Part shown: positions 1-64,000 of the stretch, piece after piece | Numbering within the stretch: position 1 is the first letter of the stretch | How the letters are laid out: each line of letters starts with the position of its first letter | Assembly: GCA_021792095.1 (NCBI GenBank) | Contig: JAJYVH010000001.1 | Span: 573,324-637,323 of the forward strand | Direction: 5' to 3' | Length of the DNA: 64,000 bases | DNA from: Microcaldota archaeon | GTDB taxonomy: Archaea > Micrarchaeota > Micrarchaeia > Micrarchaeales > CABMGC01 | Made by a program: the position numbers and the translations under genes | The notes under the pieces: generated by a model | What the model saw: only the letters and a program-made list of their open reading frames with translations | What the model was told of the DNA's origin: nothing | The model's database searches: none

Positions 1-478
1 TCGTCCTCCTGTTTATCTTCTCTATCTCGTAGAGCAGCTTCCTGAGCGAGTTCTCCTTCTCCGCCACCTCGACGAGCATGTTGAACAGCGTCAGGTAGCT
101 CCTCTTTGCGTCCTCTACAGACGTGGGCACCGATATGAGCTCGTATGCCTCGGACAGCTTTGCCCTGTTTCCCAGCTCCACGTTCGGTATCTTGACGCCC
201 ATGACGTTCCTCGCCTCCACGCTTGCCCCTATGTGGCTCTGCTCCGCAGCTATCCTCTCGAGTATTATGCGGCCCGCGTGCAGCTCAGCCAGCCTGGCGC
301 TCTCCATCGCGCTGCTGACCGCGTTCCTCATGCTCTCCCGCATGAGCTTTATCTGCCTCGCGAGGTCGAAGAAAGCGAGCACGAGGCTGGTGCGCTTCAT
401 CTTCAGCAGCGTGAGCCCCTTGCTCGCCACCTTTATCCTCGCCTTAGTGCGTATGAGCTCCATCCTTGTTGTCTTCAC
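1..478 (-). CDS. atpD: A-type ATP synthase subunit D (3' end cut by window)
   Basis: This is the central-stalk subunit D, which with F forms the rotor shaft inside the A3B3 head. The N-terminus reads VKTTRMELIRTKARIKVASKG followed by a long amphipathic helix, as expected for the antiparallel coiled coil of subunit D. About 159 residues are present of a usual 200 or so; the C-terminus runs off the left edge. The GTG at 478 is chosen because it gives the family's usual residues before TRMEL; an ATG at 463 is the alternative. It starts 7 bases after the stop of subunit B and is the last visible gene of the operon. Confidence 0.88.
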   Translation of the reverse strand, partial: MKTTRMELIRTKARIKVASKGLTLLKMKRTSLVLAFFDLARQIKLMRESMRNAVSSAMESARLAELHAGRIILERIAAEQSHIGASVEARNVMGVKIPNVELGNRAKLSEAYELISVPTSVEDAKRSYLTLFNMLVEVAEKENSLRKLLYEIEKINRRT

Positions 479-485
479 GCTGCCC

Positions 486-1868
<1,383 letters not shown>

Positions 1869-1876
1869 ACCATCGC

Positions 1877-3622
1877 CTACTTAGCCTGCGCAGCCTCCAT
1901 GCCGCCTATCGCGGCTATCTCCCTGTCTACTTCCTTGGAATATGCGTCTATCTCGCCCTCCTTCGCGTACTTCATCCTGGCTATCTTGTCCTTGACGCCG
2001 AGGCTGGAGAGCTGCTCCGCGGTCACGCCCTTCTTCAGCGCCTTGCCGCCTTCTTCAGCGAGTTCCATTATGGCGTTGAGCATGAGGTGCTGCTTGCGCA
2101 GCGTGGTGTACGTGTCCACCTCGTCGAAAGCGCTCTGCTGCAGGTAGTCCTCGCGTATCATCTTTGCGGTGTCGAGCGTGAGCTTGTCCGCCTCGGGCAG
2201 CGCGTCGTAGCCCACGAGCTGCACCACCTCGTTTATCTCAGCTTCCTTCTGCAGCGTCTTCATCGCTTCCTGATAGAGCGCGTGCCACTCCTTGCCCACG
2301 TTGTCTGCATACCACTTGGACAGGTCGTCCACGTACAGCGAGTAGCTGTTGAGCCAGTTTATCGACGGGAAGTGCCTGCTGTTCGCCAGGGAAGCGTCGA
2401 GCGCCCAGAATACCCTTGTGACACGCAGCGTGTTCTGCGACACGGGCTCGGAGGTGTCGCCTCCCGGGGGCGACACAGCGCCTATCGCGGTGACGCTGCC
2501 CACTGTTCCGCCAAGTGTGTGTACCTTACCTGCACGCTCATAGAACTCGGCTATTTTTCTGCCGAGGTATGCGGGATAGCCTTCCTCCCCGGGCATCTCC
2601 TCGAGCCTGCCCGATATCTCCCTCAGCGCCTCTGCCCATCTGGACGTGCTGTCTGCCATGAGCGCCACGCTGTAGCCCATGTCCCTGTAGTACTCTGCTA
2701 TTGTTATGCTAGTGTAAATGCTAGCCTCCCTGGCCGCTACTGGCATGTTGGATGTGTTTGCTATCAGTACTGTCCTATCCATAAGAGGTTTGCCTGTCTT
2801 TGGATCCTTGAGTTCAGGGAATGTAGTAAGGACCTCTGTCATCTCATTACCACGCTCCCCTGCGCCGCAATATACAATCACGTCTGCGTCAGACCATTTT
2901 GCAAGCTGATGTTGAATTATGGTTTTCCCGGATCCGAATGGCCCGGGCACAGCTGCAGTGCCTCCCTTTGCAACTGGGAAGAACGTGTCTATCACTCTCT
3001 GGCCGGTGATCAGCGGCGCATCAAGCATCATCTTGTCCACCACGGGTCTCGCAACCCTGACCGGCCACTTCTGCGACAGCCTTATTTCATCGTCGCCCAC
3101 TTTCGCTATGGTGTCCTCTATCGTGTAGCTGCCAGCCGCAAGGCCCGATATCTTGCCGGATACGGTGGGAGGCACCAGCACCCTGTGCTTTATCAGGCTC
3201 GTCTCTTCCACCTCCCCTATTATGTCCCCGCCCTTCACCTCGGCTCCGTTCTCGACCGTGGGCTTGAAGTTCCATTTCTTCTTCCTGTCGAGCGGGTCCG
3301 CGCTCACCCCTTTGGCGATGAAGTCTCCGCTCGTGGCCCTTATCTTGTCCAGCGGCCTCTGGATGCCGTCGTATATGGAGCCTATGAGCCCGGGCCCGAG
3401 CTCCACGGAGAGGGGCGCGCCTGTGTTCTCCACCTTCTCGCCGGGCCTCAGCCCGTTCGTGTCCTCGTACACCTGGACTATCGCCATGTCCTTGTCGAGC
3501 TTTATTATCTCGCCGATAAGCCCCTGGTCGCCAACCCTGACCACGTCGTACATCTTCGGGTCCTGCAGCCCCTGCACTGTAACCACGGGACCGGACACTC
3601 TATATATTACTCCTGCCATCAT
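1877..3622 (-). CDS. atpA: A-type ATP synthase catalytic subunit A
   Basis: This is the catalytic subunit of the A1 head, which makes or hydrolyses ATP. At 581 residues it is full length. It has the N-terminal barrel, the non-homologous bulge region (about residues 110-190), the P-loop GPFGSGKT at about 227-234 and the GERGNEM block. No intein is present. The start ATG at 3622 overlaps the TGA of subunit F (ATGA overlap), a sign of translational coupling; ATG 3619 is equally possible. The stretch from about 2690 to 2990, covering the P-loop, is much lower in GC and uses different codons from the rest of the gene (see findings). Confidence 0.97.
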
Positions 3623-3942
3623 TTCACGCTTTGAATATTAACCCCGAGCACGCGCTTCGCCAGCGCCTCCACTGACTCCTCGCCCTCGCTCGCTCCGGGA
3701 GCGGGTATGAACACCACGAGCGGCCTCAGCGTCGTCTCCGCGGTCTTTAGGGCCGCCTTGCTCAGCGTCTTCCTTATGCTCTCTGACACTATCACAAGGC
3801 CGTACTCCTTGCCCGTGAGCAGCTCCGCGAAGCGCTCAGCAGCCGCCTCGCCCGTCTCCATGAACACGTCGCTTATGCCCACTAGCTTGAAGCCCAGCGC
3901 GATCTCTCTTTCGCCTATCACTGCGATCCTGTCGAATTCCAT
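3619..3942 (-). CDS. atpF: A-type ATP synthase subunit F
   Basis: This small Rossmann-like central-stalk subunit binds subunit D. The 107 residues start [20 protein letters not shown], contain GISDVF, and have the [13 protein letters not shown] segment typical of the family. The ATG at 3942 gives the standard N-terminus; a GTG three codons upstream is possible. It lies between C and A in the usual archaeal order, and its stop overlaps the start of subunit A. Confidence 0.9.
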
Positions 3943-3956
3943 GCCATACACGCAAA

Positions 3957-5012
3957 CTATTTGAGGTGCTTCAGCACCTTCACGTTCTCTACCCTTTCCC
4001 TGCTCACGTTGTAGTACCTGTTCATCCAGGCAAGCCTGAGCTCGTCCCGCTCTATCTCTGCCCTTATCATGTAGCCTACTATGTATGCGAGTGAGATCGC
4101 GGACTCGTCGAACAGCTTGAGGTACTTCCTGTACAGCTGCCCCCTGAGCGCCGCCTCGAAGTATGCGAGATAAGGATCCCTCTTGTAGAGCTCGAACGCC
4201 TCGTCTATGTTGAACGGCATCGCGCTTTTGGCGTCCTCTATCGGCTTGCCCGCTATCTCCGCGATCTTCGATTCGGGTATGTTGCCCCCCTTTATCAGGT
4301 AGTTGCCAACGTCCCTGTATCCGAAAGCAGACGCTTTCAGGGCGCTCATTATGTTCTTTACGTCCACCAGCTCCTTGACGTATCTCAGCATGAGCCCCTC
4401 GTCGCCGTTGTAGAACTTCAGGGACGACATTAGCCTGTCGTAGTAGGCGAGGTCCAGGGCCACCACCATCTCTGATATGTCGCCCGTCCTGAGCACGTCG
4501 TTCAGGTACTTTAGCAGCACTGTGCCGTAGCCGTAGCGCGTCAGCGCGTGCACCACGGCCTCCATGTCCTTCTGCTCTATTATCTCCCTGTACTCCTCCA
4601 TGGTGATCGGCCCGCTTATGACGCCAACAGGCACGTTCCTCTGCACCATGAGGAATATCTCTGTGCTTTCCAGGCCGTAGCCCAGCTTCTTCGAGGACAG
4701 TATCAGCTTTATGTTCTCTATGTCCCACTTGCTCGCGTAGGCCATGACGAAGTCGCGCGCGAGGGGAGGCACTGCCATGTACGCGTTCCTCATCATTCGC
4801 ATCGCGTGCGCGTTGAGCGCCACCTCCACGAGGTCGGGCACTTTGTAGAGCGCGGAGAACGCGTCTATCTCCCTCCTGTAGCCCGTGGAGCTAAGGGACT
4901 TGAGGAACTCCTCAGGCTCCTTCTGCTCCAGCTGCTCTATGAAATCGCTGCTGAGCAGCTCCGTGCCGAGCACGCTGAGCTGGCCGTACTTTCCCGCGTA
5001 AGTGGAGTCCAA
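3957..5012 (-). CDS. atpC: A-type ATP synthase subunit C
   Basis: This is the AC39/subunit d family, the socket that couples the central stalk to the K ring. The 351 residues are almost all helical, with the repeated three-part helical layout of the family and a C-terminal block rich in Tyr and Arg. The TTG start at 5012 directly abuts the TGA of subunit E, so translation is probably coupled. It is assigned from its position between E and F and from overall family features. Confidence 0.88.
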   Translation of the reverse strand: MDSTYAGKYGQLSVLGTELLSSDFIEQLEQKEPEEFLKSLSSTGYRREIDAFSALYKVPDLVEVALNAHAMRMMRNAYMAVPPLARDFVMAYASKWDIENIKLILSSKKLGYGLESTEIFLMVQRNVPVGVISGPITMEEYREIIEQKDMEAVVHALTRYGYGTVLLKYLNDVLRTGDISEMVVALDLAYYDRLMSSLKFYNGDEGLMLRYVKELVDVKNIMSALKASAFGYRDVGNYLIKGGNIPESKIAEIAGKPIEDAKSAMPFNIDEAFELYKRDPYLAYFEAALRGQLYRKYLKLFDESAISLAYIVGYMIRAEIERDELRLAWMNRYYNVSRERVENVKVLKHLK

Positions 5013-5588
5013 TCAATCGCCCTTTTCGCGCACCCGCTCCAGCAGCTCCTGCGCCAGCCTGTCGTGCAGCTTGTTGAGAAGCGCGTCCAGCGTATAGTCT
5101 ATCTCCCTCTTGCCGTCTGCCGAGACGGCGATCAGGCCGCCTGAGAGCTGAGAATCCGCGACTTCCACGTTGAAGCCCGCTTCTTGCGGCAGGATCTGCG
5201 CATCCTCCTTCCGCACGAGCACCCTGCAGCCCCTGCCGAGCTCCTTGGCGGCCTTGGCCGCGAGCGCGTCGAGCAGCTTCCTGTACTTCACCCCTTTCGT
5301 GTACTCGTGGATCTTGCCAGGAATCTTGCCGATCGCGGATTCCACCCTGGCGTTTGCGGCCACATCGTAGGCCATCTTGGCCGCTATGTTGGCCTTGGAC
5401 GTCTCCCGCACCATTATCTGCTCTGCGTCGTTCTTCGATTTCGCGGCCATGCTCTGCTCCTTCTCCGCCGCCTTCGCCTCAGCCTCGCTGCGTATGCGTC
5501 CGGCCTCGTCGTCCGCCTTCTGCATTATGCCTTCTATCTCGGCGCCCGTCTTCGAGTCTATGTCCTCAAGTATCTCTTTCAGTCCCAT
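5013..5588 (-). CDS. atpE: A-type ATP synthase subunit E
   Basis: This is the peripheral-stalk (stator) subunit E. The first 80 residues form a charged Ala/Glu/Lys-rich coiled coil. A C-terminal alpha/beta domain follows, containing SQLSGGLIAVSADGKREIDYTL in the position of the family's conserved GGv segment. ATG 5588 (MGLKEILEDI) is preferred over a GTG at 5597. No gene for its usual partner, subunit H, is seen next to it. Confidence 0.88.
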   Translation of the reverse strand: MGLKEILEDIDSKTGAEIEGIMQKADDEAGRIRSEAEAKAAEKEQSMAAKSKNDAEQIMVRETSKANIAAKMAYDVAANARVESAIGKIPGKIHEYTKGVKYRKLLDALAAKAAKELGRGCRVLVRKEDAQILPQEAGFNVEVADSQLSGGLIAVSADGKREIDYTLDALLNKLHDRLAQELLERVREKGD

Positions 5589-5606
5589 GCAAGGCACTCG
5601 GGTACG

Positions 5607-5828
5607 TCAGAGTATCTGCAGCAGGAGTATGAGGCCGAGCACGAAACCTATTATCCATAGTGTTTCGGGTATGACGAAGAAGAAGAGCACCTGCCCGAAC
5701 TTCTCCGGCCTTTCCGCTATTATGCCCATTCCAGCTGCGCCTATTCCCTGCTGCGCCATTCCAGTGCCAATCAGTCCTCCGGCTATCGCTATGGATGCAG
5801 CAATAGCAAACTCAGGGTCTACTGCCAT
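5607..5828 (-). CDS. atpK: A-type ATP synthase proteolipid subunit K
   Basis: This is the membrane rotor-ring subunit. The 73 residues form one two-helix hairpin. The first helix carries GGLIGTGMAQQGIGAAGMG, and the second has the ion-carrying glutamate in FFFVIPETLWIIGF. It is the first gene of the operon. The large membrane subunit I, which usually accompanies K, is not adjacent. Confidence 0.95.
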   Translation of the reverse strand: MAVDPEFAIAASIAIAGGLIGTGMAQQGIGAAGMGIIAERPEKFGQVLFFFVIPETLWIIGFVLGLILLLQIL

Positions 5829-5904
5829 TTGTTCACCAAATTCAACACGAACGCACCTCGCGGGTGCACTTCAAAAGAGCGGTTACGTTATTCCGGCTCA
5901 TACC

Positions 5905-5938
5905 TCTACAACCTACAATTTAAAAATAACTTCTTTAT
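5905..5938 (-). promoter_or_regulatory. Promoter of the ATP synthase operon
   Basis: Read on the minus strand, an AT-rich TATA element (ATTTTTAAATTG, about 5920-5931) lies roughly 95 bases before the atpK start. The leader is longer than at most genes here. Transcription would start near 5895. Assignment is by motif and position only. Confidence 0.5.
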
Positions 5939-6592
5939 CTAGCGTTGCCGCCTTTGCCCGGCGTCGCTGCTCGGGCACATGTCCTTGAGCGCGCACCTCG
6001 CGCACTCCTTATTCCTTGCTTTGCACGTGTCCCTGCCGAGCTCTATGAGCGTGTTGGACACGCGGCCCCATTCGCCCTTCGGGTAAAGGCGCATAAGATC
6101 CCTCTCTATCCCGTAGGGATCCCTGTGCCCGGAGAGGCGGAGCCTCCTGGCTACGGTGGCCACGTGCGTATCCACGGCTATGCCCTCGTTTATGCCGTAG
6201 CCCTCGTTGAGTATCACGTTGGCCACCTTCCTGCCCACGCCGTAGAGCCGGAGCAGCTGCTCCATGCTCCTTGGCACCTCGCCGCCAAAGCTCTCCATTA
6301 TCTGCTCCGAGGCGCGCTTCAGGTATCTGGCTTTGGTCTTGTAGTAGTTGAGCCCCCTTAGGTAGCGCGCGAGCGTCCTCGTGTCCGCGTTCGCGTAGTC
6401 CCTGAAGTCCCCGAAATGCTTGAAGAGGGCGGCTGTCGCCGCATTTACCTGCCTGTCGGTGCACTGCGGGGAGAGCAGCACGGCCACAAACAGCTCCACC
6501 ATGCCCCTGTGGCTGAGCTGCGTGTGCAGCCTGGCTCCGTATCTTGCTGACAGCCGCCTCAGCACCGACCGCGCATAGGCACTGGAATGCAT
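5939..6592 (-). CDS. nth: Endonuclease III (DNA glycosylase/AP lyase)
   Basis: This base-excision repair enzyme removes oxidised pyrimidines and nicks the abasic site. The HhH-GPD core shows LYGVGRKVANVILNE with the catalytic lysine at about 122, and IAVDTHVA with the catalytic aspartate at about 141. A complete [4Fe-4S] loop follows, with Cys 190, 197, 200 and 206 in the classic C-X6-C-X2-C-X5-C spacing. The start at 6592 (MHSSAYARSV) fits a TATA box 25-30 bases upstream, giving a nearly leaderless mRNA; the frame stays open further upstream. Confidence 0.95.
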   Translation of the reverse strand: MHSSAYARSVLRRLSARYGARLHTQLSHRGMVELFVAVLLSPQCTDRQVNAATAALFKHFGDFRDYANADTRTLARYLRGLNYYKTKARYLKRASEQIMESFGGEVPRSMEQLLRLYGVGRKVANVILNEGYGINEGIAVDTHVATVARRLRLSGHRDPYGIERDLMRLYPKGEWGRVSNTLIELGRDTCKARNKECARCALKDMCPSSDAGQRRQR

Positions 6593-6622
6593 AAAAAGAA
6601 TGCTGGTCTCAAGTATTAAATG
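6588..6622. promoter_or_regulatory. Compact divergent promoter, nth / MEMO1 gene
   Basis: Only 37 bases separate the two start codons. A plus-strand TATA-like CATAAAAAG at about 6590-6597 sits 33 bases before the 6630 start. A minus-strand TTTAATACTT at about 6611-6620 sits about 25 bases before the 6592 start. Each TATA box overlaps or abuts the transcription start of the opposite gene, so the two may compete for TBP/TFB. Confidence 0.5.
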
Positions 6623-6629
6623 TGTTGGC

Positions 6630-7460
6630 ATGCTGAGGAAGCCGGTTGTGGCTGGCCAGTTCTACCCGGAGCAGGAGGGCGCGCTGGCGCGCATGGTCGG
6701 CGAGCAGCTTGCTGCAGCCAAAAAGGAAGGCCCGACCGGGCCTGAAGGCGGCATGGCCTTTGTCGCCCCTCACGCAGGTTACGTTTACTCCGGCGCCATA
6801 GCTGCGCACACGTACGTGGCACTGCTCGAATCGCATTCCAGGAAGAAGTTCGATTCCCTGGTTGTCATAGGGCCTAACCACACGGGCTACGGCTCGGCCA
6901 TAGCGGTCTCGATGGACGACTGGCAGACGCCATTGGGCGTGGTGAAGAACGACATCGAGCTGTCCAAGCTCATAGCCGGCGCGCCCGGCATGAGCGCCGA
7001 CGAGGTAGCGCACGGGTTCGAGCACTCGGTCGAGGTGCAGCTGCCGTTCATACAGAAGGTGCTGCCCGGCGTGGGCTGCTCCTTCATATGCATGGGCGAT
7101 CAATCGTACAGGGCGAGCGTGGAGCTCGCAGACGCGATAACCGGCGCTGCCAAGAGGCTCGGCAGAAGGGTGGCTGCGATAGCGAGCTCAGACTTCAACC
7201 ACTACGAGTCTGCGGAGACAGCAAGGAAGAAGGACATGCCCGCGATAGAGGCTGTCCTGAGGCTCGACGCGGAGAATTTCCACGAGCTGATACGCAGGAG
7301 CAAGGACAGCGCCTGCGGCTACGGGCCCGTAACTGTGGCCGCGCTCTTTGCGAGGCGGGGCGGCGCGAAGGAGGGCAGACTGCTGAAGTATGGAAATTCC
7401 GGAGATGCGACGGACGACTACAAGTCTGTGGTCGCCTATGCTAGCATAGTGTTCTTGTGA
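6630..7460 (+). CDS. MEMO1-family protein (AmmeMemoRadiSam system subunit B-like)
   Basis: This belongs to the MEMO1 family, which has the fold of class III extradiol dioxygenases. In prokaryotes it is often linked to AMMECR1 and radical-SAM genes, and its reaction is not firmly known. It begins MLRKPVVAGQFYP, the family signature, and continues with FVAPHAGYVYSGAIAAHTY, IGPNHTGYG, HSVEVQLPF and SSDFNHYE, which carry the metal-site His positions. The 276 residues are the usual length. Neither partner gene is in this window. A start at 6600 is possible but lacks family support. Confidence 0.9.
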   Translation: MLRKPVVAGQFYPEQEGALARMVGEQLAAAKKEGPTGPEGGMAFVAPHAGYVYSGAIAAHTYVALLESHSRKKFDSLVVIGPNHTGYGSAIAVSMDDWQTPLGVVKNDIELSKLIAGAPGMSADEVAHGFEHSVEVQLPFIQKVLPGVGCSFICMGDQSYRASVELADAITGAAKRLGRRVAAIASSDFNHYESAETARKKDMPAIEAVLRLDAENFHELIRRSKDSACGYGPVTVAALFARRGGAKEGRLLKYGNSGDATDDYKSVVAYASIVFL

Positions 7461-7744
7461 CCCGCACCAGGGCCGCAGACCTGGGTTGCAGTGGCAGAGC
7501 GCCTGCAAAGCGGCAGATTATCCGCCCCGGTCGGGGAAAGGTTTAAACAGGTTGTGCAGGCCCAGCGTACCATATACAAAAGTTTATATAGCGGGGAAGA
7601 GAGTGCTGTGTAAGGCCCTTGCGCCATTTGTGGAGGCTGTGCAAGGTACTGGGGAATGCAATGAGCAACTACTTTTTGCCTAGGCAGATAGTGGCGCCCA
7701 TTTCCTGCTGATTCAAAAATTCATACTTAAAACAAAGCGAGAAG
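7461..7744 (+). other. Intergenic region with an unassigned promoter and small inverted repeat
   Basis: This 284-base gap contains a strong TATA-like element (AGTTTATATAGC, about 7581-7592) with no convincing ORF behind it. About 25 bases downstream an inverted repeat CCTTGC (7617-7622) / GCAAGG (7641-7646) occurs. A second TATA-like element near 7725 probably serves the surface protein gene at 7745. A small RNA from the first promoter is possible; I do not recognise one. Confidence 0.35.
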
Positions 7745-10700
7745 ATGAATAACAGGTTCTTTCTACCAATAGTCGCGGTCTTCCTTGTTTTCGGCATGGG
7801 CATGCAGTTGGCATCTGCTACACCAACGCCCGTACAGCTAGCATCAACAACTACAACCACATCGTGTCCGCCTTTCCCTATCGGTTCTTCTACAACTTGT
7901 ACCGCAACAGTAACAGGAGCTTCTCCGACAGGAACAGTGACATTTTCAACTTCTGATTCTACAGGATCATTTACAGGAGGCAACACGTGTACCTTAAGTT
8001 CAGGTTCGTGCACCGTAGAGTACACAGATACGGCAGTTGGGACACCAACAATAACTGCAACTTATAGCGGTGATGCCAACAATATAGGAAGCTTATACTA
8101 TACGGCAACAACCGCGTCTTCGAAGTTCTACAGGTCGCCCGTACCTATTGTTGATACACCAGTCACAGAAACAAATACAGCGGGCAGTGTGACACTGAAC
8201 ATAGTAGCCACCTCAAGCACCTACTATGACGCTGGTTTCTATTACGGAGTTGGCACTCTTAGTCAACTTGACAGCAACCCCATTAACATCACCGGCACTA
8301 CTGGTAACTTCGATGTAAACCTCTATGTTAATCCAGGAAATTGGATTTGGAAGGACAACACGTATGTCGGCCTTGGTTCTACTGGTGCCTATGCGGCCTA
8401 TAACGCCGGTTATCCTGTGGGTACACCGACACTTACAGTAAATGGGTTAACGACATTCTCTATTTATCAGGCGGCGACAGGTTCATGCCTTGCAGGTGAT
8501 GACAATCCCAGCCTGACGCTCTCGCTATCAACTATACTATCGAACTGCCCAGGAGCAACATTTGCTCTATGGGTAGGCACCACAAGCACCTCTAGTGGAA
8601 CAACCACCGCAACTATAGATGACGTTTCTTCAGGGACAGTAGGAACTACGACAGTAAACGTCAAGCCTCAGTTAGTCATGTACGTAAATGCTAACGTCAT
8701 CAACGATGAGGATAGCGGCAACTCGGGCTACTACTGGGCGATGGACACCTTCAATAGAGTGATAAAGGTTTGGCAGACAGGCGCGTCCAACTATACGATC
8801 AACTTCACAGACTCCGGAAGCTCCTTCATACCTGCTGGCGCGCACAGCCCCCAGAATGGGATCCTAGAACCTGTCAACGGAATAGCGACCATGAATGGCC
8901 AGCAGAGTTGGATAGTCATCGGCACGTTTAACGCGTTGGCAGTAGCTCCTAATGCGCCCAACAATGGATTTATTACTCCTAGCTCATTGACAGGCAACAC
9001 TCCTCTAGGAACCTATAATGCGTTCGGAACGATAGCAGACCTCCTGAGCAGCACTCAGAATGGGGGTGTAGGCTCTGTTTCTAACACGCTTAACTTTGTA
9101 AACAGCTATTTCTCGAATGCACCTTTCCTGAATGTGCTCAACGAATATCAGCCAGGGTTCACCTACACATACACCTACAACTCTCCTCTCGGTGTGCAGA
9201 CTTGGATAGACACTTCAAACACTGCAGTAACTAATTTTGGGGATATAATAACAGGGCCTTTGATAAACGTCATGATGAATGTAAAGAATGACGAGGATGC
9301 CAGTCCGACTTGGGGTGGTTACTGGGCGCTTGACAACTACACAAAGAATATAAAAGTGTGGCAGATAGGAGCAAATACTTTCTATACAAATGTTACGTAC
9401 TCCGGCACGTGGAATACATTTGCCAATGCACTTAGTCCAGTCTACGAAATAAAAGAACCTGTGAATGGAGGTGGTGCGTACACTGCAAGCTATAATGGTG
9501 TATTCACAGGTAATTTGCTGCCGACGTTTGGAGCAAATGCAATAGGCAACATAGGTACCTATGTTTTCGGTGGCACTGAGAATGACATACTTTCTTCAAA
9601 TCAAATTGGAGATACGTCTTATACAAACTGGATGTCATTTTATTTCAGTAGTTCAAACTTTGATTCCGTCTATACGAACCCATCAGTGTTCTCAGCCAAT
9701 TTCATATATACTTACAATACACCTATTGGAACTGAGGTCTCTTCGAATAATTGGTTTGGCCAGCATACAGGCGACATAATAACAGGGCCTGCAGTTAATG
9801 TTATAATACCTGTAAATAATCTTCCCGACCAGGGTCAAAATGGTGCATGGGCTCTCGATACGGTGAATACCACATTGCAGGTGTTTCAGACAGGAACAAA
9901 CAGTTTTGTTGCGACGTTCTCGTACAACGGTATCGCACATACATTTGCAGGCCTCAGAAGCCCTGGTTCGTATAACGCAATAGAGCCCCTGAATGGGATT
10001 ATTCCATTCACAGGGAATGCGATATTTTCGTTCAACGGTGTGCTTCTGTCGACGCCAACCGCCAACACAATGGGAACATTACCCCTATTTGACGATGGCG
10101 CTTCCCTTTCCGGCAATGCAATAGTAAATTCCACATCAACACTCTCTGTAGGTGATCAATACCTTAAGCCGCTAGAGAACTATTTTGATGCTAGCAGCAT
10201 GTCATTTGATGGCAATACTCTCCTCTCTTCTTGGTATCTAGGACTTGGATCCTGGAGCTTTAGCTACGCCAACGGCACCTACCCTGCTGGGGCGAACTCT
10301 TGGACCGAGGGTGCATCATCTGGAACAACGCTGCGTGCCTATAACGGAGAGATAATGACAGGGCCTATTGTAAACATCACTGCCGACATAATCAACAACC
10401 CCGACAGCGGAAACTACGGCTATTGGGCGCTTGACAACTTTGTAAGGAAAATAACAGTGTATCAAACAAGCGCAAACAGTTTCGTCATGAACTTTGCGGA
10501 CAACGGCCTCGCCTATACGTTTGCCGGAGTTAATAGCCTAGGTGCAGGGATACCCGAACCCTACAACGGCGTAGTGCAATTTACTGGGTATGCAAGCACG
10601 CCGTTTAACGGAGTATTCAGTCCCGGCAGCAATGCTGTGGCAACGAATGGAATGCTGATTGGTACGTTCAACAACAACGGCGCGCCTGTGGGCAACACCA

Positions 10701-11635
10701 TAGACATAACAAACAGCATCTCAACATTCGAACACTATATCGATATGTATTTCACAGGGGCGACAAATTATGAGCCTAGCACGTGGTCGTGGACCTACAC
10801 GAATGCGACCTATCCTGCAAATGAGAATAAGTGGGTAGACGCATACACGGGCATATCAGGAGAAATAATAACGCCAATTCATGTGACTGGCACTCATGCC
10901 ACTACTAAAGTAAGCCTGCCGTCCAACACGCTGGTAAACCTCAACTATACGTCCGCGGGCGCTGTCCTGTCCATAAAATCTTCCGGCAGCAATACCATAA
11001 CTGCCAACATACTGATTGCGAACCTGACCTCGACCGCCTCTAGCAGTCCCTCATCGACAGGCACGACATTCACAAAGCTGGTGGTTCTGAACATTAGCAG
11101 CGACGTAGTCTCCAACAGCATAACTTACGGCCTTACTGTCGGCTATCCTTGCGGCTCATCCAACGCTGCGCCCTACAAGCAGAATGCGACCACGGGTTCC
11201 TGGGTCGCCATAACGCCATTCACTAGGAACACAACCGGCGCTCCCGCCCTGTGCACCATGAGCTTCAACATACCTCCGGACCCCGTGATAGGCTTGTTTA
11301 GCAGCGCGCCAACGCCAATAATCAACTCTGGCGGAGGCGTGCCTACTCCTGTCGGCCCTGCGCCTGCGACCACTACTGCGACCACTGTGACTCCAACAAT
11401 AGCGCCGACGACTGTGCCAGCGCCCACCACGGTAGCGCCGCCTGTCACGGTCACGCGCCCCACAACCGTCGCGGCCCCTACGACCAGCGTAGCTCCGGCC
11501 GCATCAGCCACACCTAGCGCGTTCTCCTCCGAGCTGTTCGGAATAATCGCCGGAATTGTGGTCATCGCCGTTGTGGCAGCATGGCTTTACCTGAGGAGAA
11601 AGGGAAGAAGTGCCCGGAAGCAGGAGAGGAAATAG
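7745..11635 (+). CDS. Large repetitive surface protein with signal peptide and C-terminal anchor
   Basis: This is an exported cell-surface protein of 1296 residues with unknown ligand. Residues 1-25 are a signal peptide ending LASA. Residues about 30-125 resemble a bacterial Ig-like (Big_3) module, with GTVTFS, paired cysteines and ATYSGDAN. Four diverged repeats of about 180-195 residues begin near 311, 509, 686 and 875, each with YWALD, KVWQTG-like and EPVNG-like blocks and separated by a DIITGP motif. A Thr/Pro/Val-rich stalk (about 1195-1255) leads to a transmembrane helix and a basic tail RRKGRSARKQERK. It is rich in Asn, Ser and Thr, so N-glycosylation is likely. It may be an S-layer or adhesion protein. 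Codon use is less GC-rich than its neighbours. Confidence 0.8.
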   Translation: MNNRFFLPIVAVFLVFGMGMQLASATPTPVQLASTTTTTSCPPFPIGSSTTCTATVTGASPTGTVTFSTSDSTGSFTGGNTCTLSSGSCTVEYTDTAVGTPTITATYSGDANNIGSLYYTATTASSKFYRSPVPIVDTPVTETNTAGSVTLNIVATSSTYYDAGFYYGVGTLSQLDSNPINITGTTGNFDVNLYVNPGNWIWKDNTYVGLGSTGAYAAYNAGYPVGTPTLTVNGLTTFSIYQAATGSCLAGDDNPSLTLSLSTILSNCPGATFALWVGTTSTSSGTTTATIDDVSSGTVGTTTVNVKPQLVMYVNANVINDEDSGNSGYYWAMDTFNRVIKVWQTGASNYTINFTDSGSSFIPAGAHSPQNGILEPVNGIATMNGQQSWIVIGTFNALAVAPNAPNNGFITPSSLTGNTPLGTYNAFGTIADLLSSTQNGGVGSVSNTLNFVNSYFSNAPFLNVLNEYQPGFTYTYTYNSPLGVQTWIDTSNTAVTNFGDIITGPLINVMMNVKNDEDASPTWGGYWALDNYTKNIKVWQIGANTFYTNVTYSGTWNTFANALSPVYEIKEPVNGGGAYTASYNGVFTGNLLPTFGANAIGNIGTYVFGGTENDILSSNQIGDTSYTNWMSFYFSSSNFDSVYTNPSVFSANFIYTYNTPIGTEVSSNNWFGQHTGDIITGPAVNVIIPVNNLPDQGQNGAWALDTVNTTLQVFQTGTNSFVATFSYNGIAHTFAGLRSPGSYNAIEPLNGIIPFTGNAIFSFNGVLLSTPTANTMGTLPLFDDGASLSGNAIVNSTSTLSVGDQYLKPLENYFDASSMSFDGNTLLSSWYLGLGSWSFSYANGTYPAGANSWTEGASSGTTLRAYNGEIMTGPIVNITADIINNPDSGNYGYWALDNFVRKITVYQTSANSFVMNFADNGLAYTFAGVNSLGAGIPEPYNGVVQFTGYASTPFNGVFSPGSNAVATNGMLIGTFNNNGAPVGNTIDITNSISTFEHYIDMYFTGATNYEPSTWSWTYTNATYPANENKWVDAYTGISGEIITPIHVTGTHATTKVSLPSNTLVNLNYTSAGAVLSIKSSGSNTITANILIANLTSTASSSPSSTGTTFTKLVVLNISSDVVSNSITYGLTVGYPCGSSNAAPYKQNATTGSWVAITPFTRNTTGAPALCTMSFNIPPDPVIGLFSSAPTPIINSGGGVPTPVGPAPATTTATTVTPTIAPTTVPAPTTVAPPVTVTRPTTVAAPTTSVAPAASATPSAFSSELFGIIAGIVVIAVVAAWLYLRRKGRSARKQERK
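8670..10880 (+). repeat. Four tandem ~570-base protein-coding repeats
   Basis: Within the surface protein gene, four units begin near 8678, 9272, 9805 and 10370. Each encodes a conserved order: D-x-G..YWALD, then [KV]VxQTG or similar, then E-P-[VLY]-N-G, a free segment, an aromatic/Thr segment (YTYNTP, YANGTYPAG) and the hinge [DE]I[IM]TGP. The first and last units are the most GC-rich and the middle ones are more diverged. Confidence 0.75.
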
Positions 11636-11691
11636 GGGCCGGGCGGCCAGGGAGGGTGATTGGCGCGGGCGGCATAGGTCCATAGCGCAGG

Positions 11692-12465
11692 CTATGCCTT
11701 CTTCCTCTTGCGCTTGGTCTCGACTTCTTTCTCGATGTCTTTCTCCACCGTCTTGACCCCTTTCTCCACGTCTGCCTCCACGTCCTTGCCTACCTCTTTC
11801 AGGTCGCGCTCGACGTCCTCTTCCAGCACTTCCTCGAACCTGTCTATCCTCGGCCTTACCCATCCGTTCAGGTACAGGTAATAGCCTGCCCCGAAGATTA
11901 TGCCCCCGAGAATGTGTATATACCAGAACTGGTTGCCGTTCAGGTATATGAAAAGTATGGCCGAGATCATAAGCAGGAGCGCGACGAAAGACAGCGAGGC
12001 TATCTCGAGCTTCCTCCTGAAGCGTTCGCCCCTCTCAGACATGCGCTTTATCAGCTCTGCGTCGTACGTTTCGAACGCAGCGAAGATCAGCACGTTGAAC
12101 GCGAGTATCGATGTGCCGCTGGAGGGGAAGCCGGTGTGCCACCACACGAGCGCCGCAGCTATGTACGAGGCGAGCACGCTCAGCAGGCCTGCGTTCCTGA
12201 TCAGCGCGACCCTGCCCTTCAGATGAGCCAGGTTCCTGGTGTAGAGCTCGACTATCAGGTAAATGACAACCAGGAACGCGTAGTTGTAAAGAATGCCGTT
12301 CCCCTGCAGCTCGTAGGTTATGTTGAACGGCGAAGTCAGCCACACGAGCAGGCTGGTGTGCCATGCAGCCGGTGCCTGGTTGTAAAGGAACGTGATCAGC
12401 GGCACCAGTATGGCTATGTATATTGTGGTCCACGGGAACCTGAAGTGGAACCTTATCCCTGCCAT
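11692..12465 (-). CDS. Rhomboid-like polytopic membrane protein with charged coiled-coil tail
   Basis: The 257 residues contain about six hydrophobic segments followed by a cytoplasmic-looking tail from about 208 made of E/D/K/V repeats (DVERDLKEVGKDVEADVEKG). Two motifs resemble the rhomboid Ser/His dyad: G117-T118-S119 in PSSGTSILAFN, and H184-x-x-G-G in WYIHILGGIIFGAG, with small residues spaced as in rhomboid helix 6. If correct, it would be an intramembrane serine protease or an inactive relative. This is inference from short motifs; no rhomboid HxxxN motif is clear. The start lies about 35 bases beyond the TnpB element's right end. Confidence 0.5.
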   Translation of the reverse strand: MAGIRFHFRFPWTTIYIAILVPLITFLYNQAPAAWHTSLLVWLTSPFNITYELQGNGILYNYAFLVVIYLIVELYTRNLAHLKGRVALIRNAGLLSVLASYIAAALVWWHTGFPSSGTSILAFNVLIFAAFETYDAELIKRMSERGERFRRKLEIASLSFVALLLMISAILFIYLNGNQFWYIHILGGIIFGAGYYLYLNGWVRPRIDRFEEVLEEDVERDLKEVGKDVEADVEKGVKTVEKDIEKEVETKRKRKKA

Positions 12466-12498
12466 GCCGGTCAGTTTGCTATACTATGACGTGCCTTA

Positions 12499-12535
12499 GT
12501 GACATCCTCCCACGCCTAAAGGCCGCGGGCTTCCC
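12499..12535 (-). ncRNA. Right end of TnpB element / 3' end of the omega (re)RNA scaffold
   Basis: On the minus strand, the tnpB stop codon lies inside a hairpin: arms CCCGC-GCC / GGC-GTGGG around a TTTA loop, followed by AGGATGTCAC. This is the characteristic right-end structure of IS605/IS1341-type tnpB elements. In characterised systems the guide RNA scaffold ends at the element boundary, and the guide is the flanking host DNA. Here that would be the bases running from about 12498 down toward the rhomboid-like gene. The exact boundary is inferred. Confidence 0.6.
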
Positions 12536-13778
12536 CAGCATTCGACATCATGGATACTTCTTGCTGGGTATGTTCTCGCTTCAGCGACCCGGCTCGCCCG
12601 TCCCTTACGGAATGGGTGGAGGCCAGGTCTCCACGAGCGTGACTTCCGGCCTGCCCGGCCGTAGCTCTGTTGAGTATGTTTATAGCGGCGTTCACGTCCC
12701 TGTCCGCGACGTATCCGCAGGCGCAACTGAATGTCCTGTCTGACAAGGACAGGGAATTTAGTTTTCCGCACTTGCTGCATTCCTGCGATGTGTTCCTTGC
12801 GTCCACCACCGTCATTGTCATGCCAGCCTCCTCCGCTTTGCATGATAGCGTGCTTATGAACCTGCTCCACGAGGCGTTCTGTATTGACCTTGCGAGCCTG
12901 TGGTTCTGGAGCATGTTTTGTATATGAAGCCCTTCGACAGCGAAGGAGGTGTAGCCAGAGCCGATCAGGTCGCCTACCGCCTTGAAGACGAAGTCCTTGG
13001 TCTGGTTGTTTACCGCCTGCCATTCCCTTTCGAGTTTGAGCCTCGCCTTGTCCCTCCTCTTTGAGCCTTTCTGCCTCCTCGCCACAACCCTCTGCCATTT
13101 GGCGATGCGCCTCTCCGCTGTCCTTGCGAAGTCCGGCTTCTTTATCTTCCTGCCATCCGACAGGGTGGCGAAGGTCTCCAGGCCCATGTCTATGCCTACT
13201 GGGTAGGTGTCCATGACCCTCGGTGTGTCTAGGACTCTGTCTATCGCGGAGAAGATTGCGTAGTATTCTCCAGCCTCTTTCTTTATCGTGAGTGTCTTGA
13301 TGTCGCCCTCTATCGGCCTGTGGAGCTCTATCCTCATGCCGCCTATCTTCGATACGCGGAGCATGTGGACGTCCTTCCTCTCTCTGTCCACACGGAAGCC
13401 GAACTGCGGGTAGGTTATCGATGCGTATCTGCCCCTTGCCCTGAAGCGCGGGAAACCTGCCTTGACTTTTTTGCCCACCCTCTTTTCCTTGACCCTCCTG
13501 AAGAAGTTCTGGTATGCTTTTATCAGGCGGAAGTATGCCTCTCTCTGAACCTGCGAATAAAGCCCTGAGAATTCCTTGTTCTCCGCCTTTGCCTCACGCA
13601 GGAATCTATTGAACGTCGAGGGCTTGATGCCGAGATTCTTAGTCCTCTTGTATTCGTCCTTCGCCTTTCCGAGGAGTTTGTTGTAGAGAAGGCGAGCAAG
13701 CTCTATCTGCCCGTCCAGCTCCCTCTGCCTTTTGGAATCGGGGTAGAGCCTGTACCGGTAGGCTTTCGCAATGTCCAC
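12516..13778 (-). CDS. tnpB: TnpB, RNA-guided nuclease of an IS200/IS605-type element
   Basis: TnpB cuts DNA guided by an RNA made from the element's right end. The protein opens with KAYRYRLYP, then the helical region. The RuvC-like parts are intact: GIDMGLETFATL (first Asp), FAVEGLHIQNM (Glu) and YVADRDVNAA (last Asp). A zinc ribbon C-x2-C ... C-x-C lies between the last two. No tnpA transposase is adjacent, so the element is non-autonomous or domesticated. The frame is open back to an ATG at 13925, but that extension contains a left-end-like palindrome. A TATA-like GTATAATGG near 13820 favours GTG 13778. Confidence 0.88.
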   Translation of the reverse strand: MDIAKAYRYRLYPDSKRQRELDGQIELARLLYNKLLGKAKDEYKRTKNLGIKPSTFNRFLREAKAENKEFSGLYSQVQREAYFRLIKAYQNFFRRVKEKRVGKKVKAGFPRFRARGRYASITYPQFGFRVDRERKDVHMLRVSKIGGMRIELHRPIEGDIKTLTIKKEAGEYYAIFSAIDRVLDTPRVMDTYPVGIDMGLETFATLSDGRKIKKPDFARTAERRIAKWQRVVARRQKGSKRRDKARLKLEREWQAVNNQTKDFVFKAVGDLIGSGYTSFAVEGLHIQNMLQNHRLARSIQNASWSRFISTLSCKAEEAGMTMTVVDARNTSQECSKCGKLNSLSLSDRTFSCACGYVADRDVNAAINILNRATAGQAGSHARGDLASTHSVRDGRAGSLKREHTQQEVSMMSNAGEARGL

Positions 13779-13879
13779 GTATTCTATTTTGACATTCGGA
13801 TTATTATCTCTTCCACCATTATACGCGACCGTGTTCGTCTTCCTTTTTCGCCCTCGCTCCCATCCCACCGCCGAAGCAT

Positions 13880-13893
13880 GCGGGATTTCCCGC
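13880..13893. repeat. Palindrome in the presumed left end of the TnpB element
   Basis: GCGGGA-TT-TCCCGC is an inverted repeat with six-base arms, about 100 bases before the preferred tnpB start. IS200/IS605 elements carry small subterminal hairpins recognised by TnpA, and this is the only clear candidate on that side. The outer boundary and target site cannot be fixed from one copy. Confidence 0.4.
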
Positions 13894-13983
13894 TCCGAAG
13901 AGTTAATTCTTTCAATATCGGCCATCGGTCCGCGCCCCGCCAGGAAGCAGCAACCTTTTTAGGTGTGTCTTCGATATGAATGC

Positions 13984-15207
13984 ATGGCGCGGGCAGGCAT
14001 GCCGAACATAAGCGTGATAGTGCTAGACACGCTGAGGCTCGACGCGTTCAACAGGCTGGAAGGGCGGAAGGGCAAGAGCCTTTCAGGCATTGGCGACTTC
14101 GCGTTTCTGGACAGGTGCATAGCCCCGTCCTCGTGGACGCTGCCCTCGCACGCCTCCCTGTTCACGGGCATGTACCCGAGCGAGCACGGCGCGCACGAAT
14201 CGAAGACGGTGAAGGGGCTGGACATAGCGCAGATAAAGCTGAGGCGCAGGACATTCGTCTCAGACCTCAACGACCTCGGCTATTCAACATATGCCATCTC
14301 CGCCAACCCGTACGTGCACCCCATATACGGCTTTGACGAATTCAAGCATTTCGAGGAGGAGTCGTATTTCACCGATCTCTGGGGCTACACGATAGAGGTG
14401 CCGGAGAGGCTGAAGCCGCTGCTGGCCAAGTACAGGGCGCAGTACGGAGGAAATTTCTTCAAGATCGGGTTCGCCATGCTGCGCGACGACCCCGGCCTGA
14501 TACGCGAAATAACGGGCCTGCCGCTGACAGGCGCGCTCACGCTGAAGAACCTGGCGAAGAAGGCCAAGGCGAAGGCGATAGAGGGCTGGCCCATAGAGAA
14601 GGGGGGCAGGAGGATAGCGCGAAGGGTGAGCGAGATGCGGCCCAGGAAGCCGTTTTTCCTGTTCCTGAACCTGATGGAGGCCCACGACCCCTATACTGCC
14701 TCAAGGAGGCTGAAGATGGACTGGTCCACGCCGTTCCTCAAGAAGCCGGTAGACAGCGCTACTGTGCAGATGTGGAAAAGGCTCTACGCCAAGGCTGCCC
14801 AGAGGGCATATTCGTATGCTTACGGCATAATAGAGGACCTGGTGGAGCGTTTCGGGGACAACCAGATGATAGTGCTTACCAGCGACCACGGCCAGGAGTT
14901 CAACGAGCACGGCTACATAGGCCACGGCACAGTGCTGCACGACGAGGTGGTGAAGGTGCCGTTTGCAGTGATGATGCCGAAGGGGTTTGCAAAACCGGCC
15001 GGCAAAGGCTACTCTTCGCTTGTGAACGTAAGGCGCTTCATCTCAGAGGCGCTCCAGCGGAATGTTCGCGCCGCAGATTACCTGTACAGCAGCGAGGTGC
15101 GCGCCGAGAGCTTCGGCGTTCCTGCTGCGATACCAAAGCGGGACGACATAGACCTGCGGAAGTTGAGTTCATACGATAGGAAGACAGTGAGGCGGTTCAG
15201 GGCGTGA
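13984..15207 (+). CDS. Alkaline phosphatase superfamily (sulfatase-fold) hydrolase
   Basis: This is a cytosolic metal-dependent hydrolase or transferase of the sulfatase/phosphodiesterase fold. Metal ligands are seen in VIVLDTLRLDAF near the N-terminus and TSDHGQEFNEHGYIGHG near residue 300. The nucleophile region reads WTLPSHASLFTG. The position occupied by Cys or Ser in formylglycine sulfatases is Thr, so phosphate-ester chemistry is more likely than sulfate-ester hydrolysis. There is no signal peptide. The start at 13984 follows a TATA-like CTTTTTAGG (about 13947-13955); 13963 and 13999 are alternatives. Its 3' end overlaps cysN by 11 bases on the opposite strand. Confidence 0.8.
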   Translation: MARAGMPNISVIVLDTLRLDAFNRLEGRKGKSLSGIGDFAFLDRCIAPSSWTLPSHASLFTGMYPSEHGAHESKTVKGLDIAQIKLRRRTFVSDLNDLGYSTYAISANPYVHPIYGFDEFKHFEEESYFTDLWGYTIEVPERLKPLLAKYRAQYGGNFFKIGFAMLRDDPGLIREITGLPLTGALTLKNLAKKAKAKAIEGWPIEKGGRRIARRVSEMRPRKPFFLFLNLMEAHDPYTASRRLKMDWSTPFLKKPVDSATVQMWKRLYAKAAQRAYSYAYGIIEDLVERFGDNQMIVLTSDHGQEFNEHGYIGHGTVLHDEVVKVPFAVMMPKGFAKPAGKGYSSLVNVRRFISEALQRNVRAADYLYSSEVRAESFGVPAAIPKRDDIDLRKLSSYDRKTVRRFRA

Positions 15208-16420
15208 CTGTGCCTATGCCCGCGAACCTGCCTTTCCTGTAGAGCACGAACCTCCCCAGTTCCTTGGTGACGCTGTAGTCCTCCACAGGCACCTTTCTTG
15301 CCAGCCGCAGTTCCGCCTCGACCGCCTCGAGCACCTTGGCCGTCTTGGATTTGACCACGTCTCCAGTGGTGGTGCTTATTCCATGCAGCACCCTGATGCC
15401 CCTGCACTGTATGTCTATGCCGTTGAATTTTGCTGTCATGCCGTCACCGAATTTCCCGGTCACGAATATCCTGAGCTTGACAGAGTCGCTGACTGCCGGC
15501 TTGTGCCTGCTGTCGGATATGACGGTGCCCCTCATGCCGTCGGGAACCGGACCGCTTAGCCGCATCGCAACGTTTTCACCAACTTCGCCCGCGCCGCTCC
15601 TCCTGCCCTTTACTGTTATCTCGTCCACCTTGGCGTCGGCTCCCATGGGAAGTATGCTTACCCTGTCTCCGACTTTCACCCTCCCGCTCGCCACGCGGCC
15701 CACTACGAGTTCGCCGTTCCTGCCCGGTATCGTGCCCTGAGTTATTATTCTGAGCGCGCCATCCTGCTTCCTGCCTCCCTTGGCCGCAGCCTCATACAGC
15801 ACGTCGAGCAGCGGTTTGCCCCTGTACCACTTCATCCTGGCGCTCCTCCTCACCAGGTTCTCGCCCTTGTATGCTGATATTGGCACGAACGCGACATTGC
15901 CTGCCCCGAATCCTATCTTTTCTACGAACCCCACAAGCCCTTTTTTCACTTCCTCGAACCTGCCTTCGCCGTAGCCAACTATATCCATCTTGTTTACAGC
16001 GACCACGAGCCTGTCTATGCCGAGCATCCTGGCTATGAACAGGTGCCTCTTGGTCTGGTCCCTTATCCCCTCGTCCCTCTTCGCCGAGACGAGCAGGAGC
16101 GCGATCTCCCCGTAGCTCGCTCCGCTTATCATGTTCTTTATGAGCTCCTCGTGCCCCGGCACGTCGATAAGCGCGAAGGCCAGGTCCTTGTGCCTTATCT
16201 CGGCCCTGGTCGTGTCTATCGTCATCTCCTGCAGCCTCTCCTCCGCAAAGCTGTCGAGTATGAATGCGGGCTCGAAGTTCTTGTGGAGGCGTCTGCTGTA
16301 CTGCTCCGCCTCCTTTATCCTCACCTTGGTGGCGGCTCCCGTCTGCATCAGCAGGCTCCCGATCAGCGTTGATTTCCCGTGATCCTTATGCCCGAGTAAT
16401 GCGATAGACTTTACCTGCAT
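15197..16420 (-). CDS. cysN: Sulfate adenylyltransferase subunit 1 (GTPase), CysN-type
   Basis: This EF-Tu/EF-1A-like GTPase activates the CysD subunit to make adenosine 5'-phosphosulfate (APS) from ATP and sulfate. The G1 motif is GHKDHGKS (residues 10-17), G3 is DVPGHE and G4 is NKMD, followed by two beta-barrel domains. The 407 residues are slightly short for the family. On its own it could be mistaken for an elongation-factor paralogue; its place 4-5 bases after cysD makes CysN the best call. There is no fused APS kinase domain. Confidence 0.85.
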   Translation of the reverse strand: MQVKSIALLGHKDHGKSTLIGSLLMQTGAATKVRIKEAEQYSRRLHKNFEPAFILDSFAEERLQEMTIDTTRAEIRHKDLAFALIDVPGHEELIKNMISGASYGEIALLLVSAKRDEGIRDQTKRHLFIARMLGIDRLVVAVNKMDIVGYGEGRFEEVKKGLVGFVEKIGFGAGNVAFVPISAYKGENLVRRSARMKWYRGKPLLDVLYEAAAKGGRKQDGALRIITQGTIPGRNGELVVGRVASGRVKVGDRVSILPMGADAKVDEITVKGRRSGAGEVGENVAMRLSGPVPDGMRGTVISDSRHKPAVSDSVKLRIFVTGKFGDGMTAKFNGIDIQCRGIRVLHGISTTTGDVVKSKTAKVLEAVEAELRLARKVPVEDYSVTKELGRFVLYRKGRFAGIGTVTP

Positions 16421-16424
16421 TGGA

Positions 16425-17213
16425 TCACATGTAGCCGAGGCTCCTCAGCCTTAACATTGCATACTCGCTCTCCTTGTCCATGCTCCTCCCGGAGCGCTCC
16501 TCCTGCTTAGTGGTCCTTAGCTCCCTTATTATGTCGTCGACGCTTCTCGCGTTCGATTTGAGGGCGATCGTGCAATGCGTGCAGCCGAGGCTCCTGTACC
16601 TGAAGCCGTTCCTGGAGAAGTAGAGCGGGTTTATTGGTATGCGCTCCTGCTTTATGTACCGCCACACGTCCAGTTCGTTCCAGTCCAGCAGCGGGTGCAC
16701 TCTGATGTGCCCCGATGTGTCCATCTTGCTCGAATAATCGTCCCACAGCTCTGCCGGCTGGTTCTTGTATTCCCACCTGAAATTCTTGTCGCGGGGGCTC
16801 ATGTATCTCTCTTTCGCTCGAACCCCGTGCTCGTCCCTTCTTATTGACACGATGAGCGCGTCGAAGCCGTACTCTTTCATTATCTTCTTCAGCGTCTCCG
16901 GCTTGTTCTTGCCGCAGCACGCCGAGCCCACCAAGTCCGGCTTTATCTCGCTGTGCCCGACTATCACCTTGAAGTTCCATTTCTTGGCCAGGTACTCCCT
17001 GAAGGCGTACGTCTCCGGGAAGTCTATGGAATTGTCTATGTAAATGACAGGGAACGGTATCTTGCCGAGGAACGCCTTCCTGGCCAGCGCCAGCATGGTG
17101 GTGCTGTCCTTGCCCATGCTCCACAGCGCCGCTATGTTCTTGAACTTGAGCTTCGCCTCGCGTATTATGTAGATACTCTTCTCTTCAAGCGTCTTCAAAT
17201 CCTGTTCTATCAT
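16425..17213 (-). CDS. cysD: Sulfate adenylyltransferase subunit 2 (ATP pyrophosphatase), CysD
   Basis: This is the catalytic PP-loop subunit that adenylates sulfate to APS. The PP-loop is WSMGKDSTT (about 31-39). YIDNSIDFPETYAFRE matches the CysD segment after the loop. The C-terminus EERSGRSMDKESEYAMLRLRSLGYM has the family's closing GR...SMEKKK..GY pattern, which separates it from PAPS reductase. The ATG at 17213 overlaps the upstream gene's TGA. No cysC or cysH is in the window, so the fate of APS is unknown. Confidence 0.88.
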   Translation of the reverse strand: MIEQDLKTLEEKSIYIIREAKLKFKNIAALWSMGKDSTTMLALARKAFLGKIPFPVIYIDNSIDFPETYAFREYLAKKWNFKVIVGHSEIKPDLVGSACCGKNKPETLKKIMKEYGFDALIVSIRRDEHGVRAKERYMSPRDKNFRWEYKNQPAELWDDYSSKMDTSGHIRVHPLLDWNELDVWRYIKQERIPINPLYFSRNGFRYRSLGCTHCTIALKSNARSVDDIIRELRTTKQEERSGRSMDKESEYAMLRLRSLGYM

Positions 17214-17518
17214 TTGACCCACTCCTCGGGCCTGTTTACGGTAAGAAGGCCCTTCATGTAGTAAGTAGCCCCTGTTATTTTGCCTCCATCTCTTTTGAAT
17301 ATCGGCACTTTCGCCACAAGCTTCTCCTTCGAGTCATAGAGCTCAACATATGATTTTGTGAGGTCCTGCGCCCGGTTGAGCTTGCCGCCGTTCTGGTAGA
17401 CGGCCCTGTAGTACACTATTCCGCTCTTTGGCAGCGCCTTCGCGAACCTCTTCCAGTTGGCCTCGCTGGGCTCCTTCCAGAGCGTGTCTGCTATCTCGCT
17501 TATGCCTGTCTTGGCCAT
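17210..17518 (-). CDS. Unknown small protein in the sulfate-activation operon
   Basis: I do not recognise this 102-residue protein. It is soluble, basic and mixed alpha/beta in appearance, starting MAKTGISEIADTLWKEPSEA. Two conserved-looking segments are GIVYYRAVYQNGGKL and PIFKRDGGKITGATYYMKGLL. Its stop overlaps the cysD start (ATGA) and it begins 8 bases after the RHH gene, so it is almost certainly co-transcribed. A role in sulfate handling or in regulating CysND is inferred from context only. Confidence 0.65.
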   Translation of the reverse strand: MAKTGISEIADTLWKEPSEANWKRFAKALPKSGIVYYRAVYQNGGKLNRAQDLTKSYVELYDSKEKLVAKVPIFKRDGGKITGATYYMKGLLTVNRPEEWVK

Positions 17519-17526
17519 CGCAACCA

Positions 17527-17751
17527 CTAGGTGTAGCCAAGCGCCTTGAGCCTCTCCAGGACGCTTTCGGTTTCCTTCTTCCCTGTTTTCCTGAGCTCGA
17601 TCTCTGACATCGTTTCGCGGAGTATGTACGTCGCATAGTCCGAAACCGAGGAAAAGCCTGTCGCTTTTATCCTGTCCTGTATCTTCTGGAAAAGCGGCGC
17701 AGGGATAGTTATTGTGGTGTACTTCCTTTTCGTCTGGGCGACCTTCGCCAT
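17527..17751 (-). CDS. Ribbon-helix-helix-type transcriptional regulator
   Basis: This short protein of about 74 residues opens the sulfate-activation operon. KRKYTTITIPAPLFQKIQDRI followed by GFSSVSDYATYILRE fits a CopG/Arc-type ribbon-helix-helix: a beta strand with alternating polar residues (TTITIP), then two helices. The C-terminal tail ends ERLKALGYT. A palindromic site overlaps its own promoter and a second copy lies in front of the divergent gene, so autoregulation is likely. ATG 17751 is preferred; ATG 17754 or GTG 17760 are possible. Confidence 0.75.
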   Translation of the reverse strand: MAKVAQTKRKYTTITIPAPLFQKIQDRIKATGFSSVSDYATYILRETMSEIELRKTGKKETESVLERLKALGYT

Positions 17752-17760
17752 CATAATCAC

Positions 17761-17778
17761 ATAATGTCATTACATTAT
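17761..17778. promoter_or_regulatory. Palindromic operator, copy 1 (cys side)
   Basis: ATAATGT-CATT-ACATTAT has seven-base arms that match perfectly around a four-base centre. It lies just before the RHH gene start and just after a strong TATA box (TTTATATATATTATAA on the minus strand, about 17777-17792), that is, at the expected transcription start. A bound dimer there would block initiation. The same TAATGT-N4-ACATTA motif recurs at 17823-17838. Confidence 0.65.
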
Positions 17779-17822
17779 AATATATATAAATCTATGCCTC
17801 CCGCAGGCTCTCATTTATATAA

Positions 17823-17838
17823 TAATGTTATCACATTA
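17823..17838. promoter_or_regulatory. Palindromic operator, copy 2 (DUF2061 side)
   Basis: TAATGT-TATC-ACATTA repeats the arms of the first operator with only the centre changed. It lies directly after the plus-strand TATA-like ATTTATATAAT (about 17813-17823) and before the starts at 17848/17856. The two centres are 61 bases apart. Confidence 0.65.
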
Positions 17839-17855
17839 AATTACAAGATGGTGGA

Positions 17856-18230
17856 ATGGTTGGACGAACCGGAAAGGATGCACCTATGGAAACGCACAGG
17901 AGGAGCCTAAGCAAGTCCCTGCTTTACAGGGCCTACACTATAGTGCTCGTAAACCCCGTCTCTTCTTTCGTCGTGGCCGGAGTGGTACCCTCCCTGCTCT
18001 CGGGTCACTGGTCGTTCAGCGTGAGCCTCTGGGCCACGGTTCTCGGCGGGCTGACGATAGCTGAGCCGCTTGTCAAGATACCTACGTACGACATATTCGA
18101 GAGGGTAGCCGCAAGGTTCGAGTGGGGGTACAGGGCGGACGCCATGATGCACCATTTCGCCAAGAGGTATCCGGTAACTTTCGCCAAGATAGCGCGAGAG
18201 GAGCTGGCAAGGTTGTCGAAAGGAGCATGA
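17856..18230 (+). CDS. DUF2061-like small membrane protein
   Basis: The 124 residues begin with a basic segment THRRSLSKSLLYRAYTI, then two hydrophobic segments (about 29-47 and 55-76), then the amphipathic EPLVKIPTYDIFERVAARFEWGY. This layout, with R-S-L-x-K-x-L-x-R and E-x-x-x-K...Y-x-x-[HF]-E-R, resembles DUF2061, a two-helix family of unknown function. It is divergent from the cys operon and shares its operator, so it is probably in the same regulon. It might help move sulfate, but that is speculation. ATG 17886 is an alternative start. Confidence 0.6.
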   Translation: MVGRTGKDAPMETHRRSLSKSLLYRAYTIVLVNPVSSFVVAGVVPSLLSGHWSFSVSLWATVLGGLTIAEPLVKIPTYDIFERVAARFEWGYRADAMMHHFAKRYPVTFAKIAREELARLSKGA

Positions 18231-18470
18231 ATGTGCTTATCGGAGAAAGCGGATCAGGGGGCAGAATCGTCGTTTCCCCACAGCCAGCCGTTGCCTAACC
18301 TTCCTGGTCCGCCTCCAACCTGCACGGAACCAATAAAAATGTGGCACTGGAAAGGAATGTGGTCGGCATGGCGGAGGCACGGTACTTCCAAACAGCATGC
18401 GCCTAGGCGGCGCGCCAGAGCCTGCCCCTCTTTTTATTAATGCTGCTTCCAATAGTAGCGAGGCCTTTGC
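18231..18470 (+). other. Intergenic region before thrS
   Basis: No convincing gene is seen. A TATA-like AATAAAAAT occurs near 18331-18339. About 75 bases further, after a GC-rich stretch with GGCGCGCC and CCTAGG palindromes, comes CTCTTTTTATTAATG (about 18427-18441), which is both a T-tract that could end a transcript and the likely TATA box of thrS. A small RNA between them is possible; it does not fold as a tRNA by eye. Confidence 0.3.
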
Positions 18471-20168
18471 ATGAGAGTCCTGCAGCTCGACGTGGAGAAG
18501 ATAGGCTACGAGATGCTTAAGCCCGAGGCGGGCGTGTACGAGGAGACAGAGGAGAAGAGGGCCGAGATGGATGACGCCCTGGTGCTTATGGTCTGCGTGG
18601 AGGCCGGCGATACGGAAGAGACCGGAGAGGCGGCGCTGAAGGACGCTTTGGCTTTCATGGAGAAGACAGGCAGGAAGAGGCTGGTGATATACCCGTATGC
18701 CCACCTGAGCAGCAACCTGGCGGAGCCGAAGGAGGCGGTAAAGGTGCTGGAGCACATGCGCAGGCAGGTGCCCAAGGGCATAGAGACGAAGAGCGCGCCG
18801 TTCGGGTGGAACAAGAAATTCAGCATAGAGATGAAGGGACATCCGCTGGCCGAGCAATCCAGGGGCTACGACTCCAAGGGCATGGGCACTAGGTTGAAGA
18901 AGGGGAAGGCGAAGCCGCAGGGCATAAACACCTCGATAGTCAAGAAGAGCGACTGGTCGGGCCTGCCCGAGAACGACCACAGGACGATAGGCGAGAAGCT
19001 AGACCTCTACAGCTTCCAGGAAGTGTCTCCGGCCATGGTCTACTGGCACCCCAGGGGCTTCACGATATACAAGCAGCTGGTTGCCTTCGTCCGCGAGAAG
19101 GAGGAGGAGTACGGTTACGAGGAGATAAGCACTCCTGCAGTGGCGAACGTGGCTCTCTGGCAGGTTAGCGGGCACCTGGACCACTACAAGGACAACATGT
19201 TCTCCTTCGACTCCGGCTTCGGCACGCTTGGCATGAAGCCGATGAACTGCCCGTCCACCATGCTGATATACAAGTCCAGGAAGTGGAGCTACAGGGAGCT
19301 GCCCTTCAGGACCGCAATATTCGACAAACTGTACAGGAGCGAGCTCAGCGGCGCCGTGACAGGCCTGCTCAGGGTCAAGGAGCTGACGCAGGACGACGGC
19401 CACATATTCGCTAGGGAAGACCAGATAAGCAGCGAGATAAGCCTTGTGCTGAAGATGCTGAGCGAGATTTACGGCGTTTTCGGAATGAAGTACACAGCAA
19501 AGCTCTCCACCATGCCTGACGACCATATGGGGGACGAGGCGCTGTGGGACAGGGCCACAGCTGCCCTGAAATCGGCCCTGGAGGCCAACAGCATGGATTA
19601 CGTGGTCAAGGAGAAGGAGGGCGCGTTCTACGGGCCCAAGATAGACTTCGACGTGCTCGACTCGCAGAACAGGGCCTGGCAGCTCGGCACGATCCAGCTT
19701 GATTACCAGCTGCCCACGAGGTTCGGGCTCGAGTACACGGGCGAGGACGGCAAGCCGCATATGCCCGTGGTGATACACAGGGCGCTTCTCGGCTCGCTGG
19801 AGCGCTTCATAGCCATACTTGTCGAGCACTACCAGGGCAAGTTCCCCACGTGGCTCGCGCCCCTGCAGGTAAAGGTGCTCCCCATAAGCGACCCGCACAA
19901 CGCATACGCTGAGAAGGTGCTCGCTGCGCTCAGGAAGGCGCACATACGCTCCGCCATAGACCTCAGCGACCGCACGATGGAGTACAAGCTGCGCGAGGCC
20001 ATAATGGAAAAGGTGCCCTATGCTCTGGTGGTGGGGAAGAAGGAGCTGGACGCTGGCACTGTGGCTGTCAGGGCCAGGAGCGGTTCGCAGAAGTTCGGCG
20101 TGAAGCTGGAGGACTTCATAGCGCAGGTCGAGAAGGAATCCAGGGAGAGGCTGCCTGCCCCGGCCTGA
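18471..20168 (+). CDS. thrS: Threonyl-tRNA synthetase, archaeal type
   Basis: This charges tRNA-Thr. Residues 1 to about 140 form the archaeal N-terminal editing domain (DTD-like), which removes mis-attached Ser, opening MRVLQLDVEKIGYEM. The class II core follows: motif 2 region FRTAIFDKLYRSELSGA..TQDDGHIF and motif 3 in VVIHRALLGSLERFIAILVEH, with GMKPMNCPSTM for the zinc-binding Cys. A C-terminal anticodon-binding domain closes the protein. At 565 residues it is somewhat shorter than usual. A TATA box at about 18430-18441 gives a short leader. Confidence 0.95.
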   Translation: MRVLQLDVEKIGYEMLKPEAGVYEETEEKRAEMDDALVLMVCVEAGDTEETGEAALKDALAFMEKTGRKRLVIYPYAHLSSNLAEPKEAVKVLEHMRRQVPKGIETKSAPFGWNKKFSIEMKGHPLAEQSRGYDSKGMGTRLKKGKAKPQGINTSIVKKSDWSGLPENDHRTIGEKLDLYSFQEVSPAMVYWHPRGFTIYKQLVAFVREKEEEYGYEEISTPAVANVALWQVSGHLDHYKDNMFSFDSGFGTLGMKPMNCPSTMLIYKSRKWSYRELPFRTAIFDKLYRSELSGAVTGLLRVKELTQDDGHIFAREDQISSEISLVLKMLSEIYGVFGMKYTAKLSTMPDDHMGDEALWDRATAALKSALEANSMDYVVKEKEGAFYGPKIDFDVLDSQNRAWQLGTIQLDYQLPTRFGLEYTGEDGKPHMPVVIHRALLGSLERFIAILVEHYQGKFPTWLAPLQVKVLPISDPHNAYAEKVLAALRKAHIRSAIDLSDRTMEYKLREAIMEKVPYALVVGKKELDAGTVAVRARSGSQKFGVKLEDFIAQVEKESRERLPAPA

Positions 20169-20443
20169 CGCGCATAGAGTTGTGATACACCGGCCGCTCC
20201 ACCCACATCGGGCCGGCTTCCCTTTCGCTAGCAAATGATTGTGTTTGTTATCGCTATTAATTGAAGCACAGGTGAGGGATGTTCCAAATTTGGACTGGAA
20301 GGGGAGGTTTTTAGTAGTGGTTTGGAATGTGTTCTCAAAGTAGGGTATTGCCTAATAAATACTGGAATTTGTTGGCAAAATATATTATTTCTAACAATTC
20401 GACTTAACTGGGTGTAGGAAGGAGACTGCAAGTTTAACTCACG
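20169..20443. other. AT-rich intergenic region between thrS and tRNA-Glu
   Basis: This 275-base stretch has no convincing gene. It includes a perfect 12-base palindrome TCCAAATTTGGA (20283-20294) and a TATA-like AAAATATATTATTT near 20378-20391. A 67-codon minus-strand frame over 20228-20431 has no domain features and is probably chance. Confidence 0.4.
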
Positions 20444-20518
20444 TGCTCCGGCCGGGATTTGGACCCGGGTTACAGGCGTGAGAGGCCTGTGTCCTTGACC
20501 GGACTAGACGACCGGAGC
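20444..20518 (-). tRNA. tRNA-Glu (anticodon CTC)
   Basis: On the minus strand the acceptor stem pairs GCTCCGG with CCGGAGC. The anticodon arm is CAGGC-CTCTCAC-GCCTG with CTC in the anticodon position, and the T arm is CCGGG-TCCAAAT-CCCGG. The discriminator base is A and CCA is not encoded. No intron is seen. A TATA element (TATTAATATG) lies about 25-30 bases upstream, at about 20543-20552. Confidence 0.92.
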
Positions 20519-20567
20519 AAACCTTATTAGCATCGCTCCCAACATATTAATACGTTCAGGTGCGCCG

Positions 20568-21779
20568 ATGCTTCTGTATGAAAAATACTCCCCTTCGAGC
20601 CTCAGCGGTTTCGTTGGCAACAGGCTTAGCATCGAGAAGATAAGGAAATTCGGCGCTTCGGCACTGGCCGGCAAGGTGCAGAAGCCCATAATGGTGTATG
20701 GCCCGAGCGGCACGGGCAAGACATCGGCGCTCGCCGTGCTGGCGAAAGAAAGCGGTTTCGAGCTCGTGGAGCTGACGGCCAGCGACTACCGCGATGCGGA
20801 CACGCTGGGCAAGAGGCTGCTGCCCGCGGTCAAGAGCCGCGGCCTTTTCTCGCGCACCACCCTTTTCCTCTTCGACGAGGTCGACGAGCTCTCGCGCACG
20901 TTCGACAAGGGGGCCGAAAGCGTCATACTTAGGATTATAAGGGAATCGAAGCAGCCGATAGCGTTCACAGCAAACAACTACTGGGACCAGAGGATAAGCT
21001 TCCTCAGGGGCTACGTAGAGCCCGTGGAGTTCAAGAAAGTGGACACCGAATCGATAGCTGCATATCTGAAGGTCATAGCCGCTAGGGAAGGCAGGACGCT
21101 GGAGGAAGGCGTGCTGAAGGAGATCGCCTACAGGGCGGGGGGCGACGTGCGCAGCGCGCTGAACGACCTGGAGATGGTGCTGCTCGGGGGCAACGACATA
21201 ATAGAGCACCTCGGAGTGCGCGACAGGAAGCGCGAGCTCTTCAGGGTGCTGGACAAGGTGCTCCTCGGCGGCGGCCTCATGGAGGCGAGGGCCTTCGTGG
21301 ACAACAGCGACGTCGACACTGACATGCTCATAAAATGGGTGGACGAGAACATACCCAACAGGTACTACCTGCCCGGTTCGCTGCGCGACGCGTACCAGGA
21401 GCTCTCGTTCGCGAGCATGTTCCTGCACAGCGCGGAACGCGACAGGCACTACGGCTACATGAAGTACGTCCTTACCTCTATAGCGGGCGTGTCGCTGACC
21501 AGCGGCGGCCACTCGAAGTTCATAGGCACGTACACGTTCCCGTCCGCGATAAAGTACCTGAGCGCCACGAAGCAGACCAGGGGCATGCAGCGCGGCATAG
21601 CGGCCAAGCTCTCGCCGATACTGCACACCAACACACATGAGATAATCTATTCGTACCTGCCTCTTTTCAGGAGCCTGCTAGGCAGGGATGAGGAACGGCG
21701 GGTTGCGGTGAAGACGGTGCTCGAGGACTACGCGAAGCTGGACGAGGACGAGATGAAGTACGTAGCATCATCGGGCTGA
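20568..21779 (+). CDS. rfcL: Replication factor C large subunit
   Basis: This is the clamp-loader AAA+ ATPase that places PCNA on DNA. It opens MLLYEKYSPSSLSGFVGN. Walker A is GPSGTGKT (about 45-52) and Walker B is LFLFDEVDE (about 103-111). The lid and collar domains follow (GDVRSALNDLE, sensor 2 region). The 403 residues are short for the large subunit, and the C-terminus (DEDEMKYVASSG) lacks the charged tail with a PCNA-binding Q-x-x-L-x-x-F-F box common in archaea. The small subunit gene is not in the window. Confidence 0.92.
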   Translation: MLLYEKYSPSSLSGFVGNRLSIEKIRKFGASALAGKVQKPIMVYGPSGTGKTSALAVLAKESGFELVELTASDYRDADTLGKRLLPAVKSRGLFSRTTLFLFDEVDELSRTFDKGAESVILRIIRESKQPIAFTANNYWDQRISFLRGYVEPVEFKKVDTESIAAYLKVIAAREGRTLEEGVLKEIAYRAGGDVRSALNDLEMVLLGGNDIIEHLGVRDRKRELFRVLDKVLLGGGLMEARAFVDNSDVDTDMLIKWVDENIPNRYYLPGSLRDAYQELSFASMFLHSAERDRHYGYMKYVLTSIAGVSLTSGGHSKFIGTYTFPSAIKYLSATKQTRGMQRGIAAKLSPILHTNTHEIIYSYLPLFRSLLGRDEERRVAVKTVLEDYAKLDEDEMKYVASSG

Positions 21780-21788
21780 GCCGCGAGC

Positions 21789-23450
21789 TCAGCGCTCCCG
21801 GGGCTTCGCCTCCTTCCTTTCGAGCGGCGACAGGTTGAGTTCGAGCGCCAGTGTCGCTTCCTCTATGCCGAAGTTGGAGAGCACCTCAGGGTGCACCTCG
21901 CCCATCGTGCCGATGGGCTTGCCTCCCACGCTTATCTCTGCGCACCTGCCCTCGATGAAACTGCTGTGCTTGCAGGCGCGCACATCAGTCCCTATGCCCG
22001 TCTTCTTCGAGATGCCCTCCAGCACTGCCTTGATGTAGTTGAAGTTCGCCTGCGGGTAGCACGCTATGGCGGCCAGGTGCTGCTCCTCCACGGGCCTGCC
22101 GCCCTCGAGGGCGAAGGCCATGTCGAGCTCGAAGAGCTTTATTGGCATCCTGTCGTGCATCGACGCCCCGGCGTCCTTTAGCAGGCTTGGCAGGAGCCAC
22201 GTGCGCAGCATTGTGGCCGAGGAGGACTTGGGGTTCTGTATCGTTATAGCTCCACCTTCCCTGATGCGCATAGCAGCGAAGTTGGTTTCTGGATTGGTAA
22301 GGTACGAGCCCATCTCCTCGTCGAAGCCGAGGCCCACCAGCGCTGCACCGAGCTGCTCGTGCCGCTTCGTCGCCTGCTCCAGCTCTCCCTGCTGGCTCGA
22401 GACTATGTCAGCGAGCTGTATGTAGTCGTAGCCGTAGGCCACGGCTATGTCCTCCACTATGTCCTGGTCGTTGATTATGTCGAGCCTGTATGCCGGGCTC
22501 TTGAACCTTATGCGCTTTCCAACGAGCGAGGCCATGTAGCCCATCTTGTTCGATAGGAGGATCGCGTTGTTGAAGCCTATCTTCACCCCTATCTCGCGCT
22601 GCACCTGCTCCAGCTGCATCTCGATGGTGCTGCTCTGCATAGCCGGGGTCACTTCGTCTTTCCTGCCGTACCTTACGCTCACCTGCCCGACCTCGAAACC
22701 CATGTCCGAGAAATCTGCCGCAAGAAGGTCAGCGACCTTGCCGACCACCTCGCGTGACGTGCCCGTTATGTCCACCAGCATCTCCTGCGTGGATGCGGAC
22801 ACCCGCGTCCTGTCCGAGTTTAGCACCGGTATGAGCGACATCGTGCCCAGCGTGTCCTTCAGCGCCACGTACCTGCCGTGGCCGCCTGCCAGGCGGCCGT
22901 ACTGCACGCCTTTCTCCTCCATCGCCACCACTTCGCTGTACTTCATCTGCTTGCTCCTCCCAAGCGGCACATAGTACTCGTCCTCGTACGCGTCGTAGAA
23001 GAAGGGCGCCTTGGCGTTCCTAAGGTCGTGCAGGCCCAGCGCTATCTTGCTCCTGTGCCTGCCGAAGGTGTCGCTCAGCTTCTCTGTCATGTTTATTATG
23101 TCGCGCAGCTGCACCTCGCTAAGCCGCATCTCCCTGGCAATGAGCGCCGCGATGAAGGGACGTACGCCGGCCGCATGCCGGCCTACGTTTATCACGTCGG
23201 TGCTTCCGGGCGCCTTGAGCCTGTAGTCGAACTTCCGCGTCCTGCGCATGAAGTGCCGCAGCGCGCGCGCCATCCCTACAGTGCCTATGAGGTCCGGCCT
23301 GTTTGCCGGAAACTCTACGGCCATTTCCTTTTCGTTCGTCTCTTCCACGCTGAGCCCCATGCTCTCCATGTTCCTTACGAGCTCCCTGTCGGCTATGCTG
23401 AAGCCCAGGCGCTCCAGCAGGTATTTCTTGTCGTATCTGGATACCGGCAT
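21789..23450 (-). CDS. pheT: Phenylalanyl-tRNA synthetase beta subunit
   Basis: This is the tRNA-binding and editing subunit of the heterotetrameric synthetase. The 553 residues are typical for the archaeal/eukaryotic form, with no N-terminal EMAP-like domain. Domains run from the B1 region (SRYDKKYLLERLGF), through the B3/B4 editing domain, to the B5 region and the catalytic-like B6/B7 domain (DIVEDIAVAYGYDYI). It starts directly after the pheS stop, so the two are co-transcribed and coupled. Confidence 0.94.
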   Translation of the reverse strand: MPVSRYDKKYLLERLGFSIADRELVRNMESMGLSVEETNEKEMAVEFPANRPDLIGTVGMARALRHFMRRTRKFDYRLKAPGSTDVINVGRHAAGVRPFIAALIAREMRLSEVQLRDIINMTEKLSDTFGRHRSKIALGLHDLRNAKAPFFYDAYEDEYYVPLGRSKQMKYSEVVAMEEKGVQYGRLAGGHGRYVALKDTLGTMSLIPVLNSDRTRVSASTQEMLVDITGTSREVVGKVADLLAADFSDMGFEVGQVSVRYGRKDEVTPAMQSSTIEMQLEQVQREIGVKIGFNNAILLSNKMGYMASLVGKRIRFKSPAYRLDIINDQDIVEDIAVAYGYDYIQLADIVSSQQGELEQATKRHEQLGAALVGLGFDEEMGSYLTNPETNFAAMRIREGGAITIQNPKSSSATMLRTWLLPSLLKDAGASMHDRMPIKLFELDMAFALEGGRPVEEQHLAAIACYPQANFNYIKAVLEGISKKTGIGTDVRACKHSSFIEGRCAEISVGGKPIGTMGEVHPEVLSNFGIEEATLALELNLSPLERKEAKPRER

Positions 23451-24923
23451 TCACGCACCACTCTCACGCAGCGCGCCAGCGCTGTTGTTGTAAAGGCTGA
23501 CTATGCTCCTTATGCCCTCGTGGCGTATCAGCGCTATCCGCTCCACGCCCAGCCCCCAGGCGAGCACTGATATGCTCTTCCTGTCCACGCCCGTTATCTC
23601 GCGCCTTATTATGCCCGCGCCGCCGAGTTCGAGCCAATCGCCGCCGTGCTTTATCTGCACCTCGACTCCGGGCTCCACGAACGGGAAGTACGATGGCTTG
23701 AACTTGACGCGCACCCCGAGGCTCGAGTAGATGCGTGCCAGCACAGAGAAGAGATTCGAGAGCGTCATGCCCCTGCCTATCACTATTCCGTCGGCCTGGT
23801 AGAAGTCCGCGAGGTGCTTGTAGTCTAGGTTCTCGTTCCTGAAGACCCTGCCGATCGTGAATACCTTTATTGGCTGGCCGAGGCTCAGCCTGCCCTCCCT
23901 GAACGCCTCCACTGCGTCGCGTATGTACCTGCCTGTGACGCTGGTTGTGTGCGTCCGCAGCACCGCCTTCTCCGCTGCTTCCTGCGACCACTGGCTGTGC
24001 CATGCCCTCTCGTGCTCTTCCTTCACCGCCTTGACAAGGTCCCTGTCTTCGAGCTTTATAGACTCGGGCGCTGAGAGGAAGAATGTGTCCTGCGCGTCCC
24101 TTGCAGGATGGTCCTGCGGCACGAAAAGATGGTCGAAGACCCAGAATGCAGGCTCTATCACCGGGCCGCTGATTTCCCTGAAGCCCATACTTGTGTATGC
24201 CTGCTTCATCTCGTTGATCAGGTTCCTGAGCACGTGCCTGGATGCGGGCACCTCCGCCTCTATGCCGGCCTCCACGTTGTAGGGCCTGAACTTCTTGCCG
24301 GCCCACAGCCTGCCCCTTATGGCGTTCCTGTCGAGCGAGTCTATGTAGCTCTCCGCCTGCCTCTCCTTCGCCAGCTCCAGCATGCCTTTCTGCGTTATGG
24401 ATATGCTCCTTGTCTCTTCCTTGCCGCTCGCCTCTATAAGCCCGCGCTCAAGCAGCTCCTTGGCGGCCTCGCCGCCCTTGGCGCGCCCGAATGCGTCAGC
24501 GTCGCGGGCGAGTTCGGCCAGGAGCCTGCCCGCCGCAGTGCCGAACGCCCTTGTCTTCAAGCCCTCCTGCGTGGCCGTAAGGAGGCCGTTGTCTATCACA
24601 GCGAGCCCTTTCTTCTTGGCCCAGATTATCCCTATCTGTTCTTCCTTGCCTGACAGCTCCCTGAGCGCTACCGGCTTCCTGGCTATGCGTTCTGCCAGCA
24701 ATTCCTCGGGCAGCCCCTCTTTGGCATAGCGTTTGCCCTCGTCCGTAAGAGAGGCCGAATCAGCCTTCACCGACTCGGTCTCCACGAGCTTCGCTTCCGA
24801 GAGGTTGCTCAGCGCCCAGCGCGCCTCGTCAGCGCTAAGCCCGGAACGCTCCAGCAGCTCGCCGAAGCTCAGCTTCCTGGCCTCCTTCAGGGAGAGCAAG
24901 ACCGAGAGTTCGTGCTTGTGCAT
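23451..24923 (-). CDS. pheS: Phenylalanyl-tRNA synthetase alpha subunit
   Basis: This is the catalytic subunit. The N-terminal third is built of winged-helix domains (HELSVLLSLKEARKLSFGEL). The class II core contains RNLINEMKQAYTSMGF, DTFFLSAPE, TTSVTGRYIR, FTIGRVFRNENLDYKHLADFYQ (motif 2) and AWGLGVERIALI (motif 3). The start at 24923 (MHKHELSVLL) is chosen because a TATA-like ATTAAAAAC lies about 45-50 bases upstream and the frame before it has no family similarity; the frame stays open to 25037. Confidence 0.94.
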   Translation of the reverse strand: MHKHELSVLLSLKEARKLSFGELLERSGLSADEARWALSNLSEAKLVETESVKADSASLTDEGKRYAKEGLPEELLAERIARKPVALRELSGKEEQIGIIWAKKKGLAVIDNGLLTATQEGLKTRAFGTAAGRLLAELARDADAFGRAKGGEAAKELLERGLIEASGKEETRSISITQKGMLELAKERQAESYIDSLDRNAIRGRLWAGKKFRPYNVEAGIEAEVPASRHVLRNLINEMKQAYTSMGFREISGPVIEPAFWVFDHLFVPQDHPARDAQDTFFLSAPESIKLEDRDLVKAVKEEHERAWHSQWSQEAAEKAVLRTHTTSVTGRYIRDAVEAFREGRLSLGQPIKVFTIGRVFRNENLDYKHLADFYQADGIVIGRGMTLSNLFSVLARIYSSLGVRVKFKPSYFPFVEPGVEVQIKHGGDWLELGGAGIIRREITGVDRKSISVLAWGLGVERIALIRHEGIRSIVSLYNNSAGALRESGA

Positions 24924-25009
24924 GCCTATACTGCCGTTGCCCCAATCCTTAGTTACTTCTGATAGCTTGTTTTTAATGATTTCCCCCAGCGTGCGCTCAG
25001 GTATCCGTG

Positions 25010-25252
25010 CTATCGCCTCACCGCAACGCCTTCGCAACGCTGCCTCCTCAATCTCAGCAGCATGTAGTCGATGTCTTCCTTGTTCATGGCTCCGTGCGCG
25101 TTTAGCCTGTCAGGGATGTGCTTTACGTTCCACTGGCCAAGCGAATCCGGCCCGCTCCACACCACGCCATCCGAATCGAAAAATAGGCATTGCCTGCCAG
25201 GTCCGCGCTCCGACGGAGCTTCGGTTTGCGCCCCTGCTTTGTCTCCGCTCAC
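25010..25252 (-). CDS. Short hypothetical ORF upstream of pheS
   Basis: This 80-codon frame opens MSGDKAGAQTEAPSERG and contains CLFFDSDGVVWSGPDSLGQWN, then a basic C-terminus (MLLRLRRQRCEGVAVRR). I do not recognise it. It ends about 90 bases before the pheS start and may be a small gene, a remnant or chance. Codon bias does not decide it. Confidence 0.3.
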   Translation of the reverse strand: MSGDKAGAQTEAPSERGPGRQCLFFDSDGVVWSGPDSLGQWNVKHIPDRLNAHGAMNKEDIDYMLLRLRRQRCEGVAVRR

Positions 25253-25357
25253 TCTGCCCTTAGCATCCTTGCCCGCGTTGCAAATTGGCTCGGCATCACA
25301 TCAACAATCGTACATTGCGGCTCAGCTGGTATATATGCGTTCTGTGCAGGTGCCAAT

Positions 25358-26128
25358 TCACTTGAAGAACCTGTTATACGCGTATACCGCCACCGCCACA
25401 AGGAAAAGGAGCAAGAGCAGGTACAGCAGCGCCGCGTAGTGGTCGTAGATGTCGCTGAAGAAGCTCATCACCTCCTGCTGCGGCGTTTGCGTTATGATGT
25501 ACGAGAACTGGAAGTTCTGGAGCGGCTCGCCCGAATACCATGCGAATTGCGTGCCTGTGTAGTTGCCCGCCGCGCTGGGCAGCGGGAAGTCGGGCGCGGG
25601 GTACACGCCCACTATGCGTGTGCCGTTCGGCACTATCAGCGTGAGCCTGGCGTTGGCAGGGAGCGCCTGGCCGCTGGCCGTGTGGAGGAAGTTGAATACG
25701 TCGGGGTTTAGCGAATACTCGAACTGGCGCGGCGCTATGTTGGCCTCGCTCGTGACGTTGCTCACGTAGTAGCTCATTGTGAGCGACGCGTAGCCGCCGC
25801 TGTTGTTTGCTGACACTATGGGGCCCGGAAGGAAGGTGAAGTTGCTTATGCTCGAGTACGGGTTGAGTATGTGCTCGGTGAGGAACGGCGAGCCCGTGGC
25901 CTTCTGCCAGTTGCTCAGCGAGAGGTTGAACGCCTGCCTGTCCTGCGTGTACGTGCCGAGCGACGAGTTGCTTACGTAGAGCTCTATGCCCTCGACCACG
26001 TGCGCGGTGGTCGAATTGGTGAGGAAGACCGTCGTCGACAGGGCCGTGGTGTTGAAGTATGCTTTGGTGCTGACCGCAGACATGAGCAGCAGCAGCGAGA
26101 AAACAGCCAAGGCGCCCAAACCCTTCAT
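25358..26128 (-). CDS. Exported protein with C-terminal membrane anchor, unknown function
   Basis: The 256 residues have a signal peptide (MKGLGALAVFSLLLLMSAVSTKA), an extracellular beta-rich domain with many N-x-S/T sites, and a C-terminal transmembrane helix (YLLLLLFLVAVAVYAYNRFF). The ectodomain contains APRQFEYSLNPDVFNFL and LTLIVPNGTRIVGVYPAP, like archaeal type I membrane proteins of unknown function. It follows aIF6 in the position where ribosomal protein L20a/LX or prefoldin genes usually occur. Confidence 0.65.
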   Translation of the reverse strand: MKGLGALAVFSLLLLMSAVSTKAYFNTTALSTTVFLTNSTTAHVVEGIELYVSNSSLGTYTQDRQAFNLSLSNWQKATGSPFLTEHILNPYSSISNFTFLPGPIVSANNSGGYASLTMSYYVSNVTSEANIAPRQFEYSLNPDVFNFLHTASGQALPANARLTLIVPNGTRIVGVYPAPDFPLPSAAGNYTGTQFAWYSGEPLQNFQFSYIITQTPQQEVMSFFSDIYDHYAALLYLLLLLFLVAVAVYAYNRFFK

Positions 26129-26182
26129 CCTGACACTCGCAATCCCATGGTATTACAAAGTATTAAATCCTATCAGTATCGC

Positions 26183-26851
26183 TCAGAGGCCGAGCCCTTC
26201 TACGATGTGCGCGAGCTCGAACCCTGTGGTTTCGCTGCCCGCTATCACGCCGTTGGAGTTGGCTATCGCGCAGAGGCCGACGTACACCGAGCCGAGGTTC
26301 GCGGTGGACTGCTCGGAGCCCGTGCCTGTAAGCGCCTCGAGCCCGCGCTTCTCGTCCTCGCTGGCCCTGTTGTTGACCACCATGCCCTTGTTGGTGAGTA
26401 TGTTCGTGGCCCCCACGGTCCTGAAGCCCGCTATGCTGGCCCTCACGGTGCGCACGCCGAGCACTCTGGCTATCACACTCTCCTCCTCCCTCCCGTAGTC
26501 CGGGTTTATGACAGCTATGCTGTCGTTGGCTAGTATGTTGTTCTTGAGCGCGTTGTACTCTGTCTTGAATATCTCCACCCTGGCGCCAGGCAGCGCCTTG
26601 CGCACGGCCTCGAGCTCGTTGTCCTCGGTGCCGTAAGGGAGCAGCACTCCTTTGCTGTTCGCCACCGTGTATATGCCGATCAGGTTCGATCCGGCCACGC
26701 TGGCGCGCACGCACTCCACGCCCAGCGTCTTGGCTATGCTCCTTTGCTCATCCTCGCTCGCGCCCTTGCCGAGCAGGAAAAACGCGTCCGTGGCCGTGGC
26801 AAGCGCACCTATGTAGTCGTTGCCCAGTATGCTCGTCCTGTCTACTGCCAT
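26183..26851 (-). CDS. eif6: Translation initiation factor aIF6
   Basis: This is the anti-association factor that binds the 50S subunit. The 222 residues form the five-fold pentein repeat, seen as recurring GxxxIGIYTVANSKGVLLP, INPDYG and VGATNILTNKGMVVNN segments. The N-terminus MAVDRTSILGNDYIGAL is typical. It is 10 bases downstream of the eL31 gene, in the conserved archaeal order eS19-PDCD5-eL39-eL31-aIF6. Confidence 0.95.
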   Translation of the reverse strand: MAVDRTSILGNDYIGALATATDAFFLLGKGASEDEQRSIAKTLGVECVRASVAGSNLIGIYTVANSKGVLLPYGTEDNELEAVRKALPGARVEIFKTEYNALKNNILANDSIAVINPDYGREEESVIARVLGVRTVRASIAGFRTVGATNILTNKGMVVNNRASEDEKRGLEALTGTGSEQSTANLGSVYVGLCAIANSNGVIAGSETTGFELAHIVEGLGL

Positions 26852-26861
26852 TGGATCGTGC

Positions 26862-27230
26862 TTATTCTTTCGGCTTCCCGGAAGCCTGCTTTGGCGCCTG
26901 CAGCTGCTTCTTCTCCTCTTTCTTCGGAGCCGCAGCCTTGGCCGGTGCCGGAGCCTGCGCCGGGGCAGCGGGGGCAGGCAGGCGTAGCTCCATGCCGCCG
27001 TCCTTCTGCTCCACGCTGACCGCGACCCTTGCTAGCATGAAGGAAGAGCCCTGCGCGCCCTTCAGCAGCGCCTCGTTGAGCTGCTTGCTTATCGTTATGC
27101 TCTCCGGCTCTGACTTGGTCAGCCTCGCCGCCTCCTCTCTCACTATGCCGCTTATCCTCTGCCTGCGCCTGTTCCTGTGCAGCCTCATCAGCTTCTTCCT
27201 TATGTTTATTGTTATCGTCCTGGTCTGCAT
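26862..27230 (-). CDS. rpl31e: Ribosomal protein eL31 (L31e) with an Ala/Pro/Lys-rich tail
   Basis: This large-subunit protein sits at the exit tunnel rim. Residues 1-85 form the eL31 domain (TITINIRKKLMRLHRNRRRQ..ARLTKSEP). Residues 86-122 are a low-complexity tail of Ala, Pro, Lys and Gln that most archaeal eL31 proteins lack. It starts 4 bases after the eL39 stop. Confidence 0.9.
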   Translation of the reverse strand: MQTRTITINIRKKLMRLHRNRRRQRISGIVREEAARLTKSEPESITISKQLNEALLKGAQGSSFMLARVAVSVEQKDGGMELRLPAPAAPAQAPAPAKAAAPKKEEKKQLQAPKQASGKPKE

Positions 27231-27234
27231 CGAA

Positions 27235-27393
27235 TCATTCCTTTATCTTCAGCTTCCTGTGGCGCCACTCACGCCTGAACTTGTTGTAGCCCACGCGCCT
27301 GTGCGTGCGAACTATCGCCAATAATGGTATGCGCCTGTTCTGCTTCATGCGCTTGCCCAGCCTTCTCTTCTTCAACGCGCTCTTCTTAGACAT
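27235..27393 (-). CDS. rpl39e: Ribosomal protein eL39 (L39e)
   Basis: This is a 52-residue, very basic protein that lines the exit tunnel. It reads MSKKSALKKRRLGKRMKQN at the start, then the R-R-I-P segment and the VGYNKFRREWRHRKL motif near the C-terminus. It lies between PDCD5 and eL31 as in many archaea. Confidence 0.93.
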   Translation of the reverse strand: MSKKSALKKRRLGKRMKQNRRIPLLAIVRTHRRVGYNKFRREWRHRKLKIKE

Positions 27394-27402
27394 GCAAATC
27401 AA

Positions 27403-27717
27403 CTACTTGTGCCTGAACTCGATCTTCGGCTCCGGCCTGTATGTCAGCCTGGCCAGGAGGTTCCTAAGCTCCTGTTCGCTTATCGGCTTGCTTATCCTGT
27501 TGCCCTGCGCCATGCCTACAAGCATGTCGAGGAGCTGCGCGTACAGCTCGTAATTGGAGACGCGCACGTTCATCAGCCGCTCATACGCTGCCGGTTCCAT
27601 GAGCCTCTTTACCACGGCCTTCTTCTCCTGCTCTATCTGCATCTTCCTTAGCTGCTTGTAAACGTCTTTCTCGCGCCTTTTGGCCGCGCCCTCTTCCTCG
27701 TCGCTTGCCACTTTCAA
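27403..27717 (-). CDS. PDCD5/TFAR19-family DNA-binding protein
   Basis: The 104 residues include a charged helical N-terminus and the family core RLMEPAAYERLMNVRVSNYELYAQL, ending LTYRPEPKIEFRHK. The archaeal members bind nucleic acid, but their role is not settled. It overlaps the eS19 gene by 4 bases (27714-27717), so translation is probably coupled. Confidence 0.9.
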   Translation of the reverse strand: MKVASDEEEGAAKRREKDVYKQLRKMQIEQEKKAVVKRLMEPAAYERLMNVRVSNYELYAQLLDMLVGMAQGNRISKPISEQELRNLLARLTYRPEPKIEFRHK

Positions 27718-28130
27718 GCACCGCGCACAATGCTTGTCGCTATCTTGTCCAGGAACGACTTGCCCTGCGGCGTTATCTCCCTGCCCGTCTTGCCCTTCTT
27801 GACGTAGCCCGCCTTCTCGAGCGCGTTGAGCGCGTCCGTTATGACGCTGCCGCCCGCCCGCTTCTGGTGGTGCCTCGTGACGTTGTGCAGCTTCCTGCTG
27901 CCGTACCTTGTCCGCAGCCTGCTCACGCCTATCGGCCCGTGCAGGTATACCTGCCTGAGCACAGCGGCGCTCCTGAAGTACCAGAAATCGGCCCTTTCCG
28001 GAGGCCTCTCCCTGCTGGGTCCTGTCTTCACCAGTGTGACGTAGCCAGGCATGGGCAGCTTCTGCTCCTGAAGCTTCGCCGCTGCCGCTTCCACGAGCCT
28101 GCCGGAGTCCACCTCCTGAACATTTGCCAT
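27714..28130 (-). CDS. rps19e: Ribosomal protein eS19 (S19e)
   Basis: This small-subunit protein shows the family segments FWYFRSAAVLRQVYLHGPIGV, RTRYGSRK and LNALEKAGYVKK. The ATG at 28130 (MANVQEVDS) is preferred over an upstream TTG at 28142. It is the first gene of the translation cluster, and its TATA box is shared with the divergent rpo11 gene. Confidence 0.93.
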   Translation of the reverse strand: MANVQEVDSGRLVEAAAAKLQEQKLPMPGYVTLVKTGPSRERPPERADFWYFRSAAVLRQVYLHGPIGVSRLRTRYGSRKLHNVTRHHQKRAGGSVITDALNALEKAGYVKKGKTGREITPQGKSFLDKIATSIVRGA

Positions 28131-28164
28131 GCTGATAACCAATTTTTGTTATTAGTGTGGCACG

Positions 28165-28182
28165 TTAACCTATATATATCTA
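28165..28182. promoter_or_regulatory. Shared bidirectional TATA element, rps19e / rpo11
   Basis: CCTATATATATCTAAG reads as a TATA box on both strands. It lies about 40 bases before the eS19 start on the minus strand and about 40 bases before the Rpo11 start on the plus strand. No other TATA-like element is seen in the 88-base gap. Confidence 0.5.
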
Positions 28183-28218
28183 AGTGGTGCCAATCCTGCA
28201 TAACTGCACGTGTTTTTC

Positions 28219-28491
28219 ATGGAGATAAGCGTGAACGTGATAGAGGACGATGGCAAGAGCTTCGTGGCAGAGTTCGTCGGGGCGGACAGGAGCCTGCCCG
28301 ACCTGATAAGGTCCAAGGTCGCGGAGTCCAAGGAAGTGGAGTTCGCGAGCGTGGAGAAGGACCATCCGGAGATAGGCAACCCCAGGCTCGTGGTGAAGGC
28401 GAGCAGGAACGCGAAGGGGCACGTGCTCAAGGCGATAGAGGAGCTCGAGGAGCAGCTGAAGGAGCTCTCCGCGGAGCTGCCCAAGAAGTAG
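28219..28491 (+). CDS. rpo11: RNA polymerase subunit Rpo11 (RpoL)
   Basis: This small subunit pairs with Rpo3 in the polymerase assembly platform. The 90 residues begin MEISVNVIEDDGKSF and contain the HPEIGNPRLVVKAS segment and the closing C-terminal helix EELEEQLKELSAELPKK. ATG 28219 is preferred to GTG 28210. DUF99 follows after 4 bases. Confidence 0.9.
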   Translation: MEISVNVIEDDGKSFVAEFVGADRSLPDLIRSKVAESKEVEFASVEKDHPEIGNPRLVVKASRNAKGHVLKAIEELEEQLKELSAELPKK

Positions 28492-28495
28492 TCGC

Positions 28496-29053
28496 ATGCA
28501 GCTAAAGCGCGGCATAAGGATACTGGCGATAGACGACTCCCATTTCACAAAGGAAGACGGGCGAGCCCTGGCTGTGGGCGTGGTGGGCAGGCCGGGCGTG
28601 ATAGAGGGCATACTCTCTTTCAGAGTCGCGGTGGACGGAAATGAAGCGACGCGCGCGCTGATACACAGGGTGCGCACCTCGAAGTTTGCCGGCCAGATAA
28701 AGCTCATAGTGACAAACGGCATAACGCTCGCCGGTCTCAACATGCTCGACCTGGAGGAGATAAGCGAGAGGCTGCGCGTGCCCGTTGTCAGCATCGTGAG
28801 GCGCAGGCCGCACAAGACGAGGCTCGAGGCAGCGATACGCAAGTCTGGCAAGGACGTAAGGGTGAAGCTGGCGCTGCTCAAAAAGCTCAACGCGAACCTC
28901 AGCATAAAACGCGTTGAGGGCCTTTACGTGCAGCCAGCCGGCATAAGCAACGAGGCGTTCAAGCCGATGCAAGCTAATGCATACTATTTCCTCAGGCTCG
29001 CGCACCTGATAGCGAGCGGAGTGGCGAAGGGAGAGTCAAGGGGCAGGGTGTAG
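28496..29053 (+). CDS. DUF99 family protein (endonuclease V-like fold)
   Basis: This archaeal family is related in fold to endonuclease V; its reaction is unknown. It opens GIRILAIDDSHF, with the acidic pair in the position of an RNase H-like active site, and has LIVTNGITLAGLN and VVSIVRRRPH. The 185 residues are the normal length. It is probably co-transcribed with rpo11. Confidence 0.85.
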   Translation: MQLKRGIRILAIDDSHFTKEDGRALAVGVVGRPGVIEGILSFRVAVDGNEATRALIHRVRTSKFAGQIKLIVTNGITLAGLNMLDLEEISERLRVPVVSIVRRRPHKTRLEAAIRKSGKDVRVKLALLKKLNANLSIKRVEGLYVQPAGISNEAFKPMQANAYYFLRLAHLIASGVAKGESRGRV

Positions 29054-29125
29054 GCTCCTTGGCTGTTTGAGGCTGCCTCTGATTGCAGGCGCATGCGTCT
29101 TTTTGTAAGCCGACTGCGTAATGGA

Positions 29126-29962
29126 TCAACTGCCGCGCTGCAGGTTTTCCTCCTTGAGCTTGAGGACATCTAGAGCCTTTCGCATCTCGTTCATTCCCCT
29201 AAGACACTCCTTTACCTGCTCTGTCGATGTAAATGCATAGTCGAAGTCAATATCGCCTTCGAAAAGGCGAGTATCGCCTTTTATGTGCGTGTGGCCATAC
29301 ACGTGTGCGTTGCCAGAAATCTGTGCGTTGCTATTAACTCGTGCGTCGCCAAAGACCCGTGCGTCACCATATATCTGTGCTTTATCCGAGACATATGCGT
29401 CGCCAAATACAAATGCATGGTCCCAGATCCGAGAGTCGCCAAAGACCCGTGCGTTACCATATATCCGTGCGTTTTCCCAGATCCGAGAGTCGCCAAAGAC
29501 CCGTGCGTTGTCAGAGACCTGTGCGTTGCCAAAGACCCGTGCGTTACCATATATCCGTGCGTTTTCCCAGATCCGAGAGTCGCCAAAGACCCCTGCGTCG
29601 CCAGAGACCCATGCATCGCCAAAGACCCATGCGTCGCCAGCGACCCGTGCGTTGTCAGAGACCTCTGCGTCGCCATAGATCCATGCGTTGTCATAGACCC
29701 GTGCGTCGCCAGAGACCCGTGCGTCGTCAGAGACCCGTGCGTCGCCAGAGACCCATGCTTTTGACGCAAAGTCCAGATTGCCTTCTTTCTCTATGAAACC
29801 GCCCACCTGCCCTCTCTTTACAGAACCAAAATCTTCAAGCGCCACTATCCTGTAAAGCTTGTGCCCGTTCGCAGCCGTTACTGTCTCCCCTGTGAAACCG
29901 AATTTTGTATTCTCTTTGCTCAGTTGCGGAAGCGTCGCCGTCTCGGCTTGTCTAATAGCCAT
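29126..29962 (-). CDS. Hexapeptide-repeat (beta-helix) protein, unknown role
   Basis: The 278 residues start with a short domain ending GQVGGFIEKEGNLDF. About 28 six-residue repeats of the pattern [AG]-x-V-x-[GD]-[DN] follow (residues about 66-228), such as GDARVSDDARVSGDARVYDN. They predict a left-handed or related beta-helix, and a short helical tail follows. There is no catalytic transferase signature. Similar proteins with a GG-F-I-E/Q start occur in phages and bacterial accessory regions, so transfer is plausible. The stop-free 18-base repeat keeps the opposite strand open in several frames; those frames are not genes. Confidence 0.7.
   Translation of the reverse strand: MAIRQAETATLPQLSKENTKFGFTGETVTAANGHKLYRIVALEDFGSVKRGQVGGFIEKEGNLDFASKAWVSGDARVSDDARVSGDARVYDNAWIYGDAEVSDNARVAGDAWVFGDAWVSGDAGVFGDSRIWENARIYGNARVFGNAQVSDNARVFGDSRIWENARIYGNARVFGDSRIWDHAFVFGDAYVSDKAQIYGDARVFGDARVNSNAQISGNAHVYGHTHIKGDTRLFEGDIDFDYAFTSTEQVKECLRGMNEMRKALDVLKLKEENLQRGS
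29281..29757 (-). repeat. Tandem 18-base coding repeats
   Basis: About 26 tandem units of 18 bases, consensus on the plus strand close to GCCAAAGACCCGTGCGTC, encode the hexapeptide repeats. Higher-order duplication is visible: a block with ATCCGAGAGTCGCCAAAG then ACCATATATCCGTGCG recurs near 29430, 29490 and 29560 almost unchanged. This implies recent slippage or unequal crossing over. Confidence 0.8.
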
Positions 29963-30138
29963 GCCTTCTACCTAATTATCGTCTTTCTTCCCTGTATATA
30001 TTCATTTGCTTTGGAACTGACATACACTGTCCGTGCATTCGGTAGGGGCATTACCTCACAGCAGCATTGTGTACGGTTTATGTCGCCCACTTGATTGCGA
30101 GAGTTATCGAAAGGCAAATCCAGGGGCAGTATGTGAAT

Positions 30139-30181
30139 CATGCAGCCCATGCAGCCCATACGGCCCACGCAGCCCATACGG
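30139..30181 (+). repeat. Five tandem 9-base repeats upstream of the ABC exporter
   Basis: CATGCAGCC, CATGCAGCC, CATACGGCC, CACGCAGCC and CATACGG lie head to tail just before the TATA-like ATTTTAAG (about 30186-30193). They sit where an upstream regulatory site would be, but may be simple slippage. Confidence 0.6.
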
Positions 30182-30222
30182 AAGCATTTTAAGTTATGAC
30201 TGCAATTGCGATACCGATAGGC

Positions 30223-31212
30223 ATGCCAAATGTGATAGAGGTAAGCGGTGCAAGGAAGAGCTTCAAGACCTACGAGACGCCGCGGTCCGGCTTCCTGGCA
30301 TCGCTCAGGAAGAAGCGCATAGTCAAGTATGCGCTGCGCGGCGTTTCGTTCGGGGTGAGGCAGGGCGAGATAGCCGCGCTCTTGGGCAAGAACGGGAGCG
30401 GCAAGTCCACGCTCATAAAGCTGCTCAGCGGCATACTGCACCCGGATGCGGGCACGGTGCGCGTGCTCGGCCTGGACCCTTGGAGCGAGAGGAGGAAGCT
30501 GACCAGCAGGATAGGCGTTGTCATGGGCGCCCACGGCCAGCTCTGGTGGGACCTGCCGGCTACTGACACGTTCAACCTTATGCGCGCCATATACAAGATA
30601 CCTGAGAGGCAGTTCCGCGAGAGGCTGGAATTCCTCACCAACATACTGGAGCTGAAGGGCGTGGTCAAGCGCCAAGTGCGCACCCTGTCGCTAGGCGAGC
30701 AGATGAAATGCAACTTCGTCGCCTCCGTATTGCACATGCCCGAGCTGGTCATACTGGACGAGCCCACGATAGGCGTGGACCTGCCTTCGAAGCAGGCGCT
30801 GCGCACTGCCATAGAGAGCATGCGCGACGAGCGGAAGACGACCTTCCTGATCACGACACACATAGTCGAGGACCTGGCTATGGCAGAGAAGATATTCGTG
30901 ATGGACCGCGGCAGGATAGTGTACGACGGCTCAAGGGAGAGCCTCGAGAGGTACTTCGGAGACAGGAGGGAAGTGAACATAGAGTTCGAGAGCGCCGGGG
31001 ACGTCAAGGCGTACACCCGATTCGGCAAGGTGCTCGAGCTGGAGAGCAACTACATTAAGCTCGAGGTAGAGCAGGCGCAGCTCAGGAACAGGGCGTTCAT
31101 CAATCTCCTTTCTTCGGAGAACGTGGTGGACTACTCTGTGATGGAGAGGGACCTCAAGCCCATACTGCTCCGGCTCTACGCGCAGCACGGCGGGAGGCGG
31201 GGGCATGTTTGA
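30223..31212 (+). CDS. ABC-2 type exporter ATP-binding protein (COG4586-like)
   Basis: This is the ATPase of an uncharacterised exporter. Walker A is GKNGSGKS and the signature region TLSLGEQMKCNFVAS is slightly degenerate. Walker B is LVILDEPTIGVD and the switch His is in ITTHIVEDL. The HGQLWWDLPATDTF segment after the Q-loop is typical of the COG4586 group. A C-terminal extension of about 90 residues follows. The start at 30223 (MPNVIEVSGARKSF) fits the TATA box at about 30186-30193. It overlaps the first permease gene by 8 bases. Confidence 0.88.
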   Translation: MPNVIEVSGARKSFKTYETPRSGFLASLRKKRIVKYALRGVSFGVRQGEIAALLGKNGSGKSTLIKLLSGILHPDAGTVRVLGLDPWSERRKLTSRIGVVMGAHGQLWWDLPATDTFNLMRAIYKIPERQFRERLEFLTNILELKGVVKRQVRTLSLGEQMKCNFVASVLHMPELVILDEPTIGVDLPSKQALRTAIESMRDERKTTFLITTHIVEDLAMAEKIFVMDRGRIVYDGSRESLERYFGDRREVNIEFESAGDVKAYTRFGKVLELESNYIKLEVEQAQLRNRAFINLLSSENVVDYSVMERDLKPILLRLYAQHGGRRGHV

Positions 31213-32011
31213 AGACGCGGGCAAGTACGCCGCTTTCTTCAAGATGGGGATCAAGGACGAGCTCGCATACGTAGGGGACGTGATAATAAGCCTAATACTC
31301 AGGATAGGCGCGCCGTTGGTGATGCTTGCGGTGTGGTACGCGATCTACCTAGCAAGCGGCACGGCCACGATAGGCGGCTTCAGCCTTTCACAGACATACT
31401 CGTACTTCTTCGCTGTTTCGCTCGTGGCCGTTTTCACTGTGCCCAGCGTGCTTTGGATGATCCAGGATGACATACAGGGAGGCGCCCTCGGCGCGAACCT
31501 CGTGAGGCCGGTCAACTATGTGCTCTCCACTATAGTAATGGACCTCTCGTGGGGCCTCCTGCAGGCAGCACTGATAGGCGTACCCATGGGGGTGCTGCTT
31601 GTGCTGCTGCTGCATATCGCGCTTTCGCCTATGTACCTGGCCCTTTTCGTCTCAGAGCTTGCTGTGGCGCTGCTGCTCATGTATGCGATAGAGATGCTCA
31701 TCGCCGCCCTTGCGATATACCTGACGTACATAAACAGCCTGTACAGCGCGATATACACTGCTATAGCGTTCATCAGCGGCATGACGCTGCCCCTCAACTT
31801 TTTCCCGCAGTGGGCAAGCGGCATACTGCAGTACGCCCTTCCGTTCCAGATATTGGCCTATACCCCTGCCGCAACATTCATAGGGGCCATAGCTGTGCCG
31901 CAGGCGCTGGAAAGCACCGCTGTGGCGCTCGCGTGGGCTCTGGCACTCTCGCTCGCCGCGGCGCTGTTCTGGAGGCACGCGATGAAGCGCATAACTATAG
32001 CGGGTGGTTGA
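31205..32011 (+). CDS. ABC-2 type exporter permease 1
   Basis: The 268 residues have a cytoplasmic N-terminal helix and about six transmembrane segments, in the ABC-2 layout. It includes IQDDIQGGALGANLVRPVNYVLSTI, which matches the coupling region where COG4587/COG3694 permeases carry an L-x-x-P motif. It is translationally coupled to genes on both sides (8-base overlaps). The substrate is unknown. Confidence 0.8.
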   Translation: MFEDAGKYAAFFKMGIKDELAYVGDVIISLILRIGAPLVMLAVWYAIYLASGTATIGGFSLSQTYSYFFAVSLVAVFTVPSVLWMIQDDIQGGALGANLVRPVNYVLSTIVMDLSWGLLQAALIGVPMGVLLVLLLHIALSPMYLALFVSELAVALLLMYAIEMLIAALAIYLTYINSLYSAIYTAIAFISGMTLPLNFFPQWASGILQYALPFQILAYTPAATFIGAIAVPQALESTAVALAWALALSLAAALFWRHAMKRITIAGG

Positions 32012-32801
32012 TGTGTCTCTTGGGATAGCCGATGAGCTAAGGTACCTGGTTGTGAGCCAGTACTACACCATGAAAGCGTATCTGACCTACAGGGTGCGCT
32101 TTTTGGCCTCGCTGCTTTCGACTGGTGTGGGCTTCGCGACACAGATACTGGCAATAACTGTGATATACACAGTGTCCTCGGGCGTACCCGGCTGGAGCTA
32201 CCTGCAGCTGCTCTTCCTGAGCTTTCTCTCTTCCCTAACGTTCACTTTCCTGGGCTATTTCAACATCTACAGCCTCCCGGGCATGCTGAGGCGCGGGCGT
32301 TATGATGGATTCTTCAGCAAGCCCGTGAGCATGGAGGCGCTCTTCTTCTCTCCGCCTTCGAATGTTGGCATGCCGATCGGGATCGTTTTTTCAGCTGTCC
32401 TGCTCGCTTACGTGGCTTCGTTGCTTGGCCTATCCTGGATGTGGCTGCTTATGTTCCTGCCCCTCTACCTGCTCGGGCTTATCGCGCTCCTGTTCCTGGT
32501 TACTGTGGTCGCGGTGCTCGCCTACCTCTTCGTGAAGAGCGGAAACTTCATAAACAATGTGCTGGAGCTGCTCAGCACCACTTCGAAGTATCCGTTGAAC
32601 ATCTATGGCATATTCCCGCAGCTGCTGCTCTCCATACTCCTGCCAGTGGGTATAGCCACGTACTACCCGGCCGAACTGCTGCTCGGAAGGATCGGCATTC
32701 CTGTCTATGCCGGCATCCTTCTCTTCTCTGCGGCCGTGATCATAGTCTCGCGCTACCTGATCCACAAGCTGATGGAGCGCTATACAGGAGGCGGCGGCTA
32801 G
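32004..32801 (+). CDS. ABC-2 type exporter permease 2
   Basis: The 265 residues have six transmembrane segments. LPGMLRRGRYDGFFSKPVSMEALFF carries the G-x-[FL]-[DF]-x-x-L-x-[KR]-P coupling motif of the DUF990 family. With the preceding permease it would form a heterodimer under the COG4586 ATPase. The GTG start at 32004 overlaps the previous stop; a GTG at 32013 is possible. Confidence 0.8.
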   Translation: MVDVSLGIADELRYLVVSQYYTMKAYLTYRVRFLASLLSTGVGFATQILAITVIYTVSSGVPGWSYLQLLFLSFLSSLTFTFLGYFNIYSLPGMLRRGRYDGFFSKPVSMEALFFSPPSNVGMPIGIVFSAVLLAYVASLLGLSWMWLLMFLPLYLLGLIALLFLVTVVAVLAYLFVKSGNFINNVLELLSTTSKYPLNIYGIFPQLLLSILLPVGIATYYPAELLLGRIGIPVYAGILLFSAAVIIVSRYLIHKLMERYTGGGG

Positions 32802-32835
32802 CCTGTGTTAAGTAAGACGTCATTGATTAGTAGGA

Positions 32836-32851
32836 TTACTTTAAATAGTAA
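32836..32851. promoter_or_regulatory. TATA box inside a palindrome, vapBC promoter
   Basis: TTACT-TTAAAT-AGTAA combines a TATA element with five-base inverted arms, about 50 bases before the antitoxin start. AbrB-type antitoxins normally bind such a site with their toxin to repress their own operon. The role is inferred. Confidence 0.5.
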
Positions 32852-32898
32852 GGCATAAATATGTGTTCCTGCATAATGGTCAACGTCTGGGTGATGCA

Positions 32899-33153
32899 AT
32901 GGAACAGGTGGAGATAGAAATGTCATCGAAGGGTCAGATTGTGATACCAGCGGAGATGAGGAAACGGTTCGGCTTGACAAGAGGGGACAAGTTCGTGGCA
33001 TGGTCCAAGGACGACCTCATACTGCTTAAGCCTGTCATCAAGCTCTCAAGCCTGCGCGGCAAGTACAAGCTCAGGGGGGGAACCAGGGAGCTGGCAAAGC
33101 TGAGGTCTGAGGACCTGAGGCTCGAGAAGGAGCGTACCGGAGAGAGGCGATGA
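32899..33153 (+). CDS. vapB: AbrB/SpoVT-type antitoxin VapB
   Basis: The 84 residues begin MEQVEIEMSSKGQIVIPAEMRKRFGL, the swapped-hairpin AbrB DNA-binding fold, followed by GDKFVAW. The C-terminal half is basic and helical and probably wraps the toxin. One base separates its stop from the VapC start. An upstream start at 32863 is less likely. Confidence 0.88.
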   Translation: MEQVEIEMSSKGQIVIPAEMRKRFGLTRGDKFVAWSKDDLILLKPVIKLSSLRGKYKLRGGTRELAKLRSEDLRLEKERTGERR

Positions 33154-33154
33154 A

Positions 33155-33541
33155 GTGTATGTGTTCGATGCCAGCGCCCTGATAGCATTCCTGAGCGATG
33201 AAAAGGGAGCTGGCGCAGTAGAGGCGATGATAAAGGAGGTCGAGGCGGGCGACGAGGAAGGAATCATCGGGCCCGTAACGCTTGCCGAGACGTTCCACGC
33301 ATATGCGAAAAATCATGGCGAAGCCGAAGCGTACGAGGTGGTGACGCAGCTGAAGCTCTCCAAGCTCAGGGTGCTGCCGCTCGGCGAGGATATCGCGATA
33401 AAGGCAGGTAGCTACAAGCTGAAGGGCATGCCACTGGCCGACGCGATAGTTGCCGCTACTGCGAAGAGGCTCAGGGCCAAGCTTGTGGCCGCTGACGCGC
33501 ATTTCAGGGAGCTCGACATAGACCTGTTGGAGTTCAGGTGA
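33155..33541 (+). CDS. vapC: PIN-domain ribonuclease toxin VapC
   Basis: The 128 residues form a PIN domain with the acidic residues in place: Asp 5 in YVFDASALI, Glu in TLAETFHAY, Asp in PLADAIVAAT and Asp in VAADAHF. It would cut RNA when not bound by VapB. The GTG at 33155 follows the antitoxin stop. It is the last gene before the rRNA promoter. Confidence 0.9.
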   Translation: MYVFDASALIAFLSDEKGAGAVEAMIKEVEAGDEEGIIGPVTLAETFHAYAKNHGEAEAYEVVTQLKLSKLRVLPLGEDIAIKAGSYKLKGMPLADAIVAATAKRLRAKLVAADAHFRELDIDLLEFR

Positions 33542-33569
33542 CCGCCCAGCGCTGCGGCCTGGCCTGCAT

Positions 33570-33645
33570 CATCTATATAAAGCATATCGTACATAACATT
33601 AGCTGCGCTATTTGCTTTTAATAGCCCGTAGCGCGCTGTGAAAAT
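33570..33645 (+). promoter_or_regulatory. 16S rRNA promoter region
   Basis: Two TATA-like elements are seen: CTATATAAAG (33572-33581) and CTTTTAATAG (33615-33624). The second would start transcription near 33648, just ahead of the processing stem at 33661. The first could be a second rRNA promoter. Confidence 0.5.
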
Positions 33646-33660
33646 TGCAGTTTTGCAATT

Positions 33661-33688
33661 AGATTTAGTCTTGAGGAATGCAAAGGAG
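33661..33688 (+). other. 5' strand of the pre-16S processing stem
   Basis: AGATTTAGTCTTGAGGA (33661-33677) pairs with 35246-35262 (16 Watson-Crick pairs and one G-U). Next, ATGC or ATGCA pairs with GCAT/TGCAT, offset by small bulges on opposite strands (AA or AAA here, AAG on the other side), and GGAG pairs with CTCC. This is close to the bulge-helix-bulge motif cut by archaeal splicing endonuclease during 16S maturation. Confidence 0.75.
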
Positions 33689-33720
33689 AATGCGAACCTT
33701 AAAATTGCGATGCGGCAACG

Positions 33721-35204
33721 ATACCAGTCGATGCTGCTGGAGGACACTGCTATCAGATTTCGACAGCCATGCAAGTTTGCTCACCGGCTTCGGTGGGCGG
33801 CGTACGGCTCAGTAACGCGTAGTCAATCTACCCCAAGGAGGGGCATAACGTTGGGAAACTGACGCTAATATCACATAGGCCAGGGGCTCTGGAATGGAAT
33901 CCTGGCCCAAAACGGGCGCGAATTGCAGCGCCGCGGCCTTGGGATGAGACTGCGTCGGATCAGGCAGATGGCGGGGTAACGGCCCACCATACCTTTGACC
34001 CGTAGGGGCTGTGGAAGCAGAAGCCCCGAGAAGGGCACTGAGACAAGGGCCCTAGCGCTACGGCGTGCAGCAGGCGCGAAAACTCTACAATGCGCGGAAG
34101 CGTGATAGGGGGAGTCTGAGTGGCGCACTTCGGTGCGCCTTTTGCCAAGTCCAAACAGCTTGGCGAATAAGTGCTGGGTAAGACCGGTGGCAGCCGCCAC
34201 GGTAATACCGGCGGCACGAGTGGTGTCCGCTATTATTGGGCTTAAAGGGCCAGTAGCCGGTCCGAACCGTCCCGGGTGAAATGTCAATGCTCAACATTGG
34301 CGCTGGCTCGGGATACCTTTGGGCTAGGGAGCGGGAGAGGTCAGGGGTACTTATGGGGTAGGGGTAAAATCCTGTAATCCTATAAGGACCACCGGTGGCG
34401 AAGGCGCCTGACCAGAACGCGTCCGACGGTGAGTGGCGAAGGCTAGGAGAACGAATCGGATTAGATACCCGAGTAGCCCTAGCAGTAAATGATGCAGACT
34501 CTGGTGTTGCGTCAGTTTTTGGCGCAGTACCGTAGGGAAACTGATAAGTCTGCCGCCTGGGGAGTACGGCCGCAAGGTTGAAACTTAAAGCAATTGGCGG
34601 GGGAGCACCACAAGGGGTGGATGCTGCGGTTTAATTGAATTCAACGTCAGAAATATTACCTGGAGCGACGGCAGGATGAAGGCCAGACTAAAGATCTTGC
34701 CTTACGAGCCGAGAGGTGGTGCATGGTGACCGTCAGCTCGTGCTGTGAAGTGTCCGGTTAAGTCCGGGAACGAGCGAGACCTTCGCTGACAGTTGCAACC
34801 GGTGCAGAGATGCGCCGGGCACTCTGTTGGGACCGCCTCCGTTTAAGGAGGAGGAAGGAGAAGGCGACGATACGTCAGTATGCCCCGAATCTCCAGGGCT
34901 ACACGCGGCATACAGAGGCTGCTACAATGGGCTGCGACCCCGAAAGGGGAAGCCAATCCCCCAAAAGCAGTCAAAGTTCGGATTGAGGGCTGGAACTCGC
35001 CCTCATGAAGCTGGAATCCCTAGTAATCGCTTGTCACTAACGAGCGGTGAATGTGTCCCCGCTCCTTGCACACACCGCCTGTCAAATCACCCAAGCGAGG
35101 TTTTAGTGAGGCAGTGCCGTATGGCGCTTTCGAACTAAAGTTTTGTGAGGAGGGTTAAGTCATAACAAGGTATCCGTAGGGGAACCTGCGGATAGATCAC
35201 CTCG
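33721..35204 (+). rRNA. rrs: 16S ribosomal RNA
   Basis: A full-length archaeal-type gene of about 1484 bases with no intron. Anchors in order: 5' CCAG...CTGG helix 1, the 530 loop at 34186-34210, ATTAGATACCC near 34460, TTAAAGCAATTGGCGGGGG at 34585, CACACCGCC near 35070 and AACAAGG..ATCACCTC at the 3' end. Several normally invariant bases differ, some with compensation: 18/917 and 1404/1497 (E. coli numbering). Others have none: C518G and G527A. The 3' end reads ATCACCTCG, so the usual CCUCC anti-Shine-Dalgarno core is incomplete. No 23S, 5S or tRNA follows. The ends are set by alignment to known 16S termini. Confidence 0.97.
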
Positions 35205-35233
35205 AATGTGTATCGTGCATCGCGCGGCTCGCG

Positions 35234-35262
35234 CTCCTGCATAAGTCCTCAAGGCTAAATCT
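35234..35262 (+). other. 3' strand of the pre-16S processing stem
   Basis: CTCC-TGCAT-AAG then the 17 bases at 35246-35262 pair with the leader at 33661-33688. The stem closes the whole 16S gene and ends just before a T-run (35266-35271) that may terminate transcription. Confidence 0.75.
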
Positions 35263-35384
35263 CACATTTTTAATGCCGATCGCTTCAGCCGTGCCCGGCT
35301 TCGGCGCATATCTCATTATAACAAATACCTGTGTTAATTTTGTAAATATCATCTATGCTTAAATATCAGGGACTGCACAATACT

Positions 35385-35485
35385 ATTGGTTGGGATGGAA
35401 ATGGACAACGGCGAGTTGCATAACATTCTATATGTTTCAGCCCCGATGGGCAGCGCGCCATACCCCACCCTGTTTCCATCCCCCG
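35385..35485 (+). ncRNA. Candidate structured RNA downstream of 16S
   Basis: A TATA-like GCTTAAATAT (about 35356-35365) is followed about 25 bases later by a segment closed by an exact ten-base inverted repeat, GGGATGGAAA (35391-35400) and TTTCCATCCC (35471-35480). A smaller hairpin GCCC-CGAT-GGGC lies inside. No ORF fits. It matches no tRNA, 5S or SRP pattern that I know. It could be a small RNA, or the stem could serve another purpose. Confidence 0.4.
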
Positions 35486-35522
35486 TGCATTCGTGCTAAT
35501 CTATGATCTAAATGGTGTCTAT

Positions 35523-35666
35523 ATGTGGTTCGATATTTTCAGGCGCGGCCAGGGCAGGGAGCAGAAGGATGGCGTGCAGGACAGCGACGCCGACAGGCCG
35601 ATAAAGTTCGTGCCCGACGGCTATAATTCTTGGCGCGTGGTCTGGGCCGACGAGAAGCCCAGCTGA
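35523..35666 (+). CDS. Small 47-residue protein, unknown
   Basis: It reads MWFDIFRRGQGREQKDGVQD, then ADRPIKFVPDGYNSWRVVWADEKPS. Codon use matches the host (GC-rich third positions), and TATCTATATG-like bases precede it, so it is probably a real short gene. I do not recognise it. The C-terminal half, with two Trp and a Tyr, may form a small beta structure. Confidence 0.5.
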   Translation: MWFDIFRRGQGREQKDGVQDSDADRPIKFVPDGYNSWRVVWADEKPS

Positions 35667-35708
35667 CCGCAGCTTACCTGTTTTAATACTGCGCAGCCTA
35701 TTCCTATC

Positions 35709-36200
35709 ATGCGTTTCAAGCTCAGCAGGGAGCTCTGCTACATGTCCGGCCTAGCCGGCAGGACGCACTGGCCAGAGCGCAGCAGGGTAGGCATAAGGAC
35801 CACGAACAGCGCGGTCGAGGAGAGGTTCGTGGAGTACGCCGTGGGGCTCGGCGTGCTGCCGAACAGGATGGTGGTGGCTTACGAAGGCTCTTTCGTTACT
35901 GCCTATTTCTACCACTCCAAGATAGCCCGCATGGTGCGCGAGGTCATGGGCATGCGCTCGAACCTAGCTGGCAAGAAGAACGGTCTCGCCGAGGCCTTCA
36001 TAGCGGGCACCTTCGATGCCAACGGCCACGTGCTGCCCGATACCATAAACATCCGCGGGCTGCAGGGCAGCGACATTCTCCTGCTCGAGCGCATGGGCAT
36101 ACACACGTCGGGGGGCAGGGTGCGTAACATAAGCGCCTTAGTCGCCCTGATAAAGGGTATGAGCGTGGTGCTTGGGCAGAGCAAGCTGTCTGGCGCGTGA
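35709..36200 (+). CDS. LAGLIDADG-fold protein lacking both catalytic acids
   Basis: The 163 residues resemble a homing-endonuclease unit. Motif 1 (residues 12-20) reads MSGLAGRTH and motif 2 (98-106) reads IAGTFDANG. In active enzymes the eighth position of LAGLIDADG is Asp; here it is Thr 19 and Asn 105. The connecting RVGIRTTNSAVEERFVEYAVGLGV is typical of the fold. The protein is intact and host-like in codon use, so it is more likely a domesticated DNA- or RNA-binding protein than a decaying nuclease. It is freestanding, not inside an intron. Confidence 0.65.
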   Translation: MRFKLSRELCYMSGLAGRTHWPERSRVGIRTTNSAVEERFVEYAVGLGVLPNRMVVAYEGSFVTAYFYHSKIARMVREVMGMRSNLAGKKNGLAEAFIAGTFDANGHVLPDTINIRGLQGSDILLLERMGIHTSGGRVRNISALVALIKGMSVVLGQSKLSGA

Positions 36201-36267
36201 AGCGCGAAGCGCGGTGCACAGTAAGATATATCTATTTTAGAATCGCAATGCTCCATGCAGTGGTAGA

Positions 36268-36618
36268 GTGCTTGCTGGTATAAGAAGGGTGTACGATAAG
36301 CGCAGCGTGACGGACGGCAGGCGCGTCCTTGTGGACAGGCTTTGGCCGAGGGGCATAAAGAAGGGCACGCAGAGCGTTGACCTTTGGATGCGCGACGTGG
36401 CCCCCAGCACTGAGCTCAGGAAGTGGTTCTCCCACGACCCGGAGAAGTGGCCGGAGTTCAGGGAAAGGTACAGGCACGAGCTCAGCGGGAGCAAGGCGCT
36501 GGCCGAGCTCGTGGGCATGGCAAAACGGCAGACAGTGACGCTGATTTATGCGGCCAAGGACACGGAGCACAACGATGCGGTAGTGCTCGCAGAGCTGATG
36601 AGGGAGAAGGGAGCTTAG
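36268..36618 (+). CDS. DUF488 family protein
   Basis: The 116 residues carry the family signature RRVYDKRSVTDGRRVLVDRLWPRGI, then the W-F-x-H-D-P-x-[KR]-W segment and a C-terminal VTLIYAAKDTEHNDAVVL. The function is unknown; structures of the family suggest a nucleotide- or anion-binding pocket. A TATA-like GATATATCTATTTTAG lies about 30-45 bases upstream. The 3' end overlaps the eS1 gene by 4 bases on the opposite strand. Confidence 0.9.
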   Translation: MLAGIRRVYDKRSVTDGRRVLVDRLWPRGIKKGTQSVDLWMRDVAPSTELRKWFSHDPEKWPEFRERYRHELSGSKALAELVGMAKRQTVTLIYAAKDTEHNDAVVLAELMREKGA

Positions 36619-37184
36619 AACTCTATCCTTTTGATCTCTACCTTGGAGATCGGCGCGCTCTCGCCCAGCTTTGTGATCCCCTCGCCCTGCAGCTCGCCCG
36701 ATATGAGCGACTTGAGAAGCTCCTCCCTGCTCCTCGCCGCCGCGTAGCCTGCGACGAACGCGCTCGCATTCTTCCTTATGACCGCCTTTGTCCTGGCCGG
36801 CACCTTGGACTGCGTGGTTATGAGTAGCTTGAATGTTATTGCCTTGCCTTCCTTGTCGTTCACCCTGTCGTGCGTGTACACCACGTTGCTGTGCCTCCTG
36901 ACCAGGGAGTGGAGGTAGCTGTACTGCTGCTCAAGGTACGCTATGCTCGTGTTTGCTATGTTGCCGCTGGCGTCGGTCACGCGGAGGCCCACCACGCTGA
37001 AGGAGTGGTTCGGGTTGTGCGTTATCCACGAAAGGTTGACCTTCATTATCCTGCCTACCATGCTCTTGTCGTCCGCGGCAGGCACGCTGCCTATCACCTC
37101 CCCGGAGATGACCTTAGGCGGGTAAACCTCGAACCATTTCTTGAGCTTCCACTTGTCAACGCTTTTCTGGGTAGTAGTCGCCAT
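36615..37184 (-). CDS. rps3ae: Ribosomal protein eS1 (S3Ae)
   Basis: This small-subunit protein sits near the mRNA exit. The 189 residues start with a basic segment DKWKLKKWFEVYPPKVI and have GEVIGSVPA, VGRIMKVNLSWIT and the C-terminal KVEIKRIEF. It lies just after uS15, a common archaeal pairing. Confidence 0.93.
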   Translation of the reverse strand: MATTTQKSVDKWKLKKWFEVYPPKVISGEVIGSVPAADDKSMVGRIMKVNLSWITHNPNHSFSVVGLRVTDASGNIANTSIAYLEQQYSYLHSLVRRHSNVVYTHDRVNDKEGKAITFKLLITTQSKVPARTKAVIRKNASAFVAGYAAARSREELLKSLISGELQGEGITKLGESAPISKVEIKRIEF

Positions 37185-37190
37185 GTGTAA

Positions 37191-37646
37191 TCACCTGCCC
37201 CTTATCCTGAGCTCCGCCTGCGCGGGGTCGTACTTCCAGTCCACAGGCAGCTTGCCCGTGCTCTTGTAGTACTTGCTCAGCCTCCATATCTTGCTCTCCA
37301 CGCGCTGCAGCCTTGTCTTGTTGTGGATGTCTCCGTTGTTCGAAGTGAGGTGCTTCCGCATGCTCACCGCCTTGGCCATGAGGTCTAGCAGGTCGTACGG
37401 TATGTCGCTCCTCACGCCCTTCTCCTCCAGGTATGCCGTTAGCCTCTTGCCCAGGATCTGCTTCAGGTCCTTGGCCTGCATGTCCTTCTTCAGCCTCTCG
37501 CCTATGAGCGCAGGCTTGGTCTCCTGCTTCGCGTAAGCGATTATGGCCTGCTCCACCGCTTCCTTGTCAACGCCAGCGTTCGCGTCGCTACCCAACGCCT
37601 TCCTGGACTTGGATTTTCCCTGCCTTCTAGTGTGTAGTCTTGCCAT
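37191..37646 (-). CDS. rps15: Ribosomal protein uS15
   Basis: This is the archaeal/eukaryotic form with an N-terminal extension. It begins MARLHTRRQGKSKSRKAL and contains the uS15 core LMAKAVSMRKHLTSNNGDIHNKTRLQRVESKIWRL, with the H-x-x-x-x-K-D/N rRNA-binding region. ATG 37646 is preferred over an upstream in-frame start at 37655. Confidence 0.94.
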   Translation of the reverse strand: MARLHTRRQGKSKSRKALGSDANAGVDKEAVEQAIIAYAKQETKPALIGERLKKDMQAKDLKQILGKRLTAYLEEKGVRSDIPYDLLDLMAKAVSMRKHLTSNNGDIHNKTRLQRVESKIWRLSKYYKSTGKLPVDWKYDPAQAELRIRGR

Positions 37647-37808
37647 TGGGCTCACTCAAAGCCTAAGGAACAGGTAGACTATGTGCCGATAATATTTATA
37701 ACCTTGCGTGCATCGCGGGCCTGCGTTTGAATCTGGCCGGGCCGCCCGCCGCAAAGAGCCAGCCGCTACTGCATAGCGTTCAAAAGCGTATGCGTAGTAT
37801 ATTCTCTT

Positions 37809-38549
37809 ATGGCGCCCGCGAAAAAGTACGAGCTCGCAGTAATAGTGCCGACGAGGAACGAGGAGGAGTACGTGGGCGAGATGCTCCTGCGCATAAGAAG
37901 TCAGGTAGCAGGAAAATTTGCCTCCTACGTGATAGTGGTCACGGATGGCGGGTCGACAGACGGCACGAAGAGGATAGTGAAGGATGCCGCGGAACGCGAC
38001 GGTCACATAATGTTCATAGGCCACAAGGTGCACACGCTGCGCGGCTACGACGCGCGTGATGCGATTAGGAAGGTGGATGCGAGGCTGTACTTCTATGTCG
38101 ACGTGGACCTGGCGCCGAGCATAGGCCACTTCAAGGATCTGCTTGTCGCGCAGAAGAAGGGCTACAATGCGGTCCTCGGGTCGCGTTACGTAGGCTCGAG
38201 CGCGCTCGAGAGGCCGCCGCTCAGGCTCTTCGTCTCGAAAGCGTACAACAGGCTGCTCAACCTGTTCTTCCGCGAGAGCATAACGGACCACCAGTGCGGA
38301 TTCAGGCTGTTCGACGAACGTGCCGCTGAGATAATACGCACGGAGTCGCGCGAGGCGCACTGGATGTGGGACACCGAGGTGATTCTGCTTGCGCTGCGCG
38401 GCGGGCTCAGCGTCTGCGAGGTCCCGATACCGTGGCGCGAGCGCAGGTCCAAGCGCACGCCATTGCGGAGGCTGGTTGGCGATATCTGGCTGCACGGCAC
38501 AGGCATACTGAGGCTGTTCGTGAGGTTCAGCCTCGGCATAGGCTCTTGA
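37809..38549 (+). CDS. Family 2 glycosyltransferase (dolichol-phosphate mannosyltransferase-like)
   Basis: It transfers a sugar from a nucleotide donor, probably to a polyprenyl phosphate. The GT-A fold shows AVIVPTRNEEEYVG at the N-terminus, the metal-binding D-V-D in FYVDVDLAP, GSRYVG and the DHQCGFRLF segment typical of DPM1/DPM-like enzymes. The 246 residues lack C-terminal membrane helices. It overlaps the convergent GT-C-like gene by 23 bases. Confidence 0.88.
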   Translation: MAPAKKYELAVIVPTRNEEEYVGEMLLRIRSQVAGKFASYVIVVTDGGSTDGTKRIVKDAAERDGHIMFIGHKVHTLRGYDARDAIRKVDARLYFYVDVDLAPSIGHFKDLLVAQKKGYNAVLGSRYVGSSALERPPLRLFVSKAYNRLLNLFFRESITDHQCGFRLFDERAAEIIRTESREAHWMWDTEVILLALRGGLSVCEVPIPWRERRSKRTPLRRLVGDIWLHGTGILRLFVRFSLGIGS

Positions 38550-40584
38550 ATATGGCTATGCTGCTTCCCTGGCTGTCGTTGGCTGAGTATACCTGTTTGA
38601 AATTTCCGTTGCCGGAGAGCGCGCTCACGTTCGCGCTCACGCAGCCCCAGGCGCCCGTCTGCGTTATATTCTCTGCAACAAAGTAGCTTATGTTGTACTC
38701 GTTGGCGAGCGAACAGCTCGGGTTGGAGAAGAAGCCGTCTATCTGGCCGCTGACCACATTCGGATCAGCGCCCTTGTTGAATATGCCCACGTTGTAGCTG
38801 TACGTGTATATGTCCAGCAGCGTGTCCCTCCCTGCTATCGTCGATACGAAATCGTAAGTGTAGGTGTAGCAGTTAGACTGGAACACGGAATGCGCAGGCG
38901 TATTGTTTATGATCCACGCGCTCGCGTTGAGCTCCAGCGGAGTGGCAACAGTGTAGCTGCCGTTGAATATAAGATAGTCTGCAGCAAACCCGCTGAATGT
39001 TGCCAGTATGAATAGCAGGACTGCAAGCGCCTTGAACGGCACCCCCTTCCAGCCCTTCCTGAATACGAAGAGCTTGTAGAGAAGCAGCATCGCAGCGAGG
39101 GAGAGGAACATGACGAAGTATATGGTCGTCTTGTTGTTGTCGCCGTCGCTAGGCTGCAGCCTGTAGATGTTGACGATGAGGAACGAGATGACCGATGGCA
39201 GGAACGCTATCAGCCCGCGCCTCCTGAAGTATACCAACCCTATTATGCCCAGGGGCAGCAGTATGCCTATGCTTTCGAGCCAGAAGAGCGCATGCGCGAC
39301 CAGTATGTTTGTTATGCTCGGTATCTGGGGCCACCAGTAGCTCTGCTGCAGTATGGAGCCTATGAAATTTGACTCCAGGTGCTGGGAGAACATGTAGAGC
39401 AGCAGCGGCGCAGCCACGATGGCAGTGACGGCCCCATACACGATCCAGGGCTTGAGCCTCTCGGCCAGCCAGCCGTGCCTCTTCTCCACAGCAGAACGCC
39501 TGCGCACCAGCGAGTATGCGAGGAGCACGACAGAGAACAGGAAGACGAAGACCAGCGAGAACGGGTGTATGAGCGGCATCAGGCCAGCCATAAGGCCCAG
39601 GAACGCCATCGTGCCCAGCTGCCTCCTGCTGGGCCTGCCCTCCATCCGCCTGCCTTCCAGGAAGAGCACGTAGAGCGTAGCCAGTATCACCAGCGCGTAC
39701 GGGAAGCCCAGCAGGTAGTCGTGCTGTATTATGAAGTTGCTCACGAAAGGATCGGAGAAGTTGAAGAATGGGTACGTGATGAGTCCGAACCAGTTCTGGT
39801 CCAGGTTCGCTATGGTCTGCTGAGTGACGCCGTATATAGGCACATGGAAGTAGCCTATTATCAGGAAGTTGAAGCCGAGGCTGAAGAACAGGAACATGAA
39901 TACTGCGGCTGCCGACACCTTGTAGTTCTTGCCGATCAGCGTGAAGAAGAGTATGAGCATCGCTGTGAACGCAAACCACAGTGCGTAGTCGCTCGCGTTG
40001 AACGCTGCTGCTATGTTGAAGCCGTTGTAGAGCAGCATGGCTGAGTAGAAGTCGGATATGAACGGGAACACGTTGGTCGCGTTGTACGAGTACAGGTACC
40101 TGGGCGGGAAGCCGGAGTATATGAGCGAGTTGCCTTGGCCAAGGTGGAAGAGCAGGTCGCCGCCGTAGTTGAAGCTTGCGATCACGCTTCCGGTGCTGCT
40201 CGTGCTGATGCCGTGCGACTGCAGGAATATCAGGAAGGCGGCTATCAGTATTATCGCTATGTACATGCCCCTGTTATTGTTTCCCTCAGCGGCGAGGTCC
40301 CTGGGGCTGAACACTTTCCAGTTGCCGTTATGCCTGAGCATGAGGTATGAGAGCGCGAGCTCGATCGCAGCGGCGATGACCATAAGCCAGCCCGAGAAGC
40401 TGCTGTTCATCGCTTCCAGCGCGAGCACCATGTATGTGGAGAAGGCGAAGCCCACGGGTATGCCTGCGGCTAGACGGAACACCTTGAGGCCGAGAAGGTC
40501 GCCTATGAAGCGCTCCACCGCTGCCACTCCGAAGAGCACGCTCACTGCGTAGAACGCTACGCCGAGCGCAAGGGACTGCAGCAT
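38527..40584 (-). CDS. Large polytopic membrane protein, possible GT-C glycosyltransferase
   Basis: The 685 residues contain about 13-15 transmembrane segments and a C-terminal extracellular domain of roughly 150 residues with Cys and many N-x-S/T sites. The first long loop holds NYGGDLLFHLGQGNSLIYSGFPP, like the D-x-x-x-H loop of polyprenyl-phosphate-dependent GT-C enzymes. The neighbouring GT2 enzyme, which would make the lipid-linked donor, supports a role in surface glycosylation. No STT3 WWDYG motif is present. Confidence 0.6.
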   Translation of the reverse strand: MLQSLALGVAFYAVSVLFGVAAVERFIGDLLGLKVFRLAAGIPVGFAFSTYMVLALEAMNSSFSGWLMVIAAAIELALSYLMLRHNGNWKVFSPRDLAAEGNNNRGMYIAIILIAAFLIFLQSHGISTSSTGSVIASFNYGGDLLFHLGQGNSLIYSGFPPRYLYSYNATNVFPFISDFYSAMLLYNGFNIAAAFNASDYALWFAFTAMLILFFTLIGKNYKVSAAAVFMFLFFSLGFNFLIIGYFHVPIYGVTQQTIANLDQNWFGLITYPFFNFSDPFVSNFIIQHDYLLGFPYALVILATLYVLFLEGRRMEGRPSRRQLGTMAFLGLMAGLMPLIHPFSLVFVFLFSVVLLAYSLVRRRSAVEKRHGWLAERLKPWIVYGAVTAIVAAPLLLYMFSQHLESNFIGSILQQSYWWPQIPSITNILVAHALFWLESIGILLPLGIIGLVYFRRRGLIAFLPSVISFLIVNIYRLQPSDGDNNKTTIYFVMFLSLAAMLLLYKLFVFRKGWKGVPFKALAVLLFILATFSGFAADYLIFNGSYTVATPLELNASAWIINNTPAHSVFQSNCYTYTYDFVSTIAGRDTLLDIYTYSYNVGIFNKGADPNVVSGQIDGFFSNPSCSLANEYNISYFVAENITQTGAWGCVSANVSALSGNGNFKQVYSANDSQGSSIAIFKSLCRG

Positions 40585-40737
40585 CTATGCACACCTACGC
40601 AGTAGCTTAGTAATCAACTCATTTAAACCGTTGCGGGCGCGAGGCCTGCGCTGCTGCGGCAGTTTGGCAGCGCCGTTCCGGGTAGGCCTACAGAAAGCTT
40701 TAAATATCTTGTCCTACTCAAATAATCCTGCTTGTTT

Positions 40738-40760
40738 TAGGAAGGTTTAAAAGCTTAATC
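40738..40760 (+). promoter_or_regulatory. TATA box of the TFB gene
   Basis: GGTTTAAAAGCTTAA (about 40744-40758), preceded by purines that fit a BRE, lies about 35 bases before the GTG at 40787. It supports the upstream start rather than the internal ATG at 40928. Confidence 0.55.
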
Positions 40761-40786
40761 AATATTTTTGCGATTAAAGTAAATCG

Positions 40787-41911
40787 GTGAGAAGCTTGGT
40801 AAAGGCAAAGAAGAAGAGTTCGATTAGGGCTAAGCCCAGGCATGCAAAAGCGCACGCGAGCGCAAGGAAGAATGTCCGCGCCGCTCCCTTAAGGCCGCTC
40901 GATTTCGGCGAAGGCGCCGGGAGTCCCATGGCGCAGCTAATTCACTCAGTACCGGAGCTGCAGCCTGCCGTGGTGCACGGGGAGGGGGGCCCGAAGGCGT
41001 CTGAGGGCATAAGGCGCTGCCCAAGCTGCAACAGCACTGACGTCATATTCGACAGCGAGAGGGGCGAGTACGTCTGCAATAACTGCGGCCTGGTCATAGA
41101 GGAGAATGTCACGGACGTGGGCCCGGAGTGGCGCGCATTCGATGCGGACCAGAGGAACGCCAGGGCGCGCACAGGCGCCCCGATCAAGTACATAAAGCCC
41201 AACAAGGGCCTCGTTACCGAAATAGACATGTACAACAAGGACATCAGGGGGGCTAAGCTGCCCAGCAAGCGCCAGGCGCAACTCTACAGGATAAGGAAGT
41301 GGCACAAGCGCGCTAGCATAGCGAGCTCCAGCGAGAGGAACTACCTCGTGGCGCTTCCAGAGCTCAACAGGGTGGCCAGCTACCTCGGCCTGCCGGAGAA
41401 CGTGCGGGAGAGCGCAGCGCTGCTCTACAGGCAGTGCGTGAAGAACAACCTCATAAGGGGCAGGCCCATAGAGACTGTTGTCAACGCCGCCCTGTACGCC
41501 ACATGCAGACAGGCGGGGATGCCAAGGACGCTTGACGAGATATCGCAGATATCGGGCGTGCCCAAGAAGGAGATAGGGAGGACGTACAGGGTTGTAACGC
41601 ACGAGCTCAGCCTTCGCATACCGCTTACTGATCCTGTCAGCTACGTGCCGAGGTATGTGGCCGCGCTGAAGCTCAGCGGGGAGGCGCAGGAGAAGGCGGT
41701 GCAGCTGCTCAAGCAGGCCATGAAGAAGGGGCTTGTCAGCGGCAGGAGCCCAACCGGCGTTTCCGCGGCTGCGGTGTATATAGCCAGCGCGCTCGTAGGC
41801 GAGCGCAGGACGCAGAAGGAAGTCGCCGAGGTGGCGGGGGTCACCGAAGTGACCATAAGGAACAGGTACAGGGAGCTGAAGAAGGAGCTCGACATAGACG
41901 TCAACCTCTGA
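40787..41911 (+). CDS. tfb: Transcription initiation factor B (TFB)
   Basis: TFB bridges TBP-bound DNA and RNA polymerase. A zinc ribbon (Cys 78/81 in RRCPSCN and the pair in VCNNCG), the B-reader region with GPEWRAFD, and two cyclin folds (from about 175 and 270) are present. The recognition-helix region near VTEVTIRNRYRELKKEL is intact. A start at 40787 adds 47 residues before the usual N-terminus, rich in Lys, Arg, Ala and His (KAKKKSSIRAKPRHAKAHA). The nearby promoter supports it. ATG 40928 would give a 327-residue protein of normal length. Confidence 0.93.
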   Translation: MRSLVKAKKKSSIRAKPRHAKAHASARKNVRAAPLRPLDFGEGAGSPMAQLIHSVPELQPAVVHGEGGPKASEGIRRCPSCNSTDVIFDSERGEYVCNNCGLVIEENVTDVGPEWRAFDADQRNARARTGAPIKYIKPNKGLVTEIDMYNKDIRGAKLPSKRQAQLYRIRKWHKRASIASSSERNYLVALPELNRVASYLGLPENVRESAALLYRQCVKNNLIRGRPIETVVNAALYATCRQAGMPRTLDEISQISGVPKKEIGRTYRVVTHELSLRIPLTDPVSYVPRYVAALKLSGEAQEKAVQLLKQAMKKGLVSGRSPTGVSAAAVYIASALVGERRTQKEVAEVAGVTEVTIRNRYRELKKELDIDVNL

Positions 41912-41915
41912 CCCG

Positions 41916-42335
41916 GTGGTATGCTTGCGTAGCGCATTCGCAGCAGCGTTGCTCGTGTTTGCCATGATTGGCGTTGCGGGAGCGGCGCAGGTGGCCACTG
42001 CAAATGCGTCTTACGCAAACCGCACGCTGCAGCAGGCAGAGACTGTCCTGGCGCAGGTGAACGAAAGCGGCTACCTGGTCTTCTACCCGAACCTCACCAA
42101 AGCGTACGCTGACCTGTCAAAGGCGCAGCAGCTTTACAACACGTCGCCGCAAGGCTCGCTGTTCTACTCGCAGCGCGCGATCTCAGAGGCAGAGGCGCAG
42201 TACCAGAGCATGAGCTCCTACAGGCTCTACTCTGCGCTTGTGATGGGGGCGGCTACGCTCGTGTTCATCTTCCTGCTGCTCCGGCTGTTCACCCCAGCAA
42301 AGGGACGCCGGGCCGGTGCTAAGCCGCGCGGGTAG
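41916..42335 (+). CDS. Small exported, membrane-anchored protein
   Basis: The 139 residues have a signal peptide (SAFAAALLVFAMIGVAGAA), a helical ectodomain with heptad-like spacing (TLQQAETVLAQVNESGY, AYADLSKAQQLYN) and a C-terminal transmembrane helix with a basic tail. I do not recognise it. It starts 4 bases after tfb and may be co-transcribed. Confidence 0.6.
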   Translation: MVCLRSAFAAALLVFAMIGVAGAAQVATANASYANRTLQQAETVLAQVNESGYLVFYPNLTKAYADLSKAQQLYNTSPQGSLFYSQRAISEAEAQYQSMSSYRLYSALVMGAATLVFIFLLLRLFTPAKGRRAGAKPRG

Positions 42336-42344
42336 CCGTGCAGG

Positions 42345-42959
42345 TCACACCTTTATGCTCACGGACTTCTGCCCGTGTATCGCCTTCGCTATCTGTATGT
42401 CGCGTCTTGCGTCGTCCAACCGCCCGAGGTCTACGTACGTCTTGGCCCTGCCCAACCTTGCGCCAAGCTCCTCGTTCGCGTTCAACTGTTCGTTGTACGC
42501 CCAGAGCTTCTTGTGCCTGGTGTACGTTATCTGCTCGCACACGCTCTCCAGCGAGGCAGCGTCGCTCTCCACTATCGACCTGTCCGCTTCCCTTAGCAGC
42601 GAGTCCTCGAGCGAGCCGAGCGCCCTGATCCTCACCTTGTAGAAAGCGCTGTTCTCATCCAGTGCGCCGCTGCCGGGCCGCGTATCAATGAGCCGCATGC
42701 TTATGAAATCGCAGAGCTTTACCGCCTTCCTGTACTCCTGCATGTCGTAAAGCCGCTTGGCCACTCTGATTGCGTACCCGACACGCTCCTCCGGTTTCAT
42801 CCCGAACACTGCCCGCTCGAAGACTTCAAGGCCCTGAGCCAGGTACCCATCGCCGTCATTATCGAAGGGTATAAGACGTATGACCTTGTTCCATTCTGCT
42901 TCGTCCCCCGTGCCCTCAGGATCGTTTTTTTCCGTATCCCCACCCCCAACGAAATACAT
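42345..42959 (-). CDS. Helical-repeat (TPR-like) cytoplasmic protein, unknown
   Basis: The 204 residues are mainly helical, with TPR-like spacing in VGYAIRVAKRLYDMQEYRKAVKLCDF and GRAKTYVDLGRLDDARRDIQIAKA. The N-terminus is acidic and probably flexible (GGGDTEKNDPEGTGDEAE). It has no signal peptide or catalytic motif. It may act as a protein-binding scaffold, but its partner is unknown. Confidence 0.55.
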   Translation of the reverse strand: MYFVGGGDTEKNDPEGTGDEAEWNKVIRLIPFDNDGDGYLAQGLEVFERAVFGMKPEERVGYAIRVAKRLYDMQEYRKAVKLCDFISMRLIDTRPGSGALDENSAFYKVRIRALGSLEDSLLREADRSIVESDAASLESVCEQITYTRHKKLWAYNEQLNANEELGARLGRAKTYVDLGRLDDARRDIQIAKAIHGQKSVSIKV

Positions 42960-43078
42960 TATGCATTTCTTGATATTTAAGCATTCACTTTCTTGGCGTC
43001 TGCCAGCGCCGCGCCAGAGCCTGCAGTGCGCAGCAACGCATAAAAGGGTTGCAAGGGAAAGGGCGGTAGGCGAGGCGT

Positions 43079-44422
43079 GTGCTGTCCGTTGGCGTCGTGT
43101 TCATTTTCATAGCTGGCATAGCGTTCGTCGGCTTCGTGATAAACGCTCTCTTCGACAGGTTCAGGGTCACAAGCATACTGCCCCTGATGCTCATAGGCCT
43201 GCTTCTCGGCCCTGTGCTCAAGCTCATAAACACCACGGCGCAGAGCACGATAGTGCAGCTGGCGCCTTACGTTGCCGCAGTAGCGATATCGTTCGTGATT
43301 TTCGATGTCAGCATCAACATAAAATTCAAGAGTCTCGGAGCCGTGCTGTCCAAGGCCACGCAGTTCACGTTGCTTGTGCAGGTGACGATGGGGCTAATGA
43401 TGGCCATAATCGTGCACCTGGCCTTCGGATGGAGCGCGCTGATATCGCTCATCTTCGGTTTTGCTGCATCTGGCCCGAGCAGCATAATAACGCCCACGTT
43501 CATACGCAGGCTCGGCATAGGCGAAAAGGTGAAGACCACGCTCACGTATGAGAGCGTCTTCAGCGACATTCTCCAGCTTGTGGTGCCTTTGACCCTGCTC
43601 GGAATATTCCCGAGCGCTGGCGCCTCGCTCTCGCTGGGCGCGCTCGGAGCGGAGGTGTTCACTGTGCTCGTGGGGGCCGTGCTGCTCGGTGGCGCATCCG
43701 CCTTCTTCTGGCTCTATGTGCTGAACAGGTTCGGCGACTACTCGCGCGGCTACAGCTGGATGCTCACCATAACGATGATAATAGCCACGTACGGCATATC
43801 GCAGCAGCTGGGGCTGAGCAGCACCATCGCAGTATTCGTATTCGGCCTCATATTCGCGAACGTGGGCTTCGCCCCCGCGCCGGAACTGCAGAAGAGCGAC
43901 GACGCGGTAGGACTGTTTGTAAGCAGGCACTTCGCCATAAAGCAGGATGTTGAGCATACTGTCGCATACCAGAAGGAAGTGGTGTTCTTCGTAAGCACCT
44001 TCTTCTTCGTGTACATAGGCCTTATCTTCAACATATACGCGCTCACGTACTTTGCAGTGGCCGTGGCTCTCCTCATGGTGCTGCTGATGCTGCCCGTGAG
44101 GGGCGCCTTCATCCCCATGCTCCGCAGCATGTTTGCCAAGGACGAGGAGGGGCGCAGAACAGAGAAATCGCTAGTCTTCTTCAACGTGCCCAGGGGCCTG
44201 TCCCCTGTGATAATAGGGTCTGTGCTCGCCGGCTACGGCTTCGTTGTCACGGGCTTCACCGACCTCATATTCCTGGTGGTGCTCCTTACCAACATAGCCT
44301 TCAGCGTGGGCATAATGTATACCTACAGGCCATCGGCAGTTAAAAGCGCTGGTGACTCCGGAAAGGGGCAAAAGCAGCAGCCGCAGCGCAGCGAGAGAAA
44401 TGGAGCCAAGGAAAACGCTTAG
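43079..44422 (+). CDS. Cation/proton antiporter (CPA family)
   Basis: The 447 residues have about 12-13 transmembrane segments. The ion site is suggested by FGFAASGPSSIITPTF (in the place of the TDP-type motif) and YESVFSDILQLVV, where the usual N-D pair is S-D with the Asp kept. The C-terminus (about 30 residues) is hydrophilic with Gly, Gln and Ser. It probably exchanges Na+ or K+ for H+. The GTG at 43079 follows a TATA-like GCATAAAAGG (43036-43045). Confidence 0.8.
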   Translation: MLSVGVVFIFIAGIAFVGFVINALFDRFRVTSILPLMLIGLLLGPVLKLINTTAQSTIVQLAPYVAAVAISFVIFDVSINIKFKSLGAVLSKATQFTLLVQVTMGLMMAIIVHLAFGWSALISLIFGFAASGPSSIITPTFIRRLGIGEKVKTTLTYESVFSDILQLVVPLTLLGIFPSAGASLSLGALGAEVFTVLVGAVLLGGASAFFWLYVLNRFGDYSRGYSWMLTITMIIATYGISQQLGLSSTIAVFVFGLIFANVGFAPAPELQKSDDAVGLFVSRHFAIKQDVEHTVAYQKEVVFFVSTFFFVYIGLIFNIYALTYFAVAVALLMVLLMLPVRGAFIPMLRSMFAKDEEGRRTEKSLVFFNVPRGLSPVIIGSVLAGYGFVVTGFTDLIFLVVLLTNIAFSVGIMYTYRPSAVKSAGDSGKGQKQQPQRSERNGAKENA

Positions 44423-44793
44423 CCGGCCAGCCTGTAGACTTCGCTGCCCTTAGTCACCGGCACGCTGACCTTTACGCCTACGTCGTCGCCTGCGCCCGCA
44501 GAGCCTACGTCCTTCCTGTCTATCTGCATGCTGCTTATTTGCTGCCTCAGCGTGTACTCTCCATTCTCTATCTCCACGGTGTCGCCTACGTTGAGCCTGT
44601 CGCTGAGCTTTATCGCCGCCACGCTTATGTTCTTGAAGAAATCTTCAACCACGCCTACCGGGACGCGCGTCGCCTGCCTGCTGCCGACGTCTGTCGCGGC
44701 CTTCCTGCGTTCCATGGCATCGAGCGCCTCCATCGCGCTGTCAAGGTCCTGCTTCCTCTCTTTTCTCAAGCAACCACAATTATCATGCTGCAT
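44419..44793 (-). CDS. EF-Tu domain II-like small protein
   Basis: The last 85 residues read as a beta-barrel like domain II of translation GTPases: VGVVEDFFKNISVAAIKLSDRLNVGDTVEIE, then QQISSMQIDRKDV and VGVKVSVPVTKGSEVYRL. No GTPase domain is attached. The same barrel occurs as the C-terminal part of U32 peptidases and as stand-alone archaeal proteins of unknown role. The start is uncertain (44793, TTG near 44769 or ATG 44718), because a TATA-like element lies close at about 44800. Confidence 0.65.
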   Translation of the reverse strand: MQHDNCGCLRKERKQDLDSAMEALDAMERRKAATDVGSRQATRVPVGVVEDFFKNISVAAIKLSDRLNVGDTVEIENGEYTLRQQISSMQIDRKDVGSAGAGDDVGVKVSVPVTKGSEVYRLAG

Positions 44794-44838
44794 GCTGGAT
44801 TAAATAATTGCTTGCGCAACATAGTGTCTGGTGATACG

Positions 44839-45111
44839 GTGCAAGAGGGGAGCATTGAGGAAAAGGTAAAGGATCTGAGCAGGGCGAGGCAGAGCCTGAT
44901 AGAGGAGATACAGGCGATGATGTGGTATGACGAGCGCGTAGCCGCAACGAAGGACAAGGGGCTAGCTGACGTGATGGCGCACAACAGAGACGACGAGAAG
45001 GAGCACGCGAGCCTGCTGCTGGCGTGGCTTAGGCGTAATGACGCGCCGCTGGACAAGGAACTCAAGGAGATACTGTTCAGCAAGAAGGAGCTTAAGGAGC
45101 TCTGGGACTGA
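44839..45111 (+). CDS. Encapsulated-ferritin-like (EncFtn) protein
   Basis: The 90 residues form two helices with the EncFtn pattern: SLIEEIQAMMWYDERV (Glu 22/23), then HNRDDEKEHASLLLAWLRR with Glu 53 and His 56 three residues apart, as in the ferroxidase site formed between two monomers. The C-terminus ends KKELKELWD and lacks an encapsulin cargo peptide. No shell gene is recognised nearby. It probably stores or oxidises iron as a decamer in the cytoplasm. A GTG at 44824 is an alternative start. It is divergent from the EF-Tu II-like gene. Confidence 0.8.
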   Translation: MQEGSIEEKVKDLSRARQSLIEEIQAMMWYDERVAATKDKGLADVMAHNRDDEKEHASLLLAWLRRNDAPLDKELKEILFSKKELKELWD

Positions 45112-45148
45112 TGCCGGAGTAGGGCCAAATGAAGCTGTGCGAGCAGGC

Positions 45149-45691
45149 CTATCTGCGCGGCCCGAACTTCTCCAGTGTTGCCTGCTTCTGTGCCGCGCTA
45201 TCTGCCGATCCCGCTTTGGTTTCGGAAAGCGCCTCTTTCAGCAGCGCAGGCACTTCTGCCTTTTGAAAACGGAACGTCACTGCGATGGCTCCGGCCATGT
45301 CAAAATTTTCCTCACTGGCAGATTTCTTGAACATTTCCTTCGCTGCAGGCAGCAGGGAATCCAGGGGAACATCATTATCCACAGCTGCTGTAATCACCGA
45401 GTGCATGCTTCCGCCGTTTTTCATGAGCGACTCTATGCCCCGTCTTGCTGAGTTCCTCAGCTCTTCAGCCTCTTTCGAGAGCGGGTGCTGTTTGCCCACT
45501 GCCTTAAGCGTCTCTCTTGCATCGTCCAGGCATCCGTTGGCGAGATCCGATTCGATTTTACCAGGCAGCCCTGACTTCATATTTTCGCTTTTCTTTATTG
45601 TTTCTGCGATTTTCTTTATGTCAGTCGAAGCTTCGGTTGCAGCATTGTAGCGCTCGTTCCTTTCGTTTGTTTTTGCGATGTTGTTATTCAT
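45149..45691 (-). CDS. Helical cytoplasmic protein, unknown
   Basis: The 180 residues are helical, polar and rich in Lys, Ala and Glu, with a degenerate repeat feel (CLDDARETLKAVGKQHPLSKEAEELRNSAR). No signal peptide, metal site or catalytic motif is seen. It converges on the EncFtn gene with a 37-base gap. I do not recognise it. Confidence 0.55.
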   Translation of the reverse strand: MNNNIAKTNERNERYNAATEASTDIKKIAETIKKSENMKSGLPGKIESDLANGCLDDARETLKAVGKQHPLSKEAEELRNSARRGIESLMKNGGSMHSVITAAVDNDVPLDSLLPAAKEMFKKSASEENFDMAGAIAVTFRFQKAEVPALLKEALSETKAGSADSAAQKQATLEKFGPRR

Positions 45692-45916
45692 ATAGGCACC
45701 ATGTATCCGATGCGGTTTCCTGGTATTTAAACATTATTCACGATAACGCGGTAGTCAGGGTTGGTCGGGCAAGAAAAACAGAGATGTTCCTGGGATTCGA
45801 AAACAGCCACTTTCAAGCCAATTTATTTAAGGGCAGGTGCAAATGTTATGCTGCGCACGGCTGCAAAAAAGAGAAACGACTGAGGATGTTCCTGCACAGT
45901 GTCGATGGTGATTTTT

Positions 45917-46969
45917 ATGAAGGTCTATGAGATGCCTGAAGAGATTGAAACGCTCTCCGACGTTGCGGAATTCGTGGGCTCTAACCTTCTCAGCTACGGG
46001 ATAGATACTAGAAACATAAGGATCGTGGCCTACACTGGCGAAACCAGTGACGCGACCCGCTGGGATACTGGCGTGATACCCATAGACGTGCATGACATAG
46101 GGAAACGGCTTAGGGAGAAGGAGAAGGACGAAGACTACTACGCGCTTTTTGCATACTCGCTTGCAGTCAGGCTCTCAAAAGCAGTGGCCCACAAGCTGAT
46201 TGCGGGCGGTAAGCCCGCCGTTTACCGTGGCGATATGGCGCACTGCGCCGTTGAGTGGTTCAAGCACACACTCTTTCCTGAAGTGGGCAGCTGGGCGTTC
46301 CCGTATCCCGGTTCAAGAACGGGTAGGCTCAGAGCTGTAGCAGACGACCTGCCCGAAGCCATAGACACGGCACTTGTGGCCGCCGTGACGACCGCGGCGC
46401 TGGTACCCGGGCTCCAGCAGACGGAATTCATGCGCTATGTCGTTAACGAAGTCAGGTACAAGGGCGGGATGAGCTTCGATAGCATGCTTTCGATGTTTGG
46501 CGAAGAGATGAGGCGTTCGTTTGCTCCACTGATCCGCAACAGCTCGCCCGAAGAGGTGATTGATGAAGTATTAAGGTCTGCGAACCGGAAGGTAGAGGCT
46601 GCTAACGAGCGAATATCTGACGAGTACCCGATACGCATGCGCGAATTTTTGATGGAAGCGCTCAAGACGTCGGGCGCCAATCCTGTCGCATTCTGGCGGG
46701 ACCTGGCGGAGCGCGCGGCTGTCACGAGCGAGGAGTCCACAGCGGGCGTATATTATGTTTCAGGTGCGTTGGCTGCAGTAGTGCCGAACTCGTTCGGCAG
46801 CACCAGCGAGGGGCTGCGCGAGATGCTCAGGAATCCTAAGCTTACCGAGTACAAGGCGATCACTGACGGGAGGGTGTTGGATACTGTGGCAGTGCTGGCG
46901 CACTCGCTGAAGACGCTGCCTGTCACGCATCACGTGGACCTGCCCAACAGGAATAGGGAGAAGGTTTAG
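45917..46969 (+). CDS. Unknown 350-residue soluble protein
   Basis: I do not recognise this protein. It opens MKVYEMPEEIETLSDVAEFVG and has an alpha/beta first half (IRIVAYTGE, VIPIDVHDIGKRL) and a mostly helical second half. The repeated A-L-V-A-A-V-T-T-A-A-L and GALAAVVPN segments may be buried helices. There are no transmembrane segments, and no HK97-like features to suggest an encapsulin shell. A TATA-like TTTATTTAAGG (about 45820-45830) lies upstream, leaving a leader of about 65 bases. Starts at 45899 or 45905 are possible. Confidence 0.55.
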   Translation: MKVYEMPEEIETLSDVAEFVGSNLLSYGIDTRNIRIVAYTGETSDATRWDTGVIPIDVHDIGKRLREKEKDEDYYALFAYSLAVRLSKAVAHKLIAGGKPAVYRGDMAHCAVEWFKHTLFPEVGSWAFPYPGSRTGRLRAVADDLPEAIDTALVAAVTTAALVPGLQQTEFMRYVVNEVRYKGGMSFDSMLSMFGEEMRRSFAPLIRNSSPEEVIDEVLRSANRKVEAANERISDEYPIRMREFLMEALKTSGANPVAFWRDLAERAAVTSEESTAGVYYVSGALAAVVPNSFGSTSEGLREMLRNPKLTEYKAITDGRVLDTVAVLAHSLKTLPVTHHVDLPNRNREKV

Positions 46970-47018
46970 GGTAAACTCTGCAGGCCTCGATGGTAAGCAT
47001 GATATTCGATTTTCGCAA

Positions 47019-47426
47019 ATGTTTTTGGAAATCGAAGCGCACAAGGCGAGAAAATTGAGTGGTGATTCGAAAGCGCTGGACCGCAAAGTGAGCGCTACCT
47101 TTACATACTTCGATGGCGCACTGGAGCTGCTGGGAAGCGCCTACTTTTCAAATAGACGCGATGAATTCATGGACGAGCTAACAAAGGACGCTTTTCCAGC
47201 GCTGGATATCAAGTCAAATCTCCAGAGAAGATATCGTCCCTACTTCGGGTTCGTGATATTCGAGACCGCTCACATAGATCGCAAGGACAGTCAGGCATTC
47301 AAGGCGTTCAAAGTTGACGATAACGAATTCCAGACCCAAAGAATCAAGGATGTTGCTGATTATGTGTTCCACTTAAGGACTGATGACAACAAAATACTTT
47401 ATCTCATAAGAGTAAAGAGAGACTGA
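47019..47426 (+). CDS. Unknown 135-residue protein
   Basis: This soluble protein, rich in Phe, Asp and Lys, opens MFLEIEAHKARKLSGDSKALDRKV and has YRPYFGFVIFETAHID and a C-terminal beta-like KILYLIRVKRD. Codons are more AT-rich than the host average (GAT, AAA, TTT), so it may be transferred. I do not recognise it. Confidence 0.45.
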   Translation: MFLEIEAHKARKLSGDSKALDRKVSATFTYFDGALELLGSAYFSNRRDEFMDELTKDAFPALDIKSNLQRRYRPYFGFVIFETAHIDRKDSQAFKAFKVDDNEFQTQRIKDVADYVFHLRTDDNKILYLIRVKRD

Positions 47427-47911
47427 ACAATAAGGTGTTGGCATTTCTAAAAACCTCTTTCCATTTTCATTTTGCTGAAAACACGCACACTGTGTTTGGT
47501 TCCTATCGCATTTTCATGTTTCTGGTGCAATAATACAATCTTCTAAAAGCTTGCGTGCCAGATTTATGGAAAACAGGGCCTGTGGGCCACGCAAGCTGCA
47601 TTAAGAGGCGAAAGAGATCTAACTGAAGCATCTTTCCTCGTGCGTTGATTTTTCTTCTATAAACATGGAAATGCTCTTCTGTATATCATTTGCATGGGCT
47701 TTTTCCTGGCATGTTGCAAAGATGCCTCGGAGAAGCCTCCGACGACAAAAGTTGCACGTATTTGGGCGCAGGTCGACAAATGTATTTCGTATGATAAAGA
47801 ATAGGGGTTAGGTGATGCGTGCGCAGGCAGAAACGTAGTGCAAACTGTATCTTTCTAACATCATATGAGCAATTCTCATTCAATGTTAGCATCACAGCAT
47901 GCAGCTGCTAT
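47427..47911. other. Long AT-rich intergenic region with an inverted repeat
   Basis: This 485-base region has no convincing ORF. A 69-codon minus-strand frame (47686-47895) has no recognisable features. The clearest structure is a ten-base perfect inverted repeat at 47548-47557 / 47588-47597. The base composition is clearly more AT-rich than the core genes. Confidence 0.45.
47548..47597. repeat. Ten-base perfect inverted repeat with inner hairpin
   Basis: AGCTTGCGTG and CACGCAAGCT enclose 30 bases that hold GGGCC-TGT-GGGCC, itself able to fold in part (GGCC...GGCC). It could be a small RNA hairpin, a terminator for the gene ending at 47426, or the remnant of a mobile element. Confidence 0.45.
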
Positions 47912-48526
47912 CTAGACCTCAGAAAGGTATGTTTTGTTTGCATGACTTTCAAGTGTAGGAGGCAGTATGAAGTACCCTGAGTTGTTTAAGGCTAGGCCTA
48001 GGGTGTGCTCTACTGAAATGTGCGCCAGATCGTAGTCGCTTTTCTCTTTTAATTCTACAATTATAGGTTGCAGATGCATGTATACGCCCCCGTCATTCCG
48101 CATGGGGTACAGAGTAAGGACACTGCCGTTCTGCGTCTCGGTGAACGAGCCGTAGTGCTCTGTCCTTACGGGCTTGAATCTAATGCCTGACCCCACTGGC
48201 ACGATGCTGGGGTCGTCTTTCCCAGATGTGTTTATCGAGGCACCACTTATGTGTATAGTGAAGCCTGTCGCATACGCAGCGATATTGTCATTTTCACTCT
48301 CATAATAGGCATAGTCTATCTCCTGTGCCCTTACCACGGACTTGAAATCAACGTAGTTTACCAGCTCCTTTTTTGTTTTTGTGGTTAGCCTTACTGCACC
48401 ATTTGTGTCATCCGTCCTCTTGCAGTCCAATATTATGGTCGCTGTTCCGTTTTTTACCATCTCGTATATCTTGTGGCTCTCCACCTTCCAACTTCCAACA
48501 GTCCACTGCATGGATTCATCGATCAC
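47912..48526 (-). CDS. Unknown 204-residue protein, probably beta-rich
   Basis: It reads like a soluble beta-sandwich: ATIILDCKRTDDTNGAVRLTTK, FTIHISGASINTSG, MHLQPIIVELKEK. There are no transmembrane segments and no signal peptide. The GTG start at 48526 lies about 28 bases after a TATA box (GCTTATAAAGC, about 48551-48561), giving a near-leaderless mRNA. Codon use is less GC-rich than the core genes. I do not recognise it. Confidence 0.5.
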   Translation of the reverse strand: MIDESMQWTVGSWKVESHKIYEMVKNGTATIILDCKRTDDTNGAVRLTTKTKKELVNYVDFKSVVRAQEIDYAYYESENDNIAAYATGFTIHISGASINTSGKDDPSIVPVGSGIRFKPVRTEHYGSFTETQNGSVLTLYPMRNDGGVYMHLQPIIVELKEKSDYDLAHISVEHTLGLALNNSGYFILPPTLESHANKTYLSEV

Positions 48527-48762
48527 TGCATCGTGACGCTTCGTCAGCGGTGCTTTATAAGCATTTCTGGGGTTTGTTGAATTGCACAGCTGTTCCTACC
48601 TTAGGCATCAGGTGCACTTGCTGCTGCCTATGCACAGCAGATCGTTGACAGTCATGCTATCATAATCTCCCTTCCTTACCAGGATTAACATGCCTTTTCT
48701 TCGAATCGCACGGTTTCGCGTGGCGAACCAATGCTGCCCTTAATTAAATACAAGGTAGACCG

Positions 48763-49155
48763 TCACCTGTGTCTTATGTAGAGAGCAACAATCACTATGG
48801 CTATGAATGTTGCTAAAGCATAAATCCAGCTATAAGGAATCACTGGCACACTTCCATAAGGTAATGGATTCTCAATGCTTTCTTTAACTCCATTACAGGA
48901 ATAGGTAAAGAAAGTCTCATTAAAAGCAATCAAAGGACAACTTACCAAATAAGTGTTGCTTACGTACGGTATCATGTCTCCGCTCCAGCCATACCAGACA
49001 ATCGAGCCGTTGCTTTTAGAGACTACCGCCAATGCTGGAACAGTATTGGAATAGAGTCCGCCGTTATTCCCTAAAAAGATAAAATATATCAAAAGAGCCA
49101 CTAAAATAACTAGAATGACTTTGTAAATGACCTTATTGCCTGCCCTTCCTTTCAT
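48763..49155 (-). CDS. Small membrane protein with two transmembrane helices
   Basis: The 130 residues have an N-terminal anchor (VIYKVILVILVALLIYFIFLG), an outer loop of about 65 residues with two Cys (CPLIAFNETFFTYSCNG) that could form a disulfide, and a C-terminal helix (YALATFIAIVIVALYI). The codons are AT-rich, unlike most of the window. The function is unknown. Confidence 0.5.
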   Translation of the reverse strand: MKGRAGNKVIYKVILVILVALLIYFIFLGNNGGLYSNTVPALAVVSKSNGSIVWYGWSGDMIPYVSNTYLVSCPLIAFNETFFTYSCNGVKESIENPLPYGSVPVIPYSWIYALATFIAIVIVALYIRHR

Positions 49156-49242
49156 GATACGATTTACTTATAAACGAATTTAAATTACCACACAAAGGGC
49201 GGGTAATTTAATATACTTTGATTTCCAAAGCTTATCGATTTC

Positions 49243-49494
49243 ATGATAGATGCGATAGTGACCTCTCTTGATAAGGAGAAGCTGCTAGTGACGCCGAACA
49301 GCGATGTGGAGCTCGGCACCCTTGTGGGCAAGAGGGTCAGGTACAGGGATAACAGCGACAAGATATGGACGGGCAAGGTAACGGGGGTCGAGGACACATA
49401 CGTGCTTGTTGCGTTCGACAAGTTCCCGTCCGGGCTGGGGCAAGGACAGATACTGCAGATACTCGACGAAGGCGAGCCTGAAGACATGGAGTGA
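49243..49494 (+). CDS. Small beta-barrel-like protein next to a spermidine-synthase-like gene
   Basis: The 83 residues contain LGTLVGKRVRYRDNSDKIWTGKVTGVEDTYVLVAFD, which looks like an SH3- or PRC-like small barrel. The acidic C-terminus reads DEGEPEDME. It starts about 35 bases after a TATA-like AATTTAATATAC (49203-49214) and is followed after 3 bases by the methyltransferase-fold gene, so the two form an operon. I do not recognise the family. Confidence 0.6.
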   Translation: MIDAIVTSLDKEKLLVTPNSDVELGTLVGKRVRYRDNSDKIWTGKVTGVEDTYVLVAFDKFPSGLGQGQILQILDEGEPEDME

Positions 49495-49497
49495 TGT

Positions 49498-50247
49498 GTG
49501 TTGGTACGCATGAAGCTGCCCCGCATTTTCGGTAACAAGGACAAGATAGATTCAGGGGGCTTCAGCGTGATCGAGAACGAGAACGAGAAGGTGCTAGTAT
49601 ACAACGGCATAACGTACTCCAAGATAAAGAAGAACAGCGTGTACACGCGCGAGTACTGGGACTTCTTCCTGCCTGTCGCCTATGCCTTTGACAAGCCTAA
49701 AGTGCTCCTTATAGGCGTGGGCGGAGGCACAGTGGCGTACCAGCTTGTCACTCTGCTGAAGGAGAACACGACGATTGACGCCATAGACCTCAGTCCCAGG
49801 GCCTTGGAGATTGCGAAGAGCTTCGCCCTGCCCGCTAGCGTCAACGCCATGGTTGGCGAGGGTTCCGAGTACGTAGCGAAGACTAGCAAGAGGTACGACA
49901 TCATAATGGTGGACGCGTACATAGCGTCTTCCATACCCGCGCAGTTCACCAGCGCCGGATTCATAGGCGATGCTTATAAGGTGCTGAGCGACGACGGCAT
50001 ACTCGCCGTAAACTACGCAGTCGGCATGATGGGCATCTTCAGGATGCGCGACTTCGTAGCCAGGCTGAAGGAGCACGGGTTCAGCGTCTTCAGCGCGTCA
50101 ACTGCCTTCTTCGAGGGCAACGTAATACTTGTCTGTTCCAAGGCTCCGGATTCCGGCAAGCTGCTCGAGCGCATAAAGCAGCGCATGCCAGCAAGCGATG
50201 ACAACATGTTCCTGCTGAGAAGCTACGAGTCGTTGAAGGAACTCTGA
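49498..50247 (+). CDS. Spermidine synthase-like SAM-dependent enzyme
   Basis: The 249 residues have the Rossmann glycine motif LLIGVGGGTVAYQL, the acidic end of strand 2 (IDAIDLSPRALEIA) and RYDIIMVDAY, as in the spermidine synthase family and its methyltransferase-like relatives. The N-terminal beta domain is short. Aminopropyl transfer is possible, but it may be a fused-off methyltransferase-fold member of unknown substrate. ATG 49510 is an alternative start. Confidence 0.75.
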   Translation: MLVRMKLPRIFGNKDKIDSGGFSVIENENEKVLVYNGITYSKIKKNSVYTREYWDFFLPVAYAFDKPKVLLIGVGGGTVAYQLVTLLKENTTIDAIDLSPRALEIAKSFALPASVNAMVGEGSEYVAKTSKRYDIIMVDAYIASSIPAQFTSAGFIGDAYKVLSDDGILAVNYAVGMMGIFRMRDFVARLKEHGFSVFSASTAFFEGNVILVCSKAPDSGKLLERIKQRMPASDDNMFLLRSYESLKEL

Positions 50248-50408
50248 GCCTGTCGTTTTAATATTTGCATCTTCTCCCGTCCGCTTTCATCCCGGCAATG
50301 AAGCAGTGGGATTTTCAGCTCCAGAGGGTCTATTGACAGGCCGCTTTGCAGTCTACTAAACGTATTAAAAGAGTGCCGTGCGATTTAAAGCACGTTTCGG
50401 GTTGTTCC

Positions 50409-51071
50409 TTGGATTACTCAGACACAACGGTAGTGATTCCGGTAAAGAACGAGCCTGCGGTGGGCATAGTTGCCGGGGAGGCGCTCAGGAAGCTGCCCGG
50501 CGCTGGTGTGATAATAATCCATAAGGGCGCCTTGAGGGACGCAAGGGGCGTTATAGGCAGCCCGCGGGTCAGGGTCATGCAGCAGAGGAGCGATGGCAAG
50601 GGTGCGGCGGTTCGCGAGGCGTTGCGCCGCGTAAAGACGAGCATAGTCTGCCTGATCGACGGGGATGCGACATACAGCGTCGACGACCTCAAGAAGGCGA
50701 TAGACGCGGTGCGCCAGGGCGCCGATCTTGTCCTGGGCAACCGGTTCCACAGCATAGACGACGACGTCATGCCTGCTTACGTGCAGTTCGGCAACAACAT
50801 ACTGACCGCCACGGCGAACATCCTCTACGGCATGGGCCTGCACGACTCGCAGACAGGCCTCAGGGCCATGCGCACTGACGCGATAAGGGCCCTGGAGCTC
50901 GCAGAGCGGGGCTTCGGGATAGAGGAGGAGATGAACATACTCGCCAGGAAGGCCGGGCTCAGGATAAGGGAGATACCGATAAGCTACAGCGTCCGCGTCG
51001 GGGAGTCGAAGCAATTCAAGCCGCTTGACGGCGTGCGTCTGTTACTGACAAACTTCAAGTTTCTTGGTTAG
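50409..51071 (+). CDS. Family 2 glycosyltransferase (DPM/GtrB-like)
   Basis: This is a GT-A enzyme of about 220 residues: VVIPVKNEPAVGIV, then IVCLIDGDATYSVDDL with the D-G-D metal motif, DLVLGNRF, DSQTGLRAM and GFGIEEEMNILARKAG, the pattern of polyprenyl-phosphate glycosyltransferases. There is no C-terminal membrane domain. The TTG at 50409 (LDYSDTTVVIPV) is chosen because of a TATA-like CGTATTAAAAG (50359-50369); an upstream TTG at 50346 would precede the promoter. Its end overlaps the VKOR gene. Confidence 0.85.
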   Translation: MDYSDTTVVIPVKNEPAVGIVAGEALRKLPGAGVIIIHKGALRDARGVIGSPRVRVMQQRSDGKGAAVREALRRVKTSIVCLIDGDATYSVDDLKKAIDAVRQGADLVLGNRFHSIDDDVMPAYVQFGNNILTATANILYGMGLHDSQTGLRAMRTDAIRALELAERGFGIEEEMNILARKAGLRIREIPISYSVRVGESKQFKPLDGVRLLLTNFKFLG

Positions 51072-51477
51072 GCTTCTCGCTTCCGCCCATCTCATAGGCG
51101 GAAATCAGGAAGAGCCCGATTGCCGCGATGTGGACCCCGGTGCAGTACGGGCAGATGCTGCCGAGCACGTACTCGGCATGCACCAGATACGCGACGAAGC
51201 CTATGCCTATAGTTGTCACCGCGACTAGCGCGCCCCTCTTGCGCAGGTATGCGAGCGCAATGACGAGCACGAAGAACAGTATGCCGTAGTAGCCGTTGGG
51301 TATGCCGAAGATAGTGGCGTAGCTGCTCGTAAGCACCTTGCCGCAGTCCAGCACCCCGGTGTTAGGGCACAGCACGCTGGTGTCGAAGAACGCGAGGTAT
51401 ACGGAAAGGACCAGGCCTATGGCCGCGAGCGCATACCTGGTGTAAATGAGGCGCCTGCCTAACTCCCTGTACTGCAT
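51055..51477 (-). CDS. VKOR-family thiol oxidoreductase
   Basis: This four-helix membrane protein re-oxidises disulfide-forming partners using quinone. The 140 residues contain the outer cysteine pair in LCPNTGVLDCGKV, the SSYATIFGIPNGYYG segment and the active-site CPYC in GSICPYCTGVH. It starts directly after the thioredoxin-like gene, so the two form a disulfide-bond system. Confidence 0.92.
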   Translation of the reverse strand: MQYRELGRRLIYTRYALAAIGLVLSVYLAFFDTSVLCPNTGVLDCGKVLTSSYATIFGIPNGYYGILFFVLVIALAYLRKRGALVAVTTIGIGFVAYLVHAEYVLGSICPYCTGVHIAAIGLFLISAYEMGGSEKPNQET

Positions 51478-52293
51478 TCAGCTCAACTCGGCCTGTATGT
51501 CCTTGACGTACGTCTGGCTGCACACGCTGCTGGGGGTGTTGTTGGTAAGCATGCATATCTGTGCGGTGAAGACGTCGGCTGTGCCCACTATGACCTGCGA
51601 CTGCACGCTGCTTGTGGTGTTCAGCTGTCCTGCTATCCGGCTCCAGTTCATCGAGTCGAGTATGGTGGGATCTGGGTAGCTGGAGCCCTGCTGTATGCCC
51701 TTGTTTGCGAAGTCTATGAAGGGTATACCTCCGCTCGTGTCGTACTTGCTCGCCAGCGCCTGCTCAGAGGCATCGGGCTTCTCGAGCACCTGGTAGTAGT
51801 TCGTGCTGCTGTTTATGTAGTTCGTGAACTCCTCCAAGCCAACGAACGATATGTAGCTGCTGCTGTAGCTGGAGTTGTAGAACGTGAATGTGGGCGTGTT
51901 CGCGTAAGAGTCGACAGCGCTGCTTGTCATGTAGTGCAGGCTGGAGAAGTTGCCGAACCTCATCAGCGCCACTATCAGCCCCCAGCGCTCCAGCGCGCAG
52001 TACGGGCAGTAGTCCGCGCCCACGTAAAGCACCTCGGGCTTGCCGTTGAGCGTTAGCGCCGTCCCGTTTACCTGCTGCGGCATGTACTGCTTGAGCACAA
52101 GGCCCTGGCCCACCGCATCGCTTACTGAATTGCTCACATGCAGCATGGCCATCACAGACGTGGAGACTGGCTTGTTGTCTGATGCCGACAGCGCACCGCC
52201 GCTGTTGCTGCTTGGCGCGCTGCTCGAGAAGAGCACAGCCACTACTATTATTATCACTGCGGCTATCGCGAGATACAGGTATTTCCTCTGCAA
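51478..52293 (-). CDS. DUF929-type thioredoxin-fold exported protein
   Basis: The 271 residues have an N-terminal membrane anchor ([18 protein letters not shown]) and an extracellular thioredoxin-like domain with the active site CPYC in [17 protein letters not shown] (about residues 96-99). A further Cys pair near the C-terminus ([14 protein letters not shown]) could form a structural disulfide. It is the likely partner of the VKOR encoded next, forming disulfides in exported proteins. Confidence 0.85.
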
Positions 52294-52337
52294 GGAATCA
52301 GGAATTGCTTGGCGTGCAAAATATTTAAGCGTGCTGG

Positions 52338-52604
52338 CTACATCTCGTGCAGTACCTCCATCATGCTTACCGCTATTATGTTTGCGGCTGCCCTGAATGC
52401 GGCGGTGCCTGCCCTGCCCCTCTTCCCGTAGGCATAGCCCTCCAGTTTCCTTACGATGGTGTCCCTTTCAGAAGGCTCCTCGAAGGCGAGCTCCTGCAGT
52501 ATAGATATGCATTTCATCTCAGAGTCGGGCAGCTTCCCGAGCACATGCTCCTCGAAGCCAAGCCGCTCTAGGCCGCCGAAAGGCACCGTTTTCCCCACCA
52601 ACAC
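52338..52604 (-). CDS. Small helical protein, unknown
   Basis: The 88 residues contain [34 protein letters not shown] and a hydrophobic C-terminal helix [21 protein letters not shown]. There is no signal peptide. It lies between the Hef helicase and the disulfide genes on the same strand. The start is uncertain (TTG 52604, or GTG just after). I do not recognise it. Confidence 0.5.
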
Positions 52605-52663
52605 ACCCCGAGTGTATTTCTGCGTTTCCTCATATTTAAAGATATTGTTGGCACACGACAGCG

Positions 52664-54223
52664 TTATGGAATTGCGTTGCGGAAAAGCCTCGCCTGGCCT
52701 TTCGCGCGACCAGCGAGCGTCGTGTTTATGCCGTGTATCAGATAGAGCATCTTCCTCTCCCTGGCCGCGGCGACGTGCAGGTATACCTCGTCCTTGGTGT
52801 CCGCTGCCACGAGCACGTATACGTCGCCCTCCCTGAACCTGGCCGTCCTCCCCTTGCGCTGTATGTTCCTTATCTCGTTGGGTATAGGCTCGTAGAAGAG
52901 CACAAGGTCGACGCTGGGTATGTCAAGGCCCTCCTCGCCTATCGAGCTGGCCACGAGCACGCTGAACCCGCGCTTCCTGAACCGCTCTATTATCTCCTTC
53001 TGCTTCTCCTGCGTGACGCCCTCCTTCTTGCCTACGAATGGCATCGCTGATATGCCGGCGCCTCCGAGCTTGTCCACAAGCATCTTCACCGTAGACCTGT
53101 ACTGCGCGAACACGATTGCGCTCATGCCTTTGTGCTGCTCAAGGATGCCAACAGCCTGCTCTACTTTCGCGTTCTCCTCGCCCTTGGCGACAGCCGCCTT
53201 GGCCATCTCCACCGCCTGCTTGACGTTGGGGTTGGCCAGCAGATTTGCCACCGCCCTGCTCTTCTTCTCCCTCGCCTCCAGCGAGTCCATGTAGGTGACG
53301 AATGGGTAGAGGCCTTCGGTCACAAGCAGGTCGTAGGCGTGCGACACGTTGAGCAGCTTTATGTAGCTGAAGAAAGCGCCGAACCTGAAGCCCTGCGCCT
53401 CTATGCGCTTTATCTCGTCTCCAAGCCTGAGCAGCATGCCTTTGGGTATGCGTTCGAAACCCTTGGCGTGGAGCAGGCCCATCCTGCCCAGGCTCGCGAG
53501 GCTCTCCTCGCCTATGGGCCTGAGCAGTGCCGCTATTTGCTTGACAGTCTCGCTCTGCTGCACCCGGATTACGTGCATGTAGCTCGGCATCACGTACTTC
53601 TCCACGTCTGGATCTGAGGATATCCTGGCCTCTATGTGCTCTATGTTGAGCGTGCTTACCAGTGCGTTTATGCGCTCTTTCTTGCTGCCCGGGGAGGCCG
53701 TGAGCCCCACGACGATCGAGTTCCTGACTGATATTTCGTTGGCTATGTACGTGTATGCGTACTTGCCCACGGCCCTGTGGCATTCGTCGAAAACAGCGGC
53801 CCCGAAGCCGGCTAGGGAGAAGTTGCCCGACTTAAGGTCGTTAGCTATCGTCTGCGGCGTGGCTATTATCAGCTTGGCGTTCTGTTCGGCTTCGCGCCTC
53901 TGCTTCTTGCCTACGGAGCCAAGCAGCAGCGCGATCTCGCTCTCCTGCAGCCTCAGCAGCCTGGTGACGCTGGAGTAATGCTGCTCGCACAGCGGCCGCG
54001 TGGGTGCAAGGAGCAGCGCGCGCTGCCCGCGCGATACGGCGTCGGCGACTATGGCGACGCCTATCAGCGTCTTGCCCAGGCCGGTGGGAAGCACCACGAG
54101 CGTGTTGCCGTGCTTCAGTATGGACTCTATTATGTTGAACTGGTATTCGCGGAACTCCACGCCGTCAAGGTTCAGCCTCTCCGCCAGCGGCCCAAGCCTG
54201 CTCCATCGCTCGTCAACGGGCAT
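52664..54223 (-). CDS. Hef/FANCM-type superfamily 2 helicase without nuclease domain
   Basis: This helicase acts on forks and branched DNA. Motif I is PTGLGKT (46-52), motif II is DECH (146-149), and LTASPG, the helical insert (about 220-330) and the second RecA domain with SSIGEEGLDIPSVDLV and QRKGRTARF follow. Euryarchaeal Hef carries a C-terminal XPF-like nuclease plus HhH; this 519-residue protein ends shortly after motif VI. The nuclease may be encoded elsewhere. Confidence 0.88.
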   Translation of the reverse strand: MPVDERWSRLGPLAERLNLDGVEFREYQFNIIESILKHGNTLVVLPTGLGKTLIGVAIVADAVSRGQRALLLAPTRPLCEQHYSSVTRLLRLQESEIALLLGSVGKKQRREAEQNAKLIIATPQTIANDLKSGNFSLAGFGAAVFDECHRAVGKYAYTYIANEISVRNSIVVGLTASPGSKKERINALVSTLNIEHIEARISSDPDVEKYVMPSYMHVIRVQQSETVKQIAALLRPIGEESLASLGRMGLLHAKGFERIPKGMLLRLGDEIKRIEAQGFRFGAFFSYIKLLNVSHAYDLLVTEGLYPFVTYMDSLEAREKKSRAVANLLANPNVKQAVEMAKAAVAKGEENAKVEQAVGILEQHKGMSAIVFAQYRSTVKMLVDKLGGAGISAMPFVGKKEGVTQEKQKEIIERFRKRGFSVLVASSIGEEGLDIPSVDLVLFYEPIPNEIRNIQRKGRTARFREGDVYVLVAADTKDEVYLHVAAARERKMLYLIHGINTTLAGRAKGQARLFRNAIP

Positions 54224-54278
54224 CCAAACGATAGACTATGGAATCGGTTTATATTAATTGCACGCAATGGCTATGCGT

Positions 54279-54350
54279 GCCGCAGTAGCTCAATGGGAGA
54301 GCGCCGCGCTGAAGACGCGGATGTTGCTGGTTCGAATCCGGCCTGCGGCA
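54279..54350 (+). tRNA. tRNA-Phe (anticodon GAA)
   Basis: Acceptor stem GCCGCAG / CTGCGGC with discriminator A; anticodon arm CCGCG-CTGAAGA-CGCGG with GAA in place; T arm GCTGG-TTCGAAT-CCGGC. CCA is not encoded and no intron is seen. A TATA box (GTTTATATTAATTG, about 54247-54260) lies upstream, in the 55-base gap shared with the divergent helicase gene. Confidence 0.95.
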
Positions 54351-54378
54351 ATTTTCGTTTGCTAGCGTAGAGCAGTGT

Positions 54379-54393
54379 AAACACACTGTGTTT
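54379..54393. repeat. Short palindrome downstream of tRNA-Phe
   Basis: AAACACA-C-TGTGTTT has seven-base perfect arms. It lies about 30 bases after tRNA-Phe and about 110 bases before the TATA box of the next gene (GCTTAAATAG, 54488-54497). It may be a regulator site or chance. Confidence 0.35.
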
Positions 54394-54525
54394 GCTGATT
54401 TAGAGAAAATAGGGTTAAGGTATTGCGCCACGGGCCTGGATAACGTGGCGGCCGTTTGCTACTACTTTTCCCTTCATCCTAAGTGTATGCTTAAATAGAG
54501 GGAAAACACACATGTTTCGAAGGAA

Positions 54526-55974
54526 ATGCCAATTCTCTGCAAGAAGTGCGGTGCCGAGAACAAGGACGATGCCCAGTTCTGCCTGCGCTGTGGCTCCAAG
54601 CTTGCCCCAGAAGTCGAACATGAGCGGAAGCGGCCCAAGCTCAGCTTCATAGGCACGAGGAACTTCGCGATAGCCGTAGTCCTGCTCGCAATAATAGGCA
54701 TAGTCGTGGTGCTGCCCCTGTCCAGCTGGGGGGCAACCGCCAGCGGTGGCCCGAGCACTGCTAGCACAACTACAGTAGCCGTCACCACCACGATAGTGCC
54801 GCAGGGCGTGCTGCCCACCATATACAATCCTGCATACGGCGTTACGTACTATGGCAACGTACAGTATAACCAAAGCATGGCTTTGTGGGGAGATGTTGCG
54901 GCCACGGGCAACATAACTATAGACAAGGGGGTAGTCTTGACCACCAATGGCTCGTCGCTGCTCGCAGGCGGAACGTTCGCCAATCTTGGCGTCATACATA
55001 CGGGCAATACAGGTAATCATGCGGCCCTTGGCATCAAGGGCAAGAGCTATCCCAATTCCTACGGCGGTTCGGGAGGCTCTGGAGGCGGCGGGGGCGGGCA
55101 CGCCACCAACGGGTTCAGCGCCACAGCCCCGAAGCTGACCACGCTTCTGATCCAGCAGTGGTACGCCGGCGGCATGCGCAACTATCTGACGGGAGCCGGG
55201 GGCGGCGGGGGATGCCCCACCCACGCTTACTCTGGCGCAGGGGGCAACACCAAAGCGCAGGGTGGAGCCTACGTGGATTCCGGTGTTGCATGCACCGGAG
55301 TGGGCGGCACTGGAGGAGCAGGCGCCTACGGCATCTACATACAGGCTAACAGGATAATCGCAGGAACAATAAACGCAAGCGGCCTGGCCGGCACACTCGG
55401 CAATCCGGATGCGGGAGGCGGCGGGGGCGGAGGCGCCATATTGCTAGCGTACGGCGCAGGCGGTTATGTGCCGGGCGCATACAACACAGACGGAGGCAGC
55501 GCGACAGCCGACAGTGGCGCTGGCGGCAAGGGCATAGTGCTCAACTATTCATACGCGCCAGGACCCCAGCCGGTGTACCTCCACGCTACCCCGAACCAGA
55601 GCAAGAGCGTCAACACGACAGGCGGAGGCCCTGTTCCTTTCCCTAGGATAATGCCGCTGCTCTCCGCCAACCAGGGCAACGAGTCTATAACGCAATCCGG
55701 TGCCGCGGTCTGGCTGCTGCCAAACAGCATGGAGGCGAGCGTTGTGCCGATAGCTTTCATAGGATACAGGCCAGGCATAGTCGTCAACTTCACTTCGTCA
55801 TCGCAATCCGGAGCATTCGTAAACACCACAGGCCAGGAGTATGCCAACCAGTGCGTGACAGGCTACAGCGAGAGCTGCGTTGTTGCTTACATGCTCCCTC
55901 CTAAGCAGGCAAACTTCACGATAACGGCTGCCGGGGGCAACAGCACGGCCTATGCGGGCATAGAACTGCGCTGA
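54526..55974 (+). CDS. Zinc-ribbon, membrane-anchored glycine-rich surface protein
   Basis: The 482 residues begin with a cytoplasmic zinc ribbon (CKKCGAENKDDAQFCLRCG). A transmembrane helix (NFAIAVVLLAIIGIVVVLPL) and a Thr-rich linker follow, then a large outer domain with a glycine-rich, repeat-like part (about 185-335, runs such as GGSGGSGGGGGG and GAGGGGG). The C-terminal part is beta-rich with Cys. Gly-rich domains of this look occur in prokaryotic surface and PE-PGRS-like proteins. The function is unknown. The start follows a TATA box by about 30 bases, so the mRNA is leaderless. Confidence 0.7.
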   Translation: MPILCKKCGAENKDDAQFCLRCGSKLAPEVEHERKRPKLSFIGTRNFAIAVVLLAIIGIVVVLPLSSWGATASGGPSTASTTTVAVTTTIVPQGVLPTIYNPAYGVTYYGNVQYNQSMALWGDVAATGNITIDKGVVLTTNGSSLLAGGTFANLGVIHTGNTGNHAALGIKGKSYPNSYGGSGGSGGGGGGHATNGFSATAPKLTTLLIQQWYAGGMRNYLTGAGGGGGCPTHAYSGAGGNTKAQGGAYVDSGVACTGVGGTGGAGAYGIYIQANRIIAGTINASGLAGTLGNPDAGGGGGGGAILLAYGAGGYVPGAYNTDGGSATADSGAGGKGIVLNYSYAPGPQPVYLHATPNQSKSVNTTGGGPVPFPRIMPLLSANQGNESITQSGAAVWLLPNSMEASVVPIAFIGYRPGIVVNFTSSSQSGAFVNTTGQEYANQCVTGYSESCVVAYMLPPKQANFTITAAGGNSTAYAGIELR

Positions 55975-56028
55975 GAGGCAAAAGCCTAATTAATCCGCTA
56001 TAGGTAACTGAGTAACGCTGGTGCAGCT

Positions 56029-58386
56029 ATGCTCGACAAATACGACGCGAAGGAGGCCGAGCGCAGGCTCATCGAGTTCTGGGACTCGAAGAAAGTATAT
56101 GCCTTCGACGAGAAATCCAAGAACAGCGTCTATTCCATCGACACGCCCCCCGCCACAGTCAGCGGCAGCCTCCACATAGGGCACCTGATGTCATACACGC
56201 AGATGGACTTCATCGCCAGGTACAGGCGCATGCGCGGCTACAACCTCTTCTACCCGATGGGCATGGACAGCAACGGCCTGCCTACAGAGAACTTCATAGA
56301 GCAGAAGTACAACGTGACGCCGCAGAGCGCAGGCAGGGAGAAGTTCCTGGAGCTGGTGCTTAAGACAGTGGCGGATTACCAGGAGGAGTACAAGCAGGTA
56401 TGGCGCTCCATAGCGCTTTCAGTGGATTGGTCGCTGCTCTACGACACAATGGGCGATGAGGAACGCAAGACATCGCAGCTCTCTTTCATAGAGCTCTACA
56501 GATCGGGGAACGTCTACAGGAAGGAGACGCCGACGCTCTGGTGCCCCGTGCACAAGACCGCTGTTTCACAGATAGAGCTTGATGACGTGCCGGAGAAGAC
56601 CACGCTAGTATACATAAAATTCAGCGACGACATCACTATAGCCACCACCAGGCCCGAGCTGCTGCCTGCTTGCGTGGCCGTGTTCGTGAACCCCAACGAC
56701 GAGAAGCATTCAGCGCTCGCAGGCAAGGAGGTGCGGGTCCCTATCTCGAACGACACTGTTAAGGTGATAGCAGACTCGCGTGTAGACCCGAGTTTCGGCA
56801 CAGGCGTTGTGATGTGCTGCACGTTCGGGGACCAGACGGATATAGAATGGTACAAGGCCTACAACCTGGGGCTTAAGCTGGTCATGGACGATTCGGGCAC
56901 GATGACGTACGGCAGGTACGCCGGGATGAAGGCAGCGGGTGCAAGGAAGGCGATAGTGGAGGAGCTCCGCGGGGAGGGCAGGATAGTCAAGGAGGAGCAG
57001 GTGGAGCACTACGTCAAGGTGCACGAGCGCGGCAAGCACCCGATAGAGTTCATGGTGAAGAAGCAGTGGTACGTCAAGGTGCTAGACCTCAAGCAGGAAC
57101 TGCTCAGGCTCGGGAACGAGCTGGAATGGCATCCCGAATTCATGCACGTCAGGTACGATAACTGGGTAAACGGCCTGCAGTGGGACTGGTGCGTATCCAG
57201 GCAGCGCTTCTTCGGCATACCTTTCCCTGTATGGTACTGCAAGAAGTGCGGCGCCGCAAAGCTCGCAGAGCCCGACCAGCTGCCCGTGAATCCGGAGAAG
57301 GACAGGCCGATCGGCAAGTGCGACTCGTGCGGCTCTGGAGACTTTGAGCCGGAGACCGACGTGATGGATACGTGGGCCACGTCGTCGCTGACGCCCCTGA
57401 TACTCGCAAGGTGGGCCGGAGACAAGAAGTACATGCCAATGATGTACCCTATGTCGCTGAGACCCCAGAGCAACGACATAATATCCTTCTGGCTCTTCAC
57501 GACCGTAGTGAAGTGCTACCTGCACACTGGCAAGCTGCCCTGGAGCGACGCCTTCATATCCGGCTACGGCCTTGACCCGAAGGGCAGGCCCATGCACAAG
57601 TCGCTGGGCAACGTGATCGACGCAAAGGAGGCGATAGACGGGCACGGCGCAGACGCCGTGAGGTACTGGGCCGCTTCTGCGAGCCTTGGCGAGGACCTCT
57701 CCTTCCAGGAGAAGGAGCTGGTGAGCGCGCAGAGGCTCGTGAACAAGCTCTGGAACGTGGCGAAGTTCGTGGAGAAGGCAGGCGTGGAGGCAGGCGGAGG
57801 CGGCGAGCGGGCGATAGACAGGTGGATGCGCTCCAGGGCGATGCTGGCCGCGAAAGAGGCTACCGACGCGTTCGAGGCGTTCAACTACGCTGCCGCGAGG
57901 CGCAGCGCCGAGCAGCTTTTCAGGCTCTTCAGTGACGACTACCTTGAGTTCGTGAAGCACAGGGTGTACGGGGGCGACAGGTCGGCTAACGCTACGCTCT
58001 CCGGAGTGCTGCTCACTGTGCTCAAGCTGCTCGCTCCTTTCATGCCGTTCATCACCGAGGAGATATACACGAAGCTCTTCGCCGGCAGGCTGGCCAGCGA
58101 GGAGTCGGTGCACGTGTCAGCATGGCCCGGGTACGACGCGGGGAGCGTGGACGAGAGGAACCAGAAGATCGGCGACACAGCGGATCTGGTCATAGCGCAG
58201 GTCAGGCGCTGGAAGCACGACAACAGGCTCGCCCTGAACGCGGAGATCAAGGAGCTGGTGCTGAGCGAGAGCCTCGGCGAGCTGGAGGACGACATAAAGG
58301 GCGCTATGAAGATAGGCAGCGTGCGCATCGGCGAGGCAGGAACGCCGGTGGAGGGCACCGATATCAGGATGGACGTAGTGAGGTAG
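56029..58386 (+). CDS. valS: Valyl-tRNA synthetase
   Basis: This class I synthetase charges tRNA-Val. The signature HIGH is in SGSLHIGHLMSYTQMDF, followed by FYPMGMDSNGLPTENF. The CP1 editing domain follows (ATTRPELLPACVAVFV). The second signature reads GRPMHKSLGNVID, where the usual K-M-S-K-S is M-H-K-S. The anticodon-binding helical domain follows. At 785 residues it is somewhat short and lacks the C-terminal coiled coil of bacterial enzymes. ATG 56029 is well placed. Confidence 0.93.
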   Translation: MLDKYDAKEAERRLIEFWDSKKVYAFDEKSKNSVYSIDTPPATVSGSLHIGHLMSYTQMDFIARYRRMRGYNLFYPMGMDSNGLPTENFIEQKYNVTPQSAGREKFLELVLKTVADYQEEYKQVWRSIALSVDWSLLYDTMGDEERKTSQLSFIELYRSGNVYRKETPTLWCPVHKTAVSQIELDDVPEKTTLVYIKFSDDITIATTRPELLPACVAVFVNPNDEKHSALAGKEVRVPISNDTVKVIADSRVDPSFGTGVVMCCTFGDQTDIEWYKAYNLGLKLVMDDSGTMTYGRYAGMKAAGARKAIVEELRGEGRIVKEEQVEHYVKVHERGKHPIEFMVKKQWYVKVLDLKQELLRLGNELEWHPEFMHVRYDNWVNGLQWDWCVSRQRFFGIPFPVWYCKKCGAAKLAEPDQLPVNPEKDRPIGKCDSCGSGDFEPETDVMDTWATSSLTPLILARWAGDKKYMPMMYPMSLRPQSNDIISFWLFTTVVKCYLHTGKLPWSDAFISGYGLDPKGRPMHKSLGNVIDAKEAIDGHGADAVRYWAASASLGEDLSFQEKELVSAQRLVNKLWNVAKFVEKAGVEAGGGGERAIDRWMRSRAMLAAKEATDAFEAFNYAAARRSAEQLFRLFSDDYLEFVKHRVYGGDRSANATLSGVLLTVLKLLAPFMPFITEEIYTKLFAGRLASEESVHVSAWPGYDAGSVDERNQKIGDTADLVIAQVRRWKHDNRLALNAEIKELVLSESLGELEDDIKGAMKIGSVRIGEAGTPVEGTDIRMDVVR

Positions 58387-58419
58387 GCGGACTACGTCGC
58401 GTCACGACTCGCAGACATA

Positions 58420-58535
58420 CTTATATATACGGGCAGCCGCATAACGCATTATCGCAGGAGCAATCTCACCGGGGTGGGAGAAAGGCCAAAGGCCAGGAGG
58501 GCTGTGAGGCATCCCGACTGGCCTTTCGATTTTGG
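58420..58535 (+). ncRNA. Candidate structured RNA or bidirectional terminator after valS
   Basis: A TATA-like ACTTATATATAC (58419-58430) is followed by about 80 bases with strong structure: a small CTCACC/GGTGGGAG hairpin, then a nine-base perfect stem AAAGGCCAG (58488-58496) / CTGGCCTTT (58518-58526). Inside it lie tandem G-A pairs (GA opposite GA) and GGG/CCC closing an 11-base loop, followed by TTTCGATTTT. No ORF fits. It may be a small RNA that binds L7Ae, or the stem could end transcription from both sides. Confidence 0.4.
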
Positions 58536-58565
58536 TGCGCAGCGCAAGCCTTGCTACGTGCCTGA

Positions 58566-59915
58566 TTACAGCTCCCTGAGCGCGTCTATGGGTTCCATCC
58601 TGCTGGCGCGCCACGCCGGATAGAGGCCGGCGACGACGCTGACGCCCATGGCTATCAACAGCGCGAGCAGTATCGTGGTTATGGGGAACGCGGGCTTGAT
58701 TGATATGCCCGACGATGAGGCCGAGGATGATGTTGGGCCGCCTGCGAAAACAGCTCCGCCTCCGCCTGGTGCAGATTCAAATCTGCTGCCGCTCCTGTAA
58801 CCTGAAGCAGCAAACGTAGGCGAAGACGATACGCCAGCGGAAGAGCTACCCTGTACCCCTGAAGGGCCAGACGCCAGGCTAGACAGGCCCACCAGCCCGT
58901 AGGCAGTGCCTGCCCCTGCCGCTATGCCTATCACGCCGCCCATGAAGCCTATAATCAGTGCCTGGAGCATGAAGACGAGCATGACGTGCCTGTTCTTGAA
59001 GCCTATCGCCTTGAGCACGCCTATCTCGTGCGTGCGTTCCATCACGCTCATCAGCATTATGTTCATTATGCCTATCGCTGCGACGAAGAGCGATATGCCC
59101 GCTATCACTGCAAGCAACAGCGTTATCGAACCTATGATCGACGAGGCAGTAGAGAGGAGCTGCGCAGTCGTCAGCACTCTTGCGCTGCTCCCGAAAATCG
59201 TTGTTATCAGCGCTGCTGTGGCATTGACGCTGCTCAGGTTGTCAGCCGTGACAACCATCTCGTTGTACGATGTCTTGTGCAGCAGTACGCCTGCAGCCTG
59301 CACAGAAACAAACACGGCCGAGTCTATGGGTATGAGCGACGTGCCGTGCGAAGCCAGTATGCCTATCACGGGCACTGTAATCTCTGAAGCGTTCCTCGAT
59401 GCGCCGGAGAGCTTCAGGGCTGCGCTCTGGCCCGTTGTCACTGTCTGCTGGCCGGCTGCGCTGGATGGGAACGCAACATCGTAGCCTATGACGGCTTCGG
59501 GTGCTATAGTGTCAGTGTACGCGGATCCCTGGATCAGCGTGACGTTGCCCCCCAGCAGCTGTGCGAGGCCGGAGCTGGATATGCCCACTACAGTCACGCT
59601 CGTGTTCTGGTTCCCTGCGTAGAATGTGCCTGCGCCCGTTATCAGAGCGGTGACTGAGGTAACGTTGGGCAGCGCCTCCATCTCGTTGACGTCCCCTTGG
59701 GTGAAGCCCAGCTGGGTGCTGCTGCCCACTATTATAGAGGTCGGCCCTAGCGACTCCAGCTCCCCGGTTATGCTGTTGCTTATGCCAGATGTGAACGAAG
59801 TCAGCGCCACTATCGCTGCTATGCCTATGACTACCATCAGTATCGTTAGTGCTGTCCTTACCTTCTTCTGGCTAAGGTCGTTGTAGCTCAGCCAGAATAT
59901 GTCCTTCAGGTCCAC
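58566..59915 (-). CDS. MacB/FtsX-type ABC transporter permease
   Basis: This is the membrane half of a MacB-like mechanotransmission ABC system. It has an N-terminal helix (KVRTALTILMVVIGIAAIVALTSF), a large extracellular MacB_PCD-like domain, then three C-terminal helices with RTHEIGVLKAIGFKNRHVMLVFMLQALI, the FtsX coupling motif. A Ser/Gly-rich insert of about 70 residues (SGPSGVQGSSSAG...) interrupts the region before the last helix, where most homologues have a short loop. The GTG at 59915 (VDLKDIFWLSYNDL) fits the family; a TTG at 59945 would abut the previous stop. Confidence 0.85.
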   Translation of the reverse strand: MDLKDIFWLSYNDLSQKKVRTALTILMVVIGIAAIVALTSFTSGISNSITGELESLGPTSIIVGSSTQLGFTQGDVNEMEALPNVTSVTALITGAGTFYAGNQNTSVTVVGISSSGLAQLLGGNVTLIQGSAYTDTIAPEAVIGYDVAFPSSAAGQQTVTTGQSAALKLSGASRNASEITVPVIGILASHGTSLIPIDSAVFVSVQAAGVLLHKTSYNEMVVTADNLSSVNATAALITTIFGSSARVLTTAQLLSTASSIIGSITLLLAVIAGISLFVAAIGIMNIMLMSVMERTHEIGVLKAIGFKNRHVMLVFMLQALIIGFMGGVIGIAAGAGTAYGLVGLSSLASGPSGVQGSSSAGVSSSPTFAASGYRSGSRFESAPGGGGAVFAGGPTSSSASSSGISIKPAFPITTILLALLIAMGVSVVAGLYPAWRASRMEPIDALREL

Positions 59916-59945
59916 AGCGCTCGCCCGTAATTGGCAGGTATGCAA

Positions 59946-61250
59946 TCACTTCCTGCCGGTGTGCCACTTCTTCATGCGCTCCGCAACCGCGCGCCTCTTC
60001 ATGTATAGCGCCGCAAGGATCGCAACAACCACTATAATTGCCACTATGACAACGGGCAGGTCGCTGCCGCTCCTGGAGTAGACGCGGTAGCCTGTTGCCG
60101 AATTGCCAGACACATACGTGTGGGTGCCGTTGCCCACTAGCGCGTTGGATGGGAGCGCTGTGCTGAAAGCGATCGGTACGTCTATAGTCGTGTTTATCTT
60201 CTGGCGTATGCTGTTTATGTAGCTTACCACCATGGGCACTACGTAACTGCCGCTAGCTGTCGGGCTTGCTTCCAGGGTTACTGTCACAGGCTCCTGCGAG
60301 TCGGTTGACATGTCGCCCACGAAAACAGAGTTGGAGCCGTACACGCTTATGCCGCTGGGGGGCAGTGGCGTTACTGTGACAGCCGAAGCTCCGGCGGTGC
60401 CCGTATCCGTAAGTATGAACGACACTGAGAAGATGGAGCCTGGAGTCAGCGTGGTCGGCGAGAAAGTTATGCTGCTGGCCGTCATGTTTATGGTGCCGGT
60501 CGAGAGCGTGGGGAATGTGTCGAGTATCTGCACGGGCTTTGAGCTCTCGTAGAACTGCGCAGAGACGTTGAGCGGGAACGTCTGCGAAGCTGAGCTGAAG
60601 ACGAAGGTGCGCAGGCTCACTGTTGTGCTGCTTCCCGGTGCAAGCGAGCTTATGTCTGTGGGCTGGGTCGTGAGTATGGCCGCATCAGTTGACGGTATCG
60701 ACATCTGAAGCGATATGTCGCTCAGCGTCGTGTTTGCCACGTCGGTAAGGTTCAGCGTTATGTTCTCTATCTCGCCGGAGGTTATGACCTGGTTGGTCTT
60801 GACCTGAAGCGGAGAAGGGCAGGTCTCCACGCTGAAGCTCACGTTCCTCTCCTCGCTATCGGAGTATAGCGTCAGGTAGTTGTAGTTCACTGTGACTCCT
60901 GCCGACACCAGGTTTGATGTGTTAAGGCTAACGTAGATAGGCAGGTCGATAGTAACGCTGCCGTTAGCCGGGACCGTCGATGTGGTCACTGTGCCGTTGC
61001 CCACCGTGTATATGTTCCTCGAAGCAACCAAGCCTAGCTGCAGGCTTGTCATGTTGTCCGCACCGGGGTTTGTCACCTTTATGGGCACACTATTCTCTAT
61101 GCCCCTGCAGAGCGTAGTGACAGTAGTGCTAAGCTGCCAGTTTGGCGGGGGCGGTATCGGCGATGGGCCGCTGGTGCCTGCCGAAACAAGCATCGGCATG
61201 GCTGCGACAAGCATCGCTGCAAATGCCACGTAAGCGAGTCTCGAAATCAC
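59946..61250 (-). CDS. Exported NEW3/COG1361-type surface protein
   Basis: It has a signal peptide (SRLAYVAFAAMLVAAMPMLVSAG), a long ectodomain of Ig-like beta modules similar to NEW3/COG1361 (IENSVPIKVTNPGADNMTSL, LNLTDVANTTLSDISL, SFILTDTGTAGASAVTV), and a C-terminal membrane anchor with a basic tail (LAALYMKRRAVAERMKKW). GTG 61250 is preferred over the frame's upstream opening at 61322, which overlaps the ABC gene. It sits between the ATPase and the permease of one operon, so it may be the external partner or cargo. Confidence 0.8.
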   Translation of the reverse strand: MISRLAYVAFAAMLVAAMPMLVSAGTSGPSPIPPPPNWQLSTTVTTLCRGIENSVPIKVTNPGADNMTSLQLGLVASRNIYTVGNGTVTTSTVPANGSVTIDLPIYVSLNTSNLVSAGVTVNYNYLTLYSDSEERNVSFSVETCPSPLQVKTNQVITSGEIENITLNLTDVANTTLSDISLQMSIPSTDAAILTTQPTDISSLAPGSSTTVSLRTFVFSSASQTFPLNVSAQFYESSKPVQILDTFPTLSTGTINMTASSITFSPTTLTPGSIFSVSFILTDTGTAGASAVTVTPLPPSGISVYGSNSVFVGDMSTDSQEPVTVTLEASPTASGSYVVPMVVSYINSIRQKINTTIDVPIAFSTALPSNALVGNGTHTYVSGNSATGYRVYSRSGSDLPVVIVAIIVVVAILAALYMKRRAVAERMKKWHTGRK

Positions 61251-61264
61251 ATCTCTCTCTAGTC

Positions 61265-61963
61265 TCAATTCACCACTTCTCGTTCTATCCTGCCGTCGCG
61301 TATGTGTATTACGCGGTCGCAATGTTTTACTATGTCCAGGTTGTGGGTCACCATGACTATGGTGACGTTCCTCTCTTTTGATATCGCTTTGAAGAACTTT
61401 ATTACCTCATCCCCTGATTTGGTATCAAGGTTGCCAGTAGGCTCGTCGGCAAGTATAAGCGTAGGCTCGTTGACAAGAGCCCTGGCGATTGCCACACGCT
61501 GCTGCTCGCCTCCGCTCAGCTGGTTGGGTCGCATCCCAAGCCTCTCGCCAAGCCCAAGATGCCTTAGCAGCGCCTCTGCACGCTTCCTGCGCTCACCCTG
61601 GCTCACATTGCCGGTCATCAGCGGAAGCTCGACGTTCTTCTCTGCATCCAGTCCAGTCACAAGATTGTACGCCTGAAACACAAAGCCAAGCTTCCTGTTT
61701 CTGAACTCGGCCAATTCGTCGCCGTCCATCCTAGAAGTCGCCACGCCATCTATGTATACCTCTCCGCTGGTAGGCTTGTCTATCGTGCCCAGTATGTGCA
61801 TTAGCGTGGACTTGCCGCTGCCTGACGGCCCCACTATGGCGTCGAACTCTCCGGACTTGAGCGAAATGGAAACGTCCTTGAGCGCGTCTACCTCTATCCC
61901 GCCCATCTTGTATACCTTTGATACATTCTGTACCCTTACCGAGTAGGGTTGGTGTGTTGCCAT
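61265..61963 (-). CDS. MacB/LolD-type ABC transporter ATP-binding protein
   Basis: This is the ATPase of the MacB-like system. Walker A is GPSGSGKS, the signature is LSGGEQQRVAIARAL, Walker B is LILADEPTGNLD and the switch His is in VMVTHN. The 232 residues are the usual length. The start at 61963 (MATHQPYSVRVQNVSKVYK) lies about 60 bases after a TATA element (ATATATAATT, 62022-62031). It is the first gene of a three-gene operon. Confidence 0.93.
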   Translation of the reverse strand: MATHQPYSVRVQNVSKVYKMGGIEVDALKDVSISLKSGEFDAIVGPSGSGKSTLMHILGTIDKPTSGEVYIDGVATSRMDGDELAEFRNRKLGFVFQAYNLVTGLDAEKNVELPLMTGNVSQGERRKRAEALLRHLGLGERLGMRPNQLSGGEQQRVAIARALVNEPTLILADEPTGNLDTKSGDEVIKFFKAISKERNVTIVMVTHNLDIVKHCDRVIHIRDGRIEREVVN

Positions 61964-62118
61964 GTTTACATCACAAGGATTGCAAAGAACTAACACAATC
62001 TGAATATTGGTTGACTGTGCTAGCCAATTATATATGCCTTCTGATGCGTTTCGGTTTGAGGTGCGCGCCATGTCTAGCAAGTAATTTAACTCTTGCAACA
62101 ACAGTAGGAATGTTGCCC

Positions 62119-63333
62119 ATGGCCTACCTGTCGAAGCTAAGCAGATACGCTACAAACCCTATAGAGGAGGACGACGCGATAGCGGAGCGGCTAGAGCACA
62201 GGGGCAAGGGCATAATAAGGCTCAACAAGGGCGACCCCGCCGTCTACTTCCCGACCCCTGATTACATCAAGCGCGCGTATGTGCGCGCCATAATGCAGGG
62301 CAAGACCGGCTACGCCAGGCCCGGCGGGGCCAGGGAGCTGGTCGACGCTGTAATCGCCAGGTACAGGCGCATGTACGGGCTTGGGCTGGACGGGGACGAC
62401 GTTGTGGTGACGCAGGGCGTCTCCGAGGCGCTCTACATGCTCAACTCCGCACTGCTGGACCCCGGAGACAGAGCCATACTCTTCAAGCCCTACTACACGC
62501 AGTACGTGCCATATGTGGGCCTGGCCGGAGGCAGAGAGTACTTGCTCGATTACAAGGAGAGCCTCGGCTGGGGCATAGATGTGGATGAGCTGGACAGGCG
62601 CGTGAGGAAACTGAAGCACAAGGCCAGGATAAAGTACCTGATGGTAACAAACCCGAACAACCCCACGGGCACAGTGCTGGGCAGGAGCACGCTCAAGAGC
62701 GTGGTGGAGCTGGCGAACGAGCACGGCATCACGCTAGTAAGCGACGAGATATACGACGAAATAGTCTACAACGGCGCCAAGTTCACCAGCGTGGCCACGC
62801 TCGCGAAAGGGGTGCCGCACGTGATACTCAACGGCGCATCGAAGGACTTCGACGCCACGGGCTTCAGGATAGGCTTCGCCATCGTGCCTGGCGACGACGC
62901 AAAGTCTGCATCGCTCAAGAGGAAGATCGCGGATTTCGCCTCTGTCCGCGTGTCCGCTAACGCACCGGCCCAGTACGCTGTGGCCGAAGGCATGAACAAC
63001 CGCAAAGAACACGCCAAGGCGATCCGCAGCATGGTTAGGGAGATAGAGGAGAGGGTCAACTTCGCGGTGAAGCTGCTTGGCGAGAACCAGTACCTGGAGA
63101 CTGTGAGGCCGCAGGGCGCCTTCTACATCTTCCCAAAGGTAGACTTAAAAGCGTTGAAATTCAAGAGCGACAAGGAGTTCGTAGACGCTTTCCTGAAGAG
63201 CGAGTATGTGCAGCTCACCAGGGGCTCGGGCTTCGGTTCGCCGGGCCACATAAGGATCGTGTCGCTGCCTCCTAAGGGCGAGCTGGAGGCTGCTATAACG
63301 AGGTTGAACGAATTCTGCAACAAGGAGGCATAG
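62119..63333 (+). CDS. Class I/II aminotransferase
   Basis: This PLP-dependent enzyme shows LNKGDPAVYFPTPDYI at the N-terminus, YARPGGARELVDAV, TQGVSEALYMLNSALLDPGD, TNPNNPTGTV, SDEIYDEIVY and the PLP lysine in NGASKDFDATGFRIGF. SK-x-x-x-x-T-G-x-R-I-G is close to archaeal alanine/aspartate-type aminotransferases. The substrate cannot be fixed. ATG 62110 (MLPMAYL) is an alternative start. A TATA-like GTAATTTAAC lies about 30 bases upstream. Confidence 0.92.
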   Translation: MAYLSKLSRYATNPIEEDDAIAERLEHRGKGIIRLNKGDPAVYFPTPDYIKRAYVRAIMQGKTGYARPGGARELVDAVIARYRRMYGLGLDGDDVVVTQGVSEALYMLNSALLDPGDRAILFKPYYTQYVPYVGLAGGREYLLDYKESLGWGIDVDELDRRVRKLKHKARIKYLMVTNPNNPTGTVLGRSTLKSVVELANEHGITLVSDEIYDEIVYNGAKFTSVATLAKGVPHVILNGASKDFDATGFRIGFAIVPGDDAKSASLKRKIADFASVRVSANAPAQYAVAEGMNNRKEHAKAIRSMVREIEERVNFAVKLLGENQYLETVRPQGAFYIFPKVDLKALKFKSDKEFVDAFLKSEYVQLTRGSGFGSPGHIRIVSLPPKGELEAAITRLNEFCNKEA

Positions 63334-63411
63334 TCTAGTGTAGCAGGGAACGAAAAATAGAAAGGAGTTGTTAGTTTAATGTGTTTGTTTATTGTTAGAC
63401 TATTTGATTGG

Positions 63412-63645
63412 ATGACTCATATTGTAACAAAAACAGACTTTGTGGTCACGGACAAAGATTTGCTCAAATACAAAGATCCTGAAAAAAGGAAAAAGTATAA
63501 AAGAGAATTTATGTGGGAGTACACAAAAAAATGGAGGCACAATCATCCAGATGCACAGCATAAAAGAGAGCGCAGGCATTATGCAAATCTTAAAGATGTA
63601 GGATTTGTAATGCACTCCATTATGTTCAAGAGATTCGTGGAATAA
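63412..63645 (+). CDS. AT-rich small basic protein beside tRNA-Val
   Basis: The 77 residues, very rich in Lys, Arg, His and Tyr, read KYKDPEKRKKYKREFMWEYTKKWRHNHPD then KRERRHYANLKDVGF. This resembles the helical, basic N-terminal segments found on phage HNH proteins, but no HNH motif is present. Codons are strongly AT-rich (AAA, TAT, GAT), unlike neighbouring genes, suggesting a foreign origin. The frame opens at 63379; ATG 63412 is a guess. Confidence 0.55.
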   Translation: MTHIVTKTDFVVTDKDLLKYKDPEKRKKYKREFMWEYTKKWRHNHPDAQHKRERRHYANLKDVGFVMHSIMFKRFVE

Positions 63646-63676
63646 AAGGATATACAGTAATGTATACAAAACCCAA

Positions 63677-63748
63677 GGAGGTGTCGTCTAATGGTCAGGA
63701 CATTACCCTTACACGGTAAAAGTCGGAGTTCGATTCTCCGCACCTCCA
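63677..63748 (+). tRNA. tRNA-Val (anticodon TAC)
   Basis: Acceptor stem GGAGGTG / CACCTCC with discriminator A; anticodon arm TTACC-CTTACAC-GGTAA with TAC in place; T arm CGGAG-TTCGATT-CTCCG. CCA is not encoded and no intron is seen. Confidence 0.95.
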
Positions 63749-63816
63749 TACACTTTCAGCTAGCCGCTTTCACGAAAGAATAAATACAGGGAAAGAGTAT
63801 GCAATAAGGAGTTTCT

Positions 63817-64000
63817 TTGTCAGAAAGCGCCATCCAATATATGACAAACTGGGAGCCTAAAATCGACACAATGTGCCATGGGCATGCAGACAAAGTTATG
63901 CCAGACGGGCGCATAGAGCGCCATCTGGGCGGACGCCTGTTCATGCTGAACTACACGTACAAGGTAAAGAAGATACTGGAGATACGCCGCCAACCCACAA
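63817..64000 (+). CDS. Start of an unrecognised protein, cut by window edge
   Basis: From a TTG at 63817 (or ATG at 63841) the frame is open to the end: IQYMTNWEPKIDTMCHGHADK, VMPDGRIERHLGG, then YTYKVKKILEIRRQPT. A TATA-like GAATAAATAC (about 63778-63787) lies about 30 bases before the TTG. Codon use is host-like. Too little is visible to name it. Confidence 0.5.
   Translation, partial: MSESAIQYMTNWEPKIDTMCHGHADKVMPDGRIERHLGGRLFMLNYTYKVKKILEIRRQPT

Follow-up and report, generated by a model that had tools for sequence, protein, structure and literature searches.

The window, by which we mean the entire 64,000-nucleotide stretch of DNA that we analysed, contains a 16S (SSU) rRNA gene (Table 1). 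RF01959, the covariance model for archaeal SSU rRNA, matches the gene across model positions 1-1478 of 1478 with a score of 1375.6 bits (the gathering score is 50), so this is a full-length archaeal SSU rRNA. A scan of the whole genome, a single contig of 771,545 bases, found just this one copy. The 16S gene (G000:C1:607044-608528) and the 23S gene (G000:C1:368578-371406) are unlinked in this genome. The genome belongs to an order of Micrarchaeota that has ARMAN-type members. The order has two families, f1 (which includes the window's genome) and f2. Within f2, we take genome G041 to be Ca. Mancarchaeum acidiphilum Mia14 (952,257 bp in one contig; PMC5498576) and genome G264 to be Ca. Micrarchaeum harzensis (989,838 bp; PMC8975820).

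Positions within the gene are given in E. coli numbering, which was taken from the rrsB reference and cross-checked by a joint alignment. In rrsB, the 5' strand of the A-site stem reads C1404, G1405, U1406, C1407, and A1408, and the 3' strand reads A1492, A1493, G1494, U1495, C1496, and G1497.

Table 1. The 16S rRNA gene and its key bases, with positions in the window and bases named by E. coli numbering.
Feature	Position	Strand	Basis
16S (SSU) rRNA gene, archaeal, single copy, intron-free	33721..35205	+	RF01959 match
G18, in the central pseudoknot; E. coli has C18	33733	+	sequence
C917, partner of G18	34591	+	sequence, alignment
U1404, the 5' base of the swapped pair; E. coli has C	35080	+	sequence, numbering, alignment
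G1405, U1406 (35082), C1407, A1408 (35084), all kept in the window	35081..35084	+	sequence, alignment
U1491, A1492, A1493, G1494, U1495 (35160), C1496	35156..35161	+	sequence, alignment
A1497, the 3' base of the swapped pair; E. coli has G	35162	+	sequence, alignment

The sequence-only reading of this DNA held that a compensated change had turned the decoding-site pair C1404-G1497 into U1404-A1497. This is correct. Both bases can be read directly in the window, in CACACCGCC-T(35080)-GTCAAAT on the 5' strand of the stem and in GGTTAAGTC-A(35162)-TAACAAGG on the 3' strand, and the rrsB numbering and the alignment place them at 1404 and 1497. All 7 of the genus members that have the site, independent assemblies among them, have the same U-A pair. 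As that reading also said, the decoding adenines A1492 and A1493 (35157-35158) are kept, and so are the other decoding bases of archaeal SSU rRNA, A1408 and G1494. The window's gene departs from the universal consensus of the decoding site at C1404-G1497 and follows it at U1406·U1495. Positions 1405 and 1406 are kept in this gene and vary among its relatives: most relatives outside the window's genus have the C1406-G1495 pair that is known from trypanosomatids, where the window has U·U.

We collected 16S sequences from across the order and tabulated the 101 that included both strands of the stem. The 1404-1497 pair is U-A in 82 of these and C-G in 19; the 1405-1496 pair is G-C in 81 and A-U in 20; and the 1406-1495 pair is C-G in 86, U·U in 14, and G-C in one. 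That is, the U·U mismatch has been replaced in 87 of 101 sequences, and most of the order, counted by genera, has C-G instead. When relatives lack the window's exact pattern, it is often U1406·U1495 itself that is altered in their 3' ends. If we write positions 1404-1406/1495-1497 as DNA triplets, the order has TGC/GCA (49 sequences), TAC/GTA (20), CGC/GCG (17), and the window's state of TGT/TCA (13/101). The canonical CGT/TCG is found only in G022 (1/101), and CGG/CCG is found only in G047 (1/101). None of the 101 sequences has a half-changed pair at 1404-1497, 1405-1496, or 1406-1495, so the two sides of each pair change together. C1402, C1403, C1407, A1408, A1492, A1493, and G1494 are invariant across the same 101 sequences, and U1498 is nearly so.

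Since most of these relatives are represented by metagenome assemblies, sequencing or assembly errors, chimeras, or pseudogenes might be suspected, but there is almost no chance that they explain the change. The window's gene is single and full-length, both bases are shared by every genus member with the site, and unmatched pairs are absent from the order's sequences. Also, the closed genomes of the co-cultured relatives G041 and G264 show the same kind of change, with U1404-A1497, A1405-U1496, and C1406-G1495.

Within the class, replacement of U1406·U1495 is limited to this order. Outside the order, the site pattern is matched by 80 class genomes. Every one of them has U1406·U1495, and 79 have C1404; the remaining genome (G096) has U-A. 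In a search aimed at position 1406, true sites with a base other than U were found only within the order, among the matches listed. The order forms one side of a fully supported branch in a 128-row tree, which we built without the columns in question. On this tree, which came from a quick search and has many shallow forks unresolved, the minimum number of changes is 13 for 1404-1497 (including the change in the outgroup genome G096), 7 for 1405-1496, and 5 for 1406-1495. So each pair has changed repeatedly, and 1404-1497 toggles even inside genera (for example, between G196 and G197 in genus g2).

E. coli and the outgroup share 417 positions. At 28 of them, 5% or more of the order's sequences differ, and the three pairs make up six of the 28. 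Among these shared positions, 6 of the 17 within 1400-1410 and 1490-1500 are variable, versus 22 of the 400 elsewhere (P = 0.0004, Fisher exact test; the pattern was already known when we chose the test, which makes this P value descriptive). The change is thus local to the decoding stem and is not a general acceleration.

The window's swap had been put forward as a paired change in a highly conserved part of the ribosome. The compensated change is real, but the U-A swap itself is not rare. We scanned 84,980 species for the exact U1404-A1497 double change with U1406·U1495 kept, and we found it in at least 86 contigs. (Only sites with exact flanks could match, which makes 86 a minimum, and the window's own genome was possibly left out by design.) These contigs include 23 from Thermoplasmatota, 11 from Micrarchaeota (NCBI's "Microcaldota"), and five from Nanohaloarchaea; the remainder are mostly from Dojkabacteria, Patescibacteria, and other bacterial candidate groups. 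Because the 86 contigs come from many phyla, the double change must have arisen repeatedly. The order-wide replacement of U1406·U1495 is a stronger fact than the window's own swap at 1404/1497.

The swap is also not a clade marker in combination with the central pseudoknot pair 18/917, a co-occurrence that the sequence-only reading had named as something to check. G18 is present in every order member whose 5' end can be read around position 18, except for one truncated fragment in which the pattern matched elsewhere, and C917 is present in every order member that has position 917. Most outgroup members have C18-G917. (Beyond the order, G18-C917 occurs in two other families, f8 and f9.) Throughout the order 18/917 stays the same and 1404/1497 switches back and forth, so the two changes overlap in the window and do not define a single clade. 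In L257 (from G135) and L258 (from G137), which belong to other families, both 18-917 and 19-916 have been swapped to G-C (G18-G19 and C916-C917). In seven order sequences, including L010 (from G022), position 916 next to C917 is A, which would give a pseudoknot mismatch with C19.

Very probably, the window's gene is a functional 16S of the ARMAN type in which selection at the base of the A-site stem acts on Watson-Crick pairing and not on the identity of the bases. The 1404-1497 pair closes the A-site stem of helix 44 at its lower end, beside the P-site codon, and changing it from C-G to U-A would keep its geometry. The pairs 1404-1497, 1405-1496, and 1406-1495 are stacked, and in this order they seem to be held by complementarity rather than identity. 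The bases that read codon and anticodon (A1408, A1492, A1493, C1407-G1494, and U1498) are kept. If the three pairs serve as regular helical support, then compensated double changes would be tolerated and could spread by drift, presumably passing quickly through rare intermediates. Translation is probably normal and the changes are probably nearly neutral. Bacteria that were engineered to have C1406-G1495 are viable (PMC3101183). According to a passage in PMC3900107 that cites Cunningham 1993, disrupting C1404-G1497 in E. coli impaired the binding of tRNA to the P and A sites. That loss concerns a disrupted pair, not an intact U-A pair; in the literature that we searched, we found no report on how an intact U1404-A1497 pair performs.

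We also think it likely that the entire order, including the co-cultured ARMAN archaea, translates with C-G (in one genus, G-C) in place of U1406·U1495 and with free covariation at 1404-1497 and 1405-1496, in which case the consensus is not universal in cells. Drift does not explain why the release came about in this order and not elsewhere in the class, so there may be room for an adaptive cause. For example, an altered stem might give resistance to decoding-site inhibitors (aminoglycosides or hygromycin-like compounds) from neighbours or hosts. M. smegmatis with C1406-G1495 is highly resistant to 4,6-aminoglycosides (PMC3101183), and the binding site of hygromycin B is lined by C1404, G1497, U1495, and C1496 (PMC5774723). 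However, A1408 and A1492/A1493 are kept; the window has the 1404-1497 change alone, and we found no report of resistance for that pair; and repeated switching between C-G and U-A suits drift better than steady drug pressure. We consider resistance to be quite an improbable cause.

Another explanation involves rRNA modification. C1404 is a modified cytidine (N-330) in Haloferax, and the paper's account adds other archaea and many bacteria (PMC2584109). U1404 could not carry that cytidine modification, so loss of the enzyme might have freed position 1404. But this would leave 1405-1496 and 1406-1495 unexplained, and C1404 was kept or regained in 19 order members, which makes this explanation unlikely.

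The stem might instead have changed to escape intron homing endonucleases that target it, with compensation on the other strand. Insertions in 16S are common in the class, and group I introns at SSU/1498 have been reported in Micrarchaeota (PMC6125680). But most of the insertions are near alignment position 1095, while those near 1364-1397 are limited, within the order, to just three members and are seen as well in outgroup genomes whose stem is normal; and the window's gene is intron-free. As the insertion sites do not track the stem change, we rejected this idea, which seems very improbable. Given the evidence here, none of drug pressure, intron homing, or loss of modification at 1404 accounts for all three pairs. 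The insertions near 1095 are about 500 bases long and are common in 16S genes of the order and the class (for instance L185, L175, and L262); further insertions lie near 793, 908, 1196, 1317, and 1364-1397, and the window's gene has none of these.

Changes elsewhere in the translation apparatus were considered and rejected as well. We do not propose a remodelled bridge from H69 of 23S to helix 44: the C in the loop UAACUCUGA is not peculiar to the order and is found in every class genome matched. (The H69 stem beside this loop is swapped, GUC...GAC, in the window's genome.) An alternative genetic code is not supported by the stop codons of the window's 47 long ORFs, which are TGA (27), TAG (14), and TAA (6). 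For uS12, we used phmmer to extract loci L273-L320 and the window's L321 (G000:C1:732388-732804). KQPHSG is the decoding-loop sequence of the window's genome and of 22 of 30 order loci, but also of 18 of 18 outgroup loci, so this loop does not account for the order's change; other order loci have KQPNSG (4) or KQPSSG (3). KQPHSG contrasts with the KQPNSG or KQPNSA of solved archaeal ribosomes. Within 16S, C1400, which adjoins the P-site codon, is U in seven order sequences (L026, L031, L185, L210, L214, and L219 in f2 and L021 in f1) and in the outgroup sequences L268 and L269. At position 972, close to the P site, 97 of 99 order sequences have U in place of a C that is conserved outside the order.

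C1404, G1497, and U1406·U1495 are used to explain decoding, the positioning of mRNA in the P site, and the selectivity of aminoglycosides. U1406·U1495 has been published as a universal pair, and C1404 and G1497 have been called universally conserved (PMC3900107). In a partial search of the literature, we found no description of variation at 1404-1497, 1405-1496, or 1406-1495 in Micrarchaeota, and we do not claim priority. An order in which all three pairs have changed, and which has co-cultured members, provides natural compensated mutants for working out what the ribosome requires of its A-site stem. If our interpretation is true, fidelity and drug response could be compared across natural variants of the decoding site. 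The variation is relevant, too, to 16S primers and probes that target 1404-1406/1495-1497.

Compared to the canonical site of archaea and bacteria (C1404-G1497, G1405-C1496, and U1406·U1495), the window's gene has the same helix, the same reading adenines, C1407-G1494, and U1406·U1495, and it differs by U1404-A1497; the order at large also alters 1405-1496 and 1406-1495. The other species with U1404-A1497 resemble the window in having the same double change with U1406·U1495 kept, but they are scattered in other phyla, where they were matched only by the exact motif. A parallel for 1406-1495 is in the mitochondria of trypanosomatids (PMC3101183), whose C1406-G1495 pair is shared with 86 of the 101 order sequences and not with the window's gene. 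Unlike those mitochondria, the genetic code here is apparently standard, with TGA as the commonest stop codon of the long ORFs in the window. And the trypanosomatid case is an organelle, described as the exception, whereas this order consists of whole cells in which 1404-1497 and 1405-1496 are changing too.
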